A stretch of DNA of 64,000 nucleotides, from positions 744,001 to 808,000 of the forward strand of contig NZ_CP076019.1 in assembly GCF_018623055.1 (NCBI RefSeq), written 5' to 3'. Positions 1 through 64,000 of this stretch are shown here, in pieces (the first letter of the stretch is position 1; every line of letters starts with the position of its first letter). A model generated the notes under the pieces. That model was not told where the DNA came from. It saw only the letters and a program-made list of their open reading frames with translations, and did not search any database. The translations under genes were made by a program, and so were the position numbers. This stretch comes from Halorubrum sp. 2020YC2 (GTDB lineage: Archaea > Halobacteriota > Halobacteria > Halobacteriales > Haloferacaceae).

Positions 1-22
1 CGACAGGAGACTCCCGACGCAG

Positions 23-370
23 GTGTTCCCCTGTCACCCTACCGCACCGGACTCGTTCCAAGTTCGATCCCGGACGTTCCTCTCGACAGAGGTACTGCTC
101 GGGACAGATTATCAGGTGGTCTCCGAGTTGTTCGACTCGACGCCGTCTCTGGCCGGCAAAGAGCGCACCGTCGGGGAAACAGACGCTTCTGGAATTCTCC
201 GTATTCACGACGAAAAAGGGCCCGTGCTTCACCTGTTCGGTGACATCTTCCTCCAGAACGATGGACTCACCGTCGAGGAAATCGAGGCCTCGGCCCGCCG
301 TGCGCTCGCCGCCGACGATCCGCCGGAATCAAATTCCGGGTCGGGCGTCGAATCGCAGTGCCGGGATTGA
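23..370 (+). CDS. hypothetical protein, possibly truncated by the window edge
   Basis: The frame is open back to the window edge, so the GTG at 23 may be internal and the gene may begin outside. The visible 115 residues contain a moderately acidic segment (RIHDEKGPVLHLFGDIFLQ, then an EEIEASARRAL helix) and a tail rich in Ser and Glu. No signal peptide, membrane segment or recognised motif is visible. The N-terminal 20 residues are less acidic than usual for this genome, so the true start could be further downstream. I do not recognise the family. Confidence 0.4.
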   Translation: MFPCHPTAPDSFQVRSRTFLSTEVLLGTDYQVVSELFDSTPSLAGKERTVGETDASGILRIHDEKGPVLHLFGDIFLQNDGLTVEEIEASARRALAADDPPESNSGSGVESQCRD

Positions 371-475
371 GCCGCCCCCGCGTGTTCTCCCTACGATGCC
401 GACCGTGCTTGCCCGCGTTCTCTGAGTCTTACGCCCGCCGACATCCTTTATTTCCCGGCCGACGAACCGCCGCGT

Positions 476-625
476 ATGCCCCAGATCCACCTCGACGAGG
501 AGACGGTCGAGCGACTCGACGCGCTCCGTGTCGACGACGAGGAGTACGACGAGATAGTCAGCGAACTCATCAACATCTACGAGGCGGAGGAGCTGACCCT
601 GTTCCGCGGTAGCGACCTAGAGTAA
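476..625 (+). CDS. 49-aa antitoxin-like small protein
   Basis: A complete 49-residue acidic protein beginning MPQIHLDEETVERLDALR. The N-terminal strand followed by an amphipathic helix (ETVERLDAL) and a second helix (EYDEIVSELINIYEAEEL) resembles the ribbon-helix-helix fold of VapB-type antitoxins and the haloarchaeal DUF7557 family (number from memory). No toxin gene is adjacent, so it is probably not half of a canonical pair. A TATA-like TTTATT at about 447-452 lies roughly 26 nt upstream of the ATG, which predicts a leaderless transcript and supports this start. Confidence 0.7.
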   Translation: MPQIHLDEETVERLDALRVDDEEYDEIVSELINIYEAEELTLFRGSDLE

Positions 626-669
626 CGGGAGCCGAACGGACGCACCGGGTCGGCGGGACCCGACGGCGG

Positions 670-1119
670 CTACTCCTGATAGGCGACGCGGACCTGCTCC
701 CACTTGCCGACCTCCTCTAGGTGGGCCTGTAGCTCGTCGGCATACTCCTGTACGAGCCGTTCCGCGGCCTCCAGTTCCTCGTCCGAGGTCCCGCCGCCGC
801 CTCCGCCGAGACCGAGCGCGCCCTTGATCGAGTCGACGAGGCCGCCGCCTGACCCCCCGGCGTCGCCACCGGGAGCGCCGCCCATCCCCGCCATCTGCGA
901 CCGGAGGTTCTCCAGTTCGGGCATGATCGCGGGGAGGCTCGACGTGTCCGCCACGACGCGGGCGGCCTCCGGGTCGTCGGCGTTTTCGATCTCCAGTTCG
1001 GTCGCCGTCATGATCAGTCCCCACTCCTGGCTGGAGAAGCGCGACGAGGCGACGCGCTCGTTGAACTGGTTGTCGACGGTCATCCGCTCGCCGACGATGG
1101 CGTCGGTCCACTCGCTCAT
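670..1119 (-). CDS. DUF5799-like haloarchaeal protein
   Basis: 149 residues. The N-terminal half (MSEWTDAIVGERMTVDNQF, then FSSQEWGLIMTATELEIE) is a compact conserved-looking domain. The middle is a glycine-rich flexible linker (GGAPGGDAGGSGGG and GLGGGGGG), and a C-terminal helix pair (EELEAAERLVQEYADELQAHLEEV) follows. This matches my recollection of the haloarchaea-specific DUF5799 family, whose role is unknown. No membrane segment. It is transcribed alone and diverges from the halocyanin gene. Confidence 0.7.
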   Translation of the reverse strand: MSEWTDAIVGERMTVDNQFNERVASSRFSSQEWGLIMTATELEIENADDPEAARVVADTSSLPAIMPELENLRSQMAGMGGAPGGDAGGSGGGLVDSIKGALGLGGGGGGTSDEELEAAERLVQEYADELQAHLEEVGKWEQVRVAYQE

Positions 1120-1215
1120 ACGCCTCCGTTCGACGGTCGCGGTGAAAAGTCCGTTCCCCCGCGGCGAGCCGTCGGCCGCGAACCGGTTCCCGTCGCGGGC
1201 GACGACGCGGAGGAG

Positions 1216-1221
1216 TTTATA
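1216..1221 (+). promoter_or_regulatory. TATA-like box of the halocyanin gene
   Basis: TTTATA is centred about 26 nt upstream of the ATG at 1245, the spacing expected for a haloarchaeal leaderless promoter. Confidence 0.6.
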
Positions 1222-1244
1222 CGCCGGAGTCCCTCAACCGAGGT

Positions 1245-1679
1245 ATGAGAGACAGCAGCCGTCGCGCGCTCCTCGCCGCCGCGGGGACCGCGGGCGCGAC
1301 CGCCCTCGCGGGCTGTGCCGACGCCGTCCTCCCCGGCGCGGGAGGCGACGACGCCGGCGGGTCGGGCGACGAGCGGGTCGACCGGACCGGCGAGGAGACG
1401 GTCGCGGTCGACGTCGGCGCGGACGACGGGTTCGCGTACGCGCCGGCGCACGTCCGGGTCGACCCCGGAACGACCGTCGTCTGGGAGTGGACCGGGAAGG
1501 GCGGCGGCCACAACGTGTACGCGGTCGACGGCTCGTTCGAGTCCGAACTCGTGGCCGAGGAGGGCCACACCTACGAGCGCGCGTTCGAGACGCCGGGGAC
1601 CCACGAGTACGTCTGTACGCCCCACCAGACCCGCGGCATGCGCGGCAGCGTGAAGGTCGTTTCGCCCGGCGACGGCTGA
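1245..1679 (+). CDS. halocyanin-type blue copper lipoprotein
   Basis: 144 residues. The N-terminus carries a twin-arginine signal (SSRRALLAAAG) ending in a lipobox, LAGC with Cys24, so the protein should be exported folded and lipid-anchored outside the membrane. The C-terminal plastocyanin-like domain has all four type 1 copper ligands: His89 (GGGHNVY), Cys124 and His127 (YVCTPH) and Met132 (GMRG). Members of this family carry single electrons between membrane complexes and terminal oxidases. The linker is rich in Gly and Asp. A TATA-like box sits at the correct distance for a leaderless start at the chosen ATG. Confidence 0.92.
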   Translation: MRDSSRRALLAAAGTAGATALAGCADAVLPGAGGDDAGGSGDERVDRTGEETVAVDVGADDGFAYAPAHVRVDPGTTVVWEWTGKGGGHNVYAVDGSFESELVAEEGHTYERAFETPGTHEYVCTPHQTRGMRGSVKVVSPGDG

Positions 1680-1756
1680 CCCCGGTCGATCCCCCTCTCC
1701 GACCGGTCGCTCACCCATCTCCGCCGGCCGGTCGCCCGCCCCAGAGCGGTGACCGC

Positions 1757-2875
1757 CTACGAACGGCGCAGTTCGTCGAACGCCCCGCCCGCGAGCCCCG
1801 GACCGGACGGGACCGTCGCCCGGCCCGCCGCGACCGGACACGGATCGGGCGCTAAGTCCTCGTCGAGCAGCGACCCGGTCGCGAGCCCGCAGGGCGACAC
1901 CTCGGGGACCGCGGCCGCGACGTGGACGGCGGCGGCGCGCGCGACGACCGCGTCGACGGTGGTGGTGACGACCGGGTCGACGCCGGCCGACCGCGCCCGG
2001 AGCGCGGCCGCCAGCGCGCGGTCGGGACCGCCGAGCGCCATCGGCTTGAGGACGACCGCGTCGGCGGCGTCCGCGTCCAAGACGGCGCCGATCCCCCGGG
2101 CCGCGACCGACTCGTCGACCGCGACCGGAACCCCGGAGCCGCGCTCGGCTCCCCGGAGCGCCGCCAGCCCGTCGAGGTCGTCCGCCGGGAGCGGCTGCTC
2201 GACGTACGCGAGGTCGAACGCGGCCAGCGCGTCGAGCGCGCGCCGCGCCGCCTCCCGGTCCCACGCCCCGTTCGCGTCGAGCCGGAGCGAGACCGCGCCT
2301 CCTACGGCCTCGCGGACCGCGCGGACGCGCTCGACGTCGGCGCCGACGTCGCGGGCGCCGACCTTCAGCTTGAGGCAGTCGAACCCCTCGTCGACCGCTC
2401 GCGCCGCCTCGTCGGCGGTTTCGGTCGGCTCGCCGTCTCCGACGGTCGCGTTGACCGGGACGGCGTCCGCGACCGACGCGTCGACCCCGGCCCCGGCCGC
2501 GAGCCGGTCCGCGAGCCGCTCTCCCGACCGCCGGGCCGCGGCGTCAGCGAGCGCGAGGGAGACGCCGTGTCTGGCCGCCGGGGTCGCCCCGTCGTCGAGG
2601 GCGTCGCCCACCGGCCCGTCGCCGGTCCCCTCCGACAGTCCGTCCAGCGCCGCCGCGCACGCCTCGTACGACTCCGTCCACCCCGGGAGCGGCGTGGCCT
2701 CACCGACGCCGACCGCGGCCGACTCGTCGCCCTCGCCGCCGGCCGTCACCACGAACCCCTCTCGGCTGCGTATCTCCCCCCGGGCGGTGCCGAGCGGGCG
2801 GGTCAGGTCGAGTGCGAACGGGCGGTGTCGCACCGCGAGAGTCGGGTTCCCGTCGGTGGGTCGGCGGTCGGTCAC
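1757..2875 (-). CDS. menC: o-succinylbenzoate synthase (enolase superfamily)
   Basis: 372 residues from a GTG whose codon overlaps the menA stop (GTGA), so translation is probably coupled. Enolase-superfamily features are in order: a capping domain, the base region CLKLKVGAR (KxK), the metal ligands in DANGAWD and EQPLP, then VDESV and VVLKPMALGG. With menA next door the likely reaction is dehydration of SHCHC to o-succinylbenzoate in menaquinone synthesis. The open frame runs much further upstream, but that part merely shadows menA. A dipeptide epimerase or muconate cycloisomerase is possible by family but disfavoured by context. Confidence 0.85.
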   Translation of the reverse strand: MTDRRPTDGNPTLAVRHRPFALDLTRPLGTARGEIRSREGFVVTAGGEGDESAAVGVGEATPLPGWTESYEACAAALDGLSEGTGDGPVGDALDDGATPAARHGVSLALADAAARRSGERLADRLAAGAGVDASVADAVPVNATVGDGEPTETADEAARAVDEGFDCLKLKVGARDVGADVERVRAVREAVGGAVSLRLDANGAWDREAARRALDALAAFDLAYVEQPLPADDLDGLAALRGAERGSGVPVAVDESVAARGIGAVLDADAADAVVLKPMALGGPDRALAAALRARSAGVDPVVTTTVDAVVARAAAVHVAAAVPEVSPCGLATGSLLDEDLAPDPCPVAAGRATVPSGPGLAGGAFDELRRS

Positions 2876-3801
2876 GCCGCCAGTCCGACCGCGAACGCGA
2901 CGGCGTACGCCGCGAGCAGTTTGCCGGTCGATTCGAGCGCGGGGTTGAGCGCCTCGCCGGACGTCTCGGTCACCACCGTCCGGGCGACGGTCGCCGCCAG
3001 CGGGAGGGTAACGAGCGGGAGCAGCGTCGCGAGGTCGTCGCCGCGCGCGACGAACCAGAGCGGGGCGAGGTACGCGACAGCGAGCATCGCGAGGTACTCG
3101 GCGCGGGCGAACCGGTAGCCGAAGCGGACGGCCAGCGTTCGCTTGCCCGTCGAGGCGTCCTCCTCGCGGTCGCGGAGGTTGTTGACGACGAGGATGTTCG
3201 TCGAGAGCGCGGCGATCGGGAGGCTCGCGACGACCGCGGCGAGCGCGACGGTGCCGTCGGGGACCCCGACCGGGAACCACCCGGAGAGAAGCGCGGCCGC
3301 TTGGACGTAGTAGGTCCCGGTCACCGCGATCACCCCGAAGAAGACGAACACGAAGAGGTCTCCCAGCCCGTGGTAGCCGAGCGGGTACGGGCCGCCGGTG
3401 TAGGCGATCCCGGCCGCGACGGAGGCGAGCCCGATCACGAGGATGGGGACGCCGCCGACGGCGACGAGGTAGGTGCCGACCCCGATCGCGGCCGCGAAGG
3501 TGAGCCACATCGCCCGCTTCACCTCGGCCGGCTCGATGAGGCCGCTGGCGACGACCCGGGTGAACCCCTCGCGGTCGTCGGTGTCGGCGCCCTGGATCGC
3601 GTCGTAGTAGTCGTTCGCGAAGTTCGTGCCGACCTGGATCAGCGCCGCGCCGACGAGCGCCGCCAGCGCGGGCAGCGGAGCGAACACCCCGTCTGCGAGC
3701 GCCAGTCCGACGCCGACGATCACCGGCGCGGCCGCCGCGGGGAGCGTCTGAGGCCGGGCGGCGATCACCCACGCCCGCCGACGGGTCACCTCGGTACTCA
3801 T
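2872..3801 (-). CDS. menA: 1,4-dihydroxy-2-naphthoate polyprenyltransferase
   Basis: 309 residues, integral membrane protein of the UbiA superfamily. The first Asp-rich motif is NFANDYYDAIQGADTDDRE (prenyl diphosphate and Mg binding), and a second motif NNLRDREEDASTGKRT follows. About eight to nine hydrophobic helices follow the N-terminal ARPQTLPAA segment typical of MenA. It joins a polyprenyl chain to DHNA to form demethylmenaquinone. The ATG at 3801 was chosen because MSTEVTRRRAW leads directly into the conserved helix; the longer open frame upstream has non-family sequence. It is the first gene of a two-gene unit with menC. Confidence 0.93.
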   Translation of the reverse strand: MSTEVTRRRAWVIAARPQTLPAAAAPVIVGVGLALADGVFAPLPALAALVGAALIQVGTNFANDYYDAIQGADTDDREGFTRVVASGLIEPAEVKRAMWLTFAAAIGVGTYLVAVGGVPILVIGLASVAAGIAYTGGPYPLGYHGLGDLFVFVFFGVIAVTGTYYVQAAALLSGWFPVGVPDGTVALAAVVASLPIAALSTNILVVNNLRDREEDASTGKRTLAVRFGYRFARAEYLAMLAVAYLAPLWFVARGDDLATLLPLVTLPLAATVARTVVTETSGEALNPALESTGKLLAAYAVAFAVGLAA

Positions 3802-3929
3802 TACTGTCGATTGGTGCGTGGCGTCCCTTAACCTTGCCATCGCGGACGCCGCGGGCCGCGCGGCGAGTTCACCACCGGGCCCCCCGCGGCGACCGACAGG
3901 TTCGACAGGGACCGGCCCGTGTGTCCCGT

Positions 3930-4208
3930 ATGACCGACACGGAAGCCGAGTCGGGGAACGGCATCGAGGCACGGTACGAGGAGACCGACGGCGAGCGCCT
4001 GCTCACCTTCTCCCGAGACGGCCGCGAGGCGACGGTCGCACAGAACGCCGAGGGGTACGCCATGCTGAAGGTCCGAGCCGGTCCCGACGGAGACGAGCTA
4101 GAGCGGTACTACGGGTTCGACATGGCGCTCGACCACGCCGCTGAGCTGCTCGGCGTCGCGGTCCCCGACCTCCCGGTGCCGGACGCCGCCGCCGACATGG
4201 GGATGTAG
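3930..4208 (+). CDS. small haloarchaeal protein of unknown function
   Basis: 92 residues starting MTDTEAESGNGIEARYEE. It has a strand-rich core (GERLLTFSRDGREATVAQNAEGYAMLKVRAG) and a C-terminal helix (GFDMALDHAAELLGV), with no cysteine and no membrane segment. It resembles the haloarchaeal DUF7111 group (number from memory). It diverges from menA-menC across 128 nt and stands alone. Confidence 0.7.
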   Translation: MTDTEAESGNGIEARYEETDGERLLTFSRDGREATVAQNAEGYAMLKVRAGPDGDELERYYGFDMALDHAAELLGVAVPDLPVPDAAADMGM

Positions 4209-4407
4209 CCGCGCCGTCGGCGCCCCGCCGGCGATCAACCAGCAACATCGTCCGCTACCCGGAACGGGAGCCGAACCGCTTCGGCGGCGAGGGAACGCGA
4301 CTCGTGAGCGCACGACCGGGCGTTAACCGTCGTGAGGGGCCGATCGAAGCCCGTGTGAACGACGCTTACTGTCGAAAATAAATAACTATCAAACATCACA
4401 ATCGGAA

Positions 4408-4416
4408 TTAAATATT
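4408..4416 (+). promoter_or_regulatory. AT-rich promoter of the ssu deletion remnant
   Basis: TTAAATATT lies inside an unusually AT-rich stretch (about 4370-4436) and predicts transcription starting near 4438. It probably served the former transporter operon. The rest of 4209-4464 holds no gene I can support. Confidence 0.45.
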
Positions 4417-4464
4417 CTCAGTAGCCATATTTGCTTATGAGCGGCGCCGGTAGGGGGAACCACG

Positions 4465-4887
4465 ATGGAACGACGACAATTCCTGCGCGGTACCGGTGCG
4501 GCGATCGGCGGCTCGCCGCTCGCCGGCTGCGCGGGGGGCGGCGGATCGGGAACGGTGACCGTCGACTACGCGTACTACAACCCGGTCAGCCTCGTGTTGC
4601 GCGAGAAGGGCTGGCTCGACGAGGCGTTCTCGGCGCTCGACCGGCTGACGAAGGCCGACCAGCAGGACCACCTGCTCGACGTGTGGGAGGAGCGCGGGAC
4701 GACGGTCGTCCTCGTCACCCACGACGTCGAGGAGGCCGTCTACCTCGCGGACCGGGTCGTCGTCCTCGGCGGCCAGCCCGGCACGGTGGAGTCGGTCGTC
4801 GACGTGGACATCGAGCGCCCCCGCGAGCGGGCGGACGCCGACTTGGTCGCGCTCCGGCGGGAGGTGACCGGCGCGCTGGGCCGGTAG
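4465..4887 (+). pseudogene. fusion remnant: start of SsuA/TauA-type binding protein joined to end of SsuB/TauB-type ATPase
   Basis: 140 codons, in frame but chimeric. Residues 1 to about 53 are the start of a Tat lipoprotein (ERRQFLRGTG, lipobox LAGC) followed by VTVDYAYYNPVSLVLREKGW, as in sulfonate/nitrate/taurine binding proteins. From LDEAFSALDRLTKADQQD onward the sequence is the last third of the partner ABC ATPase: D-loop SALD, H-loop VLVTHDVEEAVYLADRVVVL and a normal C-terminus. Walker A, Q-loop, the ABC signature, the permease and most of the binding protein are absent. The joint LDEAF/LDEPF is shared by both families, so recombination at a short repeat probably removed over 2 kb. No function is expected. 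Confidence 0.85.
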
Positions 4888-5055
4888 CGGCGTCCCGCCT
4901 CGCCCGTGCGGATAGCTGTCACGACCCGCGCGCCGGCCCGACTCCGAACGAAACGAACGTCGATCCGGCTTATTAACCCGCTTCCGAATCGGAATACACG
5001 TCGGATCATCGGTGTGCGTATAACTTCCTTAAGGTGTATTGACACCGACGCAGTC

Positions 5056-5094
5056 GTGCGGTTTTCGTTTAGGTCTCTGCTGGGAGGCGACTAG
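5056..5094 (+). CDS. possible 12-codon leader peptide before leuA
   Basis: GTG at 5056 opens a short frame, MRFSFRSLLGGD, containing two consecutive CTG leucine codons and ending at TAG. A TATA-like CCTTAAGG (5027-5034) is centred 25-26 nt upstream, so a transcript could begin exactly on this GTG. It lies 63 nt before leuA. Leucine content is modest, so this is weaker than the leader before ilvB. The rest of 4888-5157 has no other gene I can support. Confidence 0.3.
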   Translation: MRFSFRSLLGGD

Positions 5095-5157
5095 CGGTTA
5101 GTTCCGATTTTGCGATCGTCCAAACCGTTAAGTACCCGACCGTCTTGTCCTGGATCG

Positions 5158-6379
5158 ATGACAGACATCACGGAGGCTTCGTCGGACACCCCGGCGGATC
5201 GAGTTCTTCCAGGGCACGATAGCTTCTAACGTCGAAATCGGTCCTGTACGGATCTTCGACACGACCCTGCGAGACGGAGAACAGTCACCACGCACGTCGT
5301 TCAGCTACGAGGAGAAACGCCGCATAGCGGCGACGCTGGACGACATGAACACCCACGTCATCGAGGCGGGGTTCCCGGTCAACTCGGACGCGGAGTTCGA
5401 GGCCGTCAGCGACATCGCCGCCGCGACGGACACCACCGTCTGCGGGCTGGCGCGGGTCGTCGAGGGCGACATCGACGCCGCCATCGACTCCGGCGTCGAG
5501 ATGGTCCACGTGTTCGTCTCCACCAGCGACGTTCAGCTGGAGGACTCGATGCACGCGACCCGCGAGGAGGCGAAGGAACGCGCGGTCGACGCCGTCGAGC
5601 AGGTGAAAGACGCCGGCGTCGAGTGTATGTTCTCCCCGATGGACGCCACCCGGACGGACCCGGACTACCTGGTGGACATCGTCGAGGCCGTCTCCGAAGC
5701 GGGCACCGACTGGATCAACATCCCGGACACCTGCGGCGTCGGGATGCCGACCAGCTTCGGACAGACGGTGAACGCCGTCGTCGAGGCGACCGACGCCCGC
5801 GTCGACGTCCACACCCACGACGACTTCGGCATGGCCGCGGCCAACGCGGTCACCGGCTTCGAGAACGGCGCGGAGCAGGCGCAGGTGTCGGTCAACGGGA
5901 TCGGCGAGCGCGCCGGCAACGCCGCCTACGAGGAGGTCGTCATGGCCGTCGAGTCGGTGTACGGCGTCGACACCGGTATCGACACGACCCAGATCACCAA
6001 GCTGGCCCGGATCGTCGAGGAGGCCTCGGACATCCCGGTGCCGGCGAACAAGCCCGTCACCGGGCGGAACGCGTTCGCCCACGAGTCGGGCATCCACGCC
6101 GCCGGCGTCATCGAGAACAGCGACACGTTCGAGACCGGCGTGATGACCCCGGAGATGGTGGGCGCCGAGCGCGAGTTCGTGCTGGGCAAACACACGGGCA
6201 CCCACAGCGTGCGCAAGCACCTGGTGGAGGCCGGCTTCGACCCGACGGACAGCGAGGTCCGGTCGATTACGAAGCGGGTCAAGGAGTACGGCTCCGGCAA
6301 GCGGCAGGTGACCGCTGGCGACGTCGAGCGGTTCGCCGAGGAGGCGGACGTCACGCGGGAGGAGGAGGTCCGGGTCTGA
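5158..6379 (+). pseudogene. leuA: 2-isopropylmalate/citramalate synthase, frameshifted near the N-terminus
   Basis: The main frame encodes the DRE-TIM metallolyase domain (FDTTLRDGEQSPRTSF; HTHDDFGMAAANA; GIGERAGNAAYEE; HESGIHAAGV). Its catalytic motif at about 5257 lies upstream of the first in-frame ATG (5345), and no start codon exists between the in-frame TGA (5159-5161) and that motif except rare CTGs. The ATG at 5158, correctly spaced from a TATA-like TTAAGTA (5128-5134), is in another frame that stops at 5227-5229. Removing one C from the CCCC run at 5189-5192 joins MTDITEASSDT to RRIEFFQGTI, the normal family start. It is therefore a real mutation or a sequencing indel. The leucine and isoleucine (citramalate) roles cannot be separated by eye. 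Confidence 0.85.
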
Positions 6380-6474
6380 TGACCCGGTCCTCGACCGGAG
6401 CGCGCCCCGAGCGACCGCCGTCGCGGTCGCGGGAGGGGTCCGGCCGCGGACCCGTTCCGGACTCCCGACAGGAA

Positions 6475-6480
6475 TTTATA
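6475..6480 (+). promoter_or_regulatory. TATA-like box of the ilvB operon leader
   Basis: TTTATA within GGAATTTATACCCC. The expected start site about 26 nt downstream (near 6504) falls at the ATG of the leader peptide (6506), predicting a leaderless leader ORF. Confidence 0.65.
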
Positions 6481-6505
6481 CCCCGGCCGCGTTGCTTCGG
6501 GCGAG

Positions 6506-6580
6506 ATGCGACGGCACACCGCGGTCGCGGAGCGAACGGGCGTTCCCGCAGCCGTCGCGCCGATCATTGTAGGGGTATAA
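6506..6580 (+). CDS. 24-aa Val/Ile-rich leader peptide before ilvB
   Basis: A complete 24-codon frame from ATG at 6506 to TAA at 6578-6580. It starts MRRHTAVAERTG and ends VPAAVAPIIVGV, so five Val and two Ile occur in 24 residues, clustered at the end. A TATA-like box is spaced for transcription to start at this ATG. The last codons form the 5' arm of a perfect hairpin, and the stop codon sits in its loop. Position, composition and hairpin match what is expected of an attenuator leader for the ilv/leu operon that follows 172 nt downstream. There is no experimental support in the sequence itself. Confidence 0.6.
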   Translation: MRRHTAVAERTGVPAAVAPIIVGV

Positions 6581-6589
6581 GCCCCTACA
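6568..6589 (+). promoter_or_regulatory. attenuator-like hairpin overlapping the leader stop codon
   Basis: TGTAGGGG (6568-6575) pairs perfectly with CCCCTACA (6582-6589) around the loop TATAAG, which contains the leader peptide's TAA. A pyrimidine-rich tract (CTATCCCTTCCTC) follows. A ribosome at the stop codon would cover the 5' arm, so translation and folding should exclude each other. Confidence 0.6.
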
Positions 6590-6620
6590 CTATCCCTTCC
6601 TCACCGACCCGACGTACCGC

Positions 6621-6703
6621 CGAACGCGGGCGAGCGGGCCGTTTCCGACGCGCGGAGTTCAGTTTCGGAGGCGCGAGCCTCGACCCCGCCCGTCCCGCGT
6701 TCG
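6621..6703 (+). promoter_or_regulatory. long-range stem and inner hairpin in the ilvB leader
   Basis: CGAACGCGGG (6621-6630) is perfectly complementary to CCCGCGTTCG (6694-6703). Between them GAGGC-GCGA-GCCTC forms a 5-bp hairpin with a GNRA-type loop near 6668-6681. The fold occupies most of the gap between the leader peptide and ilvB and leaves the last 50 nt before the start unpaired. It could be an alternative structure in an attenuation switch, but this is inferred from base pairing alone. Confidence 0.45.
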
Positions 6704-6752
6704 CAGCGACCGACACCAGCCGCCAGACCCCACACCGAACACCACCACGACA

Positions 6753-8561
6753 ATGAGCGACACAGCAGCACACACACGAGAGGACGACCCGGACGGCTCC
6801 GCGGAGCCGGCGGGGGCCGACGACGGGACGCCCGACGCCGACGACGCCCCCGCCGCGGGGCCCGTCTCGACCGGCGCCGAGTCGGTCGTCGCCGCCCTCG
6901 AGGCCGCGGGCGCGAAGACCGCCTTCGGCGTTCAGGGCGGCGCGATCATGCCCGTCTACGACGCGTTGTACGACTCGTCGATCCGACATGTAACGATGGC
7001 CCACGAGCAGGGCGCCGCCCACGCCGCGGACGCGTACGGCGTCGTCGCGGGCGAGCCGGGGCTCTGTATGGCCACCTCCGGCCCGGGCGCGACGAACCTC
7101 GTCACCGGCATCGCGGACGCCGACATGGACTCGGACGCGATGTTAGCGCTGACCGGGCAGGTCCCCACGGAGTTCGTCGGCAACGACGCGTTTCAGGAGA
7201 CCGACACGGTCGGCGTCACCCGCCCCATCACGAAGCACAACTACTTCGCGGGCGGCGCCGACACCGTCGGGGACACCGTCGGCGAGGCGTTCGAACTGTC
7301 GCGGGCCGGGCGCCCCGGGCCGACGCTCGTCGACCTCCCGAAGGACGTGACGCAGGACGAGACGGACCGGACGCCCGGGCCGGCGACGCCGCCCGCGGGG
7401 ACCGACCCCGACCCGAACGCCGACCCGGACGCGGTCGAGGAGGCGGCGCGCGCCATCGAGTCGGCCGAGCGACCGGTCTGCCTGTTCGGCGGCGGCGTCA
7501 TCAAGGGCGACGCGAGCGCCGAGGCGCGGACCTTCGCCCGGAGCTACGGGATTCCGGTGACGACGACGATGCCGGGCATCGGCTCGTTCCCCGAGGACGA
7601 CGACCTCTGTCTCTCGTGGGCGGGGATGCACGGCACCGGCTACGCGAACCTCGCAATCACCCACACCGACTGCCTGATCGCGGTCGGCACCCGGTTCGAC
7701 GACCGGCTGACCGGCGGGATCGACACGTTCGCGCCCGAGGCCGAGGTGATCCACGTCGACATCGACCCCGCGGAGATATCGAAGAACGTCCACGCCGACT
7801 ACCCGCTCGTCGGGGACGCGGGACGCGTCTTGGACCAGTTGACCGCCGCCGTCCGCGAGGCGCCCGCCGCCGAGGCGTGGCGCGACCGGTGCGAGGAGTG
7901 GACGGAGACGTACCCGCTCACGTACGCGACGCCCGACGACGAACCGCTGAAGCCGCAGTTCGTCGTCGAGGCGTTCGACGAGGCGACCGACGACGACACC
8001 ATCGTGACGACCGGCGTCGGCCAACACCAGATGTGGGCCTCGCAGTTCTGGACGTACTCGGAGCCGCGGACGTGGGTCTCCTCGCACGGGCTGGGGACGA
8101 TGGGGTACGGCGTGCCGGCCGCGGTCGGCGCGCGCGTCGCAGCCGACACGATGGGCGAGGAGGACCGCGACGTGGTGTGTTTCGACGGCGACGGCTCCTT
8201 CCTGATGACGATGCAGGAGCTGTCGGTCGCGGTCCGCGAGGACCTCGACGTCACGATAGCGGTGCTCAACAACGAGTACATCGGGATGGTCCGGCAATGG
8301 CAGGACGCCTTCTACGAGGGACGCCACATGGCGTCCGACTACACGTGGATGCCCGAGTTCGACAAGCTCGCGGAGGCGTTCGGCGCCCTCGGGATCCGCG
8401 TCGACGACTACGACGAAGTCGCGCCCGCGGTCGAGGAGGCGCTCGACTACGACGGTCCCGCCGTGGTCGACTTCCACGTCGACCCCGAGGAGAACGTCCT
8501 GCCGATGGTGCCGAGCGGCGGCGCGAACGGCAAGTTCGCGGCCGCGGAGGACCAGCTATGA
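6753..8561 (+). CDS. ilvB: acetolactate synthase, large (catalytic) subunit
   Basis: 602 residues, the full family length plus a 40-residue acidic N-terminal extension. ThDP-enzyme features: the catalytic Glu in MAHEQGAAHAADAYG, the central FAD/acceptor domain, and the ThDP/Mg motif beginning GDGSFLMTMQEL and ending VLNNEY. It condenses two pyruvates to 2-acetolactate (valine and leucine path), or pyruvate with 2-oxobutyrate (isoleucine path). It is the first gene of the ilvBNC-leuCDB operon. Its stop overlaps the ilvN start (ATGA). Expression is probably governed by the leader region at 6475-6703. Confidence 0.97.
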   Translation: MSDTAAHTREDDPDGSAEPAGADDGTPDADDAPAAGPVSTGAESVVAALEAAGAKTAFGVQGGAIMPVYDALYDSSIRHVTMAHEQGAAHAADAYGVVAGEPGLCMATSGPGATNLVTGIADADMDSDAMLALTGQVPTEFVGNDAFQETDTVGVTRPITKHNYFAGGADTVGDTVGEAFELSRAGRPGPTLVDLPKDVTQDETDRTPGPATPPAGTDPDPNADPDAVEEAARAIESAERPVCLFGGGVIKGDASAEARTFARSYGIPVTTTMPGIGSFPEDDDLCLSWAGMHGTGYANLAITHTDCLIAVGTRFDDRLTGGIDTFAPEAEVIHVDIDPAEISKNVHADYPLVGDAGRVLDQLTAAVREAPAAEAWRDRCEEWTETYPLTYATPDDEPLKPQFVVEAFDEATDDDTIVTTGVGQHQMWASQFWTYSEPRTWVSSHGLGTMGYGVPAAVGARVAADTMGEEDRDVVCFDGDGSFLMTMQELSVAVREDLDVTIAVLNNEYIGMVRQWQDAFYEGRHMASDYTWMPEFDKLAEAFGALGIRVDDYDEVAPAVEEALDYDGPAVVDFHVDPEENVLPMVPSGGANGKFAAAEDQL

Positions 8562-9277
8562 GCGGCGACTCGCCCGACTCCCGCCCCGCGACGGACGGGG
8601 GCTCCGCCGCCGGCGCCGGCGCGCCCGAGACCGACTCCCGACCCCTGCCGGGCGAGCAGCCCGGTCCCGACGAGCGCGACCACCCCGAGGGGCGCCGGAA
8701 CCTCGAAGGGATCCGGATCGACCCCGTCGTCGAGGCCGAACACGAGTCGCGGCGCGCCGTCATCTCGGCGCTCGTCGAGGACGAACCCGGCGTGCTCGCG
8801 CGCGTCTCGGGGCTCGTCTCGCGGCGGCAGTTCAACATCGAGAGCCTCACCGTCGGGCCGACGACCGTGGACGGCCACTCGCGGATCACGATGGTCGTCG
8901 AGGAGACGGACCCCGGCATCGACCAGATCGAAAAGCAGATGGCGAAGCTGAAGCCGGTCATCTCGGTGGGCGAGGTCGCCGGCGACGCGGTCACCTCCGA
9001 GCTCGTCCTGCTGAAGGTCGAGGCCGACGACCCGGCGGCGGTCCACGCAGTCTCCGATATGTACGACGGCCGGACGGTCGACGCCGGCCCGGAGACGATC
9101 ACCGTCGAACTCACCGGCGACAAGGCGAGCATCGACAACGCGATCGGCGCCTTCGACCGGTTCGGCATCGTCGAGATCGCGCGGACGGGACCGACCGCCC
9201 TCGCGCGCGGCGACACCCCGACGGCGCCGGGAGAGAAACCCGGAACGGCCGGCGAACCGACCACCCACGACGACTGA
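8558..9277 (+). CDS. ilvN: acetolactate synthase, small (regulatory) subunit
   Basis: 239 residues. After an acidic N-terminal tail of about 60 residues comes an ACT domain (RRAVISALVEDEPGVLARVSGL and RRQFNIESLTVGPT) and the typical second half (KQMAKLKPVISV; ELVLLKVEADDP). This subunit binds valine and controls IlvB. The start at 8558 is fixed by the ATGA overlap with ilvB. The tail after the second domain (PTALARGDTPTAPGEKPG) is a haloarchaeal-style extension. Confidence 0.95.
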   Translation: MSGDSPDSRPATDGGSAAGAGAPETDSRPLPGEQPGPDERDHPEGRRNLEGIRIDPVVEAEHESRRAVISALVEDEPGVLARVSGLVSRRQFNIESLTVGPTTVDGHSRITMVVEETDPGIDQIEKQMAKLKPVISVGEVAGDAVTSELVLLKVEADDPAAVHAVSDMYDGRTVDAGPETITVELTGDKASIDNAIGAFDRFGIVEIARTGPTALARGDTPTAPGEKPGTAGEPTTHDD

Positions 9278-9322
9278 CGCGCAGACGCACCCGAACACAC
9301 AGCGAACCCACACACGATACAT

Positions 9323-10381
9323 ATGACCGAAGAAGACACGCAGACGTTCAATTCGACAGTATACTACGACGACGACGCCGACGAGGAGGCCATCGCCCAC
9401 AAGACGGTGGCCGTCCTCGGCTACGGCTCGCAGGGTCACGCGCACGCCCAGAACCTCTCCGAGAGCGGGGTCGACGTGATCGTCGGCCTCCGCGAGGACA
9501 GTTCCTCCCGGAGCGCAGCCGAGAGCGACGGGCTCCGCGTGGAGACCCCCGCGGACGCGGCCGCCGAGGCCGACGTGGTGAGCGTCCTCGTCCCCGACAC
9601 CGTCCAGCCGGACGTGTACGAGGCGGCGGTCGAACCGAACCTCGACGCGGGCGACACGCTCCAGTTCGCGCACGGGTTCAACATCCACTACAACCAGATC
9701 CAGCCGCCCGAGGACGTCGACGTGACGATGGTCGCGCCGAAGTCGCCGGGCCACCTCGTCCGCCGCAACTACGAGAACGACGAGGGGACGCCCGGCCTGC
9801 TCGCGGTGTATCAGGACGCGACCGGCGACGCGCACGACGAGGGGCTGGCGTACGCGGCCGCGATCGGCTGTACCCGCGCCGGCGTCGTCGAGACGTCGTT
9901 CCGCGAGGAGACCGAGACCGACCTGTTCGGCGAGCAGGCCGTCCTCTGCGGCGGCGTCACCTCGCTGGTGAAACAGGGGTACGAGACGCTCGTCGACGCC
10001 GGCTACTCCCCGGAGATGGCGTACTTCGAGTGTCTCAACGAGCTGAAGCTCATCGTCGACCTGATGTACGAGGACGGGCTCGGCGGCATGTGGGACTCCG
10101 TCTCCGACACCGCGGAGTACGGCGGGCTCACGCAGGGAGACGTGGTCGTCGACGAGCACGCCCGCGAGAACATGGAGGAAGTGCTCGAAAAGGTCCAGAA
10201 CGGGCAGTTCGCCCGCGAGTGGATCTCGGAGAACCAGGCGGGGCGGCCCTCCTACACGCAGCTCCGCGAAGCGGAGAAGAACCACGAGATCGAGGCCGTC
10301 GGTGAGGAGCTCCGCGGTCTGTTCGCGTGGGAGGAGTCGGCCGACGACGAGGAGGAAGAGAGCCCCGAGGTGACCGCCTGA
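9323..10381 (+). CDS. ilvC: ketol-acid reductoisomerase
   Basis: 352 residues, class I length. The Rossmann motif is [14 protein letters not shown] with the cofactor-selecting loop REDSSSRS. The catalytic region includes [17 protein letters not shown] and SDTAEYGG in the knotted all-helical domain. It isomerises and reduces acetolactate to 2,3-dihydroxyisovalerate. The C-terminus is a short acidic tail ([13 protein letters not shown]). It follows ilvN by 45 nt, the largest gap in the operon apart from the leader. Its stop overlaps the next ATG (TGATG). Confidence 0.97.
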
Positions 10382-10437
10382 TGGGCGTATCGGAGCCGGC
10401 GGTCGGTGGCGCGGCGGTCCGGGGTGACTCCCGATGA
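10381..10437 (+). CDS. 18-aa micro-ORF linking ilvC to leuC
   Basis: ATG at 10381 overlaps the ilvC stop (TGATG). The frame encodes [18 protein letters not shown] and its TGA overlaps the leuC start (ATGA). It bridges the two genes exactly, so a ribosome finishing ilvC could re-initiate and hand over to leuC. Whether the peptide itself matters is unknown; it may exist only for coupling. Confidence 0.4.
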   Translation: MGVSEPAVGGAAVRGDSR

Positions 10438-11894
10438 GCGAGGGAACGCTGTACGACAAGGTGTGGGACCGCCACAAGGTGACGGAGCTCCCGAACGGGC
10501 AGGACCAGCTGTTCGTCGGGCTCCACCTCGTCCACGAGGTCACCAGCCCGCAGGCGTTCGGCATGCTCCGCGAGCGCGACCTCGACGTCGCGTACCCGGA
10601 CCGGACGTTCGCGACGACGGACCACATCGCGCCCACGGAGGCCGACAAGCGCGAGCGACCGCTGGCCGACGACCAGGCCGAGGAGATGCTCTCCGCGCTC
10701 GAACGCAACACCAGCGAGAGCGGGATCACCTTCTTCGGGTTCGACTCCGGGAAACAGGGGATCACCCACGTCGTCGCGCCCGAACTCGGCCTCTCGCAGC
10801 CGGGGATGACGGTCGCGTGCGGCGACAGCCACACGGCGACGCACGGCGCCTTCGGCTCCATCGGCGTCGGCATCGGCACGAGCCAGATCCGAGACGTGCT
10901 CGCGACCGGCTGCATCGCGGCGGACAAACAGAAGGTGCGCAGAATCGAGGTCGAGGGCGAACTCGGTGAGGGCGTCTACGCGAAGGACGTGATCATGAAA
11001 GTGATCAAGGACCTCGGCGTCGACGGCGGCGTGGGCCACGTGTACGAGTACGGCGGCCCCGCCATCGAGGCGCTCGACATGGAGGGGCGGCTCGCGGTGT
11101 GTAATATGTCCATCGAGGGCGGCGCCCGCGCGGGGTACGTCAACCCCGACGAGACCACCTACGAGTACCTGAAGGGCCGCGAGTACGTCCCCGAGGGCGA
11201 GGCGTTCGAGGAGCGGAAGCGGTACTGGGAGTCGGTCGCGTCCGACGACGACGCCGAGTACGACGACGTGGTCACCGTCGACGCCGACGGGCTAGACCCG
11301 CTCGTCACGTGGGGGATCAACCCCGGGCAGGTCGTCGAGGTCGACGAGCCGGTGCCGAACCCGGACGACTTCGAGGCGCGGACGGACCGCGAGGCAGCCG
11401 AGAAGGCGCTCGACCACATGGAGGTCGAGCCGGGGCAGTCGATGCTCGGCTACGACGTCGACGTGGCGTTCCTCGGCACCTGTACGAACGGTCGGCTCTC
11501 CGACTTCGAGGAGGCCGCGCGAATCTTAGAGAACCACAGCGTCGAGGAGGACGTGCGCGCGCTCGCCGTGCCCGGCTCGGAGACCGTCCGGGCGCAATGC
11601 GAGGCGCGCGGCATCGACCAGACGTTCATCGAGGCCGGCTTCCAGTGGCGGCGCGCCGGCTGCTCGATGTGCCTCGCGATGAACGACGACCAGCTGGGCG
11701 CCGGCGAGGTCTGTGCCTCCTCGTCAAACCGCAACTTCGTCGGCCGGCAGGGGTCGAAGGAGGGGCGGACGGTGCTGATGAGCCCCGCGATGGTCGCGGC
11801 CGCGGCCGTCGAGGGCGAGGTCGTCGACGCGCGCGACTACCTCGACGACGGGCCGACCGGCGGCGCCGGCGGCGTCGAGGAGGTGGCCGACTGA
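10434..11894 (+). CDS. leuC: 3-isopropylmalate dehydratase, large subunit
   Basis: 486 residues, full aconitase-superfamily length. The three [4Fe-4S] cysteines are in [10 protein letters not shown] and GCSMCLAM, and substrate-binding motifs include [13 protein letters not shown] and [13 protein letters not shown]. With LeuD it isomerises 2- to 3-isopropylmalate; in haloarchaea the same pair may also serve citramalate. The start is set by the ATGA overlap with the preceding micro-ORF. Its stop overlaps the leuD start (TGATG). Confidence 0.96.
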
Positions 11895-12517
11895 TGGCCC
11901 CCGACGCCAACGCGGGCGGCGATCAGCACATCACCGAGGTCTCCGGCACCGGCGTCCCCATCCCGGGCGACGACGTCGACACCGACCAGATCCTGCCGGC
12001 GCAGTTCATGAAGGAGGTCACGTTCGACAACATGGCGGACTACCTCTTCTACGACGCCCGGCGCGACGAGGACGGGGAGCTCAACGACCACCCGCTCAAC
12101 CGCTTCGAGGGCGCGTCGATCGCGGTCGTCAACTCCAACTTCGGCTGCGGCTCCTCCCGGGAGCACGCGCCGCAGGCGATGATGCGCTGGGGGGTCGACG
12201 GGGTCGTGGGCGAGTCGTACGCCGAGATCTTCCGCGACAACTGCAAATCGCTCGGCATCCCCGCCGTCACCGCGGACCACGAGACCGTCGTGGCGCTTCA
12301 GGAGTGGATCGAGGCGAACCCGGACGGCGACATCGAGGTCGACGTCGACGACGAGACGGTCACGTACGGCGACACCATCATCGACGTCGAGGTCGACGAC
12401 GCGATGCGGGAGGCATTAGTCGAGGGGATCTGGGACACGACCGCGCTGATGTACTCGAACCGGAGCAAGGTCGACGAGACGGTCGCCGGCCTGCCGTACG
12501 TCGAGGGGGACGACTGA
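11894..12517 (+). CDS. leuD: 3-isopropylmalate dehydratase, small subunit
   Basis: 207 residues. This is the swivelling aconitase domain with the signature motif [19 protein letters not shown] and the entry [15 protein letters not shown]. It completes the active site of LeuC. The ATG at 11894 overlaps the leuC stop. The upstream part of the open frame only shadows leuC. Confidence 0.96.
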
Positions 12518-12522
12518 GCCGG

Positions 12523-13521
12523 ATGAGCGACGAGATAGTCGTCATCGAGGGCGACGGGATCGGCCGCGAGGTAGTGCCCGCCGCCGTCGAGGTGCTGGAG
12601 TCGTTCGATCTGGACTTCGCGTTCGTCGAGGCGGAAGCGGGCGACGCGACGCGGGAGGCGACCGGCGAGGCGCTCCCGGCCGAGACGTACGACGCGGTCG
12701 CGGCCGCGGACGCGACGCTGTTCGGCGCGGCCGGCGAGACCGCCGCCGACGTCATCCTCCCGCTGCGCGAGGCGGTCGACTCGTTCGTCAACGTCCGCCC
12801 TGCGAGGGCGTACCCCGGCGTCGACGCGCTCCGCCCGGAGACGGACGTGGTGTTCCTCCGCGAGAACACCGAGGGCGTCTACGCGGGCCACGAGGACCGG
12901 CTCTCCGAGGACCTCTCGACGCTGACGCGGGTCGTCACCTCGTCGGCCTCGCGGGAGCTGGCGGAGTACGCCTGCGAGTTCGTTCGGGACGGCCGCGGCC
13001 CCGCGGGCGACCCCGACGAGGGGTTCACCGTCGCGCACAAGGCGAACGTGATGCGGGAGACGGACGGGCGCTTCCGCGAGGAGGTCCTCTCGGTTGCGGC
13101 GGAGCGCGGCGTCGACGCCGACGAGGAACTGATGGACGCGTTCGCGACGAAGCTCCCGCTCGACCCGACGGAGTACGGCGTGATCGTCTGCCCGAACCTC
13201 GCGGGCGACGTGCTCTCCGACTTGGCCGCCGGCCTCGTCGGCGGGCTGGGGCTGCTCCCCTCCGCGAACGTCGGCCACGACAACGGCCTGTTCGAGCCGG
13301 TCCACGGCACCGCGCCCGACATCGCGGGCGAGGGGGTCGCCAACCCGACCGCGGCGGTCCTCTCGGCCGCCATGCTGTTGGAGTACCTCGGCCACGTTGA
13401 GGAGGGCCAGCGCGTCCGCGACGCGGTGGAGGGCGTCCTGTCGGACGGCCCGCGCACCGGGGACCTCGGCGGCGACGCGGCGACCGACGAGGTCACCGCG
13501 GCCATCGTCGACCGGCTGTAG
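12523..13521 (+). CDS. leuB: 3-isopropylmalate dehydrogenase
   Basis: 332 residues, beta-decarboxylating dehydrogenase family. Motifs: [35 protein letters not shown], the substrate/metal segment [19 protein letters not shown] and the nucleotide site [18 protein letters not shown]. It oxidises 3-isopropylmalate with NAD to 2-oxoisocaproate; the archaeal enzyme may also act on 3-methylmalate. Last gene of the operon, 5 nt after leuD. Confidence 0.94.
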
Positions 13522-13613
13522 GGGCGGTTCCCCTGAATCGGTCCCGCTGACGGGGCGGTCGTGACCGCGGGCGAACCACAAGACAAGAAACCCTGCGGCA
13601 CCTCCGGCCGAAT

Positions 13614-13988
13614 ATGAGCAACTACGAAGTCGCGATGGAAGCCGCCTGGTTGGTCCGAGACGTCGAGGAGACCGACGACGCCATCGGCGTCGCGGTCAGC
13701 GAGGCCGGCAAGCGACTCAACGAGACGGACAAGCAGTACGTCGAGGTCGAACCCGGCGTCACCGGCTGTCCCGCCTGCGGCGAGCCGTTCGACGCCGCGT
13801 TCCTCGCGGCGAACACGGCGCTCGTGGGGCTCCTCTTAGAGATCGACATCTTCAACGCCGACAGCGAGGAGCACGCCGAGCGGATCGCGAAAAGCGAGGT
13901 CGGCGGCGCGCTCCGCGACGTCCCTCTCGAAGTCATCGACGTCTTCGAGACCGAGGCGGACGAGGAAGACGAGGACGCGGCGCGATAG
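13614..13988 (+). CDS. DUF555/UPF0212 family protein
   Basis: 124 residues. One CPAC motif (VTGCPACGEPFDAAFLAANTALVGLLLEIDIFNADSE, cysteines near residues 53 and 56) suggests a half zinc site or redox pair. The rest is helical and ends in an acidic tail. The archaeal UPF0212/DUF555 family has no assigned function. It stands alone with its own upstream region of 92 nt. Confidence 0.8.
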   Translation: MSNYEVAMEAAWLVRDVEETDDAIGVAVSEAGKRLNETDKQYVEVEPGVTGCPACGEPFDAAFLAANTALVGLLLEIDIFNADSEEHAERIAKSEVGGALRDVPLEVIDVFETEADEEDEDAAR

Positions 13989-14056
13989 GCGGAGCCGCCG
14001 GGGCGAGTTCGGTCGGTGCCGAAAGCTTTTCTAATAACCTTAAGTAATCCGTCGGT

Positions 14057-14596
14057 ATGGAACTGCCGACGCCACAGGACCTCCGCGAGCGCCGGACCGC
14101 GCTCGAGCTCACCCAGAGCGAACTCGCGGACGCCGCGGACGTCTCCCAGCCCCTCATCGCGAGGATCGAGGGCGGCGACGTCGACCCGCGGCTCTCGACG
14201 CTGCGCCGCATCGTGAACGCCCTCCAGGAGGCGGAGGGCGAGGTCGTGCGCGCGACCGACCTGATGAACGAGACCGTGATCAGCGTCGCGCCCGACGACG
14301 CCGTGAGCGAGGCGATCGACCTGATGGAGGCGGAGGCGTACTCGCAGCTCCCCGTCCTCCAGAACGGCGTGCCGGTCGGCTCGATCAGTCAGGGGGACAT
14401 CGTCCACGCGGGCGAGAACGTCGGGGACCACCCCGTCAGCGAGGTGATGAGCGAGTCGTTCCCGACGGTCGCGCCGTCCGCGACCGTCGACGAGGTCCGG
14501 AACCTCCTCGACCACTACAAGGCCGTGATGGTCACCGACGGCGGCGAGACGGTCGGGATCATCACCGAGGCCGACATCGCGGCGCAGCTGTCGTAA
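14057..14596 (+). CDS. XRE-type HTH and CBS-pair transcription regulator
   Basis: 179 residues. Residues 1-60 are an XRE helix-turn-helix (LRERRTALELTQSELADAADVSQPLIARIEGGDVDPRLSTLRRI). Residues 70-179 form two CBS domains (TVISVAPDDAVSEAIDLME; SFPTVAPSATVDEVRNLLD), which usually bind adenine nucleotides. It is a standard archaeal regulator that could couple DNA binding to energy state. A TATA-like TTCTAATAA centred near 14032 fits a leaderless start at 14057. The target is unknown. Confidence 0.9.
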   Translation: MELPTPQDLRERRTALELTQSELADAADVSQPLIARIEGGDVDPRLSTLRRIVNALQEAEGEVVRATDLMNETVISVAPDDAVSEAIDLMEAEAYSQLPVLQNGVPVGSISQGDIVHAGENVGDHPVSEVMSESFPTVAPSATVDEVRNLLDHYKAVMVTDGGETVGIITEADIAAQLS

Positions 14597-14602
14597 CGCC
14601 CG

Positions 14603-14812
14603 CTACTCCCCCCGCCGCTCGGAGAGCCGCTCCCAGATCTCCGTACACCCCGCGCCGTCCTCGACGTCGTCGAGGTGGTCGTCGTCGGGTTCAGCGTCCG
14701 TTTCCCCCTCGGCGTCGGGTTCAGCGTCCGTTTCCTCCTCCGCGTCGACTTCATTCCCGACGTCGCTCTGCTCGTCGTCGTCGGTCGCTCGGGAATCGCC
14801 TCGCTCGGTCAT
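14603..14812 (-). CDS. 69-aa very acidic small protein
   Basis: Starts MTERGDSRATDDDEQ. The middle is a repeat of acidic units (ETDAEPDAEGETDAEPD), and the C-terminus is an ordered-looking segment (GAGCTEIWERLSERRGE) that I recall as conserved in small haloarchaeal proteins (DUF7573, number from memory). The DNA behind the acidic part repeats twice (around 14690 and 14717). Its start overlaps the stop of the upstream 41-aa gene (ATGA), so the two form a unit. It converges with the HTH-CBS gene. Confidence 0.6.
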   Translation of the reverse strand: MTERGDSRATDDDEQSDVGNEVDAEEETDAEPDAEGETDAEPDDDHLDDVEDGAGCTEIWERLSERRGE

Positions 14813-14934
14813 CGTCGCTCCGGGACGTCCTCGAAGAGTTCGGGCGCCACGTCCGCGGACGCGTGCTGTCGGTGCGTCACGTCGGGCGGGTCGACCGGTC
14901 GATCGTCGGCGGCGTCGGGAACCGGATCGGTCAT
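14809..14934 (-). CDS. 41-aa small protein, first gene of a two-gene unit
   Basis: Reads MTDPVPDAADDRPVDPPDVT and ends FEDVPERR. The TGA overlaps the next ATG (ATGA), which supports real translation. Short, acidic, and with no motif or membrane segment. The family is not recognised. Confidence 0.45.
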   Translation of the reverse strand: MTDPVPDAADDRPVDPPDVTHRQHASADVAPELFEDVPERR

Positions 14935-15150
14935 CACACCGACGTACGCGGGCGCGAGCCATAAGCGTCGGCACGCGCGTAAATCGGACCACTACTCTCG
15001 GATACCGGATTTCGTGTCCGGTAGATCGGAGACTAATTTCACACGGTGTCTCGGCGTAGTCTGCCGGTTTTCCGCCGTCGGGCCGTCATCGGTACTGTCG
15101 ACGGTTGCGAGCAGCGTCACCCATTGGGTCGTCGCGGCCGAAACCCGGGC

Positions 15151-15456
15151 GTGACCACTCGACTGCGCGTCCTCGACGACGGTGCGTGGATCTCCGTCAA
15201 CGACAGCCGGGAAGTGCGTGTCAGCGAACTGTGGCGGCTCGACGCGCCGGACCTGTGCGAGTGCGCGCTCGCGGACCTGGTCGTCGAGAACTTCCAGTCG
15301 GTCGGCGTCGACGGCCCGACCGTGGAGGCGAAGGTGTACGGCCAGTGCATCGCGTGCGGGGCGACCGGGATCACCGGGTGGGTGCCAATTGGACGGGTAC
15401 GCGGGGGCGAGTTCGTCGAATTCGACCGTTCCGCCGTTCGACGGGTGCGGCGGTGA
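15151..15456 (+). CDS. hypothetical protein with paired cysteine motifs
   Basis: 101 residues from GTG at 15151 (VTTRLRVLDDGAWISVNDSREVRV). Cysteines occur as DLCECALADL and GQCIACGATG, enough for a small zinc or iron site. The longer open frame upstream has arginine-rich non-family composition, so it was excluded. It lies 92 nt before the siroheme reductase and may be cotranscribed; a role in that pathway is only a guess. Confidence 0.6.
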   Translation: MTTRLRVLDDGAWISVNDSREVRVSELWRLDAPDLCECALADLVVENFQSVGVDGPTVEAKVYGQCIACGATGITGWVPIGRVRGGEFVEFDRSAVRRVRR

Positions 15457-15548
15457 GGGTAGCGGCAACACGTGCCAGATCGGTGGGGCACCGGGGAAGG
15501 TTGACGCCACGCCGTCAGCTATGTGGGAGTCGGCTGTATGCCGGATCG

Positions 15549-17333
15549 ATGCCAACGGACGTCGAGAACTGGAAATCGGAGGTGTACGGCAACGAGGTGC
15601 GCGACCGCTTGTTCGAGTTCGCCGAGGAGGGGTTCGACTCGATCCCTGACGACGAGCGGGACGCGTGGTTCGAGCGGTTCAAATGGTGGGGCCTGTACCA
15701 CCAGCGGAACGGACAGGAGGGGCACTTCATGCTGCGGATCGGGACCCCGAACGGCGTGCTCGAACCGGGACAGCTCCGCGTCGTCGGGGAGATAGCTGAC
15801 GAGTACGCCCGCGGTCCCGGAACGAACCCGGTCTTCGGTGACGCGTACGCCGACTTCACTACCCGACAGTCGATCCAGCTACACTGGATCGAGCTGTCGG
15901 ACGTGCCGGCGATATTCGAGAAGCTGGAGGCGAACGGCCTCTCGACTCAGCAGGCCTGCGGTGACTCGTGGCGGAACATCGTCGGCAACCCGGTCGCGGG
16001 CAAGGACGGACAGGAGGTGATCGACGCGTGGCCGGTCATCCACGACCTCAACGAGCGGTTCAAGGGGAACGACGACCACGCGAACCTCCCGCGCAAGTGG
16101 AAGGTGTCGGTGACCGGCTCGGCCGACGGCTCCGGACAGGGCGACATCAACGACCTCGCGTTCGAGCCGGCGTACAAGACGGTCGGCGGGGACGGCGAGG
16201 ACGGCGAGAACGGGGGCGACGAGAGCGGGGACGCGGTCGGCTTCAACGTCCGCGTCGGCGGCGGGCTCGCGCGCAACGAGCCGCGGTTCGCCCGCGACAT
16301 CGACGTCTGGGTGCCGCCGGAGCGGGTCCCCGACGTTGCCGGCGGGCTCTCCGCGCTGTTCCGCGACCACGGCGACCGCGAGGACCGGTACAACGCCCGG
16401 GTGAAGTTCCTTGTCGACGAGTGGGGCGCGGCGGAGGTCCGCGAGACGCTGCAGGAGGAGTACGTCGACTTCGAGCTGGAGACCGCCGGCCGCGACGTGC
16501 GCGAGGAGTACACCTACAACGCCGGCGAGGGCGAGCGCAACGACCTGATCGGCGTCCACGACCAGAAGGACGGGACGAACTTCGTCGGCCTGAACGTGCT
16601 CGTCGGGCGGATGGGCGCCGACGACGTGCTCGAACTGGCCGACCTCGCGGCGGAGTACGGCTCCGGCGAGGTCCGGCTCTCGCAGCGACAGAACGTCATC
16701 GTCACCGACGTGCCGGACGACGCCCTCGACGAGTTCCTCGACGAACCCCTCTTTGACCACTACTCGCCCGACCCGTCGCCGTTCATGCGCGGATCGGTCG
16801 CGTGTACCGGCACCGAGTTCTGCTCGCTGTCTATCGTCGAGACGAAGAACCGGCAGGTCCGGTTCGCGCGCTGGCTGAAGGCGAACGTCGACCTCCCCGA
16901 CGGCGTCGACGAGTTCCACGTCCACCTCTCCGGGTGTACGGCCTCGTGCGCGCAGCCGCAGATCGCTGACGTGAGTCTGCGCGGGATGAAGACCCGAAAG
17001 GACGGCGACCCGGTCGAGGCGCTCGACGTCGGCCTCGGCGGCGGCCTCGGGGAGGACCCGGGGTTCGCCCGCTGGGTCACCCAGCGCGTGCCCGTCGACG
17101 AGGTCCCGGGGGCGATCGCGAACCTGATCGAGTCGTTCGCCGCCGAGCGCGACGAGGGCGAGTCGTTCCGGGCGTTCGTCGCCCGCCACGACGAGGACGA
17201 ACTCGACGCCCTCGTGGAGCCGGAGGAGACCGACTACGAGGACCCGATGATGCACAACACGAAGCGCACCTGGTACCCGTACGCCGAGGACGACTCGATG
17301 GACGACGCGCCGCCGACCCCGGCGGACGACTGA
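15549..17333 (+). CDS. siroheme nitrite/sulfite reductase, ferredoxin type
   Basis: 594 residues with two ferrodoxin-like/siroheme repeats. The cluster ligands are complete: C-X5-C in SVACTGTEFCSLS and C-X3-C in LSGCTASCAQP, bridging [4Fe-4S] to siroheme. Substrate-pocket arginines are present in TTRQSIQLHW and RLSQRQNVIVTD. The family reduces nitrite or sulfite by six electrons to ammonia or sulfide using ferredoxin. Haloarchaeal assimilatory nitrite reductases (NirA/Nir) look like this, but sulfite reductase cannot be excluded. A non-conserved acidic insert (GGDGEDGENGGDESGD) lies near residue 220. The start at 15549 gives MPTDVENWKSEVYGNEVRD, typical for the family. Confidence 0.9.
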   Translation: MPTDVENWKSEVYGNEVRDRLFEFAEEGFDSIPDDERDAWFERFKWWGLYHQRNGQEGHFMLRIGTPNGVLEPGQLRVVGEIADEYARGPGTNPVFGDAYADFTTRQSIQLHWIELSDVPAIFEKLEANGLSTQQACGDSWRNIVGNPVAGKDGQEVIDAWPVIHDLNERFKGNDDHANLPRKWKVSVTGSADGSGQGDINDLAFEPAYKTVGGDGEDGENGGDESGDAVGFNVRVGGGLARNEPRFARDIDVWVPPERVPDVAGGLSALFRDHGDREDRYNARVKFLVDEWGAAEVRETLQEEYVDFELETAGRDVREEYTYNAGEGERNDLIGVHDQKDGTNFVGLNVLVGRMGADDVLELADLAAEYGSGEVRLSQRQNVIVTDVPDDALDEFLDEPLFDHYSPDPSPFMRGSVACTGTEFCSLSIVETKNRQVRFARWLKANVDLPDGVDEFHVHLSGCTASCAQPQIADVSLRGMKTRKDGDPVEALDVGLGGGLGEDPGFARWVTQRVPVDEVPGAIANLIESFAAERDEGESFRAFVARHDEDELDALVEPEETDYEDPMMHNTKRTWYPYAEDDSMDDAPPTPADD

Positions 17334-17335
17334 CG

Positions 17336-17629
17336 ATGCCGAACCGCCTGCTCCGCGTGAACGCCTACACGACGCTGGATCTGGTCGACGGGCGCGCCCG
17401 TGGCCACGAGTTCGAGAGCGACGCGCCCGGCGTCGTGAACGTCACCGCGCCACGGGAGGACCCCGACCACGTCACGCTGGAGGTCGAACTGGACGGAACG
17501 GAAATCGACGACCTCGCCGCCCACGCCGACGAGTTCGACCTCTCGCCCGCGCAAGCGAGAACGCTGGCCGAGGCCTTGGAGTCGACGGCGGACCGCGTCG
17601 AAGCCGCGCAGAACGGCGACGATTTATAA
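17336..17629 (+). CDS. DUF6360-like small protein
   Basis: 97 residues (MPNRLLRVNAYTTLDLVDGRA; VVNVTAPREDPDHVTLEVELD; a helical C-terminus LSPAQARTLAEALES). It matches my memory of haloarchaeal DUF6360. It starts 2 nt after the siroheme reductase stop, so it is cotranscribed and may be an accessory of that enzyme. Confidence 0.7.
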   Translation: MPNRLLRVNAYTTLDLVDGRARGHEFESDAPGVVNVTAPREDPDHVTLEVELDGTEIDDLAAHADEFDLSPAQARTLAEALESTADRVEAAQNGDDL

Positions 17630-17960
17630 GTGGACAACGCTGTGGCGCGTGCCGACGAGCGCCCGCAGGGCGCGAGTCGCACGCGCGAGGTCGCCGGCAG
17701 CGAAGCCGCCGGCTGCCAGAGAATCTTCGATTCTCGCTGGACGCGGCGACCGGAGCGAAGCGAAGGGAGCCGCGAGGCTGGGGAGGCGTGAGGTGCTGTG
17801 CGGTGCGGGGAGGGACTCAAAGGGGCAGTCGCGAGGGCGAAGTACGGCGCAGTAAGCACCGCAGCGAGCAACGCGAGCGAGGAGCGCAGCAAGCCGCGCG
17901 AGTCCTCGCGGCTGGGGCTTTGGAGGTGTTCACCGTCGGTTCGGCAGCAACGATTTATAA
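17623..17960 (+). repeat. dispersed structured repeat element, copy 1 (candidate ncRNA)
   Basis: It opens with TTTATAA and GTGGCGCGTGCC and closes with GGCTGGGGCTTTGGAGGTGTTC and TTTATAA. The 5' arm folds as GCGCGTGC/GCACGCGC (17645-17652 with 17679-17686) enclosing GCGCCC-GCA-GGGCGC. A variable insert with its own hairpins follows (GAGAATC-TTC-GATTCTC). Then come the conserved core GGCTGGGGAGGC and AAAGGGGCAG and a closing stem CAGTCGCGAGG (17826-17836) with CCTCGCGGCTG (17904-17914). It shares blocks and order with the copy at 49086-49438. No coding frame is supported. The element accounts for the gap between 17630 and 17960. Confidence 0.75.
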
Positions 17961-17965
17961 ATGAG

Positions 17966-18016
17966 CGAAGGCTTTGGAAGTACTCGCCGTCGAGCCGAAG
18001 TTGCGGTTTTATAAGC
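17966..18016 (+). repeat. decayed extra copy of the repeat's 3' end
   Basis: GGCTTTGGAAGTACTCGCCGTC, continuing to GTTTTATAAGCG, aligns with the 3' end of the adjoining element (GGCTTTGGAGGTGTTCACCG to ATTTATAAATGAGCG) with scattered changes. It looks like a partial tandem duplication or the tail of an older insertion. Confidence 0.5.
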
Positions 18017-18044
18017 GATCGAGAACGGCGTCGGCGGCACCCAC

Positions 18045-19085
18045 TTATAAATCCAGTCCGCGGATCGCGACGCTCCCCCCGTCGCCCTCACTCTCCTCCA
18101 CGTGCCCGATCACGCGACCGTCAGTCTCGTCGGCCAGCGACTCGGCGTCGTCAGCGTCGAGCGCCGCGACGAAGCCGGTTCCCATGTTGAACGTCCGGTA
18201 CATCTCCTCGTCGGAGACGCCCCCCTCGCGCTGGACGAACTCGAAGACGGGCTGGGGGTCGAACGCGTCCTCGACGACGTACCGGTTCGCGCCGAGCCGC
18301 GTCAGGTTCGTCCAGCCGCCGCCGGTGACGTGGGCCGCGCCGCGCACGCCGCGCTCGCGCATCGGGTCGAGCAGGTCGGTGTAGATTCGGGTCGGCTCTA
18401 AGAGCGCCTCCCCGACGGTCTCGTACCCCTCGAACGGACAGGCGTCGGTGTACTCGTGATTGCGGGTCGCCGCCTCCCGCGCCAGCGTGAGCCCGTTCGA
18501 GTGGATCCCCGACGAGCGCCAGCCGAGTAAGGCGTCGCCCGGCTCCGCCCGGCCGTCGAACACGCCGTCCTTCGCCGCGAGACCGACGCAGGCCCCCGCC
18601 AGGTCGAGCCCGCGAATCACGTCGGGCATCACCGCTGTCTCGCCGCCGACGAGTTCGACGTCGGCCAGCTCCGCCCCCCGCGAGAGCCCCGCACCGACCT
18701 GCTCCGCGAACCGCTCGTCCGGCTCGTCGACCGCGAGGTAGTCGACGAACGCGACCGGGCGGACCCCGGCCGCGACGAGGTCGTTGACGTTCATCGCGAT
18801 ACAGTCGATCCCGACCGTCGAGTAGTCGCGAAGCGCCTCCGCGACGAGCAGTTTCGTTCCGACGCCGTCGGTCGCGAGCGCGAGGTAGCGGTCGCCGATG
18901 TCGAGCAGGCCGGCGTAGTCGCTCCCGGCGTCGTCCGCGTCGGGATCCGAGCCGACCGCGCCGACGAGCGCCGCGGTCGCGGCCTCGCTCGCGTCGATGT
19001 CGACGCCCGCGTCCGCGTAGGTGAGTTCGTCGCCGTCGGTCGCCCCGCCCGGTCCCCCGTCGTCGCCCTCGTCGCCCTCGGACAT
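18045..19085 (-). CDS. purM: phosphoribosylformylglycinamidine cyclo-ligase (AIR synthase)
   Basis: 346 residues. Family motifs: YADAGVDIDASEAAT, DGVGTKLLVAE, the ATP/substrate loop IDCIAMNVNDLVAAGVRPVAFVDYLA, ELVGGETAVMPDV and GWRSSGIHSNGLTLAR, then HVTGGGWTNL. It makes AIR from FGAM using ATP in purine synthesis. The ATG at 19085 (MSEGDEGDDGG) was preferred to an upstream ATG because the preceding residues are arginine-rich and atypical. It ends beside the repeat cluster. Confidence 0.95.
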   Translation of the reverse strand: MSEGDEGDDGGPGGATDGDELTYADAGVDIDASEAATAALVGAVGSDPDADDAGSDYAGLLDIGDRYLALATDGVGTKLLVAEALRDYSTVGIDCIAMNVNDLVAAGVRPVAFVDYLAVDEPDERFAEQVGAGLSRGAELADVELVGGETAVMPDVIRGLDLAGACVGLAAKDGVFDGRAEPGDALLGWRSSGIHSNGLTLAREAATRNHEYTDACPFEGYETVGEALLEPTRIYTDLLDPMRERGVRGAAHVTGGGWTNLTRLGANRYVVEDAFDPQPVFEFVQREGGVSDEEMYRTFNMGTGFVAALDADDAESLADETDGRVIGHVEESEGDGGSVAIRGLDL

Positions 19086-19167
19086 GTGTGTGAGAGCACG
19101 CCCGCGGAGCAAAAACGCACCGTTCCCTCCGGGTGGACGAGAGACGGGGAAAGCGGACCCCCTCGCG

Positions 19168-19839
19168 TCAGAACGGGCCGCCGAAGCCGAGTCCGATGAC
19201 GAACACGAGCCACACCGTGAGCAGCACGGAGACGGCGAAAGAGCCGGCCCAGACGGGCTTGCTCCAGTTCAGCACCGTCTTCCCGTCGAGGGGGCCGTAC
19301 GGGACGAGGTTGAACGCCGCGAGGAAGACGTTGATCGCGATGCCGCGCGCGCCGAGGACCGTCACTATCTCGCTGCCGACGATCCCGCCGAGCGCGTACA
19401 GCGGGAAGAAGACGACCATCAGCCCGAGGTTCACGACGGGGCCGGCGAGCGCGATGTGGCCGTGTTCGCGGGGCGTCAGCCGCCCGCGGTGGTGGACGGC
19501 GCCCGGCGCGGCGAAGATGAACCCGAGAAGCGAACTCATCACGGCGATAAACAGCATGCCGCTGTCCGCGCGGAACTCCGCGACCTGGTCGTAGTGGACC
19601 GCGACCACCTTGTGCGCGACCTCGTGGAGGAGGAAGGCGACCCCGGCGGTCGCGAGCGCGACGAACAGCGGCGGGAGCACGCCCGCCGCGAGGATCCGGC
19701 CGATCCCCCCCGACCCGCCGACGAAGAACAGCGTGAACGCCACGCCGAGCGCGAGCCACGCGACGAGCAGGTCGCGGAGCTCCGCGCCGCTGAAGTAGAG
19801 GCCGCCGATCCGGCGCCCGGAGAAGGTCGCGCCGCTCAT
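19168..19839 (-). CDS. S2P-type membrane zinc metalloprotease
   Basis: 223 residues and about six hydrophobic helices. Zinc motif HEVAHK (His72, Glu73, His76) lies in the third helix and the third ligand in NLVPYGPLDGKTV near residue 190. The arrangement is that of site-2 protease/peptidase M50 proteins, which cut substrates within the membrane. The start overlaps the stop of the upstream TraB-family gene (ATGA), so the two are cotranscribed. A substrate cannot be inferred. Confidence 0.88.
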   Translation of the reverse strand: MSGATFSGRRIGGLYFSGAELRDLLVAWLALGVAFTLFFVGGSGGIGRILAAGVLPPLFVALATAGVAFLLHEVAHKVVAVHYDQVAEFRADSGMLFIAVMSSLLGFIFAAPGAVHHRGRLTPREHGHIALAGPVVNLGLMVVFFPLYALGGIVGSEIVTVLGARGIAINVFLAAFNLVPYGPLDGKTVLNWSKPVWAGSFAVSVLLTVWLVFVIGLGFGGPF

Positions 19840-21610
19840 GCGATCCCCCCGACCGCGCCGCGCACGAGGTCGGCGCCGTTGACCGCGCCGTCGACCAGCA
19901 GCCGCCCGACGTCCTCGACGCCGCCGACCTCGGCGCCGAACATCGCCGGGATGACGTACGCCGCGAAGAGGAAGCTGGCGACGATGCTGCCGACGTTCGT
20001 CATCGCGACGACGACGATGAGCCGGAACAGCGGCACGTCGAGCATTGCGGAGACAAGCTCCGTCACCGACCGCGTCTCGTCGGCGAGCAGGTCGTTGAGC
20101 GCGCCGATGTCCGCGACGTTCACGGTGAGGCTCCGGAGTTCGACGTAGCCGGTGAACCAGCCGGGCGCGAGCAGCGGGTTGATCGAGGTCATCCACGCGA
20201 CGGCGCCGCCGACGCCGGCCGAGAGCCAGCGCGCGCCGGCGACCTTCGCGAACGCGAACGCGAAGACGCCGTTGATCAGGAACCACGCGCCGAACAGCCG
20301 GAGCAGGAACGCGTTGCCGGCCCCGCCCAGCGCTAACAGGAGGAAGAAGCCGACGAATCCGACCGTGATCGCGTAGCCGATCGCCTTCTTCCACGGCAGC
20401 CCCCCGCCGGACTCCTGTCCGACCAAACTCTCCATCGGCGGGAGCGTCGCCGGGTTCGCGAGGTACCCCTCGATCCCCGCACGGTGACCGGCGCCGACGA
20501 CCGCGACCACGTCGTGGCCGGCCTCGCGGAGCGCGACGAGCCGGTGGGCGATGAACGCGTCGCGCTCGTCGATGAGCGCCTCCGCGCCGCCCGGGGAGAA
20601 CTGCCGGAACTCCTCCATCATCATCGTCACCACGTCGGTGTCGGTGAGGTCGGCCTCGTCTAACTCCTCGATCCCGCCGGCCTCGGCGTCGACCTCGCCG
20701 CCGGCGACCGCGCCGACCGCGACCGCGAGGACCGCGCCGACGACCAGCCCGAGTCCGATGCCGATCCCGAACCCGCCGATGGCCGTCACGGGGAACCCGC
20801 CGAGGTACGTTGAGACGAGTCCGTCGGCGGCGCCCGTGACTCCGGCGGCGACGCCGGCCGCCAGCCCGGTGCCGGCCGCGGCGTAGAGCCGCTGATCGGC
20901 GAGAGCGCGAGCGTCCCGACCTGGTCGACGGCGATGCCGACGACGAGCGCGACGAGGACGCCCGCGGCGACGCTCGTCAGCACGGCCTCCGTGATCCCCA
21001 CGGCGCCGCCGAAGAGCCCGATAGCCGGGCCGGCGAGGATCCCGACGAAGAGGCCGCCGATCACGCCGGCGACGCGCGGGTCGCTGACGCCGAACGCCAG
21101 CCCGCCGACGAGCCGGAGCTTCTCCGTTATCGTCATACGCGCCCAGAACCGCTGGATCGTCGTCTGGATGTCGCGGTCGACCAAGGCGACGTCGATGCCG
21201 AGCGACTCCGCGACGTCGACGGCGGCCTTCATGTCCGCGCCCGGCTCGATGTCGAACCGCTCGCCCAGTTGGGTCTGGACGTACGAGAGCATCCAGTACG
21301 CCAAAAATTGGAACACGGTGTTCCCCTTGAGCAGGTCGCCGGCGTCGAGGTCCTCGGGGGTCTCGCCGTTGAGCTGACGGTAGCGCCCCTCGTCGAGTTC
21401 GACCGCGACGACGTCGGGTCGCTCCCGCTCTATCGTCTCCTCGACCTCGTCGACGGAGCGCTCCGACACGTGCGCGGTCCCGACGACCGTGACGCTCCCG
21501 TCGCCGTCGGGGTCGCGACGCGTCGGCTCGTCGAACTCGCCGCCGTCGGTCCGCGGGGACGAGTCGGTCGACGGGGGCGCCTCCTCCGGCCCCCGTGACG
21601 TCTCTGTCAT
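19836..21610 (-). pseudogene. TraB/PrgY family membrane protein, frameshifted
   Basis: The first frame (from ATG at 21610) has the TraB motif VVGTAHVSERSVDEVEETI, then VVAVELDEGRYRQL, and the first membrane helices, but runs out of family sequence near 20905 and stops at 20786. The second part (helices LGLVVGAVLAVAVGAVAG, then VVAVVGAGHRAGIEGYL and four more helices) continues in another frame down to 19836. Reading the alternative frame across 20905-20780 gives DQRLYAAAGTGLAAGVAAG, a natural continuation. A shift of one base (loss) or two bases (gain of TC at GCGCTCTCGCC) near 20897-20910 restores one protein of about 591 residues. Real mutation or sequence error is undecided. Confidence 0.8.
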
Positions 21611-21737
21611 CACCTGACGTACTCGGTCACCGCGTTTAGGGTTTGTGAGTCGGTCTCGGCTCCGTGCCGCCGCCCGACCGCCGGTACGTCCCCCGCGATC
21701 CAACAAGTTTGTATCCTCACGCGTCCCACGAGACCGT

Positions 21738-22466
21738 ATGTCCCGGCTGTTGCCCTCCCTGCCGGACGCGAGTCCCGAGGAGCGCGAGCCCCGGGTCGTC
21801 GGCGTCGACGACGACGAGGCCGACGACCTCATCGCCGCCCTCGGCTCCGAGACCGCCAGAGCGATCCTCTCGACGCTCCACGACCGCCCGGCGACGAAGT
21901 CCGAGCTCGCAGAGGAGGTCGACACCTCGCTCCAGAACGTCCAGTACCACCTCTCGCGGCTCGACGAGGCCGACCTCGTCGACGTCGTCGACACCGCCTA
22001 CTCGGAGAAGGGCCGCGAGATGGACGTGTACGCCGCCGCGGACGAGCCGCTCGTGCTGTTCGCGGGCGGCTCCGAGGAGTCGACCGGGATCAAGACCGCG
22101 CTGATGCGCCTGCTCGGCGGCTACGGGGTAATCGGCCTCGCGGCGGTCGCGGCCCAGCGGCTCCTCGCGGTCGGCTCGCTCGGTGGGGCGGCCGGCTACG
22201 CGGGCGCGTCCGGCGGCGGCGACGCGGGGACGGCGACGACCGACGGCGCGGACGGGAGCGGAGCGGACGGCGCCGACGGTCCCGGGATAGAGAGCGTTCA
22301 AGACCAGAACACCGCCGCCGACGGCGCCGACGGCGCGATCGAACTCGTGGGCGACCCGCTCGCGGAGTACGCCGTCTCGCTCGTCGAGCCGGGGGTCGTC
22401 TTCTTCGTCGCCGCCGCGCTCGTGTTCACGCTCGCGTGGGCGTACTGGTACCGCTCGTCGAACTAG
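21738..22466 (+). CDS. membrane-anchored ArsR-type HTH protein
   Basis: 242 residues. A winged-helix domain occupies residues 30-100 (LGSETARAILSTLHDRPATKSELAEEVDTSLQNVQYHLSRLDEADLV, wing EKGREMDVYA). Two hydrophobic segments (around residues 125-150 and 215-235) flank a Gly/Ala/Asp-rich linker, and the protein ends WAYWYRSSN. Such membrane-tethered regulators are common in haloarchaea. It diverges from the TraB-S2P pair; a one-component sensor for the envelope is plausible but not shown. Confidence 0.85.
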   Translation: MSRLLPSLPDASPEEREPRVVGVDDDEADDLIAALGSETARAILSTLHDRPATKSELAEEVDTSLQNVQYHLSRLDEADLVDVVDTAYSEKGREMDVYAAADEPLVLFAGGSEESTGIKTALMRLLGGYGVIGLAAVAAQRLLAVGSLGGAAGYAGASGGGDAGTATTDGADGSGADGADGPGIESVQDQNTAADGADGAIELVGDPLAEYAVSLVEPGVVFFVAAALVFTLAWAYWYRSSN

Positions 22467-22583
22467 GGCGCCCGTCGAACGAGGTGGCGCGCCGCACCGC
22501 TTCGCCGCTCTGTCGGGCCGCGACGCGACCCGAGCGACCCGCGCGTGGGACAGCTATTCAAGCCGCCGTCACCACGTTCGCGT

Positions 22584-23042
22584 ATGGAACACGAGGCCGA
22601 GGTCGTCGGGGTCGGTGCGGGGTCGGCGCCGAGCGGCGACGTCCCGGCGGTGATCCTGTCCGCTCGCGGCGAGTACGTCCCGATATTCGTCAGCGGCGAC
22701 CAGGCTCGATCGATCGGCATGGCGCTGGAGGGGGAACCGTTCGACCGACCGCTCACGCACGACCTCCTCGTCGATATCCTCACGGAGTTCGGCGGTGCCA
22801 TCGACCGCGTCCGCGTCGACGACCTCCGCGACGGCACCTTCTACGCGAAGGTCGACGCCGAGCGCTACGACGACGGCGAGCCGGAGCGGTTCGTCTTCGA
22901 CGCGCGCCCCTCCGACGCGCTCGCGCTCGCGGTGCGCGTCGACTGTCCCATCGTCGTGACCGACGAGGTGATAGACGAGGCGGGCCGCCCGTCGGACTCG
23001 GTCCAGTTCAGCGGCGACGGCGACCCCTCCGAGGAGCGCTGA
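22584..23042 (+). CDS. bifunctional nuclease (DUF151) family protein
   Basis: 152 residues: VILSARGEYVPIFVSGDQARSI, then THDLLVDILTEFGGAIDRVRVDDL, then ARPSDALALAVRVDCPIVVTDEVIDEAG. The last motif with its conserved Asp and Arg is diagnostic for DUF151, in which some members have nuclease activity in vitro. Cytoplasmic and single-gene. Confidence 0.88.
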   Translation: MEHEAEVVGVGAGSAPSGDVPAVILSARGEYVPIFVSGDQARSIGMALEGEPFDRPLTHDLLVDILTEFGGAIDRVRVDDLRDGTFYAKVDAERYDDGEPERFVFDARPSDALALAVRVDCPIVVTDEVIDEAGRPSDSVQFSGDGDPSEER

Positions 23043-23155
23043 GGGCTCACAGGCCGTCGCGCCGTCGAGTTCGCAGGCCGTCGCGCCGCCGCCGAATTCC
23101 ACCCGCGCCGCCGCCAAAGCCGACCGTTCAAGTCGCCGGCCGTCCCACGACGGGC

Positions 23156-23638
23156 ATGGACGAGACGGCCACGCTCGCCTCCTCGCACACCGAGATGACG
23201 GAGATGCTGCTGCCGAACGACACGAACAACCTCGGCCGCGCGCTCGGGGGCGCCGTGTTGCACTGGATGGACATCTGCGGCGCCATCGCCGGGATGCGCT
23301 TCTCGAACCGGCAGGTGGTCACCGCCTCGATGGACCACGTCGACTTCATCGCGCCCATCGAGATGGGCGAGGTCGCCATCATCGAGGGGTACGTGTTCAA
23401 CACCGGCCGGACGAGCGTCGACGTGAAGGTCGACGTGCGCGCGGAGAACCCCCGAACCGACGAGACGCGCCGCACGACCACCTCCTACTTCACCTTCGTC
23501 GCGCTCGACGACGACGGCCGCCCCACGCCGGTCCCCGATCTGGAGTGTCCGAGCGAGGACGAGGCGGCGCTCCGCGACGACGCTATGAGCGGCCGCGAGG
23601 AGCAGTTGCGACAGGTCGTCGACCGGTACGACCTCTGA
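23156..23638 (+). CDS. hot-dog acyl-CoA thioesterase
   Basis: 160 residues. The N-terminal SHTEMTEMLLPNDTNNLGRALGGAVLHWMDICGAIAGMRFS and the strand ASMDHVDFIAPIEMGEVAIIEGYVFNTGRTSVDV are those of the BACH/YciA-like acyl-CoA hydrolases. It would release CoA from acyl thioesters; the preferred chain is unknown. Start chosen at MDETATLASSHTEM, where family similarity begins. Confidence 0.9.
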   Translation: MDETATLASSHTEMTEMLLPNDTNNLGRALGGAVLHWMDICGAIAGMRFSNRQVVTASMDHVDFIAPIEMGEVAIIEGYVFNTGRTSVDVKVDVRAENPRTDETRRTTTSYFTFVALDDDGRPTPVPDLECPSEDEAALRDDAMSGREEQLRQVVDRYDL

Positions 23639-23659
23639 GCCGGCGCGGTCCGGACGGCC

Positions 23660-24172
23660 CTACTCCTCTGAACCCGCGACGACCTCGACGGTCGCGTCTA
23701 AGTCGTCGGTCTCCGCGACCGCCGCCTCGTGCGCCGCCAGCGCGCGCTCCGCGAGGGCGTCGAGGGCGTTGCCGGCATCGCCGTCGCACTCGGCGGTCTC
23801 GTCCCGGTCGCCGCTCGCGAGGTGGCTCGGACAGCCGCAGTCCGAGGCGCCGAACCCCGCTATCGGCCCGGCCGGCAGCCGCTCCGCGACCGCGCACTCG
23901 ACGTCGACGCTGACGCTCCGGACGACGCGGTCGATCCGCGCGGCCGGGTGCCCGAGCAGGTAGTCGACGTGCCAGTGGCGGACGTCGTGGTCGCCGCGCG
24001 CGGTCCGGCGGTGTCTGTCCACCCGCGAGAAGCCGCCCGAGCCGAGCGCGCTCCCCGTGTAGGCGTACGCGCCGGCCGGGAACCGGTGTTCCCCGAGCGC
24101 GCCCGCCGACAGCGTCGCGTCGTCCGTGAGGGCGACGACGAGCGTGTAGCTGCCGCCGTCGGCGTCGCTCAT
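23660..24172 (-). CDS. DUF123 (GIY-YIG-like) protein
   Basis: 170 residues beginning MSDADGGSYTLVVALTDDATL. The family landmarks are GEHRFPAGAYAYTGSALG, HWHVDYLLGHP and the cysteine motif GFGASDCGCPSHL. DUF123 is related to GIY-YIG nucleases and is sometimes fused to endonuclease III, but lacks proof of function. A helical acidic C-terminus extends beyond the core. It converges with the thioesterase gene. Confidence 0.85.
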   Translation of the reverse strand: MSDADGGSYTLVVALTDDATLSAGALGEHRFPAGAYAYTGSALGSGGFSRVDRHRRTARGDHDVRHWHVDYLLGHPAARIDRVVRSVSVDVECAVAERLPAGPIAGFGASDCGCPSHLASGDRDETAECDGDAGNALDALAERALAAHEAAVAETDDLDATVEVVAGSEE

Positions 24173-24248
24173 CGACGGATCGCCGCCGGAGCGTCGACCG
24201 ACGGGACGTCGCCTGTCGCGGCGCCAACCCCCGGAGGTGTCGCCGCCC

Positions 24249-24692
24249 TCACGACAGCGCGGCCGGCGCCTCGTCGGCGGCCGTCCGGAGCGAGGTCACC
24301 ATCTCGCCCGCGTCGCCGTCGAGCGGGTAGGTGTCGTGGAAGTCCGCCGGGTCGCGGTCGCGGCCCGACAGCGCGCCGACGACGCCGGCGATCGCGTCGT
24401 AGTTGTCGCGGACGAGTCCGCCGACGATCCCGGGCGTCCCGGCGCGGCCGGCCAGCTCCTCGGCCGCCGACCGACCGGCGTACACCCGGCGCTCTGCGGG
24501 GTCGACGAGCACCATCGCGAACGGGCGCGAGCCGAACTGCGCGTCGAGGAACGGCCCGACCGGGTCGGCCTCCCACGGGACCGCGACCACGCCGTCGAGC
24601 CGGCGGAGCGCGACCGCCGCGACCGAGCAGTAGGGACAGTCGCCGTCGAAGATCAACACCGGCGCGTCGGCGTCGTCCGGGTCGGTAGGCAT
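24249..24692 (-). CDS. DCC-family thiol-disulfide oxidoreductase (DUF393)
   Basis: 147 residues. The redox motif is in VLIFDGDCPYCSVAA (Cys19 and Cys22), the hallmark FDGxCxxC of the DCC family. The rest is short and helical with no membrane span. It probably exchanges disulfides in the cytoplasm; the partner is unknown. Confidence 0.88.
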   Translation of the reverse strand: MPTDPDDADAPVLIFDGDCPYCSVAAVALRRLDGVVAVPWEADPVGPFLDAQFGSRPFAMVLVDPAERRVYAGRSAAEELAGRAGTPGIVGGLVRDNYDAIAGVVGALSGRDRDPADFHDTYPLDGDAGEMVTSLRTAADEAPAALS

Positions 24693-24769
24693 ACGAAAAG
24701 ATACGGTCTCGACCGGCTTAAGCGGCCGGTCGGGCGAACTTGTTCGGGTGAACTGCGGCGTCGACTCTG

Positions 24770-25054
24770 TTAATGCGAGTGGCCGAGCGCCTCTTCGAGA
24801 GGCTGTCCGAACCGCTCCTCGAACAGCTCCGCGGCCGTCTCCTCCATCTGTGCGATGTCCTCGGGCACGTCGCCCTCGCTGTGGTGGACGATGACGTGCG
24901 CCTGCTGGGCCATCGCCTGAACGACCACGTCGGAGACGACGGCGGTCGCCGGCTCGCCCTGCTCGCTGAGGACGTCGACGAGGCCGGCGGGCAGTTCGAA
25001 CGACTCTTCGTCACCGTCGGGACCGCTGATCGTGTATGTCTCGGTGTCTCCCAT
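24770..25054 (-). CDS. 94-aa haloarchaeal protein of unknown function
   Basis: MGDTETYTISGPDGDEESFELPAGLVDVLSEQ followed by a long helix (VSDVVVQAMAQQAHVIVHH, then EDIAQMEETAAELFEERFGQPLEEALGHSH). It ends and is studded with His, and lies 92 nt after znuB on the same strand, so a link to metal uptake is possible. It resembles the haloarchaeal DUF7545 group (number from memory). Confidence 0.65.
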   Translation of the reverse strand: MGDTETYTISGPDGDEESFELPAGLVDVLSEQGEPATAVVSDVVVQAMAQQAHVIVHHSEGDVPEDIAQMEETAAELFEERFGQPLEEALGHSH

Positions 25055-25146
25055 ACTGGCGGGTCGCGGCCGCGACATAAGGGTCTGTGGAAACCGGACG
25101 GGCGCGGCGCGCGCGCCGCTCCCGAGGCTCGCGCGGTCGATCGAAC

Positions 25147-26223
25147 TCATCCGTGCGCCGAGATGGCCTTCACGGAGAAGCCGGAGCCGACGATGCTCGC
25201 GAGGTACACCGCGATGGCCGTGACGACGATGGATCCCCCGGAGGGGAGCCCGAGACCGATGGAGACCGCGAAGCCGCCGAGCACCGACAGCTGGCCGAAG
25301 ATCACCGCGAGGTACACCGTCTCGCGGAAGCTCCGGGCGACCTGCGAGGCGGCCGCGACGGGAACGACCAGCATCGCGGCGACGAGGATGACGCCGAGCA
25401 CCTGCATCGCGCCGACGACGACGACGGCGGTCAACACCACGAGCAGGGTGTTGTAGCCGGTGACGTTCAGCTGTGCGACCCGCGCCGCCTGCTCGTCGAA
25501 GGTGATGAAGACGAGCTGTTTGTACGTCAGCGCCACGCCCGCGACGACGAGAAGCGAGAGCGCGCCCATCAGCCGCGCTCCCTCGGGGGTGACGACTGCG
25601 AGGTTCCCGAACAGGTATCCCTGGATGTTCACTCCCGTGAGCCCGTCGCCGTAGCTGATGATCAGGGTGCCGACCGCGAAGCTCCCGCTGAGCATGATCG
25701 CGATGGGCACGTCGCCGTACGCGTCGGTGCGGTCGGTGAGCCACTGGACCGCGAGCGCGCCGAGGACCCCGACGACGAGCGCGACGAGCAGCAGCGACCC
25801 GTTCCACCCAGTTGAGGAGGTGACGAGGATTCCGACCGCGACGCCGGCGAACGCCGTGTGCGCGAGCGTCTCCCCGATCAGCGCCATCTCGCGGTGGACG
25901 AGGAACGAGCCGACGAGGGGCGCGACCACGCCGACGAGCACGCCGACCGCCATCGACTGCCACATGATCGGGTGCCGGAAGACGTTCGTGCCGAACGCGG
26001 CGTCCATCCCCCGCCCGAGCGAGCGGAACGCGGCGTACAGGTCGCTCGCCACCGGGAGGTCCTGTGCCCAGTACAGCAGGACGAATCCGAGCATGACGGC
26101 CGCGACGACCGCGGTGACGCCGATACCGGCGAGTTCCGCGGTCCGGCGGAGCCCTCTCTCTTGGCGGGGGCGACGCTCGGACCGTGTCGAGTCGCCGCCG
26201 TCCGCCGGTGTCTCTCCGCTCAT
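25147..26223 (-). CDS. znuB: zinc/manganese ABC transporter permease
   Basis: 358 residues with about nine hydrophobic helices of the ABC-3 family (SMAVGVLVGVVAPLVGSFLVHREMALIGETLAHTAFAGVAVG; LVVLTAVVVVGAMQVLGVILVAAMLVVPVA). It forms the membrane channel for the metal delivered by the binding protein. The start overlaps the znuC stop (ATGA). The N-terminal 30 residues are charged and variable. Zn versus Mn cannot be decided from sequence alone. Confidence 0.9.
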   Translation of the reverse strand: MSGETPADGGDSTRSERRPRQERGLRRTAELAGIGVTAVVAAVMLGFVLLYWAQDLPVASDLYAAFRSLGRGMDAAFGTNVFRHPIMWQSMAVGVLVGVVAPLVGSFLVHREMALIGETLAHTAFAGVAVGILVTSSTGWNGSLLLVALVVGVLGALAVQWLTDRTDAYGDVPIAIMLSGSFAVGTLIISYGDGLTGVNIQGYLFGNLAVVTPEGARLMGALSLLVVAGVALTYKQLVFITFDEQAARVAQLNVTGYNTLLVVLTAVVVVGAMQVLGVILVAAMLVVPVAAASQVARSFRETVYLAVIFGQLSVLGGFAVSIGLGLPSGGSIVVTAIAVYLASIVGSGFSVKAISAHG

Positions 26224-26963
26224 CAGTGGTGGTGGTGAACGACCTGTCCGGTCGTGCCGTACGCCTCCGCGAGCGCGTCGCTCTCGACGAACGACTCGGT
26301 GTCCCCGTGGTGGTACAGCTCGGTGTTGATACAGGCGATGCGGTTCGCGCGGTCGGTGACGACGCCGATGTCGTGCTCGATGAGCATGACGGTGATCCCC
26401 TCGCCGTTGAGGTCGTCGAGGAGGGCGTAGAACGCGTCGCGCGACTCGGCGTCGACGCCGACGGTCGGCTCGTCCAGCGCGAGTAGGTCCGCGTCGCTCG
26501 CGAGGGCCCGCGCGATGTACGCCCGCTGCTTCTGCCCGCCGGACAGCTCAGAGACGAGCCTGTCGGTCAGGCCCCCGATCCCGACGGTCTCGATCGCGTC
26601 CGCGACGGCGGCGCGGTCGGCCTCGGAGAGCCGCCCCCGTCCGGCGTGCGCGAACCGGCCCATGGTGACGCACTCGCGGACGGTGACCGGCATCGCGCCG
26701 CCCCGGCTCGTCGCCTTCTGGGAGACGTAGCCGATCCGGCCGCCGTCGTCGAACTCGTCGACGGGGCGGCCGAACAGCTCCACGGACCCCTCGTCGGGCT
26801 CGTGGAGGCCGAGCATGAGGTGGAGCAGGGTGGTCTTCCCGGAGCCGTTCGGCCCGACCAGCCCGAGGAAGTCGCCCTCCTCGACCGTCAGAGAGACGTC
26901 TCTCACGGCGACCGTGTCGCCGTAGGCGAACGTCACGCCGTCGAGGTCGACGATTGCGCTCAC
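26223..26963 (-). CDS. znuC: zinc/manganese ABC transporter ATPase
   Basis: 246 residues. Walker A LVGPNGSGKTTLL, Q-loop IGYVSQKAT, signature LSGGQKQRAYIARALASDADLLALDEPTVGVD (signature plus Walker B) and H-loop LIEHDIGVV are all intact. The C-terminus ends VVHHHH, a possible metal-sensing tail. It energises uptake with ZnuB and ZnuA. Confidence 0.93.
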   Translation of the reverse strand: MSAIVDLDGVTFAYGDTVAVRDVSLTVEEGDFLGLVGPNGSGKTTLLHLMLGLHEPDEGSVELFGRPVDEFDDGGRIGYVSQKATSRGGAMPVTVRECVTMGRFAHAGRGRLSEADRAAVADAIETVGIGGLTDRLVSELSGGQKQRAYIARALASDADLLALDEPTVGVDAESRDAFYALLDDLNGEGITVMLIEHDIGVVTDRANRIACINTELYHHGDTESFVESDALAEAYGTTGQVVHHHH

Positions 26964-27069
26964 TATGTGTCTCCGATCTGAGCCGGCCGCACGTTTAGCT
27001 CTTTTACTCCGGCGTCGCGGCGGCGGTCGGTCTCGGGGGCGAGCACCGCGCGCTCGTTGGGAGACCGGG

Positions 27070-28161
27070 TCACTGCGCGCCGAACGCCCGCTCGAAGGCG
27101 GGGACGTTGATCTCGGTCATCTGTTCGAGGTAGCCGTACCCGGCGTCGTTCCACTCGCGGGTCGTTCCCCCCGCGGGCGTGACCGGGAGCGCCTCCGTCG
27201 CGTCGCTGTTCTCGACGATGGACTCCGCGAGCCGGGGCGACTGGAAGCGGTCGTACAGCACGACGTCTATCCCCTCGTCGTCGACGAGGTCGATGGTGTC
27301 GGCGATCTCCGACTGCGTCGGCTCGTTCTGCGGCGAGACGCCGACCGGCGAGCGGAGCCGGAAGCCGTAGCGCGCCTCCAGGTACTGGAAGGAGTTGTGG
27401 CCCGCCAGCACCGCCACGTCCCGGGCGGCGTCTTCCGCGATCGACTCGAAGGCGTCGTCGACCGCGCCGAGTTCCTCGGCGTACGCGTCGGCGTTGTCGG
27501 CGTACGCGTCGGCGTTGTCCGGGTCCGCCTCGCCCAGCCCCGTTGCGATCGTGTCGACGACGTCCGCGGCCAACACCGGGTCGACCCAGACGTGCGGGTC
27601 GTACCGGGGCTCCTCGCCCCCTCCGTCGTGGTCCTCCCCCTCTCCGTCGTGGTTCCCTCCTTCTCCGTCGTGGTCCTCCCCCTCTCCGTCGTGGTTCCCT
27701 CCCTCTCCGTCGTGGGTCTCGCCGCCCTCGTCGTGTTCTTCGTCTTCGCCGCCGTGCGCGTGGTCCCAGTCGAGGAGGTCGTCCTCCAGCCCGGCCAGCC
27801 CGTCGATCACGGCCACCGTGTCGTAGTCGGCTTCGAGCGTTCCGGCCAGGTCCTGCGCCCACGAGAACTCCGGGCTGTCGAGGTAGACGAACGCGTCCGT
27901 CGCGGCGACGTCGGCGGCGAGGGTCCCGTCCGGGGTCCAGCCGTGGCCGAGCCGCCCCACGTCGACGGGGTCCTCGAAGCTCGCGCGGTCGCCCGCGACC
28001 TCGTTCGCCCAGTCGTTGAGGGTGAAGAACGCCGCGTACCCGGAGTCGAAACCCTCGGACCCGCCGTCCGCGGCGCCGGAACATCCCGCCAGCGACGCCG
28101 CCGTCCCCGCGACCGCGAGTCCGGCGCCCCGCCGCAGCACCGACCGTCGTGAGTGAGTCAT
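27070..28161 (-). CDS. znuA: zinc/manganese ABC transporter binding lipoprotein
   Basis: 363 residues. Tat lipoprotein signal (SRRSVLRRGAGLAVAG, lipobox SLAGC). The cluster A-I/TroA-like fold has metal ligands in YDPHVWVDP and AGHNSFQYL, and a final DRFQSPRLAESIVE segment. Between the lobes is a flexible His/Asp/Glu-rich loop made of a seven-residue unit (HDGEGGN/HDGEGED), typical of zinc carriers. First gene of znuA-znuC-znuB; 106 nt separate it from znuC. Its promoter region carries inverted repeats that may be operators. Confidence 0.92.
   Translation of the reverse strand: MTHSRRSVLRRGAGLAVAGTAASLAGCSGAADGGSEGFDSGYAAFFTLNDWANEVAGDRASFEDPVDVGRLGHGWTPDGTLAADVAATDAFVYLDSPEFSWAQDLAGTLEADYDTVAVIDGLAGLEDDLLDWDHAHGGEDEEHDEGGETHDGEGGNHDGEGEDHDGEGGNHDGEGEDHDGGGEEPRYDPHVWVDPVLAADVVDTIATGLGEADPDNADAYADNADAYAEELGAVDDAFESIAEDAARDVAVLAGHNSFQYLEARYGFRLRSPVGVSPQNEPTQSEIADTIDLVDDEGIDVVLYDRFQSPRLAESIVENSDATEALPVTPAGGTTREWNDAGYGYLEQMTEINVPAFERAFGAQ
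27620..27724 (-). repeat. 21-bp tandem repeat coding the His-rich loop of ZnuA
   Basis: The motif CCGTCGTGG recurs at 27623, 27644, 27665, 27686 and 27707 on the + strand, a strict 21-bp period, encoding H-D-G-E-G-x-x units. It is in frame, so copy number can change without breaking the gene. Confidence 0.8.
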
Positions 28162-28172
28162 ACCGATCGGTA
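28161..28172. promoter_or_regulatory. 12-bp palindrome at the znuA start
   Basis: TACCGATCGGTA is perfectly self-complementary and touches the znuA start codon. A repressor site here would block transcript elongation or initiation. No regulator gene is adjacent. Confidence 0.35.
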
Positions 28173-28192
28173 CCGTCGATTAATAGAAAAAG

Positions 28193-28220
28193 GTTGTTAT
28201 TTCACAACTCTATATTAATA
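28193..28220 (-). promoter_or_regulatory. znuA promoter with inverted repeat
   Basis: On the minus strand a TATA-like TATTAATATA (28211-28220) predicts a start near 28189. The inverted repeat GTTGT-N6-ACAAC (28193-28208) lies between the TATA box and that start, where a metal-responsive repressor would be expected to act. Confidence 0.45.
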
Positions 28221-28291
28221 ACTCGGGCGTCGAGAGCGTCTCGGCTTAACAACTCGCCGGCGGTGCCCGCGACGGGAAGCCACGCCGCGAG

Positions 28292-28777
28292 TCACTCGGT
28301 GAGGTCGACGACGGTCGCGTCCGCGAGGCCGACGAGCGTCTCGGGGTCGACCGCGAACACCGCGCTCGGCGTCCCCGCCGCGCCGTAGACGGTGCCGTAC
28401 TCGGTCAGCGCCGGATCGAAGACGGTCGGGACCGCGGTGTCGTGACAGATCGGCGGGACGCCTCCGATGCTCCAGCCGACCACCTCGCGGATGCGACTCG
28501 GGTCGCCCATCTCGGCGGCGTCGGCGTCGAAGTAGTCAGCGACGGCGTCGAGAGCCAGTCTGTTCGCGCCGCTCGTGACCGCGGCGACGAGCGCCCCGTC
28601 TCGCTCGCGGCCCGAGAGCGCCGCGACGATGGTCGACGCGATGGCGCCCGTCTCGCAGCCGACGGCGTCGGCCGCGGCGGCCGCCGTCTCCGTGCCCGCC
28701 TCGAACTCCACCACGTCGAGGTCGACCCCGTACCGTTCCCGCGCCCGCTCCTCGAACTCCGCCGCGCGTGGATGCAT
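28292..28777 (-). CDS. YbaK/ProX-type aminoacyl-tRNA deacylase
   Basis: 161 residues from MHPRAAEFEERARERYGVD. Family features: TETAAAAADAVGCETGAIASTIVAAL, LVAAVTSGANRLALDAVADYF, GWSIGGVPPICHD and the closing GTPSAVFAVDPETLVGL. The family removes wrongly attached amino acids from tRNA, often tRNA-Pro. An upstream in-frame ATG (28807) would add ten non-family residues and was not preferred. Confidence 0.88.
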   Translation of the reverse strand: MHPRAAEFEERARERYGVDLDVVEFEAGTETAAAAADAVGCETGAIASTIVAALSGRERDGALVAAVTSGANRLALDAVADYFDADAAEMGDPSRIREVVGWSIGGVPPICHDTAVPTVFDPALTEYGTVYGAAGTPSAVFAVDPETLVGLADATVVDLTE

Positions 28778-28868
28778 GCGATCCGAGCCGCGTCCCGTCG
28801 GTATCAAGCTCCCGGAGGCGGTGAAACTGCGCGGGCGCTCGCGTCGTGTCGAAGGGAGTCAGGAGCCG

Positions 28869-29594
28869 TCAGCGGGTCCGAAGCTCGTCTTTGTCCTTGA
28901 CCACCCGGGCGTCCCCCTCCCCGGAGGTGACCTCGTTGACGAGGTCGTACAGCTCGTTCTGGAGGCCGGCGGGGAAGGTGAGGACGCCGACCCACGAGCC
29001 GTCGTTCTGCCACTCCTCGCGTTCGAGGTCACCGAACTCCCTGATCTGCGCCTGTCCGGATCCCGCGTAGTCGGCCGGGAGCTGCACCGCCATCGTCACC
29101 TCCTCGAACCGGATCGGGATCACCGGGCGGAGCGCGTCGAGCGCGTCGTCGATCTGGTTTTCCACCGGTTCCATCGGGTCGATCTGGAACCCGGCCTCCT
29201 CGAGGGCGCGCTCGATCCGCTCCGGCGGGTGCGGGGAGTCGTCCATCTGCGGGTTCACGGCGTTGCGCGTGATGGTGGTGACGAGCTGGTTGTGCTTCCG
29301 CTCTTGCATCTCCGCGCGCTGCTCGGCGGTGATCTGTATCTCCCCGCGCTCGACGACCTCGGGGATGATCTCAAGCGGCTCCGTCGTGCCGAAGACGGTC
29401 TCTAAGTCCTCCTCGGCCGGCCGGTCGCCCCGCGAGGCGTTCTCGAAGACGTCCTCCGCGGCGATGACCTCCTCTAAGTCCTCGTCGAACTCTCCCCGCT
29501 TGATCGCGAGCGCGGCGTCGGGGTCTATCAGGACCTCGAAGCGCTCCCCGTGTGACTCCAGTCGGGCCGTCACGGCCTCGTCGAGCGATATCAT
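28869..29594 (-). CDS. ribosome maturation protein SBDS homolog
   Basis: 241 residues starting MISLDEAVTARLESHGERFEVLIDPD, the start of the FYSH domain. The middle helical domain contains QITAEQRAEMQERKHNQLVTTITRNAVNPQ, a signature segment, and the C-terminal ferredoxin-like domain ends with DLVNEVTSGEGDARVV. With EF-2-like GTPases it helps release the anti-association factor aIF6 from the large ribosomal subunit. Confidence 0.95.
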   Translation of the reverse strand: MISLDEAVTARLESHGERFEVLIDPDAALAIKRGEFDEDLEEVIAAEDVFENASRGDRPAEEDLETVFGTTEPLEIIPEVVERGEIQITAEQRAEMQERKHNQLVTTITRNAVNPQMDDSPHPPERIERALEEAGFQIDPMEPVENQIDDALDALRPVIPIRFEEVTMAVQLPADYAGSGQAQIREFGDLEREEWQNDGSWVGVLTFPAGLQNELYDLVNEVTSGEGDARVVKDKDELRTR

Positions 29595-29678
29595 ACCGAA
29601 CGCTACCACCCCCGCGGGCAAAAAGCCTCCCGCCGCCGCCGGTCGCCGCGCCGAGCGTCGCCGTCCCCGCCGCGCCGG

Positions 29679-29879
29679 TCACCCCGCCGCCGGCGGTCGC
29701 TCGTCGTCCCAGTCCGCGCGACACGACTCCGAGCAGAAGTGCCGGTGGACGACGTCGTCGCCGTCGACCCACGTGATTGTTCGGTGACCGCTCCCGAGGG
29801 CCGGCTCGCCGCACGTCGCGCAACTCGGCGCGGACTCCTCGTCGACGTCCTCCTCGAGCTCCGAGGTCGGATCCACCAT
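29679..29879 (-). CDS. 66-aa zinc-binding small protein
   Basis: Two metal motifs, SCATCGEPAL and HRHFCSESCRADW, form a treble-clef-like C-X2-C...C-X3-C site. It resembles the haloarchaeal DUF7576 group (number from memory). The N-terminus is acidic. It sits alone between SBDS and the CRTAC1 gene. Confidence 0.75.
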   Translation of the reverse strand: MVDPTSELEEDVDEESAPSCATCGEPALGSGHRTITWVDGDDVVHRHFCSESCRADWDDERPPAAG

Positions 29880-29982
29880 ACCTCACCGTACGCCCGGGGG
29901 CACTTGAACCCGCGAAGGGCGGCAAGTTCTGGCCACGGGTCGCGGCCGTCCGCGCGACGGCTCGGCCGAGACCGTTCGGGCG

Positions 29983-31389
29983 CTATCTCGTCGTCCGCGC
30001 GTCGCGGTCGGTCGCCCTCCGCGACGGGTGTTTGACCGTGATCTCGCGGTCCGCGCTCGGGCCGACGACGGTCCGCTCGCGGCCGTCCGGCCACCGCACG
30101 TCCACGCGCAGCGGCTCCGCGTCCCCCAGCCCGAAGTGCGCGACCGGCTCCGTCTGACAGAGGCAGCCGCCGCCGGCGTCGACCGTCCGCCGCTGGACGC
30201 CGTCGGGGGTCTCCAACGTCACGACCGCCCCCCGGGCCGGCGCGCCCTGACGCGTCGTCGGGCGCACGCGGAGCCACCCGGCCGACGGCGCGTCCGGGTC
30301 GCCGTAGGCCGTCACCGGCTGCGCGGCGACCTCTCCGTGGACGACGAGGAGCTCAAGCGCCCCGTCGCCGTCGAGGTCGGCCGCCACCGCCCCGGTGCCG
30401 AACCCGTCCGGCTCCGCCGCCGCGCCGAGGGATACGGGCTCCCAGCGCGACGGCTCGCCGGACCCGTCGACCCGTTCGAACAGCCGGTTCTCGGCGCCGC
30501 AGACGTTGAAGAACAGCTCCTCGCGGCCGTCGTTATCGAAGTCCGCAGCGACGACCGTCCGGACCGCGCCCGCGTCGCGCAGCGCGGGCGGCGCCACGTC
30601 GTCGTAGCCGCCGCCGGGCGAACAGCGCAGGAGGCGGCTCGGCGCCGCCTCGTTGCCGACCGCGAGCGCGAACGTGCCGCCCTCGTCGACGAGCGCGGCG
30701 CCGCGCGTGTCTCCGCCGGGGTCCGAGAGCTCGGGACCGCCGTCGGTCCGGGCGTAGTGGCCGTCGCGGTTGCTGAACAGTCGGTTCGGGCCGCCCTCGA
30801 CGCCCGCGAACAGGTCCCCCTCGCGGGAGCGGTACGGGACCGCGAGCAGCGACCGACAGCCGCTCTCCACCTCCAGCCCGACCGCCTCGGCCATGTCGGT
30901 CACCTCGCCGTCGTCGCCCAGTTCGTAGAACGCGAGCGGCGCGGCGTAGCCGGAGACGGCGACGCCGTAGCGACCCGTTCCCAGCCGGTCGAGCGCGGCG
31001 ACCGACCGGCCGGCGCGGACGTCGAGCCGGTCGGCGTTCACCTCCCGCGCGAACACGTCGGTCCAGCGGTACCGGTCGGCCTCCAGCCGGCTCAAGAGGA
31101 GGTCGGGGTCGCCGCCGTCGACGCCGCGCGCGCAGTTGTGGACGTACACCTCCTCGCAGCCGTCGGCGTCGAGGTCGGCCGCGCACACGCCCATCCCGTG
31201 GCGCGTCCCGTCCGCGACGATGCCGCAGGCGGTGTCCGAAAAGCGGTCGCCCTCTCGGGCGTACAGCCGGTTCGGTTCGCCGTAGCCGGCGACGAGGACG
31301 AGCGGCCCGTCGCGGCCGGGAGTCACCGCGACGCCGTACCCGCGCATCGGGCGTCCGTCGTCGACGAGGGCGGACCGCTCCGTGAACAT
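29983..31389 (-). CDS. CRTAC1-type FG-GAP repeat protein with ASPIC/UnbV domain
   Basis: 468 residues forming a beta-propeller. The calcium-binding FG-GAP loops are visible as AADLDADGCEEVYVHN, AADFDNDGREELFFNV and AADLDGDGALELLVVH, and more degenerate blades lie between. The last 100 residues match the ASPIC/UnbV domain (GAVVTLETPDGVQRRTVDAGGG and HFGLGDAEPLRVDVRWPDGRE). No signal peptide or membrane anchor is visible at the start, which is unusual because such propellers are normally exported. Function unknown. Confidence 0.85.
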   Translation of the reverse strand: MFTERSALVDDGRPMRGYGVAVTPGRDGPLVLVAGYGEPNRLYAREGDRFSDTACGIVADGTRHGMGVCAADLDADGCEEVYVHNCARGVDGGDPDLLLSRLEADRYRWTDVFAREVNADRLDVRAGRSVAALDRLGTGRYGVAVSGYAAPLAFYELGDDGEVTDMAEAVGLEVESGCRSLLAVPYRSREGDLFAGVEGGPNRLFSNRDGHYARTDGGPELSDPGGDTRGAALVDEGGTFALAVGNEAAPSRLLRCSPGGGYDDVAPPALRDAGAVRTVVAADFDNDGREELFFNVCGAENRLFERVDGSGEPSRWEPVSLGAAAEPDGFGTGAVAADLDGDGALELLVVHGEVAAQPVTAYGDPDAPSAGWLRVRPTTRQGAPARGAVVTLETPDGVQRRTVDAGGGCLCQTEPVAHFGLGDAEPLRVDVRWPDGRERTVVGPSADREITVKHPSRRATDRDARTTR

Positions 31390-31469
31390 GGCCGCCCGTC
31401 ACCGCTCCGAGGATATGAACGCACGGGTTGGATACGGGCGGACTTCGGCGGGAGAAATATACAGCGAGC

Positions 31470-32564
31470 CTACAGGTTCCGCTCGATGTACCGGTTCATC
31501 TGCGAGAGGCGATCCGCGTCGAACGTCCAGAGGCCGCGCCAGACGCGCGGCTCCGCCTCCACCGCGAGGAGCCCGACGCCCCCCTCTACCCCTCGCTTGA
31601 GGTCGTTCTCCGGGTCGCTTTCCGCCGAATGCGGCCCCTCGGGCGGTCGGTACACGACGAACCAGCTGTCGGTGAAGTCCGGCTCGGCGCCGGCGTGGAT
31701 CACCGCGTCGAGGTCCTCCGGAATATCGTCCGGGACCCCGTAGAGGTGCGTGTCGACGGCCGTACCGGAGATGCGCTCGTACACCGCCCGCGTGCCGACC
31801 TCGTCGTCGATACGCGAGAGCCGCTGGAACGACGAGCGGAGGGTGCCGTCGCCGGCCACCCACGCCACCCGCTCGATGAACCGCGAGATGGTGATGAGAA
31901 GCAGCTTCTGTCGGTTCGACTCGGGGTACCCCCGGAGAGTGAACGTCGCGTCGTCGAGTCCGCTTATCACGGACGGGAGGTCGATATCGCTGAGCGACCG
32001 CGCGCCGGTGGTGTAGAGGTCGGAGTTGACGAAAAGCACCGCGTCACCGAGTTCGTCCAGCGTCGACCCGGCCACGACCTCGTCGCCCTCCATGAGCAAC
32101 ACGAGGTTCTCGATTTCGTCGGGGTCGCCGCCGTCGAACGGGACGTCGTCGTGGCGGCGGAGCACCTCGACGTCGAGCGACGGGACGGCCTCGCCGTTCC
32201 GGTCGACCACGCCGGTCCTCGCCAGTTCTCGCGCGGTGAGACCGACGGACCGGCCGGTCACGCGGCCGTCGCCCGCGCCGTCGGTCACGCGGCCGTCGCC
32301 CGCGCCGTCGGTCACGCGGCCGTCGCCCGCGCCGTCGGTCACGCGGCCGTCGCCCGCGCCGTCGGTCACGTGGCCGTCGCCCGCGCCGTCGGTCACGCGG
32401 CCGTCGCCCGCGCCGTCGGTCACGCGGCCGTCGACCACCCGTACTGCGTCGTCGCCGAACGTGTCCACGAGCATGCTCAAGGTGGGGTCCGGGTCGGTCC
32501 GGTTGACGATGACCACGGAGCGCTCGGGTCCGTCGAAGCGATCGAGAAACCGTTCGAGGGTCAC
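31470..32564 (-). CDS. DICT sensory domain protein with internal minisatellite
   Basis: 364 residues. The N-terminal part (MTLERFLDRFDGPERSVVIVNRTD, then TFGDDAVRVVDGR) leads into six near-identical nine-residue units (VTDGAGDGR). The rest contains the DICT-type core SRFIERVAWVAGDGTLRSSFQRLSRI, then RAVYERISGTAVDTHLYGVPD, then FVVYRPPEGPH and a tail GVGLLAVEAEPRVWRGLWTFD. DICT domains act as sensors attached to signalling outputs; here no output domain is present. The repeat lies in a loop before the conserved domain, so length changes may be tolerated. Confidence 0.8.
   Translation of the reverse strand: MTLERFLDRFDGPERSVVIVNRTDPDPTLSMLVDTFGDDAVRVVDGRVTDGAGDGRVTDGAGDGHVTDGAGDGRVTDGAGDGRVTDGAGDGRVTDGAGDGRVTGRSVGLTARELARTGVVDRNGEAVPSLDVEVLRRHDDVPFDGGDPDEIENLVLLMEGDEVVAGSTLDELGDAVLFVNSDLYTTGARSLSDIDLPSVISGLDDATFTLRGYPESNRQKLLLITISRFIERVAWVAGDGTLRSSFQRLSRIDDEVGTRAVYERISGTAVDTHLYGVPDDIPEDLDAVIHAGAEPDFTDSWFVVYRPPEGPHSAESDPENDLKRGVEGGVGLLAVEAEPRVWRGLWTFDADRLSQMNRYIERNL
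32257..32433 (-). repeat. 27-bp minisatellite inside the DICT gene
   Basis: GTCACGCGGCCGTCG blocks begin at 32257, 32284, 32311, 32338, 32365, 32392 and 32419, an exact 27-bp period with a single visible change (GTGG for GCGG in the unit near 32371). The near identity shows recent expansion. The period is a multiple of three, so the reading frame is preserved. Confidence 0.9.
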
Positions 32565-32698
32565 GTAGTCCGGACTGCGAGAGTTCGACTCATAAGGGTT
32601 CCCGCGTAGCTATCATATCTAAGAACGGGCGTGTCGGGCGGTCGGGAGGTCCCGATCCCCGAAACGGGTCTGGTCCGGCGACCGGCCGTCCGAACCGG

Positions 32699-34129
32699 TT
32701 ACGCGCCCAGCGCGTCCTCCAACAGCTGGAGGGGGTGTTCAATCTCGTACCCCGTCCCGTGTTCCATCTGCATCGCGCAGGTCGGACACTCCGTCATGCC
32801 GACCTCGCCCTCGGCGTCCTCCATGTGCTCGAACATCTCCTCGCCTATCTCCATCGACTTCTCGTACTTCTCCTCCTTCCAGCCGTAGGTGCCGGAGATG
32901 CCCGAACAGGAGTCGCCCACGTCCTCCATCGTCACGCCGTCGACGTCGCGGAACGTCTCGACGGCCTGTCGCGAGAGCCCCTGATTCCGGGCGTGACACG
33001 GCGCGTGGTACGCGAACGCGCGCTCGTCGTCCAGCCCGCCGGCGGCGTCGAGTTCGCCCTCCAAGTCCTCGTGGATCCGGAGGTACTCCAGCGCCTCGAA
33101 GGTGTGCTCCGCGAGGTCCTCGATCCCGTGGAGGTCGAACAGCTCGGGGTACTCCTGCCGGAGCGACATCGAACAGGAGGTACAGGAGGCGATCACGTCG
33201 GCGCCCTGCCCGATGGCCTCGACGAGGTTCTCGACGTTCGTCTCAGCGTGGCGTCGGGCGTCGTCCAGCATTCCGTTCGCGAACATCGGCGTGCCCGAGC
33301 ACTTCTGGGGCGGGACCATCACCTCGTAGCCGAAGTGCTCGTAGACGCGCACCATGGCCTTGCCCACCTCGGGAGTGTTGTAGTTGGAGTAGCAGCCGTG
33401 GAAGTACGCCACTCGCTTGTCGGGGTTCTCCACTTTCGCGCCGCCGCGCGCCTTCCACCACTCGCGGAACGTCTCCGTGGCGAACTCGGGGAAGTCGCGC
33501 TCCTTGGGGATCCCCATCACCTTCTCCATCGCCCACCGCGCCGGCCCGAAGTTCATCGCGAACGACGCCGTGCGCGGGAACTTGCTCGCGAGGCTCGCGG
33601 AGGTGCGGTAGTTGGCCAGGATCCGGTTCCGGATGTACTCGACGGAGAGCTTCTCCATCTGTCGCTCGACGTACTGCCCGCGCGCCTCGTTGTGCATCTG
33701 CGAGAGCGGCACCGAGGAGGGACAGGCGTCGTCACAGCGCATACAGTTCGAACAGGAGGTGATCGACTCGTCGATGTCGTGGTCCTCCTTCCGCTTGAGC
33801 CGCCACTGCTCCGGCCCCTGGAACTTCGGGCCGGGGAACTCGTCGTCGACCTCCGCCACCGGGCAGGAAGTATCACAGCTCGTACACTTGTAACAGGAGT
33901 CGGCCCCCTCACGGAGGTCGAGGTCGCCGCCGGGGAACACGTCGACCGGGTCGTACGCGTCCGGGTCGAGCTCCGTCGAGTCGGTCCCGCCGGTCGCGCT
34001 CTCGGCGCCGCCCGAGGCGCTCTCGACGCCGCCGTCGGTGGCGGCGCGCTCCGCGACGGGGTCGTCGCCGCGCTCGTTCGTCCCGTTCGCGTCCCCTGCG
34101 TCTCCGTCGTCGTCCGTGTGTCGTGTCAT
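32699..34129 (-). CDS. glpC: anaerobic-type glycerol-3-phosphate dehydrogenase, subunit C
   Basis: 476 residues. After an acidic 75-residue extension come two ferredoxin-type motifs (CYKCTSCDTSCPV and CSNCMRCDDACPS) and two CCG domains (CYSNYN...CSGTPM with CTSC; CHARNQG...DSCSG with CPTC). This iron-sulfur subunit anchors GlpAB to the membrane and passes electrons to menaquinone. The start overlaps the glpB stop (ATGA). Third gene of glpABC. Confidence 0.95.
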   Translation of the reverse strand: MTRHTDDDGDAGDANGTNERGDDPVAERAATDGGVESASGGAESATGGTDSTELDPDAYDPVDVFPGGDLDLREGADSCYKCTSCDTSCPVAEVDDEFPGPKFQGPEQWRLKRKEDHDIDESITSCSNCMRCDDACPSSVPLSQMHNEARGQYVERQMEKLSVEYIRNRILANYRTSASLASKFPRTASFAMNFGPARWAMEKVMGIPKERDFPEFATETFREWWKARGGAKVENPDKRVAYFHGCYSNYNTPEVGKAMVRVYEHFGYEVMVPPQKCSGTPMFANGMLDDARRHAETNVENLVEAIGQGADVIASCTSCSMSLRQEYPELFDLHGIEDLAEHTFEALEYLRIHEDLEGELDAAGGLDDERAFAYHAPCHARNQGLSRQAVETFRDVDGVTMEDVGDSCSGISGTYGWKEEKYEKSMEIGEEMFEHMEDAEGEVGMTECPTCAMQMEHGTGYEIEHPLQLLEDALGA

Positions 34130-35505
34130 TGGCTCGCCTCCGTCGCCGCCTGCCGCCCGGCCACGATGCCGGTCGCGAGCGAGACCCCGCTCGCGGACTT
34201 CTCCCTCGCCGCGTCCGCGCCGCCGACGACGCCGCCGGCCGCGAACACGTTCTGGTACTGTACGTTCCCCTCGGCGTCGGCGGGCCGACACCGCTCGTCG
34301 GGTCGGACCCCGAACCGCGCGTACGGCTGATCGCCGAACGCGTCGTCGACGAACCACTCGTACCGGTCCTCGGGCTGGTCGACGTGGAGGTCGAAGACGG
34401 GCTCGCGGACGCCCTCGCGGTCCGAGTCGAGGCCCTTCCCGACGAGGCCGCCGGTCGCCAGCACGAACGCGTCGGCGCCGTACGGCGTCGTCCGCCCATT
34501 GCGGTCGACCGCGACCGTCTCCACCCGCCCGTCGCTCGCGGACTCGACGCCGACGACGGGGTTGCCGGTCTCGAACCGGACGCCCTCGGCGTCGAGCGCG
34601 TCGAACAGCCGATCCTCTAAGCGGAGGCCGGGGAGGCTCGGCGGCCCCATCGGTATCTCGAACACGTCCGCGCCGAGCCGGTCCGCGAGCTCCTCGCGGA
34701 CCTCGTCGCCCTCGTCGTCACCCAGGAACGCCGGGAAGCCGACGCGCTCGACGCGGTCGACGCCGCCCGACTCGTCGACTACGTCGTGGAGGTGTGGCGC
34801 GACCGCCTTCGCGAGCGCCTCGCGGGCGGGGACGCCGTCTATCTCCTCGTCGTGGTCGAGCGCCTTCGCGACCCGGGTTATCTTCGCGTCGGCGCGGAAC
34901 GCCTCCGCGAACTCGACTTCCGCGCCGGCGACGTCGAACGGGACGCCCGCGGCCTCCAGCCGCCCCGCGAAGGCGCGCGCGTCGTACTCCGTGAGCGACC
35001 GGAACCCGACGACCAGCATCGGTCGGTCGTCGCTGGCGAGTCCGGCCTCGGCGGCCGCGGGGTACCGCGCCGTCGGCTTCACCGCGCCGCCGAACGTCGG
35101 CACGAGCGCGTTGCGCTCGGTGTGGCCGCCGCGGTACGCGTCGCCCGCGAGGTCGTCGAACAGGTCCAGCCCGTCGCGGAGCGCGTCGCCGCCCACGACC
35201 CGGTACGGGTGCGACTCGGGGAGCCGGTCTATCCCCTCGAACGGGTCCGCGAGCGGTCCCTCCGGGTCGGGCCACTCGTCGGGGTCGAGGTTCCGGCCCG
35301 CGGTCGGCGGCCCGTCGCGCAGCGGCTTCGCCGGCTCGGTCGCCGGGACGTAACCGAGCGCGTCGATCAGCCCGGAGGCCTGCCGCAGCGTGCTCGCCTT
35401 GTGGGAGACGAGCCGCACGTCGGCCCCCTCGCGGGCGGCGGACACCGCGGCCGCGACCGCGGCGAGGCCGCCGCCGACCACGAGGACGTCGCTGTTTATC
35501 GCCAT
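34126..35505 (-). CDS. glpB: glycerol-3-phosphate dehydrogenase, subunit B
   Basis: 459 residues. N-terminal FAD-binding fold LVVGGGLAAVAAAVSAAREGADVRLVSHKAS and a C-terminal flavin segment FAAGGVVGGADAAREKSASGVSLATG. GlpB pairs with GlpA in the membrane-associated complex. It overlaps glpA upstream and glpC downstream by ATGA-type junctions. Confidence 0.94.
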   Translation of the reverse strand: MAINSDVLVVGGGLAAVAAAVSAAREGADVRLVSHKASTLRQASGLIDALGYVPATEPAKPLRDGPPTAGRNLDPDEWPDPEGPLADPFEGIDRLPESHPYRVVGGDALRDGLDLFDDLAGDAYRGGHTERNALVPTFGGAVKPTARYPAAAEAGLASDDRPMLVVGFRSLTEYDARAFAGRLEAAGVPFDVAGAEVEFAEAFRADAKITRVAKALDHDEEIDGVPAREALAKAVAPHLHDVVDESGGVDRVERVGFPAFLGDDEGDEVREELADRLGADVFEIPMGPPSLPGLRLEDRLFDALDAEGVRFETGNPVVGVESASDGRVETVAVDRNGRTTPYGADAFVLATGGLVGKGLDSDREGVREPVFDLHVDQPEDRYEWFVDDAFGDQPYARFGVRPDERCRPADAEGNVQYQNVFAAGGVVGGADAAREKSASGVSLATGIVAGRQAATEASQ

Positions 35506-37280
35506 CAGCGGTCCCCCTCGGCGGCCGCGTCGTCACCTGCGCAGCCGCCGTCGGCGGCCACAGTCCCCTCTTCGCCTCCCGACTCGTCGGCGCCGGCGGC
35601 GTCCGGCGACTCCGCTCCGGCGTCGAACGCGCCGAAGTCGACCTCCTCGTCGAGGTTCGCGGGGTCGCCGTCGCGGTTCATCGTCGTCGCGTGGAGCAGG
35701 TGGTTCAACATCGCCTGCGAGAGCTGCTCGCCCCACAGCGCGTGGCGCTGGCCCTTCCAGCGCTCCTGATACAGCTCGTCTTCGGCGTCGCGGACGACCG
35801 GCTCGGGGTACTCCTGTGCGAGTTCCGACGCGATCCGGTGCGTACAGAAGCCGCCCTGACAGTTCCCCATCGAGGCGCGGGTCCGCAGGCGGACGGCGTT
35901 GAGGTCGGAGCCGGCCTCCCCTATCGCGTCCTGGACCTCCGCGCGCGTCACGCTCTCGCAGTTGCAGACGATCGGGTTCGGGTCGTACTCGTCGAGCACG
36001 TCGTCGGCCCGCGAGCCGAGCCGCTGGCCCGACCGCCGCGCGACGGGCGAGCGGAGGCCGAACTCGTTCATCAGCTCCGCCATGCGCGCCTCGCTCTCCG
36101 AGCCGGGGAGCGGCGCGTCGGCCGTGTCGCAGGTCGCCTCGTAGCCGAGCGTCTCGCAGACGTGATCGGAGATGGACTCGGCCATCATCCGGTAGGTGGT
36201 GAGCTTCCCGCCGACGATGGTCGTCATCCCCGGCAGGTCGTCGCGGTCGCCGTGGTCCAAGAGGAAGTAGTCGCGAGTGATGTCCGTCGGGTCCTCGGTG
36301 CCCGTTCCCGGCGGCTCGTAGAGTGGCCGGACGCCCCAAAAGGAGCGGAGCGTGCGGGCGTCTTCGAGCGCCGGCACGAGCTCCGAGAGCGTCTCGATCA
36401 TCAGGTCGACCTCCCAGTCCTCCTCGGGGTAGTCCTCGGGGTCGTCGACCTCCTCGTCGGTCGTGCCGAGGATACTGGCCGTCTCGTGGGGGACGATGAT
36501 GTCGGCGTCGCCCTTCGGTCGGCACCGGTTGATCACGGTGTCGACCTGCCGGGTGTTCATCACCGTCATCACGCCCTTCGAGGGGCGCACCTCCACGTCG
36601 ACGCCGGCCATCTCCCCGACGTTGCCCGCCCACGCGCCGGTCGCGTTGACGACGTGACGCGCGCGGATCTCCTCTGTCGTCCCGGGCTCGTGGTGAACGC
36701 GCTTCCCGGGACCGGTCTCGTGTTCTATCTCGACGCCGACGACCTCGCCGCCCTCGACGAGCACGTCCGTCACCGGGGCGTGCGTCTCGACCCGCGCGCC
36801 GTGTTCGCGGGCGTCCGCGGCGTTCGACACGCAGAGCCGGAAGGGGTCGACCGCGCCGTCGGGCAGGGCGATCGCCTTTTCGACGTCGCGCGCGAGGTAC
36901 GGCTCGCGGCGGCGCGCCTCCTCGCCGTCGATCACCTCGACGGGGATGTCGCACGCCTTACACCCCTCCAGCTTCTCTTGGAAGTACTCCTCCGAGTCCT
37001 CCGGTCGCTTGACGAACAGCCCGCCGGTCTCCTCGACGCAGTGGGCCGCGATGTCGCGGAGCACCATGTTCTCCTCGATACACTCCTCCGCGCTCTTCTG
37101 GTCCGAGACCGCGTAGCGCCCCCCGCTGTGGAGGAGTCCGTGCATCCGGCCGGTCGTCCCGTGCGTCAGGTTCCCCTTCTCGACGAGGACCGTGTCGAGT
37201 CCGCGTCGCGCCAGGTCCCTGACGACGCCGCACCCCGTCGACCCCCCACCGACGACGACGACGTCAACTTGTCTGTCCAT
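35505..37280 (-). CDS. glpA: glycerol-3-phosphate dehydrogenase, subunit A (catalytic)
   Basis: 591 residues. FAD motif [34 protein letters not shown]-type substrate segments ([40 protein letters not shown]) and a C-terminal BFD-like [2Fe-2S] domain ([22 protein letters not shown]), then a Gly/Ala/Asp tail. It oxidises glycerol 3-phosphate to dihydroxyacetone phosphate. The ATG at 37280 lies about 26 nt from a TATA-like AGTAAAG on the minus strand (37302-37313), predicting a leaderless mRNA. Confidence 0.96.
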
Positions 37281-37383
37281 GGGCGGTCCTTGTCCCACGA
37301 CCACTTTACTTTACCTCCCGAGGTGCCCCACGCATAACTATCAGGGTCATTCAAGTGGTGTAATCGCTGTCGCGGCCGATTAG

Positions 37384-37391
37384 TTTATATA
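37384..37391 (+). promoter_or_regulatory. TATA box of the glpK unit
   Basis: TTTATATA predicts a start near 37414. The glpK mRNA would then have a leader of about 247 nt, unusual for haloarchaea. Confidence 0.6.
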
Positions 37392-37412
37392 CCATACTTT
37401 TTCACTCACGCA

Positions 37413-37426
37413 GAAATCCGGATTTC
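37413..37426. promoter_or_regulatory. 14-bp palindrome at the predicted glpK transcription start
   Basis: GAAATCCGGATTTC is perfectly self-complementary and coincides with the predicted start site. It is a strong candidate operator for a glycerol-responsive repressor such as GlpR, inferred from position only. Confidence 0.5.
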
Positions 37427-37454
37427 AACAGGAAGATTATTATGGTAGTACATT

Positions 37455-37664
37455 ATGTTCACGACCGGCGTGGTAGCTTCCGTGAAGATATGTCGCGACG
37501 GGGCCGATGCGCCTCACGGCCGTCTCGGGCCGACTCCGGACGGGTCTGCCCGAGCGGTCGCGCGACGCGACGGCGAACGCGGCACTGGGGTCGCCCTCGA
37601 CGGCGAGGGTGACCCGGTCACCGCCGCGCACGGACCAGCGCCACAGGAGGGATCCACAACATGA
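37455..37664 (+). CDS. possible 69-aa upstream ORF coupled to glpK
   Basis: The frame MFTTGVVASVKICRDGADAP ends in a TGA that overlaps the glpK ATG (ATGA). AGGAGG lies about 9 nt before that ATG, a rare clear Shine-Dalgarno in this window. Third positions are mostly G/C but the protein has no recognisable fold. It may be a coupling device or just an untranslated leader. The stretch 37281-37454 holds only the two divergent promoters. Confidence 0.3.
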   Translation: MFTTGVVASVKICRDGADAPHGRLGPTPDGSARAVARRDGERGTGVALDGEGDPVTAAHGPAPQEGSTT

Positions 37665-39199
37665 CACAGTACGTCGGTGCGATAGACCAGGGGACGACCG
37701 GTACCCGATTCATGGTGTTCGACCACGAGGGCCAGGTCGTCGCGAACGCATACGAACAGCACGAACAGATCTACCCGAACCCGGGCTGGGTCGAACACGA
37801 CCCGATCGAGATCTGGGAGAACACCCAACAGGTCGTCCTCGACGGCCTCGCGGACGCGGGGCTCGAGGCCGATCAGCTCGAAGCGATCGGCATCACCAAC
37901 CAGCGCGAGACGACCATCGTCTGGGACAAAGACTCCGGCCGCCCCGTCCACAACGCCCTAGTGTGGCAGGACCGCCGGACGACCGACCGCGTCGAGGAGC
38001 TTCAGGAGGACGAGAAAGTCGAGGAGATCCGCGAGAAGACCGGGCTGGAATGTGACGCGTACTTCTCCGCGACCAAGACGGAGTGGATACTCGACAACGC
38101 GGAGCCGCTCAAGATGCAGAGCTCGCGCGGCGGCGACCTGCGTGACCGCGCTCGCGAGGGCGAGCTCGTCATGGGCACGATCGACTCGTGGCTCATCTAC
38201 AACCTGACGGGCAACCACATCACGGACGTCACCAACGCTTCCCGGACGATGCTGTACAACATCCGGGAGATGGAGTGGGACGACGAGCTCTTAGACGAGT
38301 TCGACGTGCCGAAGGAGATGGTGCCCGAGGTACGCCCCTCCTCCGACGAGGACTACTACGGGCACACGGACGCCGACGGTTTCCTCGGCGAGGAAATCCC
38401 TGTCGCGGGCGCGCTGGGCGACCAGCAGGCCGCCTTGTTCGGACAGACGTGTTTCGACAAGGGCGACGCGAAGAACACCTACGGGACCGGTGCGTTCTAC
38501 CTAATGAACACCGGCGAAGAGGCCGTCGCGTCCGACAACGGACTGCTCACGACGGTCGGCTTCCAGATGTCCGGCGAACCGGTACAGTACGCGCTGGAGG
38601 GGTCGATCTTCATCGCCGGCGCGGCGATCGAGTTCCTCGAGGACGTCGACCTCATCAACAACGCCGCACAGACCGCGGAGCTGGCCAGCTCGGTCGACTC
38701 GACCGACGGCGTCTATATGGTCCCGGCGTTCACCGGGCTCGGCGCCCCGCACTGGGACGGCCGCGCCCGCGGGACCATCGTCGGGATGACCCGCGGCACC
38801 ACCAAAGAACACATCGTCCGGGCGACGTTGGAGAGCATCGCCTACCAGACCCGCGACCTCGCGGAGGCGATGGAGGCCGACTCGGGCGTCGAGATGACGA
38901 GCCTCCGCGTCGACGGGGGCGCGGTCAAGAACAACTTCCTCTGTCAGCTCCAGGCCGACATCATCCAGACGGACATCGTGCGGCCGGAGGTCGACGAGAC
39001 GACCGCGCTCGGCTCGGCGTACGCCGCCGGGCTGGCGGTCGGCTACTGGGACAACGTCGACGAGCTCCGCGACAACTGGCAGGTCGACCGCGATTTCAAC
39101 CCGGAGAAGTCGCAGGGCGAGGTCGACAAGCTGTACAGCCGCTGGGACGACGCGGTCGAGCGCTCGAAGAACTGGGCGATCGACGAGGAGGAGGAGTAA
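37661..39199 (+). CDS. glpK: glycerol kinase
   Basis: 512 residues, FGGY family. GAIDQGTTGTRFMVFDHEG starts the ATP fold. NPGWVEHDPIEIWENT, GITNQRETTIVWDKDSGRPVHNALVWQDRRT and SRTMLYNIREMEWD bind glycerol, and GLGAPHWDGRARGTIVGMTRG and RVDGGAVKNNFLCQLQADI complete the nucleotide site. It phosphorylates glycerol to glycerol 3-phosphate for GlpABC, a main carbon route in halophiles living with Dunaliella glycerol. The next gene starts immediately after its stop. Confidence 0.97.
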   Translation: MTQYVGAIDQGTTGTRFMVFDHEGQVVANAYEQHEQIYPNPGWVEHDPIEIWENTQQVVLDGLADAGLEADQLEAIGITNQRETTIVWDKDSGRPVHNALVWQDRRTTDRVEELQEDEKVEEIREKTGLECDAYFSATKTEWILDNAEPLKMQSSRGGDLRDRAREGELVMGTIDSWLIYNLTGNHITDVTNASRTMLYNIREMEWDDELLDEFDVPKEMVPEVRPSSDEDYYGHTDADGFLGEEIPVAGALGDQQAALFGQTCFDKGDAKNTYGTGAFYLMNTGEEAVASDNGLLTTVGFQMSGEPVQYALEGSIFIAGAAIEFLEDVDLINNAAQTAELASSVDSTDGVYMVPAFTGLGAPHWDGRARGTIVGMTRGTTKEHIVRATLESIAYQTRDLAEAMEADSGVEMTSLRVDGGAVKNNFLCQLQADIIQTDIVRPEVDETTALGSAYAAGLAVGYWDNVDELRDNWQVDRDFNPEKSQGEVDKLYSRWDDAVERSKNWAIDEEEE

Positions 39200-40288
39200 A
39201 TGAACGAGTTGCTGCTCCAGATCCCGGTCATCGGGATGGAGGTGGAGCCGTTCCTGCTGCTCCTCATCACCGCCCTCGCCGGCGGGGCGTTCGGCGCCGC
39301 CATCGGCGCGCTGCCCGCGTTCATCTTCACCGGGTTCGTCGTCTTCCTCGGTGAGGGTATCGGGATACTCCAGCGGCAGGTCGGTGCGACAGAGGCGATC
39401 CCGGCCGGCGAGCTCGCCGCCGGCATCACCGGCGTCATCGGCTTCGGGGCGATCACCGGCCCGCACATCGCCTTCGCGGGCGGCGTGGCCGCCTCCGCGT
39501 ACGCCGGCAAGAAGTACCCCGAAATGAACCCCGCCGACGGCGGGTACCACTTCGGGAAGGACATCACGTACGCGTTCGGCACGAAGCCCGACATCCTCGC
39601 CGTCGGAGCGATCTTCGGCGTGCTCGGGATGCTGATCACCCAGCTCGCGAACGGGCTCTTCCTCAACGTGTTGGAGATGACGCCGCCGACCGACTTCATC
39701 GCGGTGTCGGTGTTCGCGACCGCGTTCCTCGCTCGGCCCGTCTTCGGGTACCCGATCGTCGGGAAGCCGGCGGGCGACGGACTGCTCGACATGTCGCCGT
39801 TCGAGCGCGGCGAGGACCACCCGAAGGCCGACACGGACGAGGAACACGCCGGTCGCCCCGCGACCGAGCCGTGGCTCCCGCACCAGTACGAGTGGTCGGG
39901 CGTCACCGCCATCGGTCTCGTCGGCGGCATCCTCGGCGGCTACATCTGGCTGCAGACGGGGAGCATCTTCCTCGGCTACGCCATCTCCGCCATCAGCCTG
40001 CTGTTCCTCAACCTCGGCGTCGAGAAGATTCCGGTGACCCACCACATCACGCTGCTCGGCGCGGTCGGCGCGGTCGTCATCGACCCCGTCGCGGGCAGCG
40101 TCGTGGCGCTGCTCGCGGGCGGCGTCCTCGGGGCGCTCAGCGGCCTCGTGGGCGAGGTCACGCAGCGGATGTTCTACTCGCACTCCGGAACCCACGTGGA
40201 CCCGCCGGCGATGGCCATCGCGATCATGATGCTCGTCGTCGGTATCCTCGGCATCCTCGGCGTCCTGCCGAACGCCGGGTACCTCTGA
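39200..40288 (+). CDS. multi-pass membrane protein linked to glycerol use
   Basis: 362 residues with about nine hydrophobic helices (LLLLITALAGGAFGAAIGALPAF; GVIGFGAITGPHIAFAGGVAAS; ILGGYIWLQTGSIFLGYAISAISLLFLNL) and a soluble acidic loop near residues 195-230. It starts directly after the glpK stop, so it is cotranscribed. Haloarchaeal genomes often have such a gene beside glpK, suggesting glycerol uptake; it is not the aquaglyceroporin family by eye (no paired NPA motifs). Confidence 0.8.
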   Translation: MNELLLQIPVIGMEVEPFLLLLITALAGGAFGAAIGALPAFIFTGFVVFLGEGIGILQRQVGATEAIPAGELAAGITGVIGFGAITGPHIAFAGGVAASAYAGKKYPEMNPADGGYHFGKDITYAFGTKPDILAVGAIFGVLGMLITQLANGLFLNVLEMTPPTDFIAVSVFATAFLARPVFGYPIVGKPAGDGLLDMSPFERGEDHPKADTDEEHAGRPATEPWLPHQYEWSGVTAIGLVGGILGGYIWLQTGSIFLGYAISAISLLFLNLGVEKIPVTHHITLLGAVGAVVIDPVAGSVVALLAGGVLGALSGLVGEVTQRMFYSHSGTHVDPPAMAIAIMMLVVGILGILGVLPNAGYL

Positions 40289-40299
40289 GCCCGCTCGCG

Positions 40300-40316
40300 G
40301 GAGCCGACGCGGCGTC
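40300..40316 (+). terminator. GC-rich hairpin after the glycerol unit
   Basis: CCGACGC and GGCGTCGG form a tight stem around 40302-40318, just after the membrane protein stop. It may stabilise or end the transcript. No T-run follows, so confidence is low. Confidence 0.25.
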
Positions 40317-40384
40317 GGCCTCCCCGTAGCGGCCGAGGACGGTTCCACGCGCGAAACACCCTCTGACCAAGCCGCCGGACACCA

Positions 40385-40516
40385 ATGAGACCAGACCGGA
40401 CACGCGACGGCCGACGCGACCGTTCCGAGAGCGACGCCGCTCTCGACCGCGACGAGCCGCGCATTGACTCCGTTTCGCACCAGTTTTCCTCGATCGTCTC
40501 GGAGGGTCGGCCGTGA
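40385..40516 (+). CDS. 43-aa small ORF coupled to the Orc-like gene
   Basis: MRPDRTRDGRRDRSESDAAL, ending SIVSEGRP. Its TGA overlaps the GTG of the next gene (GTGA), which supports translation. Charged, with no motif. It could be a leader or coupling peptide, or a tiny partner of the ATPase. Confidence 0.4.
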   Translation: MRPDRTRDGRRDRSESDAALDRDEPRIDSVSHQFSSIVSEGRP

Positions 40517-41685
40517 ACATCGACGACCGTATCGAGCGACGGCTCGGCTACGACACCGGGCTGAGCGTGCTCGCGGACTTCGAGGCCGTCTCGCCGGTCT
40601 CGCACACCGAGTCGCCGGTCGGTCGCGGCCCGTCGATCGAGCGCCTGCTCGACGTGTTCGCCCCCGCGTTCTCCGGGTCGCTCCCGCCGAGCCTCTACGT
40701 GTACGGCCCGAAGGGGAGCGGGAAGTCGGCGGTCGTCTCCGCGCTGTTCGACCGCCTCGCGGCCCACAGCGGCCCGCGACAGGCGATCCAGACGACGACC
40801 CGGGCGGTCAAGCCGACGATACCCGGATTCGTCTACGTCGACGCTCGGTGTGCGTCGACCCGATTCCGGCTGTACCACGAGATGTTGGCCGCGATGAGCG
40901 ACGAGCCCGTCCCCGACCACGGGATCGGGACCGAGGAGCTGGCCGACTCGCTGCGCGACGCGATGCGCACCGGCCCGGACCTCGTGGTCGCGGTCGACCA
41001 CACGAACGAGCCGGAGACCCCGACCGCGGCGACGCTCGTCGACTGGCTCACCGACGTCGGCGAGCGGCTCGCTCCGGCGTGTCTCGGCCGCGACCCGCCG
41101 GACGCGATCGACTGGGAACCGGAGACCACCGTCGAGTTCGCGAAGTACCGCCGGCACGTCCTCGTCGAGCTGTTGACGAGCCGGTGCTCGACCGGGCTCG
41201 GCCGCGAAGCGCTCTCCCACGACCAGATCCGCGAGATAGTCGAGTGGTCCGCCGGCGACGCCCACGACGCGCTCGCCGCCGTGATGGGCGCGGCGGTCAG
41301 CGCGGAGCGGGCCGGCGCGTCGACGGTCCGCTCGGCCGACGTCGACGCCGGGATTGAGGGAGTTCCGCGCCCCTCGGTGGCGCTGGGTCGCGTCCTCGCG
41401 CTGCCCGAGAGCCGCCAGCGGCTCCTCTACGAGCTCGCCGGGCTCTCGGACGACGAGCGGTCCACGGTGGGTGCGGCCACGGAGGCCATCGCGGCGCGCC
41501 CCGGCGTCGACCTCTCGGCGTCGACGGTGCGGCGCGTGCTCTACGAGCAGGCCGACGACGGCCTGCTCGAACGCGTCACCGTCCACCAGAGCGGCGGGAA
41601 GGGTCGGCCGCCGAGCCGGCTCGTGCCCCTCTTCCCGACTGTCGTCTTCCGCGAGCTGTTCGACCGGCAGACTCGGACCGGATAG
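40513..41685 (+). CDS. Orc1/Cdc6-like AAA ATPase, divergent
   Basis: 390 residues. Walker A GPKGSGKSAVVSALF is intact. The Walker B position reads DLVVAVDHTNEPE, where the usual DE is DH, and the sensor and lid regions are diverged (AGDAHDALAAVMGAAVSAE resembles the ID/sensor-2 helix). The last 90 residues look like the winged helix (RQRLLYELAGLSDDERSTVGAATEAI; SASTVRRVLYEQADDGLLERV; GGKGRPPSRLVPL). The family binds replication origins, but the changed Walker B and lack of an obvious origin nearby suggest an accessory or regulatory paralog. Confidence 0.75.
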   Translation: MNIDDRIERRLGYDTGLSVLADFEAVSPVSHTESPVGRGPSIERLLDVFAPAFSGSLPPSLYVYGPKGSGKSAVVSALFDRLAAHSGPRQAIQTTTRAVKPTIPGFVYVDARCASTRFRLYHEMLAAMSDEPVPDHGIGTEELADSLRDAMRTGPDLVVAVDHTNEPETPTAATLVDWLTDVGERLAPACLGRDPPDAIDWEPETTVEFAKYRRHVLVELLTSRCSTGLGREALSHDQIREIVEWSAGDAHDALAAVMGAAVSAERAGASTVRSADVDAGIEGVPRPSVALGRVLALPESRQRLLYELAGLSDDERSTVGAATEAIAARPGVDLSASTVRRVLYEQADDGLLERVTVHQSGGKGRPPSRLVPLFPTVVFRELFDRQTRTG

Positions 41686-41813
41686 GCCGGTCCGGCGCGC
41701 TTGCCGGGTCAAGTCGGTTTGCCCGGCGACCCGGTACGCCCGCCAAGCCGGGTCGGAGCCCTCCCTCTCGATCGAACGGAAGACAGTTGTCGTCGAGCCG
41801 TCGAGTCTCGGGT

Positions 41814-42494
41814 ATGGTTCCGCCCCTCGCGCTCGACATCGACGGCACGCTGACGACGCCGACCGGCCGGATCGACCCGCGGGTCTTCGAGCTGTTGCCC
41901 GCGTGGGAGGCGCCGGTCGTGTTCGCCACCGGGAAGGCGTTCCCGTACCCGGTCGCGCTCGCCCACTTCCTCGGCCGCGAGGAGACGGTGATCGCGGAGA
42001 ACGGCGGCGTCGCGTACGCCGACGGCGAGACGACTATCGTGGGCGACCCGGACACGGCGCGGGCCGTCGTCGAGGCGTTCCGCGAGCGCGGCGGCGAGGT
42101 CGGCTGGGGCGACGGGGACACGGTGAACCGGTGGCGCGAGACGGAGGTCGCGCTCTCGCCCGACGCCGACGCGGCGCTCCTGCGCGAGGTCGCCGCTGCC
42201 GTCGACGGCGTGGAGGTCGTCGACACCGGCTACGCCTACCACGTCAAGTCGACGGGCGTGAGCAAGGGCCGGGCGCTCGGCGTCGTGGCCGACGCGCTCG
42301 GGCTCGACCCCGCCTCGTTCGTCGCGGTCGGCGACAGCGAGAACGACGTCTCGACGTTCGGCGTCGCCGGCGAGTCGTACGCGGTCGCCAACGCGGACGC
42401 CGCCGCGCGCGAGGCGGCCGGCGAGCTGATCGAGGAGGGGTTCATGGACGGGACGATTTCGGTGCTCGAACGGCTGCGCGAGCGCGCCGAGTAG
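41814..42494 (+). CDS. pgp: phosphoglycolate phosphatase (HAD superfamily, archaeal)
   Basis: 226 residues. HAD motif I LALDIDGTLTTPTGR, motif II VVFATGKAF, motif III lysine in YHVKSTGVSKGRALGVV and motif IV VAVGDSENDVSTFGVAG. It belongs to the Cof-like archaeal subgroup that hydrolyses 2-phosphoglycolate. The ATG at 41814 gives MVPPLALDID directly before motif I. Confidence 0.9.
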   Translation: MVPPLALDIDGTLTTPTGRIDPRVFELLPAWEAPVVFATGKAFPYPVALAHFLGREETVIAENGGVAYADGETTIVGDPDTARAVVEAFRERGGEVGWGDGDTVNRWRETEVALSPDADAALLREVAAAVDGVEVVDTGYAYHVKSTGVSKGRALGVVADALGLDPASFVAVGDSENDVSTFGVAGESYAVANADAAAREAAGELIEEGFMDGTISVLERLRERAE

Positions 42495-42517
42495 TCGGAG
42501 GCCTCCTTCCCCCTCTC

Positions 42518-42799
42518 TCACTCCCCGTACGGGTACCGCGCCGTCGACCCGCACTCCGTACAGCGGACGACCACGCGCCCGGGTCGCGTCCGGACGCGGC
42601 TCGTCTTCCCGGGCCGGAGGTAGACGGCGCAGTCGTCGCAGGCGCGTCTGGAGAGCTCAGAGGGGATCCCACAGCGGTTTCGCTCCGCGATACGGCGGGC
42701 GCGGGCGACGTACTCGCGGGCGCGGTCGCACTCGTCGTCGACGACCGCCTCGCGCGCGAGCGCGAACAGCCGCTCGATCCGCTCCGCCGGAATGCTCAT
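42518..42799 (-). CDS. rnp4: ribonuclease P protein component 4 (Rpp21/Rpr2)
   Basis: 93 residues. Helical N-terminus (AERIERLFALAREAVVDDECDRAREYVARARRIAERNRCGIPSELSRR) and a zinc ribbon made by RACDDCAVYLRPG and VVRCTECGSTARYPYG. With the catalytic RNA and other proteins it trims tRNA 5' ends. It converges with the phosphatase gene. Confidence 0.92.
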   Translation of the reverse strand: MSIPAERIERLFALAREAVVDDECDRAREYVARARRIAERNRCGIPSELSRRACDDCAVYLRPGKTSRVRTRPGRVVVRCTECGSTARYPYGE

Positions 42800-42941
42800 G
42801 TCACGGGAGGCGGCGCGCGGCGGCAAAGAGGTTGTTATCCGGGCCGGGCGCGGCCGCCTTCCGGACCGGTCGGACGTGCCGAACGCGACGCGGCGGGCGC
42901 GACCCGCACGCTTTTTTATCGGTCCGACCCAACCGAGCGGT

Positions 42942-43136
42942 ATGAAGGAATCCCTGATGGACGTGATCTGCTGTCCGCTCGACAAGGCGACCCTCGAACT
43001 CGACGTCGACGACGCGGACGACGAGGAGGTCCTCGCCGGGACGCTTACCTGTGCCGAGTGCGGCGAGACGTACCCGATAGAGGACGGGATTCCGAACCTC
43101 CTGCCGCCGGACATGCGCGAAGAGGCCGCGGCGTAG
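42942..43136 (+). CDS. Trm112-family methyltransferase activator-like protein
   Basis: 64 residues. MKESLMDVICCPLDKATLEL, then LTCAECGETYPIEDGIPNLLPPDMR. The zinc-ribbon-like CC...CxxC and the I-E-D-G-I-P-x-L-L-P motif are typical of Trm112, which activates methyltransferases acting on tRNA and release factors. TTTTTTATC upstream is a likely promoter. Confidence 0.88.
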   Translation: MKESLMDVICCPLDKATLELDVDDADDEEVLAGTLTCAECGETYPIEDGIPNLLPPDMREEAAA

Positions 43137-43237
43137 GACTCTCCGACGCGGACGGACCGCGGCGACGGGGGCGACACCCTCCCCGAAACCCCTCGCTCGT
43201 GTGAATCTTTTTTTAGTACGGGGTCGTGGTCTCGACC

Positions 43238-43819
43238 GTGCCGACACTCGACGTCGAACTGAACGGGGAGGCGGTCCACGACATCGACGCGCCGGACTCG
43301 TTCGCCGCGGACGGGCCGTTTCCGGTCGTGCTCGAGAACAGCGGGCGCTCGACGCACGTCCACCTCCACTTCGACGACGAACTCGACCGGGTGACCGCCG
43401 TCGACGAGGTGAACCACTTCGTCGCCGACGAGGCCACCCGGCACGTCCACGTCTCGACGGCCGCCGTCGACGAACCGGTCCGCGGGAAGCTGAAGGTCGT
43501 CACCGGCTACGGGTCGAACACGCGCTACGTCGACGTGCGGATCGACCCGTCGCCCGAGACCCCGGCGGAGCCGGTCGCCGTCGACGAGACCCTCTCTGCG
43601 CCCCCGGAGCGGAGTCCGGACCCCCCGCCGCGGCAGCGCGCGGTGAACGCGCTCGACCGCCTCGTCCGGCGCGGCGGGGTCGCGGGCGCCGCCTTCGGAC
43701 TGGTCGCGGTCGCCGCCGCGGTCGCGGTCGCGCTCGCCGTCGACAGCGCCCTCGTCTGGCTCGCCGTCGGCGTCGCGCTGACGGTCGCGCTCGGGGCGGC
43801 GCTGCTCGCGGCCGTCTGA
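43238..43819 (+). CDS. haloarchaeal protein with C-terminal membrane helices
   Basis: 193 residues from GTG at 43238 (VPTLDVELNGEAVHDIDAPDSFAADGPFPVVLENSG). A beta-rich N-terminal domain contains several His near a loop (STHVHLHFDD; RHVHVSTAAVDE). Two Ala/Val-rich helices close the protein. A T-rich TATA-like TTTTTTTAG (43208-43216) fits a leaderless start at 43238 better than at the GTG at 43226. It resembles the haloarchaeal DUF7524 group (number from memory). Confidence 0.7.
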   Translation: MPTLDVELNGEAVHDIDAPDSFAADGPFPVVLENSGRSTHVHLHFDDELDRVTAVDEVNHFVADEATRHVHVSTAAVDEPVRGKLKVVTGYGSNTRYVDVRIDPSPETPAEPVAVDETLSAPPERSPDPPPRQRAVNALDRLVRRGGVAGAAFGLVAVAAAVAVALAVDSALVWLAVGVALTVALGAALLAAV

Positions 43820-43908
43820 CGCCGCGGGGCGCGGTGACCCCCTGTCGGCTCCCCGGCGCGCCGCTCGGGATCCGCGCGCTTTTAAGCGTCCCACCGGAAC
43901 GAGAGGCC

Positions 43909-44097
43909 ATGAGCTTCGAGAAGGAAGACGAGGTCGTGCTCCACGACAAACACAGCGAGTACGACGGCGAGACGGGGACGATCACGCAGGTGATGGAGAC
44001 GATGTTCGGCGACGCGACGTACACGGTCAGCTTCGAGGACGGGCAGGAGACCGGCGTCCCCGAGGACGCGCTCGACGCCGTCGAGAGCGAGGAGTAA
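43909..44097 (+). CDS. DUF1918-like small beta protein
   Basis: 62 residues, MSFEKEDEVVLHDKHSEYDGETGTITQVM. A compact SH3-like fold is suggested (FGDATYTVSFEDGQETGVPEDALDAV). The family is found in bacteria and archaea with unknown role. It starts a short run with the following RNA-binding gene 21 nt away. Confidence 0.8.
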   Translation: MSFEKEDEVVLHDKHSEYDGETGTITQVMETMFGDATYTVSFEDGQETGVPEDALDAVESEE

Positions 44098-44118
44098 CGC
44101 CGCCCCCACCCGTATCGC

Positions 44119-44556
44119 ATGCCGAAAGTCCCCTTCCACTACGTCGACCTCCGGGCGTTCTCGTACGCCACAGAGGACGTGAAACGCGTCGAGCAGGCGC
44201 TGTACTCCCTGCTGCCCGAGGAGGTCGAACTCGACCGCGTCGAGAACGCCGGCCACCACGGGGACCGGATCGTCGTGCTCTCGGCCCGCGTCGAGCGCGC
44301 CGACGAGATGCGGCACGTGCTCGACCGGCTCTCCGAACTGGAGGACCTCGACCGGATCCTCGACGAACTCGACGAGCGGGTCGACGACAACTGCGCGCTG
44401 TTCCTCCGCCTCGACAAGCAGGCGGCGTTCGGCGGCGAAGTCCGGCTCGGCCCGGGGATCACCGTCCGCACGAAGGTCGAGGCCTACCCGGCGAAAAAGG
44501 AGAAGGCCGTCGAGAACGCGCGCGAGACGCTCTCCCGGCTGGCGGACGAGGACTGA
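44119..44556 (+). CDS. RNA-binding protein, DUF54 (exosome-associated family)
   Basis: 145 residues: PFHYVDLRAFSYATEDVKRVEQALYSLLPEEVELDRVENAGHHGDRIVVL, then DDNCALFLRLDKQAAFGGEVRLGPGITVRTKVEAYPAKKEK. The last segment is the family hallmark. Archaeal members have been annotated as exosome-linked RNA-binding proteins, but the biochemical role is not certain. Confidence 0.88.
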   Translation: MPKVPFHYVDLRAFSYATEDVKRVEQALYSLLPEEVELDRVENAGHHGDRIVVLSARVERADEMRHVLDRLSELEDLDRILDELDERVDDNCALFLRLDKQAAFGGEVRLGPGITVRTKVEAYPAKKEKAVENARETLSRLADED

Positions 44557-44681
44557 GCGCGCGACCCCGGGTGCGGTGGCGGTTCGACCGCCGACGGCCG
44601 CGCGAGGTCGCGCCCGCCCGGTGACGCACCCGCGCCGCACCGGCGGCGTGACTTTTTCACCCGGCCCGTCGATGTCCAGTC

Positions 44682-46121
44682 ATGAGCGATCCGTTCGTGG
44701 TCGTCGGCGCCGACGCGGCGGGGTTGAGCGCGGCCAGCAAGTTCCGGCGCGAGGCGCCCGACCGCGACGTCGTCGTCTTCGAGAAGGGGCGGTGGATCTC
44801 GTACGCCTACTGCGGGATGCCCTACTTCATCGCGGGCTACGTCGACCGCATGTCGGACCTCCTCTCGCTGTCACCGAGCGAGGTCGACGAGCGCGGGATC
44901 GACCTCCGGCGCGACAGCGAGGTGGTCGCGGTCGACCCCGACGCGAAGCGCGTCACGGTCGAGACGGCCGACGGCGACCGCTTCGAGCAGGCGTACGACG
45001 ACCTGCTCGTCGCCACCGGAGCGCGCGCGACGACCGGTCCCTTCGACGTGCGCGGCGTCGACGGCGCCTTCACGCTACACGACATGGACGCGGCGGCCGC
45101 CATCGACGCGTACGTCGCCGACCCGGACGCGTACGACCCCGACCGCGCCGACGTGAGCGCGGTCGACCGCGAGCGCGTCGAGCGCAACGCGGCCATGCCG
45201 GCGCCCCGGACCGTCGCGGTCGTCGGCGGGGGGTACGTCGGCGTCGAGGTCGCGGAGGCGCTCTCCGAGCGCGGGCTCTCGGTCCACGTGTTCCACCGGT
45301 CGGGACACCTCCTCTCGCCGTTCGGGGAGCCGGTCGGGAACCGGGTCCGGGAGGCGCTCGAAGCGGAGGGGGTGACCGTTCACACGGACACGCCGGTCGA
45401 GGCGCTCGTCGGTGACGACCGGATCGAAGCGATCGAGGTCGGGAGCGACGGGGACGCCGAGACGGTCCCCGTCGACATGGCGGTCGTCGGCGTCGGGATC
45501 CGGCCGAACACCGACCTCCTCGACGGCACCGGCGTCGACCTCGGGCCGGGGGGCGCGCTCCGCGTCGACGACCGCGGACGTACCAGCCTCCCGGACGTGT
45601 ACGCCGCGGGGGACTGCGCGACCGCGCGCCACGCGGTGACCGGCGAGCCGGACTGGACGCCGCTCGGCCTCACCGCGAACCGCGCCGGGCGGGCCGTCGG
45701 CGCGACGGTCGCGGGCGATCCGACCCCGGTAGGCGACATCGCGGGCACCGCGGCCGTCAAGGCGTTCGACACGGAGGCCGCCCGCGTCGGAATCGTGGAC
45801 CCCGAGGAGGCGGACGCGGCCGGCTTCGACCCGGTCAGCGAGACGGTGACCGCCGGCTCCCGCTCCGGCTACTACCCGGGCGCGGCCGAGACGGACGTGA
45901 CGCTCGTGGCCGACCGCGACACGGGACGCCTGCTCGGCGGGAGCGTCGTCGGCACCGACCGCGCGGCGATCCGGATCGACACGCTCGCGACCGCGATCGA
46001 GGCGGACATGACGGTGCCCGAGGTCGAGCGGCTGGACCTCGCGTACGCGCCGCCGTTCAGCCCGGTGTGGGACCCGATACTCGTCGCCGCGAAGGTGCTG
46101 AACGGAACGCTCGACGACTGA
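44682..46121 (+). CDS. FAD/NAD-dependent pyridine nucleotide-disulfide reductase (CoA-disulfide reductase/NADH oxidase type)
   Basis: 479 residues. The first FAD fold is VVVGADAAGLSAASKFRREAPDRDVVVFEKG, with a possible redox cysteine in ISYAYCGMPYFIAGYV. The NAD fold is VAVVGGGYVGVEVAEALSERGLSVHVFHRS, then VYAAGDCATARHAV and a dimerisation domain. The single active Cys in SxxxCGxP is the mark of CoA-disulfide reductases and NADH oxidases. Haloarchaea use gamma-glutamylcysteine and CoA thiols, so a thiol-recycling role is plausible. Confidence 0.85.
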   Translation: MSDPFVVVGADAAGLSAASKFRREAPDRDVVVFEKGRWISYAYCGMPYFIAGYVDRMSDLLSLSPSEVDERGIDLRRDSEVVAVDPDAKRVTVETADGDRFEQAYDDLLVATGARATTGPFDVRGVDGAFTLHDMDAAAAIDAYVADPDAYDPDRADVSAVDRERVERNAAMPAPRTVAVVGGGYVGVEVAEALSERGLSVHVFHRSGHLLSPFGEPVGNRVREALEAEGVTVHTDTPVEALVGDDRIEAIEVGSDGDAETVPVDMAVVGVGIRPNTDLLDGTGVDLGPGGALRVDDRGRTSLPDVYAAGDCATARHAVTGEPDWTPLGLTANRAGRAVGATVAGDPTPVGDIAGTAAVKAFDTEAARVGIVDPEEADAAGFDPVSETVTAGSRSGYYPGAAETDVTLVADRDTGRLLGGSVVGTDRAAIRIDTLATAIEADMTVPEVERLDLAYAPPFSPVWDPILVAAKVLNGTLDD

Positions 46122-46141
46122 CGAGCGTGACTCGTGCGGGG

Positions 46142-46612
46142 CTACCGCGACGCCGCGACCCGCCTGAGAAGGGAACCGACGACGGCCGAGGCGGCGCCGA
46201 CCGCGACCGCCACCGCGACGGCGAGCGCGAGCGGCGCGGTGACGGCGGAGAGGCTCGGGCCGCCGGCCGCGAGGGGGAGGACGTACGGCTCCGGTCCGAC
46301 CGCGCGGAGCAGAGTTCCCGCGAAGGGGCCGTACGCGAGCAGCACCGCCGGGAGCGCGCCGCCGCCCGTCGCGACGAACGCGAGCGCGCCGAGCGCCGTC
46401 ACCGCGGCGAGGGCGCCCGCGGTCCCCGCGGCGCCGACCCCGAGCGCGGCCGTCGCGTCGAAGGCGACGTACGACAGCGCGAGTCCGACCGCGCTCCAGA
46501 CCGCTGCGCGCTCGAACCCCGTCTCGCCCAAGAGGATCCGCCGAAGCGCCGCGACGCCGGAGTCGGGCGCCGCGGACCCGCCCGCGTCGCCCTCCGTCTC
46601 GCCGCCCGTCAT
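46142..46612 (-). CDS. hypothetical multi-pass membrane protein
   Basis: 156 residues. After an acidic N-terminus come four to five Ala/Val/Gly-rich helices (AVWSAVGLALSYVAFDATAALGVG; ALAAVTALGALAFVATGGGALPAVLLAYGPFAG; SAVTAPLALAVAVAVAVGAASAVVGSLLRRV). No functional motif. Its start overlaps the end of coaD, so the two are cotranscribed. Confidence 0.7.
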   Translation of the reverse strand: MTGGETEGDAGGSAAPDSGVAALRRILLGETGFERAAVWSAVGLALSYVAFDATAALGVGAAGTAGALAAVTALGALAFVATGGGALPAVLLAYGPFAGTLLRAVGPEPYVLPLAAGGPSLSAVTAPLALAVAVAVAVGAASAVVGSLLRRVAASR

Positions 46613-47103
46613 TCCGGTCGCGTCGCGCCCCGGCCCTCGCGGTCGGGGGTGAGGTTGCCGTGTTCGTCAATCTCGCCCGCGACGATTCGCGTCGAGGAAA
46701 TGCGTTCGCCGTCATCGGCCGCCACGTGGTCGACGACGACGAGTTCGAGGGGGTCGCGGCCGCGTTCGGCGCGGATCTCGTTGATGCGTTCGCCGCCCGC
46801 CTCCGTCTCCGGCGAGACGATCAGCGCGTCGAACTCCGGCTCGACCGCGATGCCGGTCGGCTCCGTCAGCTCCCGGATCTCGTACTCGCGCCCGTGGCTG
46901 TCGGCCAGCGGGGCGAGTTCTGCCTCCAGGTCGCGCTCGCGCCGTTCGTAGGGGCGGACGTACCGCTCGACGTGTCGGGTCTCCGGCGCCAGATCGTCGG
47001 CGGTGAGTCCGACGGTGACGTCACCCAGCTCGAACGCCCGCTCGAACAGCTTGCGGTGGCCGTCGTGAACGGGGTCGAACGTACCTCCCAGCGCGACGTT
47101 CAT
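46609..47103 (-). CDS. coaD: phosphopantetheine adenylyltransferase (archaeal)
   Basis: 164 residues. Nucleotidyltransferase motifs: MNVALGGTFDPVHDGHRKLFERAFELGDVTVGLTADD (T/HxGH as HDGH) and GERISSTRIVAGEID (ISSTR). It makes dephospho-CoA from ATP and 4'-phosphopantetheine. The C-terminal basic tail (DREGRGATRPE) is specific to this gene. Confidence 0.92.
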   Translation of the reverse strand: MNVALGGTFDPVHDGHRKLFERAFELGDVTVGLTADDLAPETRHVERYVRPYERRERDLEAELAPLADSHGREYEIRELTEPTGIAVEPEFDALIVSPETEAGGERINEIRAERGRDPLELVVVDHVAADDGERISSTRIVAGEIDEHGNLTPDREGRGATRPE

Positions 47104-47179
47104 GCCTCTCCGTTGCGCGGGTCGAACTTAAAACGTCCCGAACCGCGGTCGAGCCGACGCCGGACCGTACCGGGACGGC

Positions 47180-47800
47180 TCAGTTCCCGGATCCGGAGTC
47201 GGCCGCCACGTCGGCCTCGTCCTCGTCGTCCGCGCCGCCCCCGTTCTCCTCGTCCACGCCGGTCTCTCCGTCCGCGCCGACGTCTCCGTCCCCGTCGCCG
47301 TCGACGGATATCTGGACCGGCTCGGCGTCGCCGTCGGGCGACTCTCCGCCGAGCCGTCGGTCGAGGTTGAAGACGGCGTTCAGCTCCGCCTGAACGTCAC
47401 CGACGACCCCGCGGACCAGGTCGCTCGGCGCGATGGCCTCGTACTCGTAGGGGTTGTTGCCCGCCCCCTCGGCCTTCCGCTTGCCGCGCTCGACGGTGCC
47501 CTCGTCGTGGAGTTCGGCGAGCGCCTCGCGGACGGTGCTGGGGTAGAGTCCGGTGCCGTCTGCGACCTCGTCGCTCGTACTCTGTGGGTTGTCTCGGAGG
47601 TAGACGTATATCCGGGCGCGGGTCTCCGTGTCGAGGACCCACGCGAGCAGGTCGACGACGTTGTCGTCGAACCCCTTCACCGCCCGGTCGGCGCCCTCCC
47701 CGAGCCGCTGTTTCGTCTTTCGAAGCTCCTCGCGGGTCCGCTCCGTCGGGGACTCCTCCGGGTCGTCCGCCGGGTCGGAAGGCGAATCGTCCGTGGTCAT
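47180..47800 (-). CDS. winged-helix transcription regulator
   Basis: 206 residues. An N-terminal charged helix (TERTREELRKTKQRLGEGADRAVKGFDDNVVDLLAWVLD) precedes a winged helix (TRARIYVYLRDNPQSTSDEVADGTGLYPSTVREALAELHDEGTVERGKRKAEGAGNNPYEYEAI). A very acidic tail rich in Asp/Gly/Glu ends the protein. It is a common haloarchaeal type; the target is unknown. It lies between coaD and gshA on the same strand but has its own upstream region. Confidence 0.82.
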   Translation of the reverse strand: MTTDDSPSDPADDPEESPTERTREELRKTKQRLGEGADRAVKGFDDNVVDLLAWVLDTETRARIYVYLRDNPQSTSDEVADGTGLYPSTVREALAELHDEGTVERGKRKAEGAGNNPYEYEAIAPSDLVRGVVGDVQAELNAVFNLDRRLGGESPDGDAEPVQISVDGDGDGDVGADGETGVDEENGGGADDEDEADVAADSGSGN

Positions 47801-47902
47801 GACAGAGAGTGGGGGCTACGCGGGCAAAAGGGTTTCTCGTCGCTTTCGTTCCGACGAAACGCATCCGGCGCGGCCGGTCGACCCCGAGGCATTCGGCGGC
47901 TC

Positions 47903-48982
47903 TCAGGCCCGCACGAGGAGGTCCTCGCACAGGGCGTCGACGCCGGACGCCTCGCGGAGCCGGCGCTGGCGCGCGGCGCCGCTCTCCGCCTCGTACACCT
48001 CGCGGATCCCGTCGATTCCGAGCCGGTCGCACTCGGACGCGACGATCTCGCCCAGCGGGGTCGTCCCCTCGCCGTCTCGGTCGACGAACGCGGCGTCGTG
48101 GCCGCGGCGGATCGCGCGCCACTTGTTCTCGTCGAGGAGCTCGCGGCGCAGCGACGGGGGCGACTCGCCGTCCTCGTAGCGCGCCGCGTAGTCGACGACC
48201 AGCGCGCGGACGTACTCGGCCAAGGCGAGCGTGACCTCGGGGTCGCGCTGCGCGTCGGGGGCGCGCACCTCCACGGTGCCGTGGCCGGTGTGCGGGCGCA
48301 CGTCGAACCACAGCTCGCCGCGGTCCGCGATGGAGTCCGTCTCGACCATCCGGCGCTCGTACCGCTGGAACGCGTCGAAGTCGTCGAACGCGGAGGGAAT
48401 CCCGGTGTTCGGGAGGTTCTCGAACACCTTCGCGCGGGCCGAGGCCAGCCCGGTGTCGAACCCGTTCCAGAACGGGGAGTTCGCAGAGAGGGCGAGCAGG
48501 ACCGGACAGTGCCACCGCAGGCGGTTCGCGACCCAGACGGCCTTGTCCGCGTCGTCGACGCCGACGTGGACGTGGAGGCCCGCCGTCGTGTTCCGGTGTT
48601 GGGGGTACCGTATCCGGTCCAACTGGGCCTGATACCGGGGTTTCTGGACGTGGTCGAGCTCGCGCCACTTCGCCGTCGGGTGGAGTCCGGCGGCCGCGAT
48701 CTGATACCCGTCGGCGGCGGCGTGGTCGACGAGCGCCTCCCGGACCGTTTCGAGCGCGTCCGCGGCGTTCGCCGGGTCCTCGATCAGTTCCGTCTGCGCC
48801 TCTATCGTGCACTCGAACAGCTCGTGGTCGAACCCCTCCGGCACGGCCGCGGGCGGGTCGCGGCCGTACACGAGGTCGTCAGTTCCGGACGTGGGGCGGC
48901 CTTCGGCATCGACGATATAGAACTCCTCTTCGATGCCGAGCGTCCCCATCCGGGAGAACGCGTCCCGCGAACCGAGTTCCAT
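47903..48982 (-). CDS. gshA: glutamate-cysteine ligase
   Basis: 359 residues, GCS2 family. [89 protein letters not shown] and [19 protein letters not shown] are all family signatures. Haloarchaea use it to make gamma-glutamylcysteine, their main low-molecular-weight thiol. A TATA-like ATATAAG on the minus strand (49008-49014) is spaced for a leaderless start at 48982. Confidence 0.94.
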
Positions 48983-49085
48983 TACGCCTCCGTTCCGCCC
49001 GCGCGGTCTTATATGAATTGAAACCCGAAACGGAGCGCTAGTGTCGGGAACGGCTATTTAAATGGACTGCGCGACTGACCCGTTT

Positions 49086-49438
49086 GCTTATAACTGGCGG
49101 GCGGTCGCGGTGGCGCGTGCCTGCGAGCGCCCGGAGGGCGCGAGTCGCACGCGCGAGGGAGTCGCGAACGAAGTGAGCGTCGAGGCTGGGGAGGCGCGAG
49201 GTGCGGTCGCGGTGCGGGATGGGATTTAAAGGGGCAGCCGTGAGGACTCGATGCGCTCGCTGTCGTTCGAGACGCCGAAGGCGTCTCGTGATGACGAGAG
49301 AGCTTTGCTCTCTCGAACCACGGTCCTCAGTCGCTCGCTCCGCTCGCTCCCTGCGGTCCTTGCGTCGCGCGTCTTCGTCCTCACGGCTGGGGCTTTGGAG
49401 GTGTTCTCCAGTGATCCGCAGTCTGTCAGTTATAAATG
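49086..49438 (+). repeat. dispersed structured repeat element, copy 2 (candidate ncRNA)
   Basis: It shares with copy 1 the TATA-like opening (CTTATAA), GTGGCGCGTGCC, the stems GCGCGTGC/GCACGCGC (49113-49120 with 49147-49154) and GCGCCC/GGGCGC, the core GGCTGGGGAGGCGCGAGGTGC and AAAGGGGCAG, and the end GGCTGGGGCTTTGGAGGTGTTC to TTATAAATGAG. The closing stem is AGCCGTGAGGAC (49236-49247) with GTCCTCACGGCT (49377-49388), 12 perfect pairs. Its variable middle has different hairpins (GAGACGCC-GAA-GGCGTCTC; GAGAGAG-CTTTG-CTCTCTC). It explains most of the gap 48983-49576; the last 135 nt hold nothing I can name. Confidence 0.75.
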
Positions 49439-49576
49439 AGCGGTAGCAACGCCGACGCTCTCCGTTACAAAATCGAGCACGGAACGCGAATCAACGACAC
49501 CGCGCTTCACGTCTCGAAAACGAGTCGGCGGCGCGCTCTCACGCGCTCCGTTCCCCTCGCCCGACACGGTCCCCGC

Positions 49577-50131
49577 TTAGCCGAGGACGTACCGGAGCGC
49601 CGGGAACTTCTCCACGAGCGCCTGCCCGCCGACCTCGATCCGCTCGATGTAGGCGTCCAGTCCGAGGACGCGGCCCGCGCCGAACGCGGCGACCGTGAGG
49701 AACACCATCGCGTACACCAGCGTCGAGTCGAACAGCGCGAGCGCCTCGCCGCTCCACCCGCCGAGGTAGAACAGCATCATCTGCATCGCGCCGCCGAGCG
49801 CGGCGAGGCGGACGAACGCGCCGGCGATGAGCGCGAGACCGATGAGCACCTGCGTCACCGGGACGACGACGTTGACGAACTCCATCAGCGCCGCGTTCGA
49901 CGCCATGGCGGCGTACAGCCCGCTGACCGGACTCGCGGCGTCGACGTTCGCGAGGTAGCCCGCGGCGTCGAACGGCCACTCCGAGACCTTACCGAGGCCG
50001 GCGAACAGGATCATCCCGCCGATGGTCGCCCGGAGCAGGACGATGAACAGCGCCGACAGCGAGTGCGCCTTCCCCAGTAGCGTGACGCCGCCGAACTCTC
50101 CGCCGAACTCGTTCGTGGTTTTGGTGGACAT
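49577..50131 (-). CDS. DoxX-family membrane protein
   Basis: 184 residues with four hydrophobic helices: ALFIVLLRATIGGMILFAGLGKVSEWPFD, the core FVNVVVPVTQVLIGLALIAGAFVRLAALGGAMQMMLFYLGGW, and TLVYAMVFLTVAAFGAGRVLGLDAYIER. This matches the DoxX fold, related to thiosulfate:quinone oxidoreductase subunits; the function in haloarchaea is unclear. The ATG at 50131 (MSTKTTNEFGGEFG) was preferred to an upstream one. Confidence 0.88.
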   Translation of the reverse strand: MSTKTTNEFGGEFGGVTLLGKAHSLSALFIVLLRATIGGMILFAGLGKVSEWPFDAAGYLANVDAASPVSGLYAAMASNAALMEFVNVVVPVTQVLIGLALIAGAFVRLAALGGAMQMMLFYLGGWSGEALALFDSTLVYAMVFLTVAAFGAGRVLGLDAYIERIEVGGQALVEKFPALRYVLG

Positions 50132-50284
50132 AGTGTCTCTCCTCACTTGCGGATACGCCGGAGACCCGTATAAACCGAGCAGCGAGTTCCCCCCCGCCGG
50201 GACGGATTCGGCCGGTCCCCCGCATCTGTGGGGTTTTTAAATACTACCCGCCGAACGTCATCGGTTTCTTGCCGTTTCCGCCCG

Positions 50285-50968
50285 CTACCACGCCTCGCCG
50301 CTCGCGAGGTCCACGTCGCCGTCCCCCTTCTCCGAGGGGCAGACGGAAGCGAGGACGCAGTCGGCGCAGTCGGGACTGATCGCGGTGCACGTCGCGCGGC
50401 CGTGGTCGATCATGAGGTGGGTGAACTGCTGCCAGTCGCTCTCGGGGACGACGTCGAGGAGGTCCTGCTCTATCGCCTCGGGGCGCTCCTCCTCCGTGAT
50501 CCCCAGCCGGCGCGTGAGCCGCTGGACGTGGGTGTCGACGACGATACCCTCCACCACGTCGTGACCGTGCTGGAGGACGACGTTGGCGGTCTTCCGGCCC
50601 ACGCCGGCGAGATCCGTCAGCTCCGACATCGTGTCCGGCACCTCGCCGTCGTGCTTCTCCGCGATGTCCGCGCACGCCGAGCGGATGTACTTCGCCTTGT
50701 TGTTGTAGTAGGTGATCGAGTCGATCGCCTCCGCCATCTCCTCTTGGGGAGCGTTCGCGTACTCCTCGGGCGTCTCGTACGTCTCGAACAGGTCGGCGCA
50801 CACCTTGTTCACGCGCTCGTCCGTACACTGCGCCGAGAGGATCACGGCGATGAGCAGCTCCAGCCGGTTCGAGTAGTTGAGCGAGATGGTCGAGTCGGGG
50901 TACTCCTCGTAGAGCCGGTCTACGACCTCAGCGACCTGCTCGTCCCGCGAGTCGAGTGGCGTTCCCAT
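50285..50968 (-). CDS. nth: endonuclease III
   Basis: 227 residues. Helix-hairpin-helix ELTDLAGVGRKTANVVLQHG with the catalytic Lys (GRKTA) and the catalytic Asp in IVVDTHVQRLTRRLG. The [4Fe-4S] ligands fit C-X6-C-X2-C-X5-C (CTAISPDCADCVLASVC). It excises oxidised pyrimidines and nicks the strand in base excision repair. Confidence 0.96.
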   Translation of the reverse strand: MGTPLDSRDEQVAEVVDRLYEEYPDSTISLNYSNRLELLIAVILSAQCTDERVNKVCADLFETYETPEEYANAPQEEMAEAIDSITYYNNKAKYIRSACADIAEKHDGEVPDTMSELTDLAGVGRKTANVVLQHGHDVVEGIVVDTHVQRLTRRLGITEEERPEAIEQDLLDVVPESDWQQFTHLMIDHGRATCTAISPDCADCVLASVCPSEKGDGDVDLASGEAW

Positions 50969-51062
50969 ATCGATCCCCTCCGCGCGGGCAACATTGAACG
51001 ATCCGACTGCGGTGCTTCAGCCGAGTAGTAAGACAGTTACCACGCGCCGCGTTTGAGGGCGT

Positions 51063-52346
51063 ATGGACGTACTCGACGTCGCGGCGCGCGCGACAGCGAC
51101 CGGGCCGGTGTGCGACGCCTGTCTCGGCCGGGTCGTCGCGGACCGGAGCTTCGGGCTGTCGAACGCCGAGCGCGGGTCGGCGCTCCGGGTCTCGCTCTCG
51201 CTGCGCGACGACGAGGACCACGAGCCGGTCGAAACGGAGGAGTGTTGGGTCTGTGAGGGGCGCTGCGCGGAGTTCGACGAGTGGGCCGAGCGCGCCGCGG
51301 CGGCGGTCGAGGGGGTCGAGTTCGCCACGTACAACGTCGGCACGCGTCCCCCGCCGCTGATCGAGGAGAACGAGGCCCTGCTCCGCGCGGACGCCGGTCT
51401 CGACGAGGACGCGGGCGAGCCGTTAAAGTCGGAGTTCAACCGCGAGGTCGGCAAGCGGGTCGGCCGCCGCACCGACGCCGAGGTGTCCTTCGACCGCCCG
51501 GACGTCCAGTTCACGATCGACTTAGCCGAAGACGAGGTCGACGCCAAGATCAACTCCACCTTCGTCTACGGGCGGTACCGGAAGCTGGAGCGCGACATCC
51601 CGCAGACGGAGTGGCCCTGCCGCGAGTGTAAGGGCTCGGGGCGGCAGGGCGCGGACCCCTGCGACCACTGCGGCGGCTCCGGCTACCTCTACGACGACAG
51701 CGTCGAGGAGTACACCGCGCCCGTCGTCGAGGACGTAATGGACGGCACCGAGGCGACGTTCCACGGCGCGGGCCGCGAGGACGTCGACGCCCTCATGCTC
51801 GGCACCGGCCGCCCGTTCGTGATCGAAGTCGAGGAGCCGCGCCGGCGCCGGGTCGACACCGACCGCCTCCAGTCGGACATCAACGCCTTCGCGGACGGGG
51901 CGGTCGAGGTCGAAGGACTCCGCCTCGCGACCTACGACACCGTCGAGCGCGTGAAGGAACACGACGCAGCGAAGCGCTACCGCGCGCAGGTGACGTTCGA
52001 CGCCGACGTCGACGCCGACGCGCTCGCGGACGCGGCCGCGGAACTGGAGGGCGCGACCGTCGAGCAGTACACCCCGAACCGCGTCGACCACCGCCGCGCG
52101 AGCATGACGCGCGAGCGCGAGGCCTACGAGGTGACCGCCGAACTCGACGACCCGCGCCACGCCACCGTCGAGGTCCGCGGCGAGGGCGGGCTCTACATCA
52201 AGGAGCTGATATCGAGCGACGAGGGGCGGACCGAGCCGAGCCTCGCCGGCCTGCTCGGCGTCGGCGCCGAAGTCGCCGCGCTCGACGTGCTCGCCGTTGA
52301 GGGGGAAGACGAGCCGTTCGAGCGCGAGGAGTTCTTCCGGGAATAG
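51063..52346 (+). CDS. pus10: tRNA pseudouridine synthase Pus10
   Basis: 427 residues. An N-terminal zinc module (VCDACLGRVV; CWVCEGRCAEF), a THUMP-like region, a second Cys cluster (WPCRECKGSGRQGADPCDHCGG) and the catalytic domain with AGREDVDALMLGTGRPFVIEVEEPRRR (catalytic Asp). It makes pseudouridine 54/55 in archaeal tRNA. The C-terminal TVEVRGEGGLYIKELISSDEGRTEPSLAGLLG is the family end. Confidence 0.95.
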   Translation: MDVLDVAARATATGPVCDACLGRVVADRSFGLSNAERGSALRVSLSLRDDEDHEPVETEECWVCEGRCAEFDEWAERAAAAVEGVEFATYNVGTRPPPLIEENEALLRADAGLDEDAGEPLKSEFNREVGKRVGRRTDAEVSFDRPDVQFTIDLAEDEVDAKINSTFVYGRYRKLERDIPQTEWPCRECKGSGRQGADPCDHCGGSGYLYDDSVEEYTAPVVEDVMDGTEATFHGAGREDVDALMLGTGRPFVIEVEEPRRRRVDTDRLQSDINAFADGAVEVEGLRLATYDTVERVKEHDAAKRYRAQVTFDADVDADALADAAAELEGATVEQYTPNRVDHRRASMTREREAYEVTAELDDPRHATVEVRGEGGLYIKELISSDEGRTEPSLAGLLGVGAEVAALDVLAVEGEDEPFEREEFFRE

Positions 52347-52398
52347 CGCCCGCTCGCGGCGGTCGTTCTCGCGGACCGGCGCGGACCAACGGGATTTA

Positions 52399-52414
52399 TC
52401 TGACGCGCGTCAGA
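52399..52414. promoter_or_regulatory. 16-bp palindrome between TATA box and start of the stress gene
   Basis: TCTGACGCGCGTCAGA is perfectly self-complementary. A TATA-like TTTATC (52395-52400) and the leaderless ATG at 52424 flank it, the position expected of a repressor operator. Confidence 0.55.
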
Positions 52415-52423
52415 CGCTCGCGT

Positions 52424-53128
52424 ATGAACGGGAGCGACGCCGACGGTGGGAGCACCCGAGAGGGCGGGACTCGGAGCGGCGGCGCCCGCGGCGGATCGAG
52501 CGACTCGACCGCGAGCGGCGGCTCCGCCGGCGCCGACTCGCTCGCGGTCGGGGACCCGGTGATCGGTCCCGCGGTCGACGAGGCGAGCGGGGTCCCGACC
52601 GCGGCCGACGTGTCGCTGAACGGCGCCGACCGCGCGGAGCGCCCCGACCGCGTCTCCTCGATCCTCGTCGCCGTCGGTCCCGGTCCGCACTCGGGGGCGA
52701 CCGTCGACGTCGCGCGCGAGATAGCGAACGCGACCGAGGCGTGGCTCGAACTGTTCCACGTCGTCCCCTCGGACGCGGCGCTGGCCGACGCCGGACCCGA
52801 CGAGGACGCGAGCGGAACGGCCGCGCCCGCCGCCGGCGACGCGGCCGAAACCGACTACGCCGCGGCCGGCGAGCGGCTCCTCGACGCGGCCGAGGAGCGG
52901 CTCGGCGGGTTCGACCGCGCCGACCGGTGGCTCGTCGAGGACCGGACCGCGGCCGGCGCTATCGTCGAGCAGTCGCCCTACTACGACCTCGTCGTCGTCG
53001 GCGCGCCCACGACGGGGACCGTCGGCCGGTTCGTCTTCGGCTCCACCACCGACACGGTCGTCGGCGACGCCGAGGTCCCGGTCGTGGTCGTCGAGGCCGA
53101 CGGATCGACCGCGCTCGACGCGGCGTAG
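52424..53128 (+). CDS. universal stress protein family, long N-terminal extension
   Basis: 234 residues. The first 75 are a low-complexity acidic/Ser/Gly stretch. The UspA domain follows (SSILVAVGPGPHSGATVDVAREIANATEAWLELFHVV; YDLVVVGAPTTGTVGRFVFGSTTDTVVGDAEVPVVVVE). The ATP-site pattern G-x2-G-x9-G-S/T is only loosely kept (GAPTTGTVGRFVFGST). Probably a stress-response nucleotide-binding protein. It has its own promoter with a palindromic operator-like site. Confidence 0.85.
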   Translation: MNGSDADGGSTREGGTRSGGARGGSSDSTASGGSAGADSLAVGDPVIGPAVDEASGVPTAADVSLNGADRAERPDRVSSILVAVGPGPHSGATVDVAREIANATEAWLELFHVVPSDAALADAGPDEDASGTAAPAAGDAAETDYAAAGERLLDAAEERLGGFDRADRWLVEDRTAAGAIVEQSPYYDLVVVGAPTTGTVGRFVFGSTTDTVVGDAEVPVVVVEADGSTALDAA

Positions 53129-53232
53129 GTCCGGCTCACGCAGGTCTCCGCCTCCCCGCGCTCGCCGCCGACTCCGTCGGGCCCCGCCCGCTTGCTTCTC
53201 GCGTGCCACCTGTTCTCTCCCCGCCGACAGCG

Positions 53233-53240
53233 TTAAATTA
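53233..53240 (+). promoter_or_regulatory. TATA-like box of the trp operon
   Basis: TTAAATTA lies just upstream of the paired TGTACA boxes and predicts a start near 53262, leaving a leader of about 28 nt before trpD. Confidence 0.55.
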
Positions 53241-53241
53241 G

Positions 53242-53257
53242 TGTACATACTTGTACA
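53242..53257. promoter_or_regulatory. paired TGTACA (TRP-box-like) operator of trpDFEG
   Basis: TGTACA at 53242-53247 and again at 53252-53257, centres exactly 10 bp apart (one helical turn), downstream of the TATA-like box. TGTACA is the core of the TRP boxes bound by TrpY in methanogens. The site would let a tryptophan-responsive repressor block initiation. Confidence 0.6.
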
Positions 53258-53289
53258 TCACAACGCGGAATACTACATCGGTGGACACA

Positions 53290-54342
53290 ATGAATCTCAA
53301 CGACACGGTCGAGCGCGTGACGGACGGGACGGATCTGACCCTCGAAGAGTCGCGCGAGGCCGCGCGGCTCGTCTTCGAAGAGGCGACTGATGCCCAGATC
53401 GGGGCGCTGCTCGCCGCGCTCCGCGCGAAGGGCGAGACGGAGACCGAGATAGCGGGCTTCGCGCAGGGGATGCGCGACGCCGCACGGACGATCGAGCCCG
53501 AGCGCGAGCCGCTCGTCGACACCTGCGGCACCGGCGGCGACGACTACGACACGATCAACGTGTCGACGACCGCCGCCATCGTCGCCGCGGGCGCAGGCGT
53601 TCCGATCGCCAAGCACGGCAACTACTCGGTCTCCTCCTCGTCGGGCAGCGCCGACGTGCTTGAGGTCGCGGGCGCCGACGTCGAGGCCGAGCCGCCGGCC
53701 GTCGAGGGCGCGATCGAGGACGACGGGATCGGGTTCATGCTCGCGCCCGTCTTCCACCCGGCGATGAAGGCCGTCATCGGCCCCCGCAAGGAGCTGGGAA
53801 TGCGGACCATCTTCAACGTGCTCGGGCCGCTCACCAACCCCGCCGGCGCCGACGCGCAGGTGCTCGGCGTGTACGACCCGGACCTGGTCCCCACGATCGC
53901 GCGGTCGCTCGCGCACATGCCCGTCGAGCGCGCCCTCGTCGTCCACGGCGCCGGGATGGACGAGATCGGGATCCACGACGAAACCGTCGCCGCCGAGGTC
54001 GACGGCGAGGAGGTCACGGAGTTCACGATCGCGCCCGAGGACCTCGGTCTCGACCGCGCGCCCATCGACGACGTCGCGGGCGGCACGCCCGAGGAGAACG
54101 CCGCGGACCTCCGCGGGGTCGTCGACGGCTCCGTGACGGGACCGAAGCGCGACCTGATTCTGGCGAACGCGGGCGCAGCGATCTACGTCGCCGGCGAGGC
54201 CGACACGCTCGAAGCGGGCGTCGAGCGCGCGGCCGAGGCGATCGACTCCGGCGCGGCCGCCGAGAAGTTCGCGGCGCTCTGCGGCGACGACGAGTCGCTC
54301 GCGGCCGACGCGGGGGCGACGACCGCGGAGGACGACGACTGA
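53290..54342 (+). CDS. trpD: anthranilate phosphoribosyltransferase
   Basis: 350 residues. Family motifs: LVDTCGTGGDDYDTINVSTTAAIVAAGAGVPIAKHGNYSVSSSSGSADVLE, then FMLAPVFHPAMKAVIGPRKELGMRTIFNVLGPLTNPAGADAQVLGVYD and ALVVHGAGMDEI. It attaches phosphoribose to anthranilate. The ATG at 53290 (MNLNDTVERVTDG) was chosen; upstream codons would fall inside the operator. First gene of trpDFEG; its stop overlaps trpF (TGATG). Confidence 0.96.
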   Translation: MNLNDTVERVTDGTDLTLEESREAARLVFEEATDAQIGALLAALRAKGETETEIAGFAQGMRDAARTIEPEREPLVDTCGTGGDDYDTINVSTTAAIVAAGAGVPIAKHGNYSVSSSSGSADVLEVAGADVEAEPPAVEGAIEDDGIGFMLAPVFHPAMKAVIGPRKELGMRTIFNVLGPLTNPAGADAQVLGVYDPDLVPTIARSLAHMPVERALVVHGAGMDEIGIHDETVAAEVDGEEVTEFTIAPEDLGLDRAPIDDVAGGTPEENAADLRGVVDGSVTGPKRDLILANAGAAIYVAGEADTLEAGVERAAEAIDSGAAAEKFAALCGDDESLAADAGATTAEDDD

Positions 54343-54986
54343 TGGCCCGGGTGAAGATCTGCGGGATCACCCGGGAGGCCGACCTCCGCGCCGCGGTCGA
54401 CGCGGGCGCCGACGCGATCGGCATGATCACCGAGGTGCCGGTCGACTCGCCGCGCGAGGTCGACCCGGCGAAAGCGGCCGAACTGCTCGCGGACGTGCCC
54501 CCGTTCGTCACCGCGACGCTCGTGACGATGCCCGACTCCGCGGAGCGCGCGGTCGAACTCGCCCGCACGGTCGCGCCCGACGCGATCCAGCTCCACGGCG
54601 AGTGGACCCGAGACGAACTGCGGTACGTGCGCGCGGAGACGGAGCGCAAGGTGCTGCTCACGGTCGACGCCGACGACCCGGCGCGCGCCGAGGAGTTCGA
54701 CGGCGCGGTCGACGCCCTGGTCGTCGACTCCACCGACGACTCGGGCGCCGGCGGCACCGGCGAGACGCACGACTGGCGCGCGACCGGCGAGCTGGCGGCC
54801 CGGCTCACCACGCCGGTCGTGCTCGCGGGCGGACTCACGGCCGACAGCGTTGCCGAGGCGGTCCGCGTCGCGGACCCCTTCGCCGTCGACGTCGCCTCGG
54901 GCGTCGAGATCGAGGAGGGCCGGAAGGACCACAACGCGGTGGCCCGCTTCGTCGCCAACGCGGGCCGGGAGATGGAGCTGGCATGA
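54342..54986 (+). CDS. trpF: phosphoribosylanthranilate isomerase
   Basis: 214 residues. VKICGITREADLRAAVDAGADAIGMI begins the TIM barrel, with catalytic Cys in KICGIT and Asp in ALVVDSTDDSGAGGTGETHDW. PVVLAGGLTADSVAEAVRVADPFAVDVASGVEIEEGRKD closes the phosphate site. It carries out the Amadori rearrangement to CdRP. It overlaps trpD and trpE. Confidence 0.95.
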   Translation: MARVKICGITREADLRAAVDAGADAIGMITEVPVDSPREVDPAKAAELLADVPPFVTATLVTMPDSAERAVELARTVAPDAIQLHGEWTRDELRYVRAETERKVLLTVDADDPARAEEFDGAVDALVVDSTDDSGAGGTGETHDWRATGELAARLTTPVVLAGGLTADSVAEAVRVADPFAVDVASGVEIEEGRKDHNAVARFVANAGREMELA

Positions 54987-56680
54987 GCGCTCCGGCCCCC
55001 TCGCTCGACCGCTCGAAGGCCGAGTTCGTCGACCTCGCCGCGGACGCCGAGAAGCCGGTCGTCGTCCGCGCGTCCGCGACGCTGGACGCCGACGTGACTC
55101 CGCTCGGCGCGTACGCGACCCTCGTGGGCGACAGCCCGTACGGGTTCCTCCTCGAATCCGGCGAGAAGGTCGCCTCCAGCGACCCCGACGGGGCGTTCAC
55201 CTCGGGCGGGAAGGCCGACAGACACGCTCGCTACTCGTTCGTCGGCTACGACCCCGAGGCGGTCGTCTCGGTCCACCCGGACCGCACCGAGGTGACCGAA
55301 CTCGGGCCCGCGGCCAGGTTCGTTGGCGACGGCGCCGCCGACGATTCGAGCGTCGCCGGGGACCGAAGCGCCGAGGGAGAGCTGGGTCCCGGCGCGGGCG
55401 ACGCGGTCGACCGCGTCCGGGCGGCGTTCCCCGACGTGAGCCTGCGCGGCTTCCCCGACACCGATCGCCAGATCCTCTCGGGCGGGTTCGTCGGCTTCCT
55501 CGCGTACGAGGCCGTCTACGACCTCTGGTTAGAGGAGGTCGGCGTCGAGCGCCCCGAGACCGAGTTCCCCGACGCGGAGTTCGCGCTCACGACCCGGACG
55601 GTCGTCTTCGACGAGCGCGAGGGCAGTGTCGAACTCGTCTTCACGCCGGTGATCGGCGTCGACGACGACCCGGGGGCGGCCTACGACGACCTCGTCGCGG
55701 AGACCGAGCGGGTCGCGGCCGAACTGCGCGAGGCCGCGCCGCCGGACCCCGACGGGATCCGCGTGCGGGAGGAGTCCGCGGACCCGCGCGAGGAGTACGA
55801 GGAGGCGGTCCGGACCGCCAAGCGACACGTCCTCGACGGCGACATCTATCAGGGGGTGGTCTCGCGGAGCCGGGAGCTCCGCGGCGAGGTCGACTCGCTC
55901 GGACTGTACGCGGCGCTGCGCGACGTGAACCCCTCGCCGTACATGTACGTGCTGCGCCACGACGACCGGACAGTCGTCGGCGCCAGCCCCGAGACGCTCG
56001 TGTCGGTGAAAGGCGACCGGATCGTCTCGAACCCGATTGCCGGCACCTGCCCGCGCGGGACCAGCCCGGTCGAGGACCGGCGGCTCGCGGGCGAGATGCT
56101 CGCGGACGGGAAGGAGCGCGCGGAGCACACGATGCTCGTCGACCTCGCGCGCAACGACGTGCGCCGCGTCTCGGAGCCGGGCTCCGTCCGCGTCGAGGAG
56201 TTCATGAACGTGTTGAAGTACAGCCACGTCCAGCACATCGAGTCAACCGTGACGGGGACGCTCGCGCCCGGTTCCGACGCGTTCGACGCGACGCGCGCGA
56301 CGTTCCCGGCGGGGACGCTCACCGGCGCGCCGAAGGTGCGCGCGATGGAGATCATCGACGACCTCGAAACGACCCCGCGGGAGGCGTACGGCGGCGGCGT
56401 CGGCTACTACTCGTGGACCGGCGACGCCGACTTCGCGATCGTGATCCGGACCGCGACGCTCGACGCGTCGGGCGACGGGTCGACCGTCGGCGTCCGGGCG
56501 GGCGCGGGCCTCGTCGCGGACTCCGACCCGGCCGCGGAGTACGAGGAGACCGAACAGAAGATGGACGGCGTGTTGACCGCGATCGACCGGATCCGCGAGG
56601 AGGCGACCGAGGGCGGCGGCGCGGCCGACCGGTCGGGGGACGACGAGCCGCTCGCGACCGGCCCGGAGGGCGAGCGATGA
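54983..56680 (+). CDS. trpE: anthranilate synthase component I
   Basis: 565 residues. After the N-terminal domain (ASATLDADVTPLGAYATLVGDSPYGFLLESGEK) comes the chorismate-binding core: KRHVLDGDIYQGVVSRSREL, NPSPYMYVLRHDD, SNPIAGTCPRGTSPVEDRRLAGEMLADGKERAEHTMLVDLARND, FPAGTLTGAPKVRAMEIIDDLE and AYGGGVGYYSW. It makes anthranilate from chorismate with TrpG. ATGA overlap at both ends. Confidence 0.96.
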   Translation: MSAPAPSLDRSKAEFVDLAADAEKPVVVRASATLDADVTPLGAYATLVGDSPYGFLLESGEKVASSDPDGAFTSGGKADRHARYSFVGYDPEAVVSVHPDRTEVTELGPAARFVGDGAADDSSVAGDRSAEGELGPGAGDAVDRVRAAFPDVSLRGFPDTDRQILSGGFVGFLAYEAVYDLWLEEVGVERPETEFPDAEFALTTRTVVFDEREGSVELVFTPVIGVDDDPGAAYDDLVAETERVAAELREAAPPDPDGIRVREESADPREEYEEAVRTAKRHVLDGDIYQGVVSRSRELRGEVDSLGLYAALRDVNPSPYMYVLRHDDRTVVGASPETLVSVKGDRIVSNPIAGTCPRGTSPVEDRRLAGEMLADGKERAEHTMLVDLARNDVRRVSEPGSVRVEEFMNVLKYSHVQHIESTVTGTLAPGSDAFDATRATFPAGTLTGAPKVRAMEIIDDLETTPREAYGGGVGYYSWTGDADFAIVIRTATLDASGDGSTVGVRAGAGLVADSDPAAEYEETEQKMDGVLTAIDRIREEATEGGGAADRSGDDEPLATGPEGER

Positions 56681-57270
56681 AGGTCGTCGTCGTCGACAAC
56701 TTCGACTCGTTCACGTACAACCTCGTCGAGTACGTCTCCGACCAGACGGTCGACGGGGAGCCGGTCGCCGTCGAGGTGTTCAAGAACACCGCGTCGCTCG
56801 ACGATATCGAGGCCGCGGACCCCGACGCGGTGATCATCAGCCCCGGCCCGGGGCACCCGAAGAACGAGCGCGACGTGGGCGTGACGATGCCGGTGTTGCG
56901 CGACCTCTCGCAGCGGGTGCCGACGCTCGGCGTGTGCCTCGGCCTGGAGGCCGCCGTCCACGAGTACGGCGGGACCGTCGGGCACGCGCCCGAGCCGGTC
57001 CACGGCAAGGCGTTCCCGGTCGAGCACGACGGAGAGGGCGTGTTCCGCGGACTCGACCAGGGGCTTCGGGCCGGCCGGTACCACTCGCTGGCGGCCACCG
57101 AGGTGCCCGACGCGTTCGCCGTGACGGCCACTACGGACCACGACGGCGAGGAGATCGTGATGGGGATCCGGCACCGCGAGCGCCCGATCGAGGCGGTACA
57201 GTTCCACCCGGAGAGCGTGTTGACCGGGTCGGGCCACGACCTCGTCCGGAACTTCCTCACCGGCGTCTGA
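56677..57270 (+). CDS. trpG: anthranilate synthase component II (glutamine amidotransferase)
   Basis: 197 residues. VVVDNFDSFTYNLVEY, IISPGPGHPKNERD, nucleophile region LGVCLGLEAAVHEYGG (Cys of the triad; the usual HQ after CLG is LE) and AVQFHPESVLTGSGHD with the catalytic His-x-Glu. It supplies ammonia to TrpE. Last gene of the operon, converging with moaB. Confidence 0.95.
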   Translation: MKVVVVDNFDSFTYNLVEYVSDQTVDGEPVAVEVFKNTASLDDIEAADPDAVIISPGPGHPKNERDVGVTMPVLRDLSQRVPTLGVCLGLEAAVHEYGGTVGHAPEPVHGKAFPVEHDGEGVFRGLDQGLRAGRYHSLAATEVPDAFAVTATTDHDGEEIVMGIRHRERPIEAVQFHPESVLTGSGHDLVRNFLTGV

Positions 57271-57282
57271 GGCGCTGGCGCG

Positions 57283-57960
57283 TCAGGTTTCGCCGCCCGT
57301 CGATCCGTCGTCGGCCGCTCCGCCCTCGTCTGCTTCCTCGTGACCCGTCGCTCCGCCCTCGTCTGCTTCCTCGTCGTCGACCCCCCGCCCCGCGAGGCCG
57401 ACGAGGTGGCCGATCTCGGGGAGGATCACCTCGTCGACGCCGAGCCGGACCGCGTTCTCGGAGCCGGGGAGACAGAACACGGGCGTCGCGGAGACGACTC
57501 CCGCCGTCGCGCGCGACCCGACCGTCCGCGTGCCGACCTCCTCGTAGGAGAGCCGGCGGAACAGCTCTCCGAACCCGGGGAGCGGCTTCGCGAGCAGTCC
57601 GCGGACCGCCTCCGGCGTGACGTCGTCGGGCGTGACGCCCGTGCCGCCGGTCGTCACCACCGCGTCCGTGTCCTTCCGGCGGGCCAGCCTGTCGACGGTC
57701 CCCTGAACGCTGTCGTAGTCGTCCGGGATTAGCTCCCGGACCGCGACCTCGTGGCCCGCCTCCTCGAAGGCGGTCGCGACGTAGTCGCCGGCCGGGTCCT
57801 CGTCCGCGGTCCGCGACGACGACACCGTGACGACCGCGACCGCGACCGACTCCACGTCGTGGTGATGGTGGTCGTGGCCGGAGTCGTCGTCGCCGTAATG
57901 GTGATGCCCCTCGTCGTCGCCGTGATGCCCGGTCTCGGAACCGTCACCGTGGTCGGTCAT
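57283..57960 (-). CDS. MoaB/Mog-type molybdenum cofactor protein with His-rich N-terminus
   Basis: 225 residues. Residues 1-36 are packed with His and acidic residues ([26 protein letters not shown]), a likely metal-binding arm. The MoCF domain follows: [51 protein letters not shown] and [25 protein letters not shown]. It probably adenylates or stabilises molybdopterin. The C-terminus has an acidic repeat (EEADEGGA twice). Confidence 0.88.
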
Positions 57961-58026
57961 GCGTCCGGGTTCGTCGCCCTCGTCAAAACACCTCTCGGTC
58001 GAGGGTGCCGGAGTCGGAGACGCGAC

Positions 58027-58443
58027 TCAGGGCCAGTCGTCGCGGGCCTGTTCCTCGGGCGCCTCGTCGGCCGCCTCGCCGGTCGCGAGGGTCCAGCCCG
58101 CGGCCTCGGCGGCGTCCTCGACGTGGAGGAACTCCCAGCCCGTCGCCTCCGCGACCGCCTCGTCGTCCTCGTCGACCCCCACGAAGACGTGCCGATCCGT
58201 GTCGAACTGCCCGGTGATGTTCTCTAAGCTCTCCTCGACGCCGCGCGGTCCGGAGAAGAAGTCCTGTCGCACGCGGTGTTTCCGCGTGAAGTTCGTGACG
58301 ACGTAGGTCGGCTTCTCGCTGACGACCCCGACGTACTCCGTCCACTGTCGGGCGTTGTTGAACACCGCGTTGGGGTCCGCGAGCGCTTTCAGCGCCTCCA
58401 ACTCGAACGCCAGCGTCATGTCTGTGGATCCGCCGCTGTCCAT
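58027..58443 (-). CDS. 138-aa haloarchaeal protein of unknown function
   Basis: MDSGGSTDMTLAFELEALKALADPNAVFNNARQWTEYVGVVSEKPTYVVTNF is a compact alpha/beta start. The core contains NITGQFDTDRHVFVGVDEDDEAVAEATGWEFLHVEDAAEAAGW, resembling a small response-type fold. A second possible start is the Met at MTLAFEL. It resembles the haloarchaeal DUF7124 group (number from memory). No partner. Confidence 0.7.
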   Translation of the reverse strand: MDSGGSTDMTLAFELEALKALADPNAVFNNARQWTEYVGVVSEKPTYVVTNFTRKHRVRQDFFSGPRGVEESLENITGQFDTDRHVFVGVDEDDEAVAEATGWEFLHVEDAAEAAGWTLATGEAADEAPEEQARDDWP

Positions 58444-58501
58444 GCGCCTCGCTTACCCCCCGCCGGCGAAAACAACTTCGCTTCCGCCCGGGCGGCGACC
58501 T

Positions 58502-58572
58502 GACCGGCCACCGCGGCCCGAGCGCCGCTACCGCGCCCGACCGGCCACCGCGGCCCGAGCGCCGCTACCGCG
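58502..58572. repeat. 37-bp tandem duplication at the end of the 71-aa gene
   Basis: GACCGGCCACCGCGGCCCGA, continuing to CGCTACCGCG, occurs at 58502-58535 and 58539-58572, identical over 34 nt. The second copy contains the stop codon region of the 71-aa gene, so the downstream copy is an intergenic duplicate of the gene's 3' end. Confidence 0.8.
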
Positions 58573-58780
58573 ACCGGACGAGGTAGTAGTCGGTGAACTT
58601 CACCACGTCGCCGTCGTCGAGGTCGCCGGTCTCCGGCGCGGTCCACGGCTTGCCCGCCAACTCCCGCACGACGCCCTGCTCGTCGTCGGCCAGTTCGTCG
58701 TAGTGCCTGACCCGCGCGTCGGCCGGGACGCGACCGGTCCGGCGGAGCCGCAGCCGTCGCCCGGTGTCTCTGAGTGACAT
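58565..58780 (-). CDS. 71-aa small protein
   Basis: MSLRDTGRRLRLRRTGRVPADARVRHYDELADDEQGVVREL, ending DDGDVVKFTDYYLVRSR. The basic N-terminus and acidic middle are unusual in this proteome. It is monomeric-looking, beta-rich and without cysteines. An ATTAATAATG TATA-like element (58794-58803) lies upstream on the minus strand. Family not recognised. Confidence 0.6.
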   Translation of the reverse strand: MSLRDTGRRLRLRRTGRVPADARVRHYDELADDEQGVVRELAGKPWTAPETGDLDDGDVVKFTDYYLVRSR

Positions 58781-58866
58781 ATGGTACCATACAACATTAT
58801 TAATCATAAACGTTTCGCGGCGCCCGTCGCCGCGACGAGCGTCGCCGCGAACGCGACGGCGGCGGT

Positions 58867-61062
58867 TCAGTCGCCGGCTCGGGGGAAGGTGAGCGTCACG
58901 ACGGTGCCGCGGGGCTCCGCGTCCGCGACCGCGGCGGAGCCGCCCGACTGCTGGACGACCCAGTAGACGAGCCACAGCCCGAGACCGCTGCCGTGGTACA
59001 GGGCGTCGACCGCCGTCCCGTCGACGAGGACGTCTCGGTTCATGCCGGTCAGCCCCGGCCCGTCGTCCTCGACGCGGATATCGATCGCGTCGGAGCGGGG
59101 TTCGACCGACACCGCGACCGTCGGTCGGTCCCGGTCGTGGTGTTCGACCGCGTTTCGGACCAACTCGTCTACCGCCCGCGAGAGCCACGTCGTCGCCAAC
59201 GCCGTCGCGACCCCGTCGTCCGGCACCGAGACGTCGACCGACGCGCTCGGGAACTCTTCGGCCCGCGCGGCGACGACCTGTCGGACGACCCGCCCGGCGT
59301 CGACCGGTTCGGTCTCCGGCGCGTCGCTCAGTATCTCGGTGATGTGGTGGGCCTTCTCGCTCGTCCGTAAGAGGTCGTCGGCCCGAGACACGATGTACTC
59401 GGCCGCGTCCGCTGGCTCTGCGGTCCCCGCCGCGATCTGTTCCGCGCGCCCCCGGACGACCGTCAGCGCGTTCCGGAGGTTGTGCTGGAGGACGCGGTCG
59501 ACGACCCGGAGCTGCCGCGCGCGATTTTCGCTGTCGGTCACGTCTCGAAGCACGCCGACGACCCCGGCGGGCGCCTCCCCGTCCGGGCTGTCGAGCGGGT
59601 AGTACCGAACGTCGAACGTCCGCCTGCCGCGGGTCGGGTGCGTCCGCGTCGTCCGGTACTCCACCGGCTCGCCCCGGAGCGCGCACTCCACCTGCCGCTC
59701 GACGTCCTCGTAGCCCTCCTCGGGAACGACGTCGGCGAGGGTCAGGTCCGTCACGTCGCGGCCGCCGAGCCCGTGGTACTCGCGGTACTGCGGGTTCGCG
59801 AACAGCAGCCGCCCGTCGCGGTCGACCGCGGCGATGAGGTCCGTCGCACCGTTGATCGCGCGCTCGTACCGCTCCAACTCCCGCTCGCGAACCTTCCGGT
59901 CGGTGATGTCGCGGCAGATGGCGAAGGTCCCGGCCAGGTCGCCGTCGGCGTCGTAGTAGGGGTACCGCTGCGTGCTGAACGTCGCCTCCCGGTCGCTCTC
60001 GGGGAACGTCGGTGAGATCTCGTACTCGGCTGCTCCCTCGGTTTCGAGTACCTCCCGCCGGCGCTCGTCGACCTCGGCCGCCGTCTCCGCGTCCATAAAC
60101 GCGAACTCGTCGGTGCCGTACAGCGCCCCGCGGTCGACGCCCGCGAACTCGCTCACCGCACCGTTCAGCAGTTCGAACTCGCCGTCGCGGTTCTGGAGGA
60201 GAACCGGGTCGTCGAGCCGCTCGACGATGTCACGGTACTGTTTCAACTGCCCCATCGCCGCCTTCCGCGCCGTGACGTCCGTCTGGATCGCGACGAACCG
60301 GGACACCTCGTCGTCGTCGCCGATGACGGGCGCGATGGTCTGATGGGCGTGGTACGTCTCGCCGTCCCGCCGGCGATCGATTATCTCCCCTTCCCACACC
60401 TCGCCGTCCAGCAGCGTCGACCACAGCCCGTCGTAGTACTCGTCGGGCATCTCGCCGGAGTTGAGGATCGCCGGCGTCTCGCCGAGGGCTTCGTCCGCGT
60501 CGTAGCCGGTGTGGTCGGTGAACGCCGGGTTGGCGTACTCGATGGTCCCGTCGGTGTCGGTGACGTAGATGGCGTGGCCGGCGTGTTCGACGAGGTTCCG
60601 GAACGTCTCGGTCACCGTGCGGCCCACCTCCTCGACGCCGTCCCGAAATACCCCCGTGTAGACGGCGTCTGTGTCGCCCGTCGCCGCGTCGGCGTCGCCG
60701 TCGCTTCCGCCGCCTCCCGGGTCGCCTCCGGCGGCGTGTTCGTGGAACCGGACGGAAAAGGTCACGGTGTGGCCGTCCGCGTGTCGGACGGGGACCGAGA
60801 AGCTCCCGCGCTCGTCGAGTCCCTCGACCCGTGCGAACCGCTCGCTGACCGACCGGGCGCGCCCGTCCGCCGCCTCGGAGGCGACGAGGGAGGCGAGGTC
60901 GCGGCCGCGGAGGTCGGACGGGTCGTACCCGAGGACCGCCTCGGTGGCGGGGTTCGCGTAGACCACCGTCCCAGTTCGGTCGACGGAGACGACCGGATCG
61001 GAGCACCCCTCGACGAAGGAGGCGAAGAAGCCGGCCGGAGGCCGTTGCGATCCGGATGACAT
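58867..61062 (-). CDS. multi-PAS sensor histidine kinase
   Basis: 731 residues, soluble (no membrane helices). Four PAS domains: about residues 12-115 (FVEGCSDPVVSVDRTGTVVYANPATEAVLGYD), 153-265 (VTDTDGTIEYANPAFTDHTGYDADEALGETPAILNSGEMP, LOV-like in style but lacking the NCRFLQ cysteine motif), 275-390 and 398-510. The H-box is VVDRVLQHNLRNALTVVRGRAEQ (about 530), and the ATPase has ELVRNAVEHHDRDRP and VEDDGPGLTGMNRD, GSGLGLWLVYWVVQQSGG. A cytoplasmic redox or small-molecule sensor is likely. Start at 61062 is preferred because upstream residues (MSRIFSPLTRYRFY) lie at a TATA-like run. Confidence 0.9.
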   Translation of the reverse strand: MSSGSQRPPAGFFASFVEGCSDPVVSVDRTGTVVYANPATEAVLGYDPSDLRGRDLASLVASEAADGRARSVSERFARVEGLDERGSFSVPVRHADGHTVTFSVRFHEHAAGGDPGGGGSDGDADAATGDTDAVYTGVFRDGVEEVGRTVTETFRNLVEHAGHAIYVTDTDGTIEYANPAFTDHTGYDADEALGETPAILNSGEMPDEYYDGLWSTLLDGEVWEGEIIDRRRDGETYHAHQTIAPVIGDDDEVSRFVAIQTDVTARKAAMGQLKQYRDIVERLDDPVLLQNRDGEFELLNGAVSEFAGVDRGALYGTDEFAFMDAETAAEVDERRREVLETEGAAEYEISPTFPESDREATFSTQRYPYYDADGDLAGTFAICRDITDRKVRERELERYERAINGATDLIAAVDRDGRLLFANPQYREYHGLGGRDVTDLTLADVVPEEGYEDVERQVECALRGEPVEYRTTRTHPTRGRRTFDVRYYPLDSPDGEAPAGVVGVLRDVTDSENRARQLRVVDRVLQHNLRNALTVVRGRAEQIAAGTAEPADAAEYIVSRADDLLRTSEKAHHITEILSDAPETEPVDAGRVVRQVVAARAEEFPSASVDVSVPDDGVATALATTWLSRAVDELVRNAVEHHDRDRPTVAVSVEPRSDAIDIRVEDDGPGLTGMNRDVLVDGTAVDALYHGSGLGLWLVYWVVQQSGGSAAVADAEPRGTVVTLTFPRAGD

Positions 61063-61167
61063 ATAAAAACGATAGCGCGTCAACGGTGAAAAGATCCGGG
61101 ACACGTCGCTCGCCGCGAATCCGTCGCCGCGATCGGTCCCCGCCGAGACGGGGGCGGGGTCGCCGGG

Positions 61168-62406
61168 TTACTGCTCGGTCGAGGCCGCCAGGTCGTCGAC
61201 CGAGAAGCCGGGCTCCATGAGGCGGTCCGTCTGGTCGCTGACGTCGCGGCCCTCCCGCATCAGCCGTTTGAACGCGGACTGCGGCGAGAGGTCACCGATG
61301 AGCACACCGCCGACCACCTTCCCGTCCTTCAGCGCGACGCGGCGCCACTCGCCCTCGGCGGTGGTCGCCTCCACCGAGTCGTCGCCGAGCGTCGGGTGGC
61401 CAAAGGAGAGGAAGGGGAAATCGAAGTGGGTGATCGAGTACGAGGAGACCCACCGGAACTCCTCGCTGCCGTACTCGACCATGTTCCGGGCCGCGACCGT
61501 CCCCTGCTCTTTGGCCGACCCCCACGAGCCGTTCTTCGCCCGCTCGCCCAGGATGAGGTCGTTGAACGTCGTGATGTCTCCGGCCGCGAACACGTTGTCG
61601 ACGTTGGTGCGCATGAACTCGTCGACGGCGATGCCGTCGTCGAGTTCCAGCGGCGTGTCCTCGACGAGTTCGGTGTTGAAGTTCAGCCCGATGGCGACGC
61701 CCGCGAAGTCGCACTCGTAGCGCTCGCCGTTCGGGTCGACCGCGGCCTCGACGTGGCCGTCGTCGTCGACCTCGAAGCGGTCGACCCCGGAGCCGAAGAC
61801 GGGCTCGACGCCGCGCTCCCGCATCGCCTCGTGCATGATCTCCGCGCCCTCCTCGGAGAGCGCGTAGCGCCACCAGTTGTCGCCGCGCATCAGGTACTTT
61901 GCCTCGACGTCCTGCGCGCCGCAGATGGCCGCGAAGTCGATGCCGAGCAGGCCGGCGCCGACGATGACGCCCTTCTCCGCGCCCTCGACGCTCTCTTTGA
62001 TCCGGCGGGCGTCCTGGAACGTCCAGAAGTGGTGGATCCCGTCCGCGTCGGCGTTCTCGACCGGGAGCTGCTGGGGGGTGCCGCCGATCGCGAGCAGGAG
62101 GCTGTCGTACTCGAACGTCCCTCCCTCGTGGGTGTGGACCGCGTCGTTCTCGACGTCGATGTCGACGACGACCGTGTTGAGCCGGAGGTCCACGTCGTGT
62201 TCGTCGTACCAGTCCTCCTGGTGGATCGATATCGGCGCCTCGGGGAGTTTCCCCTTCGCGTACTCTTTGATCAGAATCCGGTTGTAGAGGGACTCTCCCT
62301 CGTCCGTAAGAACCGTGACCTCGGCGTCGGGCGCTTCCTCGCGGAGCGTCTCGGCCGCGGACGCGCCCGCGATACCGTCACCGACGATCACGTACGAATC
62401 GCTCAT
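61168..62406 (-). CDS. FAD-dependent NAD(P)H oxidoreductase (nitrite reductase-like/ferredoxin reductase type)
   Basis: 412 residues. FAD fold YVIVGDGIAGASAAETLREEAPDAEVTVLTDE, NAD fold GVIVGAGLLGIDFAAICGAQDVEAKYLMRG and the second FAD motif DNVFAAGDITTFND. The region SLYNRILIKEYAKGKLP is typical of the rubredoxin/nitrite-reductase-like NAD(P)H oxidoreductases. The physiological acceptor is unknown. ATG at 62406 gives MSDSYVIVG; an upstream ATG adds 13 non-family residues. Confidence 0.87.
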   Translation of the reverse strand: MSDSYVIVGDGIAGASAAETLREEAPDAEVTVLTDEGESLYNRILIKEYAKGKLPEAPISIHQEDWYDEHDVDLRLNTVVVDIDVENDAVHTHEGGTFEYDSLLLAIGGTPQQLPVENADADGIHHFWTFQDARRIKESVEGAEKGVIVGAGLLGIDFAAICGAQDVEAKYLMRGDNWWRYALSEEGAEIMHEAMRERGVEPVFGSGVDRFEVDDDGHVEAAVDPNGERYECDFAGVAIGLNFNTELVEDTPLELDDGIAVDEFMRTNVDNVFAAGDITTFNDLILGERAKNGSWGSAKEQGTVAARNMVEYGSEEFRWVSSYSITHFDFPFLSFGHPTLGDDSVEATTAEGEWRRVALKDGKVVGGVLIGDLSPQSAFKRLMREGRDVSDQTDRLMEPGFSVDDLAASTEQ

Positions 62407-62528
62407 AACCGGCCGTTCGGATTCATGCCTAATGTGGGTTGTCATCCGCGTCTCGCGGCGTGAGAATCTCCCGCAGTCGCCGCCGAAAGCGGTTCTGCGC
62501 CGGCTCCGGGGCCGGTCGCGCAGGCCGA

Positions 62529-63107
62529 TTAGTGGTCCGCGCCGGCCGGCTCCGCGGGGAAGTCCTTCTCGCCGGCCTCAATCGCGACGTCGAGCCAGTT
62601 CTCCGTCGGGACGAGCGGGCACTCGTACGCGTGGTTGTACGCGCACGTCGGGTTGTACGCCTGATTGAAGTCCACCACCCACTCCCCGTCGACGCGGTCG
62701 CGGTCGGGCTCTAAGTCGAGGTACCGGCCGGCGCCGTACGTCGCCTCGCCGCTGGTCGCGTCGCGGAACGGCACCCAGAACCGGTCGTCGCCGTCGGCGG
62801 GGCGGTACGCCTGGAGCGTCGTCGACTCCCCGTCGACCTCGAACCGGAACTCGCCCCAGCGGTGGTACGTCTGCTCCCCGTCGGCGGTCGTCTCGACGGT
62901 GACTGTCTCCTTCTCGTCGTGCTCGTGAAGCGGGAGGCGGAACCGGTACGCCGGGTCCGGATCGAAGTACGCCAGCCCGGGGAACGCGTCGCCCCGCATC
63001 GAGACCGGCAGCGGCGAGCGCCCCGAATCGCGGAAGTGTTCGGCCTTCGCCTGCCGCTGCGCCTCGACCTGCCCCGCCCAGTCGTCGTCGCCCTCGCTCG
63101 ATGCCAT
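62529..63107 (-). CDS. DUF1684 family protein
   Basis: 192 residues. WAGQVEAQRQAKAEHFRDSGRSPLP, then FPGLAYFDPDPAYRFRLPLH, and the conserved end FNQAYNPTCAYNHAYECPLVPTENWLDVAIEAGEKDFP are DUF1684 signatures. The family is widespread with unknown role. No signal peptide; cytoplasmic. Confidence 0.9.
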   Translation of the reverse strand: MASSEGDDDWAGQVEAQRQAKAEHFRDSGRSPLPVSMRGDAFPGLAYFDPDPAYRFRLPLHEHDEKETVTVETTADGEQTYHRWGEFRFEVDGESTTLQAYRPADGDDRFWVPFRDATSGEATYGAGRYLDLEPDRDRVDGEWVVDFNQAYNPTCAYNHAYECPLVPTENWLDVAIEAGEKDFPAEPAGADH

Positions 63108-63243
63108 ATCTATCTCGGTATTGTTCGCTGAGCGCAATAACAGTTCCGCGGCGCGGTCGGTGACGCGCACGGCCACGGTGCGGGCGGCGTCGCGGCGGGC
63201 CGCCACGCCACAGATTCAAGACCGTCCCGGCCCAACTAGGCGT

Positions 63244-63840
63244 ATGAAAATCCGGCAGAACATCCGCCATTGGGCCGCGAAGAAGGCGCTGACCACGCCG
63301 GTCGTGGGCGACGTCGCCAACGACAAGCTCGTCGACCTCCACACGAGTATCTTCCTCAACAAGGCCGACGAAGACCGACGCGAGGAGCGCCGCGACCACC
63401 TCGACAGCTTCTTCGACGCGACGATGGACACGTACGTCGCCGCCTTGGAGGCCGGGTTCCCGGAGGCGGAGGCCCGCGAGATCACCCACGTTCAGGCGAA
63501 CTTCGACTTCTTCAACCACGGCTGGACGGAGATGATGGAGATCCCCGGCGACGAGCTAGAGGCCCACTACCGCCGGTACGAGTCCTTCTTCACCCGGTAC
63601 TCGATCACGATCGACGACCCGCTGGGCGAGTTCCGCCCGCCGGAGGGCGTCGTTGAGGCGCCGGAGACGGCCGAGAAACTCGACTCGCCGGAGTACGAGA
63701 ACGCGCTGGCCGGCTTCGCGGACGACGTGTACGTCGAGACCGACGAGGGCGAGACGGTCGTCGGCGGCGACACGGAGGAGCCGGACGAGGTCGACGCTGC
63801 GGCCGCGCCCGGACTCGACGAGGACGAGGCGAGCGCCTGA
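63244..63840 (+). CDS. DUF6149-like haloarchaeal protein
   Basis: 198 residues, MKIRQNIRHWAAKKALTTPVVGDVANDKLVDLHTSIFLNKADEDRREERRDHLDSFFDATMDTYVAALEAGFPEAEAREITHVQANFDFFNHGWTEMMEIP. Helical with an acidic C-terminal tail. It matches my memory of haloarchaeal DUF6149. It diverges from the DUF1684 gene. Confidence 0.7.
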   Translation: MKIRQNIRHWAAKKALTTPVVGDVANDKLVDLHTSIFLNKADEDRREERRDHLDSFFDATMDTYVAALEAGFPEAEAREITHVQANFDFFNHGWTEMMEIPGDELEAHYRRYESFFTRYSITIDDPLGEFRPPEGVVEAPETAEKLDSPEYENALAGFADDVYVETDEGETVVGGDTEEPDEVDAAAAPGLDEDEASA

Positions 63841-63917
63841 GCGCCCGACTCGGACCGCCATCTCCCCACCCACCGGCTTTTTCGCCCGACTCGACGGCCG
63901 GGACCGCACCGTAGTGT

Positions 63918-64000
63918 TCAGATGAGCTGATTCCATGCGAAGGCGAACGATCTGAGCCGCTTGTTCGCGGCCTCTGCTCCGGCGTTGCTGAAACAGTTTG
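63918..64000 (-). mobile_element. C-terminus of an IS transposase, cut by the window edge
   Basis: On the minus strand the last 26 codons read NCFSNAGAEAANKRLRSFAF and then AWNQLI before a TGA (63918-63920). The AWN-x-L-I ending is typical of transposases of haloarchaeal insertion sequences. Just outside, CCGTAGTGTTCAG may be the element's end, but no second inverted repeat is visible, so family and boundary are unproved. Confidence 0.5.

Follow-up and report, generated by a model that had tools for sequence, protein, structure and literature searches.

The locus between a DUF7111 gene and leuA in Halorubrum sp. 2020YC2 holds a short open reading frame that begins like the binding protein of an ABC importer and ends like its ATPase, and the question it raises is whether this frame encodes a working small protein or is what remains of a lost operon. 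We analysed it in the window, meaning the whole stretch of 64,000 nucleotides, and compared it with 51 other Halorubrum genomes. Our reading, to which we give a probability of about 0.93, is that the frame is the scar of a recent repeat-mediated deletion, which left a non-functional remnant of ssuA-ssuC-ssuB.

A chimera of two transporter proteins

The reading frame and its parts are arranged as follows.

4465..4887, + strand: in-frame chimeric open reading frame with an ATG start, 140 amino acids, the probable remnant of the deleted ssuA-ssuC-ssuB operon
4465..4613, + strand: ssuA-derived part, through GW, comprising a lipoprotein signal of Tat type (RRQFLRG..LAGC) and the beginning of the binding protein
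4614..4633, + strand: joint, the single copy left of an imperfect 20-base direct repeat, of which relatives have one copy in ssuA and one in ssuB
4634..4887, + strand: ssuB-derived part, beginning at the D-loop (SALD) and running to the ATPase C terminus

The first-pass annotation had read the protein as an SsuA-like Tat lipoprotein up to GW and an SsuB-like ATPase from SALD, and this is borne out by 28 of the 51 other Halorubrum genomes, in which the stretch 1-56 of the protein aligns with the N terminus of one gene (71-95% identity) and the stretch from about 51 to 140 with the C terminus of another (69-94% identity), the two matches lying in separate open frames about 2.0-2.3 kb apart. The switch from SsuA to SsuB falls at GW/LDEAF/SALD. 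The ssuB part has neither what we take to be Walker A nor the presumed signature, and the presumed Walker B is gone apart from the joint itself; the motif set of an SsuB ABC ATPase (Walker A, signature, Walker B) is incomplete in the chimera, which has only the stretch from the presumed D-loop onward. Pfam ABC_tran gave no match in the chimera, and the TAT_signal match reached 18.1 bits, under the Pfam cut-off of 22.7. SsuA_fam (TIGR01728) was absent among the best 25 of the 42 NCBIfam matches of the chimera, and those listed were all of ATPase type. The chimera is present once in its own genome.

The ssuA signal region of one relative (G022, L044 9075-9278) has an in-frame tandem duplication, in which GGSLLAGCAGN occurs twice, and the lipobox is therefore present twice.

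The intact operon in relatives

In all 28 carriers, ssuA, ssuC and ssuB were found side by side when the full proteins of one relative were used as queries, so that the two halves of the chimera belong, in 28 of the 51 other genomes, to separate genes around an intact permease. Three features of the window flank the chimera.

3930..4208, + strand: DUF7111 gene, which adjoins the operon on its left in relatives
4373..4450, + strand: block upstream of the former operon that is conserved in 16 relatives, probably its promoter and operator
5162..6379, + strand: leuA frame, undamaged, which adjoins the operon on its right in relatives

It had been proposed in the first-pass annotation that relatives would hold the intact operon between the DUF7111-like gene and leuA, and this is what was found in 15 of the 16 closest relatives, with DUF7111 directly to the left and leuA directly to the right; the contig of the sixteenth, G064, stops short of leuA. 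The same arrangement occurs in the more distant G009. In eight other carriers leuA adjoins the operon and DUF7111 is absent from the stretch fetched, and in G034, G071 and G075 neither gene lies within the stretch fetched around the operon. The comparisons of 16 sequences given below cover the 16 closest relatives and leave out the 12 more distant operon carriers. In all 16, the upstream block is strongly conserved and reads CATCATAG..GAATATTCTC..TAGCCATAT, and it is likely, judging from this pattern, to be the promoter and operator of the old operon.

We consider "sulfonate/nitrate-type" a fair label for the predicted substrate class of the parent importer, because in G017 the binding protein reaches 192.1 bits and passes the cut-off of 163.5 for NCBIfam SsuA_fam TIGR01728, the permease has SsuC as its best match and the ATPase matches NtrCD and SsuB (all these under the strict equivalog/subfamily cut-offs), Pfam finds NMT1/THI5-like, BPD_transp_1 and ABC_tran in the proteins of the operon, and the nearest solved structures are sulfonate- and nitrate-type binding proteins. 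Set against the SsuABC/TauABC/NrtABCD importers (TIGR01728, PRK11365, PRK11247, TIGR01184), the intact operon of the relatives has the three expected parts, whereas this genome retains just two, cut down to about 50 and about 90 residues. No SsuA_fam match over the cut-off was found anywhere in its own genome, where three weaker ones are present.

A paralogue that could compensate for the lost transporter was also considered, and no close one was found; the most similar ATPases share 57% and 55% identity, and the best-matching binding proteins lie far under the SsuA cut-off. Nothing on this operon was apparent in the portion of the literature on Halorubrum sulfonate ABC transporters that was covered.

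The start of leuA

The right neighbour has a peculiarity of its own. At window positions 5158-5345, leuA is without an in-frame ATG, GTG or TTG ahead of the catalytic DTTLRDGEQ motif, and a 23-codon open reading frame (MTDITEASSDTPADRVLPGHDSF) beginning at 5158 overlaps that of leuA in the +1 frame. Hardly any variation is seen in this stretch among the window and 35 other Halorubrum genomes, and all 18 genomes compared from other genera have a similar out-of-frame ATG reading frame (..RVLPGH.., RVLRGH.., RVLQGH.., RVLRRH..) overlapping the leuA frame; in some of those 18 an in-frame ATG, GTG or TTG is present at a greater distance upstream. The start problem of leuA2 (HVO_1510) has been published, and a non-standard start or leucine-tied ribosomal slippage is suggested in the part of that source consulted (PMC8305020). 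The breadth of the pattern supports a conserved mechanism, as far as comparison of genomes can indicate it, and this may perhaps be a +1 shift near GTT CTT CCA.

A direct repeat at the probable deletion joint

Against the 16 aligned relatives, 2,090-2,243 bases (about 2.1-2.2 kb) are missing at the locus. Each of these relatives holds the full stretch flanked by two direct copies of the repeat, and one copy is left exactly at the joint in the window. Short-repeat recombination, named in the first-pass annotation as the simplest cause, is upheld by this direct repeat of the predicted kind, the two copies of which are alike at 17 of 20 bases in five relatives, at 16 in five and at 15 in six. The accompanying claim that the joint motif LDEAF/LDEPF occurs in both parent proteins holds in part: LDEPF is the ssuB copy in 16 of 16 relatives, but LDEAF is never the ssuA copy, which reads LEEAF, LEAAF, LGEAF, LEETF or VEEAF (one joint codon in G033, seemingly a stop, is an aligner artefact and intact in the sequence). 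The window copy at 4614-4633 is itself a mosaic, its three diagnostic bases following ssuB, ssuA and ssuB in turn. One extra step is needed to account for it, a point change or patchy mismatch repair: either the aspartate codon was already in the parent ssuA, or the proline codon of the ATPase changed later, or mismatch repair proceeded piecemeal.

The strength of the repeat signal depends on which relative best represents the parent. We compared, in each relative, all 2,907,665 pairs of operon 20-mers that lie at least 300 bases apart, and pairs alike at 17 of 20 bases or better numbered 21 in G073, 15 in G065 and 10 in G074. The joint repeat is the only such pair spaced 1,900-2,500 bases in these three relatives, where it is better than chance; in G028 and G017, where its copies are 15/20 alike, 440 and 594 pairs are equal or better and it does not exceed chance. 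When direct repeats were ranked by score in the three relatives with 17/20, the joint repeat stood at 22, 35 and 22 among 146, 176 and 157, respectively.

From these observations the following course of events can be proposed. A forebear of this very strain presumably carried the same ssuA-ssuC-ssuB operon, encoding an aliphatic sulfonate/nitrate-type ABC importer, between DUF7111 and leuA. The deletion would have occurred at the imperfect 20-base direct repeat, one copy of which would have lain about 150 bases into ssuA and the other at the Walker B/D-loop region of ssuB, and the repeats may have annealed during break repair or misaligned by replication slippage. The event would have removed about 2.1-2.2 kb: ssuC would have gone altogether, together with most of ssuA and roughly two thirds of ssuB. 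The product is predicted to do nothing, having no substrate-binding domain, membrane part or ATP-binding site.

Repeat-mediated deletion is already published for haloarchaea (PMC3119063), and the chimera is a further case of this known process. Among the cases in Haloquadratum walsbyi covered by the consulted part of that paper, deletions occurred between short direct repeats, mostly of 4-20 bp, with deleted cores of 10 bp to 34 kb, and one repeat copy was left at the joint, with slight differences between copies in several cases (PMC3119063). The present locus resembles those deletions in its short direct repeats, its single copy at the joint and its slightly different copies; unlike in the H. 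walsbyi cases described there, the copies differ at 3-5 of 20 bases in relatives, and species rather than strains are compared, so the parent repeat is a reconstructed one. Microhomology-mediated end joining in Haloferax volcanii, as outlined in the consulted part of a review (PMC7776575), also proceeds by annealing of short matches near a break with deletion of the intervening DNA; the short matching stretches and the loss of the DNA between them are common to both, whereas our scar is known from its sequence, and slippage leaves the same scar.

The same operon was lost separately, by different deletions, in a second species. In G025 (79% complete), one piece of ssuC and one of ssuB lie between DUF7111 and leuA (L055 7112-7460), and their match to the relatives is broken at about 279-290, at 484-494 and from 619 onward of the aligned stretch; the first and clearest joint has 9 bases, GCGGCGTCG, common to both sides.

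Why the frame is intact

The intact frame had been described in the first-pass annotation as an unusually clean footprint, and this description does not hold, since it is the expected result in a GC-rich, codon-biased genome. When ssuA and ssuB of the 16 intact relatives were compared, 2,469 of the 2,525 20-mer pairs with at least 15 identities (98%) lay in the frame-preserving codon phase, as did all 159 pairs with at least 17; the pairs overlap and are not independent, and about one third would be expected in phase without codon bias. The same holds for four unrelated window genes, leuA and those which we take to be ilvB, ilvC and leuC, where 435 of the 449 pairs that share 16 or more bases (97%) are in phase. 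The frame thus survived the deletion because long imperfect matches between genes are here nearly always in codon phase, and with about 98% of repeats in phase an in-frame chimera is the expected outcome of such a deletion.

Selection on the remnant and alternative explanations

It might be argued that the chimera is a working small protein under selection, a Tat-exported lipoprotein tail or a regulator derived from the ATPase C terminus, and we consider this very improbable. The frame is open, with start, signal and stop intact, and much of the upstream block is still present. Selection was measured by pairwise dN/dS and by unique-column counts among living sequences, after removal of the 5 joint codons ahead of the dN/dS counts; the mean pairwise dN/dS of the remnant is 0.13, compared with 0.12-0.24 for the 16 intact relatives. 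At columns where the other 16 agree, the remnant has 4 silent changes and 1 amino-acid change of its own, and the other 16 together have 25 silent and 17 amino-acid unique changes (one of the 17 being an aligner artefact). A low dN/dS fails to separate recent loss from constraint, and a remnant that has hardly decayed is explained by a recent deletion, as it would be by constraint. Against a working protein, however, stand the loss of the ATP-binding motifs and of the binding domain and the nature of the single unique amino-acid change, which is Leu-to-Pro in the core of the signal. The upstream block at 4373-4450, moreover, has 4 unique changes at the 43 columns invariant in the 16 relatives, where none of those 16 has more than 2. 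These changes are a hint of lost function and are not claimed as proof of it, because unique changes are numerous in the leuA leader region too, 5 in this genome against at most 3 in others (G064 being left out of the leuA counts). Conservation of the same short chimera in relatives, the counter-case named in the first-pass annotation, was looked for and found in none of the 51 other Halorubrum genomes, which leaves the chimera in 1 of 52.

That the joint is seen in one genome only could also mean that the strain still has the whole operon, which the assembler collapsed at the repeat. This is just as improbable, since the assembly consists of a single contig of 3,063,515 bases and is 98.5% complete, a 20-base repeat alike at 15-17 of 20 positions is far too short and divergent for collapse, and the neighbouring genes are intact. 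Least probable of all, to a degree that we regard as negligible, is that the short frame is ancestral and the operon of the relatives arose by insertion. DUF7111 and leuA do lie close together without the operon in some other species, for example G026 and G001, but these empty sites match neither half at the thresholds used, and in 28 of 51 genomes the first half corresponds to the start of one full-length gene and the second to the end of another, the catalytic parts and the permease lying between them, as expected of a deletion rather than an insertion. In addition, the window's genome (G000) falls among the operon carriers in the tree. The tree built from the flanks (DUF7111 and leuA, with G064 left out because its contig ends before leuA) has weak support around this genome; with the remnant codons added, G073 is its sister with 94% bootstrap. 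The data fit a repeat-mediated deletion that is young relative to the species split.

Implications for haloarchaeal genomes

The locus offers a clean example of transporter loss in a haloarchaeon, at a place where the operon was lost independently in a second species. We tentatively suggest, as an idea with somewhat less than even chances, that in GC-rich genomes with a strong codon-phase bias, where imperfect repeats between same-strand genes nearly always share their codon phase, repeat-mediated deletions give in-frame fusions by default, and that this scar may be one instance of fusion proteins being supplied steadily in haloarchaea. In GC-rich genomes, an intact frame across a deletion joint says little in favour of function, a point that helps in annotating odd short fusion proteins.

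Follow-up and report, generated by a model that had tools for sequence, protein, structure and literature searches.

We propose that the gap between leuA and ilvB in haloarchaea holds a cis-acting sensor of isoleucine and valine: a leaderless leader peptide (uORF1) on whose rare codons a stalling ribosome would mask a hairpin, with transcription termination as the output. Comparative sequence analysis leads us to give this reading a probability of about 0.7, and the termination output appears less certain than the sensing part. The element itself is not a product of chance, since it is present in frame in 79 of 79 named ilvB loci with upstream sequence, and a nucleotide pattern derived from it occurs in 375 of 391 genomes of Halobacteria.

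The leader region between leuA and ilvB

The element was found in a stretch of 64,000 nucleotides (hereafter the window) of a Halorubrum-like genome, whose ilvB had its best matches, at 96-97%, to H. sodomense and H. trapanicum. The genes ilvN, ilvC, leuC, leuD, and leuB follow in this order 3' of ilvB. The features of the region are listed below by window position and strand.

6379: end of leuA, the upstream neighbour of ilvB; the promoter and the leader fill the leuA-ilvB gap
6475..6480, + strand: TATA-like promoter element TTTATA, its first T 31 nt upstream of the uORF1 ATG
6506..6580, + strand: uORF1, encoding the leader peptide MRRHTAVAERTGVPAAVAPIIVGV in 24 codons, with ATG at 6506-6508 and the stop codon TAA at 6578-6580
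6563..6571, + strand: putative sensing codons ATC ATT GTA (Ile Ile Val), of which ATT and GTA are rare codons
6568..6589, + strand: hairpin TGTAGGGG-TATAAG-CCCCTACA, with the uORF1 stop codon within its loop
6582..6605, + strand: G-free, pyrimidine-rich tract of 24 nt that begins at the 3' arm of the hairpin, a possible termination or factor-loading segment
6621..6703, + strand: long-range stem (6621-6630 with 6694-6703), conserved in Halorubrum only
6727..6756, + strand: relic of a second frame, uORF2, which in relatives is an ORF running from ATG to ATGA and overlapping the ilvB start; here the position of its ATG reads ACC (6727-6729)
6753..8561, + strand: ilvB, acetolactate synthase large subunit, the first gene downstream of the leader

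The spacing between promoter and uORF1 implies that transcription is expected to begin at the ATG or a few nucleotides away from it, and the uORF1 transcript is hence predicted to be leaderless. Most homologous loci display a TATA-like box 29-36 nt (mostly 31-33) 5' of the ATG, so leaderless transcripts are expected there as well; about ten of them had no box under a simple regular expression. The 5' leader ranges from 127 to 528 nt across loci, with a median of about 225. A first-pass annotation of this DNA had described a TATA-like box set for a start on the ATG, a 24-codon frame with Val and Ile codons, and a TAA enclosed by the loop of a stem of 8 perfect base pairs (6568-6589). Direct reading confirmed these coordinates and this description, and comparison over the class found the leader peptide and its Ile/Val codons conserved.

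This comparison was based on 80 named ilvB loci, 79 of which had upstream sequence. Further counts were made in 75 non-redundant loci (8-mer sharing below 35%), which are still phylogenetically non-independent. Of the 86 genera, 80 had the pattern ATYGTAGGGGN{2,14}CCCC, which usually occurs a single time in a genome. The 24 matches outside Halobacteria are chance hits that all lack an in-frame stop. The ilvB loci of the 16 pattern-negative genomes comprised ten variants of the element, four loci with no gap, one genome without a close ilvB orthologue, and one partial ilvB match that was left out of the upstream reading. Thus, all ten pattern-negative genomes with a leuA-ilvB gap and readable upstream sequence carry variants, read by eye, some of them with compensated stems. 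These include GTATCGTACGGGCCCGTTAGGCCCGCAC (peptide end IVRAR), ATTGTAGGGCCCGCCTAGGCCCTAC (IVGPA), and others in which Val, Leu, or Arg replaces the Ile directly before GTA. The element was absent from the four deep-branching small genomes in which ilvB lies directly behind leuA.

Across Halobacteria uORF1 is 16-63 codons long, with a conserved C-terminus and a free N-terminus. The endings in the 79 named loci mostly follow the form [I/R/L/G..]-I-V-G-[A/V](x)-stop; that of the window is IIVGV-TAA. The Val codon is GTA in 75 of 75 non-redundant loci, even though GTA makes up only 32 of the 3276 Val codons (1%) in their ilvB genes. An Ile codon precedes it in 71 of the 75, and in 51 this codon is ATT; the corresponding ilvB genes use ATT for 89 of their 1530 Ile codons. 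Within the four-codon stretch that closes with GTA, 79% of positions code for Ile, Val, or Leu, versus 15% in the remaining peptide, an enrichment in codons of the operon's amino acids as seen in attenuators. Pairing within the hairpin partly constrains GTA and the following GGG. Yet in 52 of the 75 loci GTA is incompletely paired and is still GTA, so its constancy is not due to pairing alone. The annotation's branched-chain leader holds for isoleucine and valine, the conserved leader codons; no leucine codon is conserved over the class.

In the window, TGTAGGGG (6568-6575) pairs with CCCCTACA (6582-6589), and the loop TATAAG contains the TAA. The stop codon falls within the loop in the uORF frame in 70 of 75 non-redundant loci and in either other frame in none of the 75. 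Among the named loci the count is 74 of 79, with no filter losses, and in the five remaining loci, which are of Natrialbales type, the stop lies 3' of the hairpin. Because the finder accepted only loci with an exactly complementary core of 4 bp and with a stop no more than 30 nt away, core pairing is built into its counts. The inner stem pair is outside these requirements and is kept in 71 of 75 loci as C-G, T-A, or T-G, meaning that the Ala/Val alternation of the peptide is matched on the opposite arm. Compensated changes replace C-G by T-A at the inner pair, and G-C by C-G in variants like GTACGGGCC..GGCCCG. Base pairs were counted in register by script; the MAFFT alignment of the hairpin left the loop, which varies from 5 to 9 nt, ungapped. 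The hairpin segment folds with a mean z of -2.96 in 72 relatives (82% below -2), and the entire leader RNA of the window is mildly more stable than dinucleotide shuffles (z of -1.70). Collectively, the kept inner pair, the compensated variants, the variable loop, and the folding scores indicate that the hairpin acts as RNA. The putative sensing codons abut or form its 5' arm, which would place a stalled ribosome where it alters leader folding, as in attenuators. What the first-pass annotation had named as support for its proposal, namely conserved Val/Ile codons, stop-in-loop geometry, and compensatory changes, was found over the class.

Directly after the loop, a G-free run of at least 16 nt starts in 72% of loci; the corresponding figure for the other CCCC sequences of these loci is 0.4%. 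This pyrimidine tract has no U-run and is hence not a standard archaeal terminator, which leaves room for a factor-dependent or a translational output. For Haloferax volcanii, in vivo termination of 59% of transcripts at a hairpin element has been reported (PMC7237163), and it is plausible that the hairpin and the pyrimidine tract form a haloarchaeal terminator.

The annotation had also described a 10-bp long-range stem and proposed that the position of the ribosome selects between hairpins. The pairing of 6621-6630 with 6694-6703 is exact and is conserved in Halorubrum with one double change; its conservation ends with that genus, and it is probably outside the core mechanism. No conserved alternative structure was found over the class. 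The region from the hairpin to ilvB displays no excess folding over the class (mean z of -0.19), and in some species it spans just 73-82 nt. Hence, the scheme of competing hairpins was rejected.

Proposed mechanism and competing explanations

We postulate the following sequence of events. Transcription would begin at the uORF1 ATG or close to it, with a ribosome trailing the RNA polymerase through uORF1. When charged tRNA-Ile and tRNA-Val are ample, the ribosome would pass the rare ATT-GTA, reach the stop codon in the loop, and depart. The G/C hairpin could then form beside the G-free pyrimidine tract, and most transcription would halt before ilvB. Under a shortage of Ile or Val, the ribosome would stall while ATT or GTA occupies its A site. 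It would then cover the 5' arm of the hairpin, which would thus be held open and allow ilvBNC-leuCDB to be transcribed. In this way the leader would regulate ilvB. As masking of the hairpin would be the work of the stalled ribosome, the scheme has no need for a separate antiterminator. Since a ribosome at the stop codon would also cover the hairpin, the timing of its release matters.

Published data bear on this proposal. The uORF transcripts listed for H. volcanii in complex medium by Babski et al. 2016 (PMC4983044), with a range of 150-250 nt, do not include ilvB. The ilvB leader measures 244-250 nt in species sister to Haloferax volcanii, at the edge of that range. In the Streptomyces ilvB leader, changes of candidate regulatory codons left regulation unaffected (PMC1262725), which by analogy may serve as a warning for the haloarchaeal ilvB leader.

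The same sensor might instead have a translational output, in which the hairpin and the terminating ribosome set the flow to uORF2, and then to ilvB by termination-reinitiation over ATGA, transcription being unaffected. This would account for the ATGA overlap between uORF2 and the start of ilvB, seen in 51 of 72 non-redundant loci, and for the 5'-most ATG of the gap being in the uORF2 frame in 52 of 54 (binomial p of about 1e-22, although the species are not independent). Moreover, ATGA-type overlaps strictly couple translation in H. volcanii reporters (PMC6728339). However, uORF2 is absent in 27 of 109 loci, the window among them, so it cannot be essential, and we regard it as an optional part of the element. 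A translational output also leaves the G-free tract unexplained, and we hold it to be possible but doubtful.

Other readings dispense with codon sensing. The nascent chain, ending in IVGA or IVGV, could itself be an arrest peptide that stalls the ribosome when triggered by an amino acid or some other signal. The C-terminal IVG[AV] is indeed conserved in most species, but Gly and Ala/Val give way to Arg or Pro as the hairpin sequence changes, so the hairpin accounts for them. In the variants IVRAR, IVGPA, and IRVRAA.., Gly or Ala is replaced as the stem changes while Val is retained, which favours codon (charged-tRNA) sensing. Leaders at pheS and trpS bear runs of their own cognate amino acids instead, and we consider an arrest peptide unlikely. 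A G/C palindrome near a promoter, usually occurring once per genome, could also be a DNA operator or an RNA site bound by a regulator, with the uORF incidental. The DNA-operator reading was rejected, as the loop varies where an operator would have fixed half-site spacing. The in-frame stop, the rare branched-chain codons, and the constant reading frame are left unexplained by either form of binding site, which makes this class of explanation very unlikely. We assign similarly little credence to uORF1 being a constitutive device for ribosome loading or stability without amino-acid sensing. Leaderless ORFs are well translated in haloarchaea, but such a device offers no reason for cognate codons at ilvB, pheS, and trpS or for the bias to rare codons. 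The long 5' leader with its conserved hairpin could suggest a metabolite-binding riboswitch or another structured leader RNA. Against this, the window leader had no covariance-model match at E <= 5 to the leader and riboswitch families of Rfam (release 15), conserved structure is limited to one small hairpin, and the conserved bases fall in codons and stem; we find this the least credible of the alternatives.

Leaders at other amino-acid genes

Cognate leaders at other genes make control by a leader peptide the natural reading of the ilvB element. In H. volcanii, two uORFs with mapped transcription starts precede pheS and trpS (Babski et al., PMC4983044). Among 28 genomes with a full pheS match, most had leaderless ORFs before pheS ending in ..GFGFFFAR, ..GFGFFFTAA, ..GFGFFFGA, or the reduced form ..DAFEPFFD. 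The stop codon of this leader lies inside a hairpin of at least five G/C pairs in 8 of 18 cases, versus a background of 3.3%. The pattern GGNTTYGGNTTYTTYTTYN{3,9}TGA was present in 113 of 391 genomes, and its reversed control gave 0 matches. A simple N-terminal motif confirmed pheS just downstream in 11 of 30 fetched loci and was uninformative in the others. The genome of the window has no pheS leader. Meanwhile, Trp-rich leaders of the form W-R-W-R/W (e.g., MQSALRGWRWRVRGADSLVAAA) precede one trpS paralogue. In most of them, a promoter box lies about 27-31 nt 5' of the ATG.

Such leaders were not found wherever they were looked for, as no conserved cognate leaders were detected at trpC and trpD (W-rich) or at valS (V-rich). 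The promoter region upstream of trpD in the window contains the inverted repeat TGTACATACTTGTACA (53242-53257), which we take to resemble the TRP boxes of a methanogen Trp repressor. This repeat points to a repressor, in place of a leader peptide, as the control of Trp synthesis here.

The start of leuA (window 5158-5290) has an unusual arrangement of its own. A leaderless ATG at 5158 opens the frame MTDITEASSDTPADRVLPGHDSF, which stops at 5227-5229 and is one frame off leuA. The LeuA motif FDTTLRDGEQ is in the +1 frame relative to the upstream leaderless ATG in 79 of 79 loci, and 74 of these have no ATG, GTG, or TTG in the frame of leuA between the two. The sequence CGA GTT CTT C is invariant at the leuA start, where CTT represents 12 of 890 Leu codons in leuA bodies, and a pattern with this site was found in 306 of 391 genomes. 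These observations would fit programmed +1 frameshifting, with the rare Leu codon CUU as its site. A start-codon problem in HVO_1510, with possible slippage from an out-of-frame ATG, has been raised already (PMC8305020).

Further upstream, an ORF at 4465-4887 opens with what reads as a lipoprotein signal and continues as the C-terminal portion of an ABC-transporter ATPase (..TTVVLVTHDVEEAVYLADRVVVL..). It appears to be what was left by a deletion between adjacent transporter genes.

The leaders at pheS and trpS suggest a whole class of such leaders. We lean slightly towards a general, unrecognised form of ribosome-based amino-acid sensing in haloarchaea, which would include cognate leaderless leaders at ilvB, pheS, and trpS with hairpins at or near their stops, plus a CUU +1 frameshift in leuA gating LeuA.

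Comparison with known systems

Ribosome-mediated attenuation is textbook bacterial regulation. No report of ribosome-mediated or leader-peptide attenuation in archaea was found in the open-access literature searched, subscription journals being largely outside this scope, in agreement with the first-pass annotation, which had considered peptide attenuation not established in archaea. If our proposal is true, leader-peptide attenuation would occur in archaea with a eukaryote-like RNA polymerase and with no separate antiterminator. A near-universal haloarchaeal case would show transcription-translation coupling regulating genes with an archaeal RNA polymerase. As genera with good genetics (Haloferax) are included, premature termination and coupling in archaea would become directly testable.

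The haloarchaeal element shares several traits with the trp, leu, ilv, and pheST attenuators of enterobacteria. In both, a short ORF in the leader is enriched in the amino acids under regulation, the regulatory codons border or lie within the 5' arm of a hairpin, the leader stop is close by, and pheS has a cognate leader. Rare regulatory codons are also common to both, as in Salmonella leuL, where the regulatory codon is the rare CUA. The haloarchaeal element differs in its archaeal promoter, leaderless start, and archaeal RNA polymerase. It has one small hairpin rather than competing antiterminator and terminator, a pyrimidine tract replaces the U-run, and a second uORF coupled to ilvB is often present. 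It would work like bacterial ribosome-mediated attenuation, yet we do not count it as a classical member, since mutually exclusive hairpins, a defining feature of the classical type, were not found over the class.

The tnaC leader of E. coli offers another parallel, in that a ribosome held close to the stop codon of the leader could cover a neighbouring loading site that is C-rich and G-poor. This leader senses tryptophan by peptide arrest and uses Rho, a factor that, to our knowledge, archaea do not have. A role of FttA/aCPSF1 at the ilvB leader would be a guess.

Closer in gene context are the actinobacterial ilvB uORF or ilvB-II motif (PMC10272879) and the ilvB leader peptides with terminators (PMC1262725). 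In both, a uORF enriched in branched-chain amino acids precedes ilvBNC, and attenuation has been proposed; these leaders are bacterial, and their terminators have U-runs. Finally, the geometry of the uORF2-ilvB overlap is that of the ATGA termination-reinitiation described in H. volcanii (PMC6728339). That process is known for gene pairs, whereas the partner of ilvB would be uORF2, a short and poorly conserved ORF.
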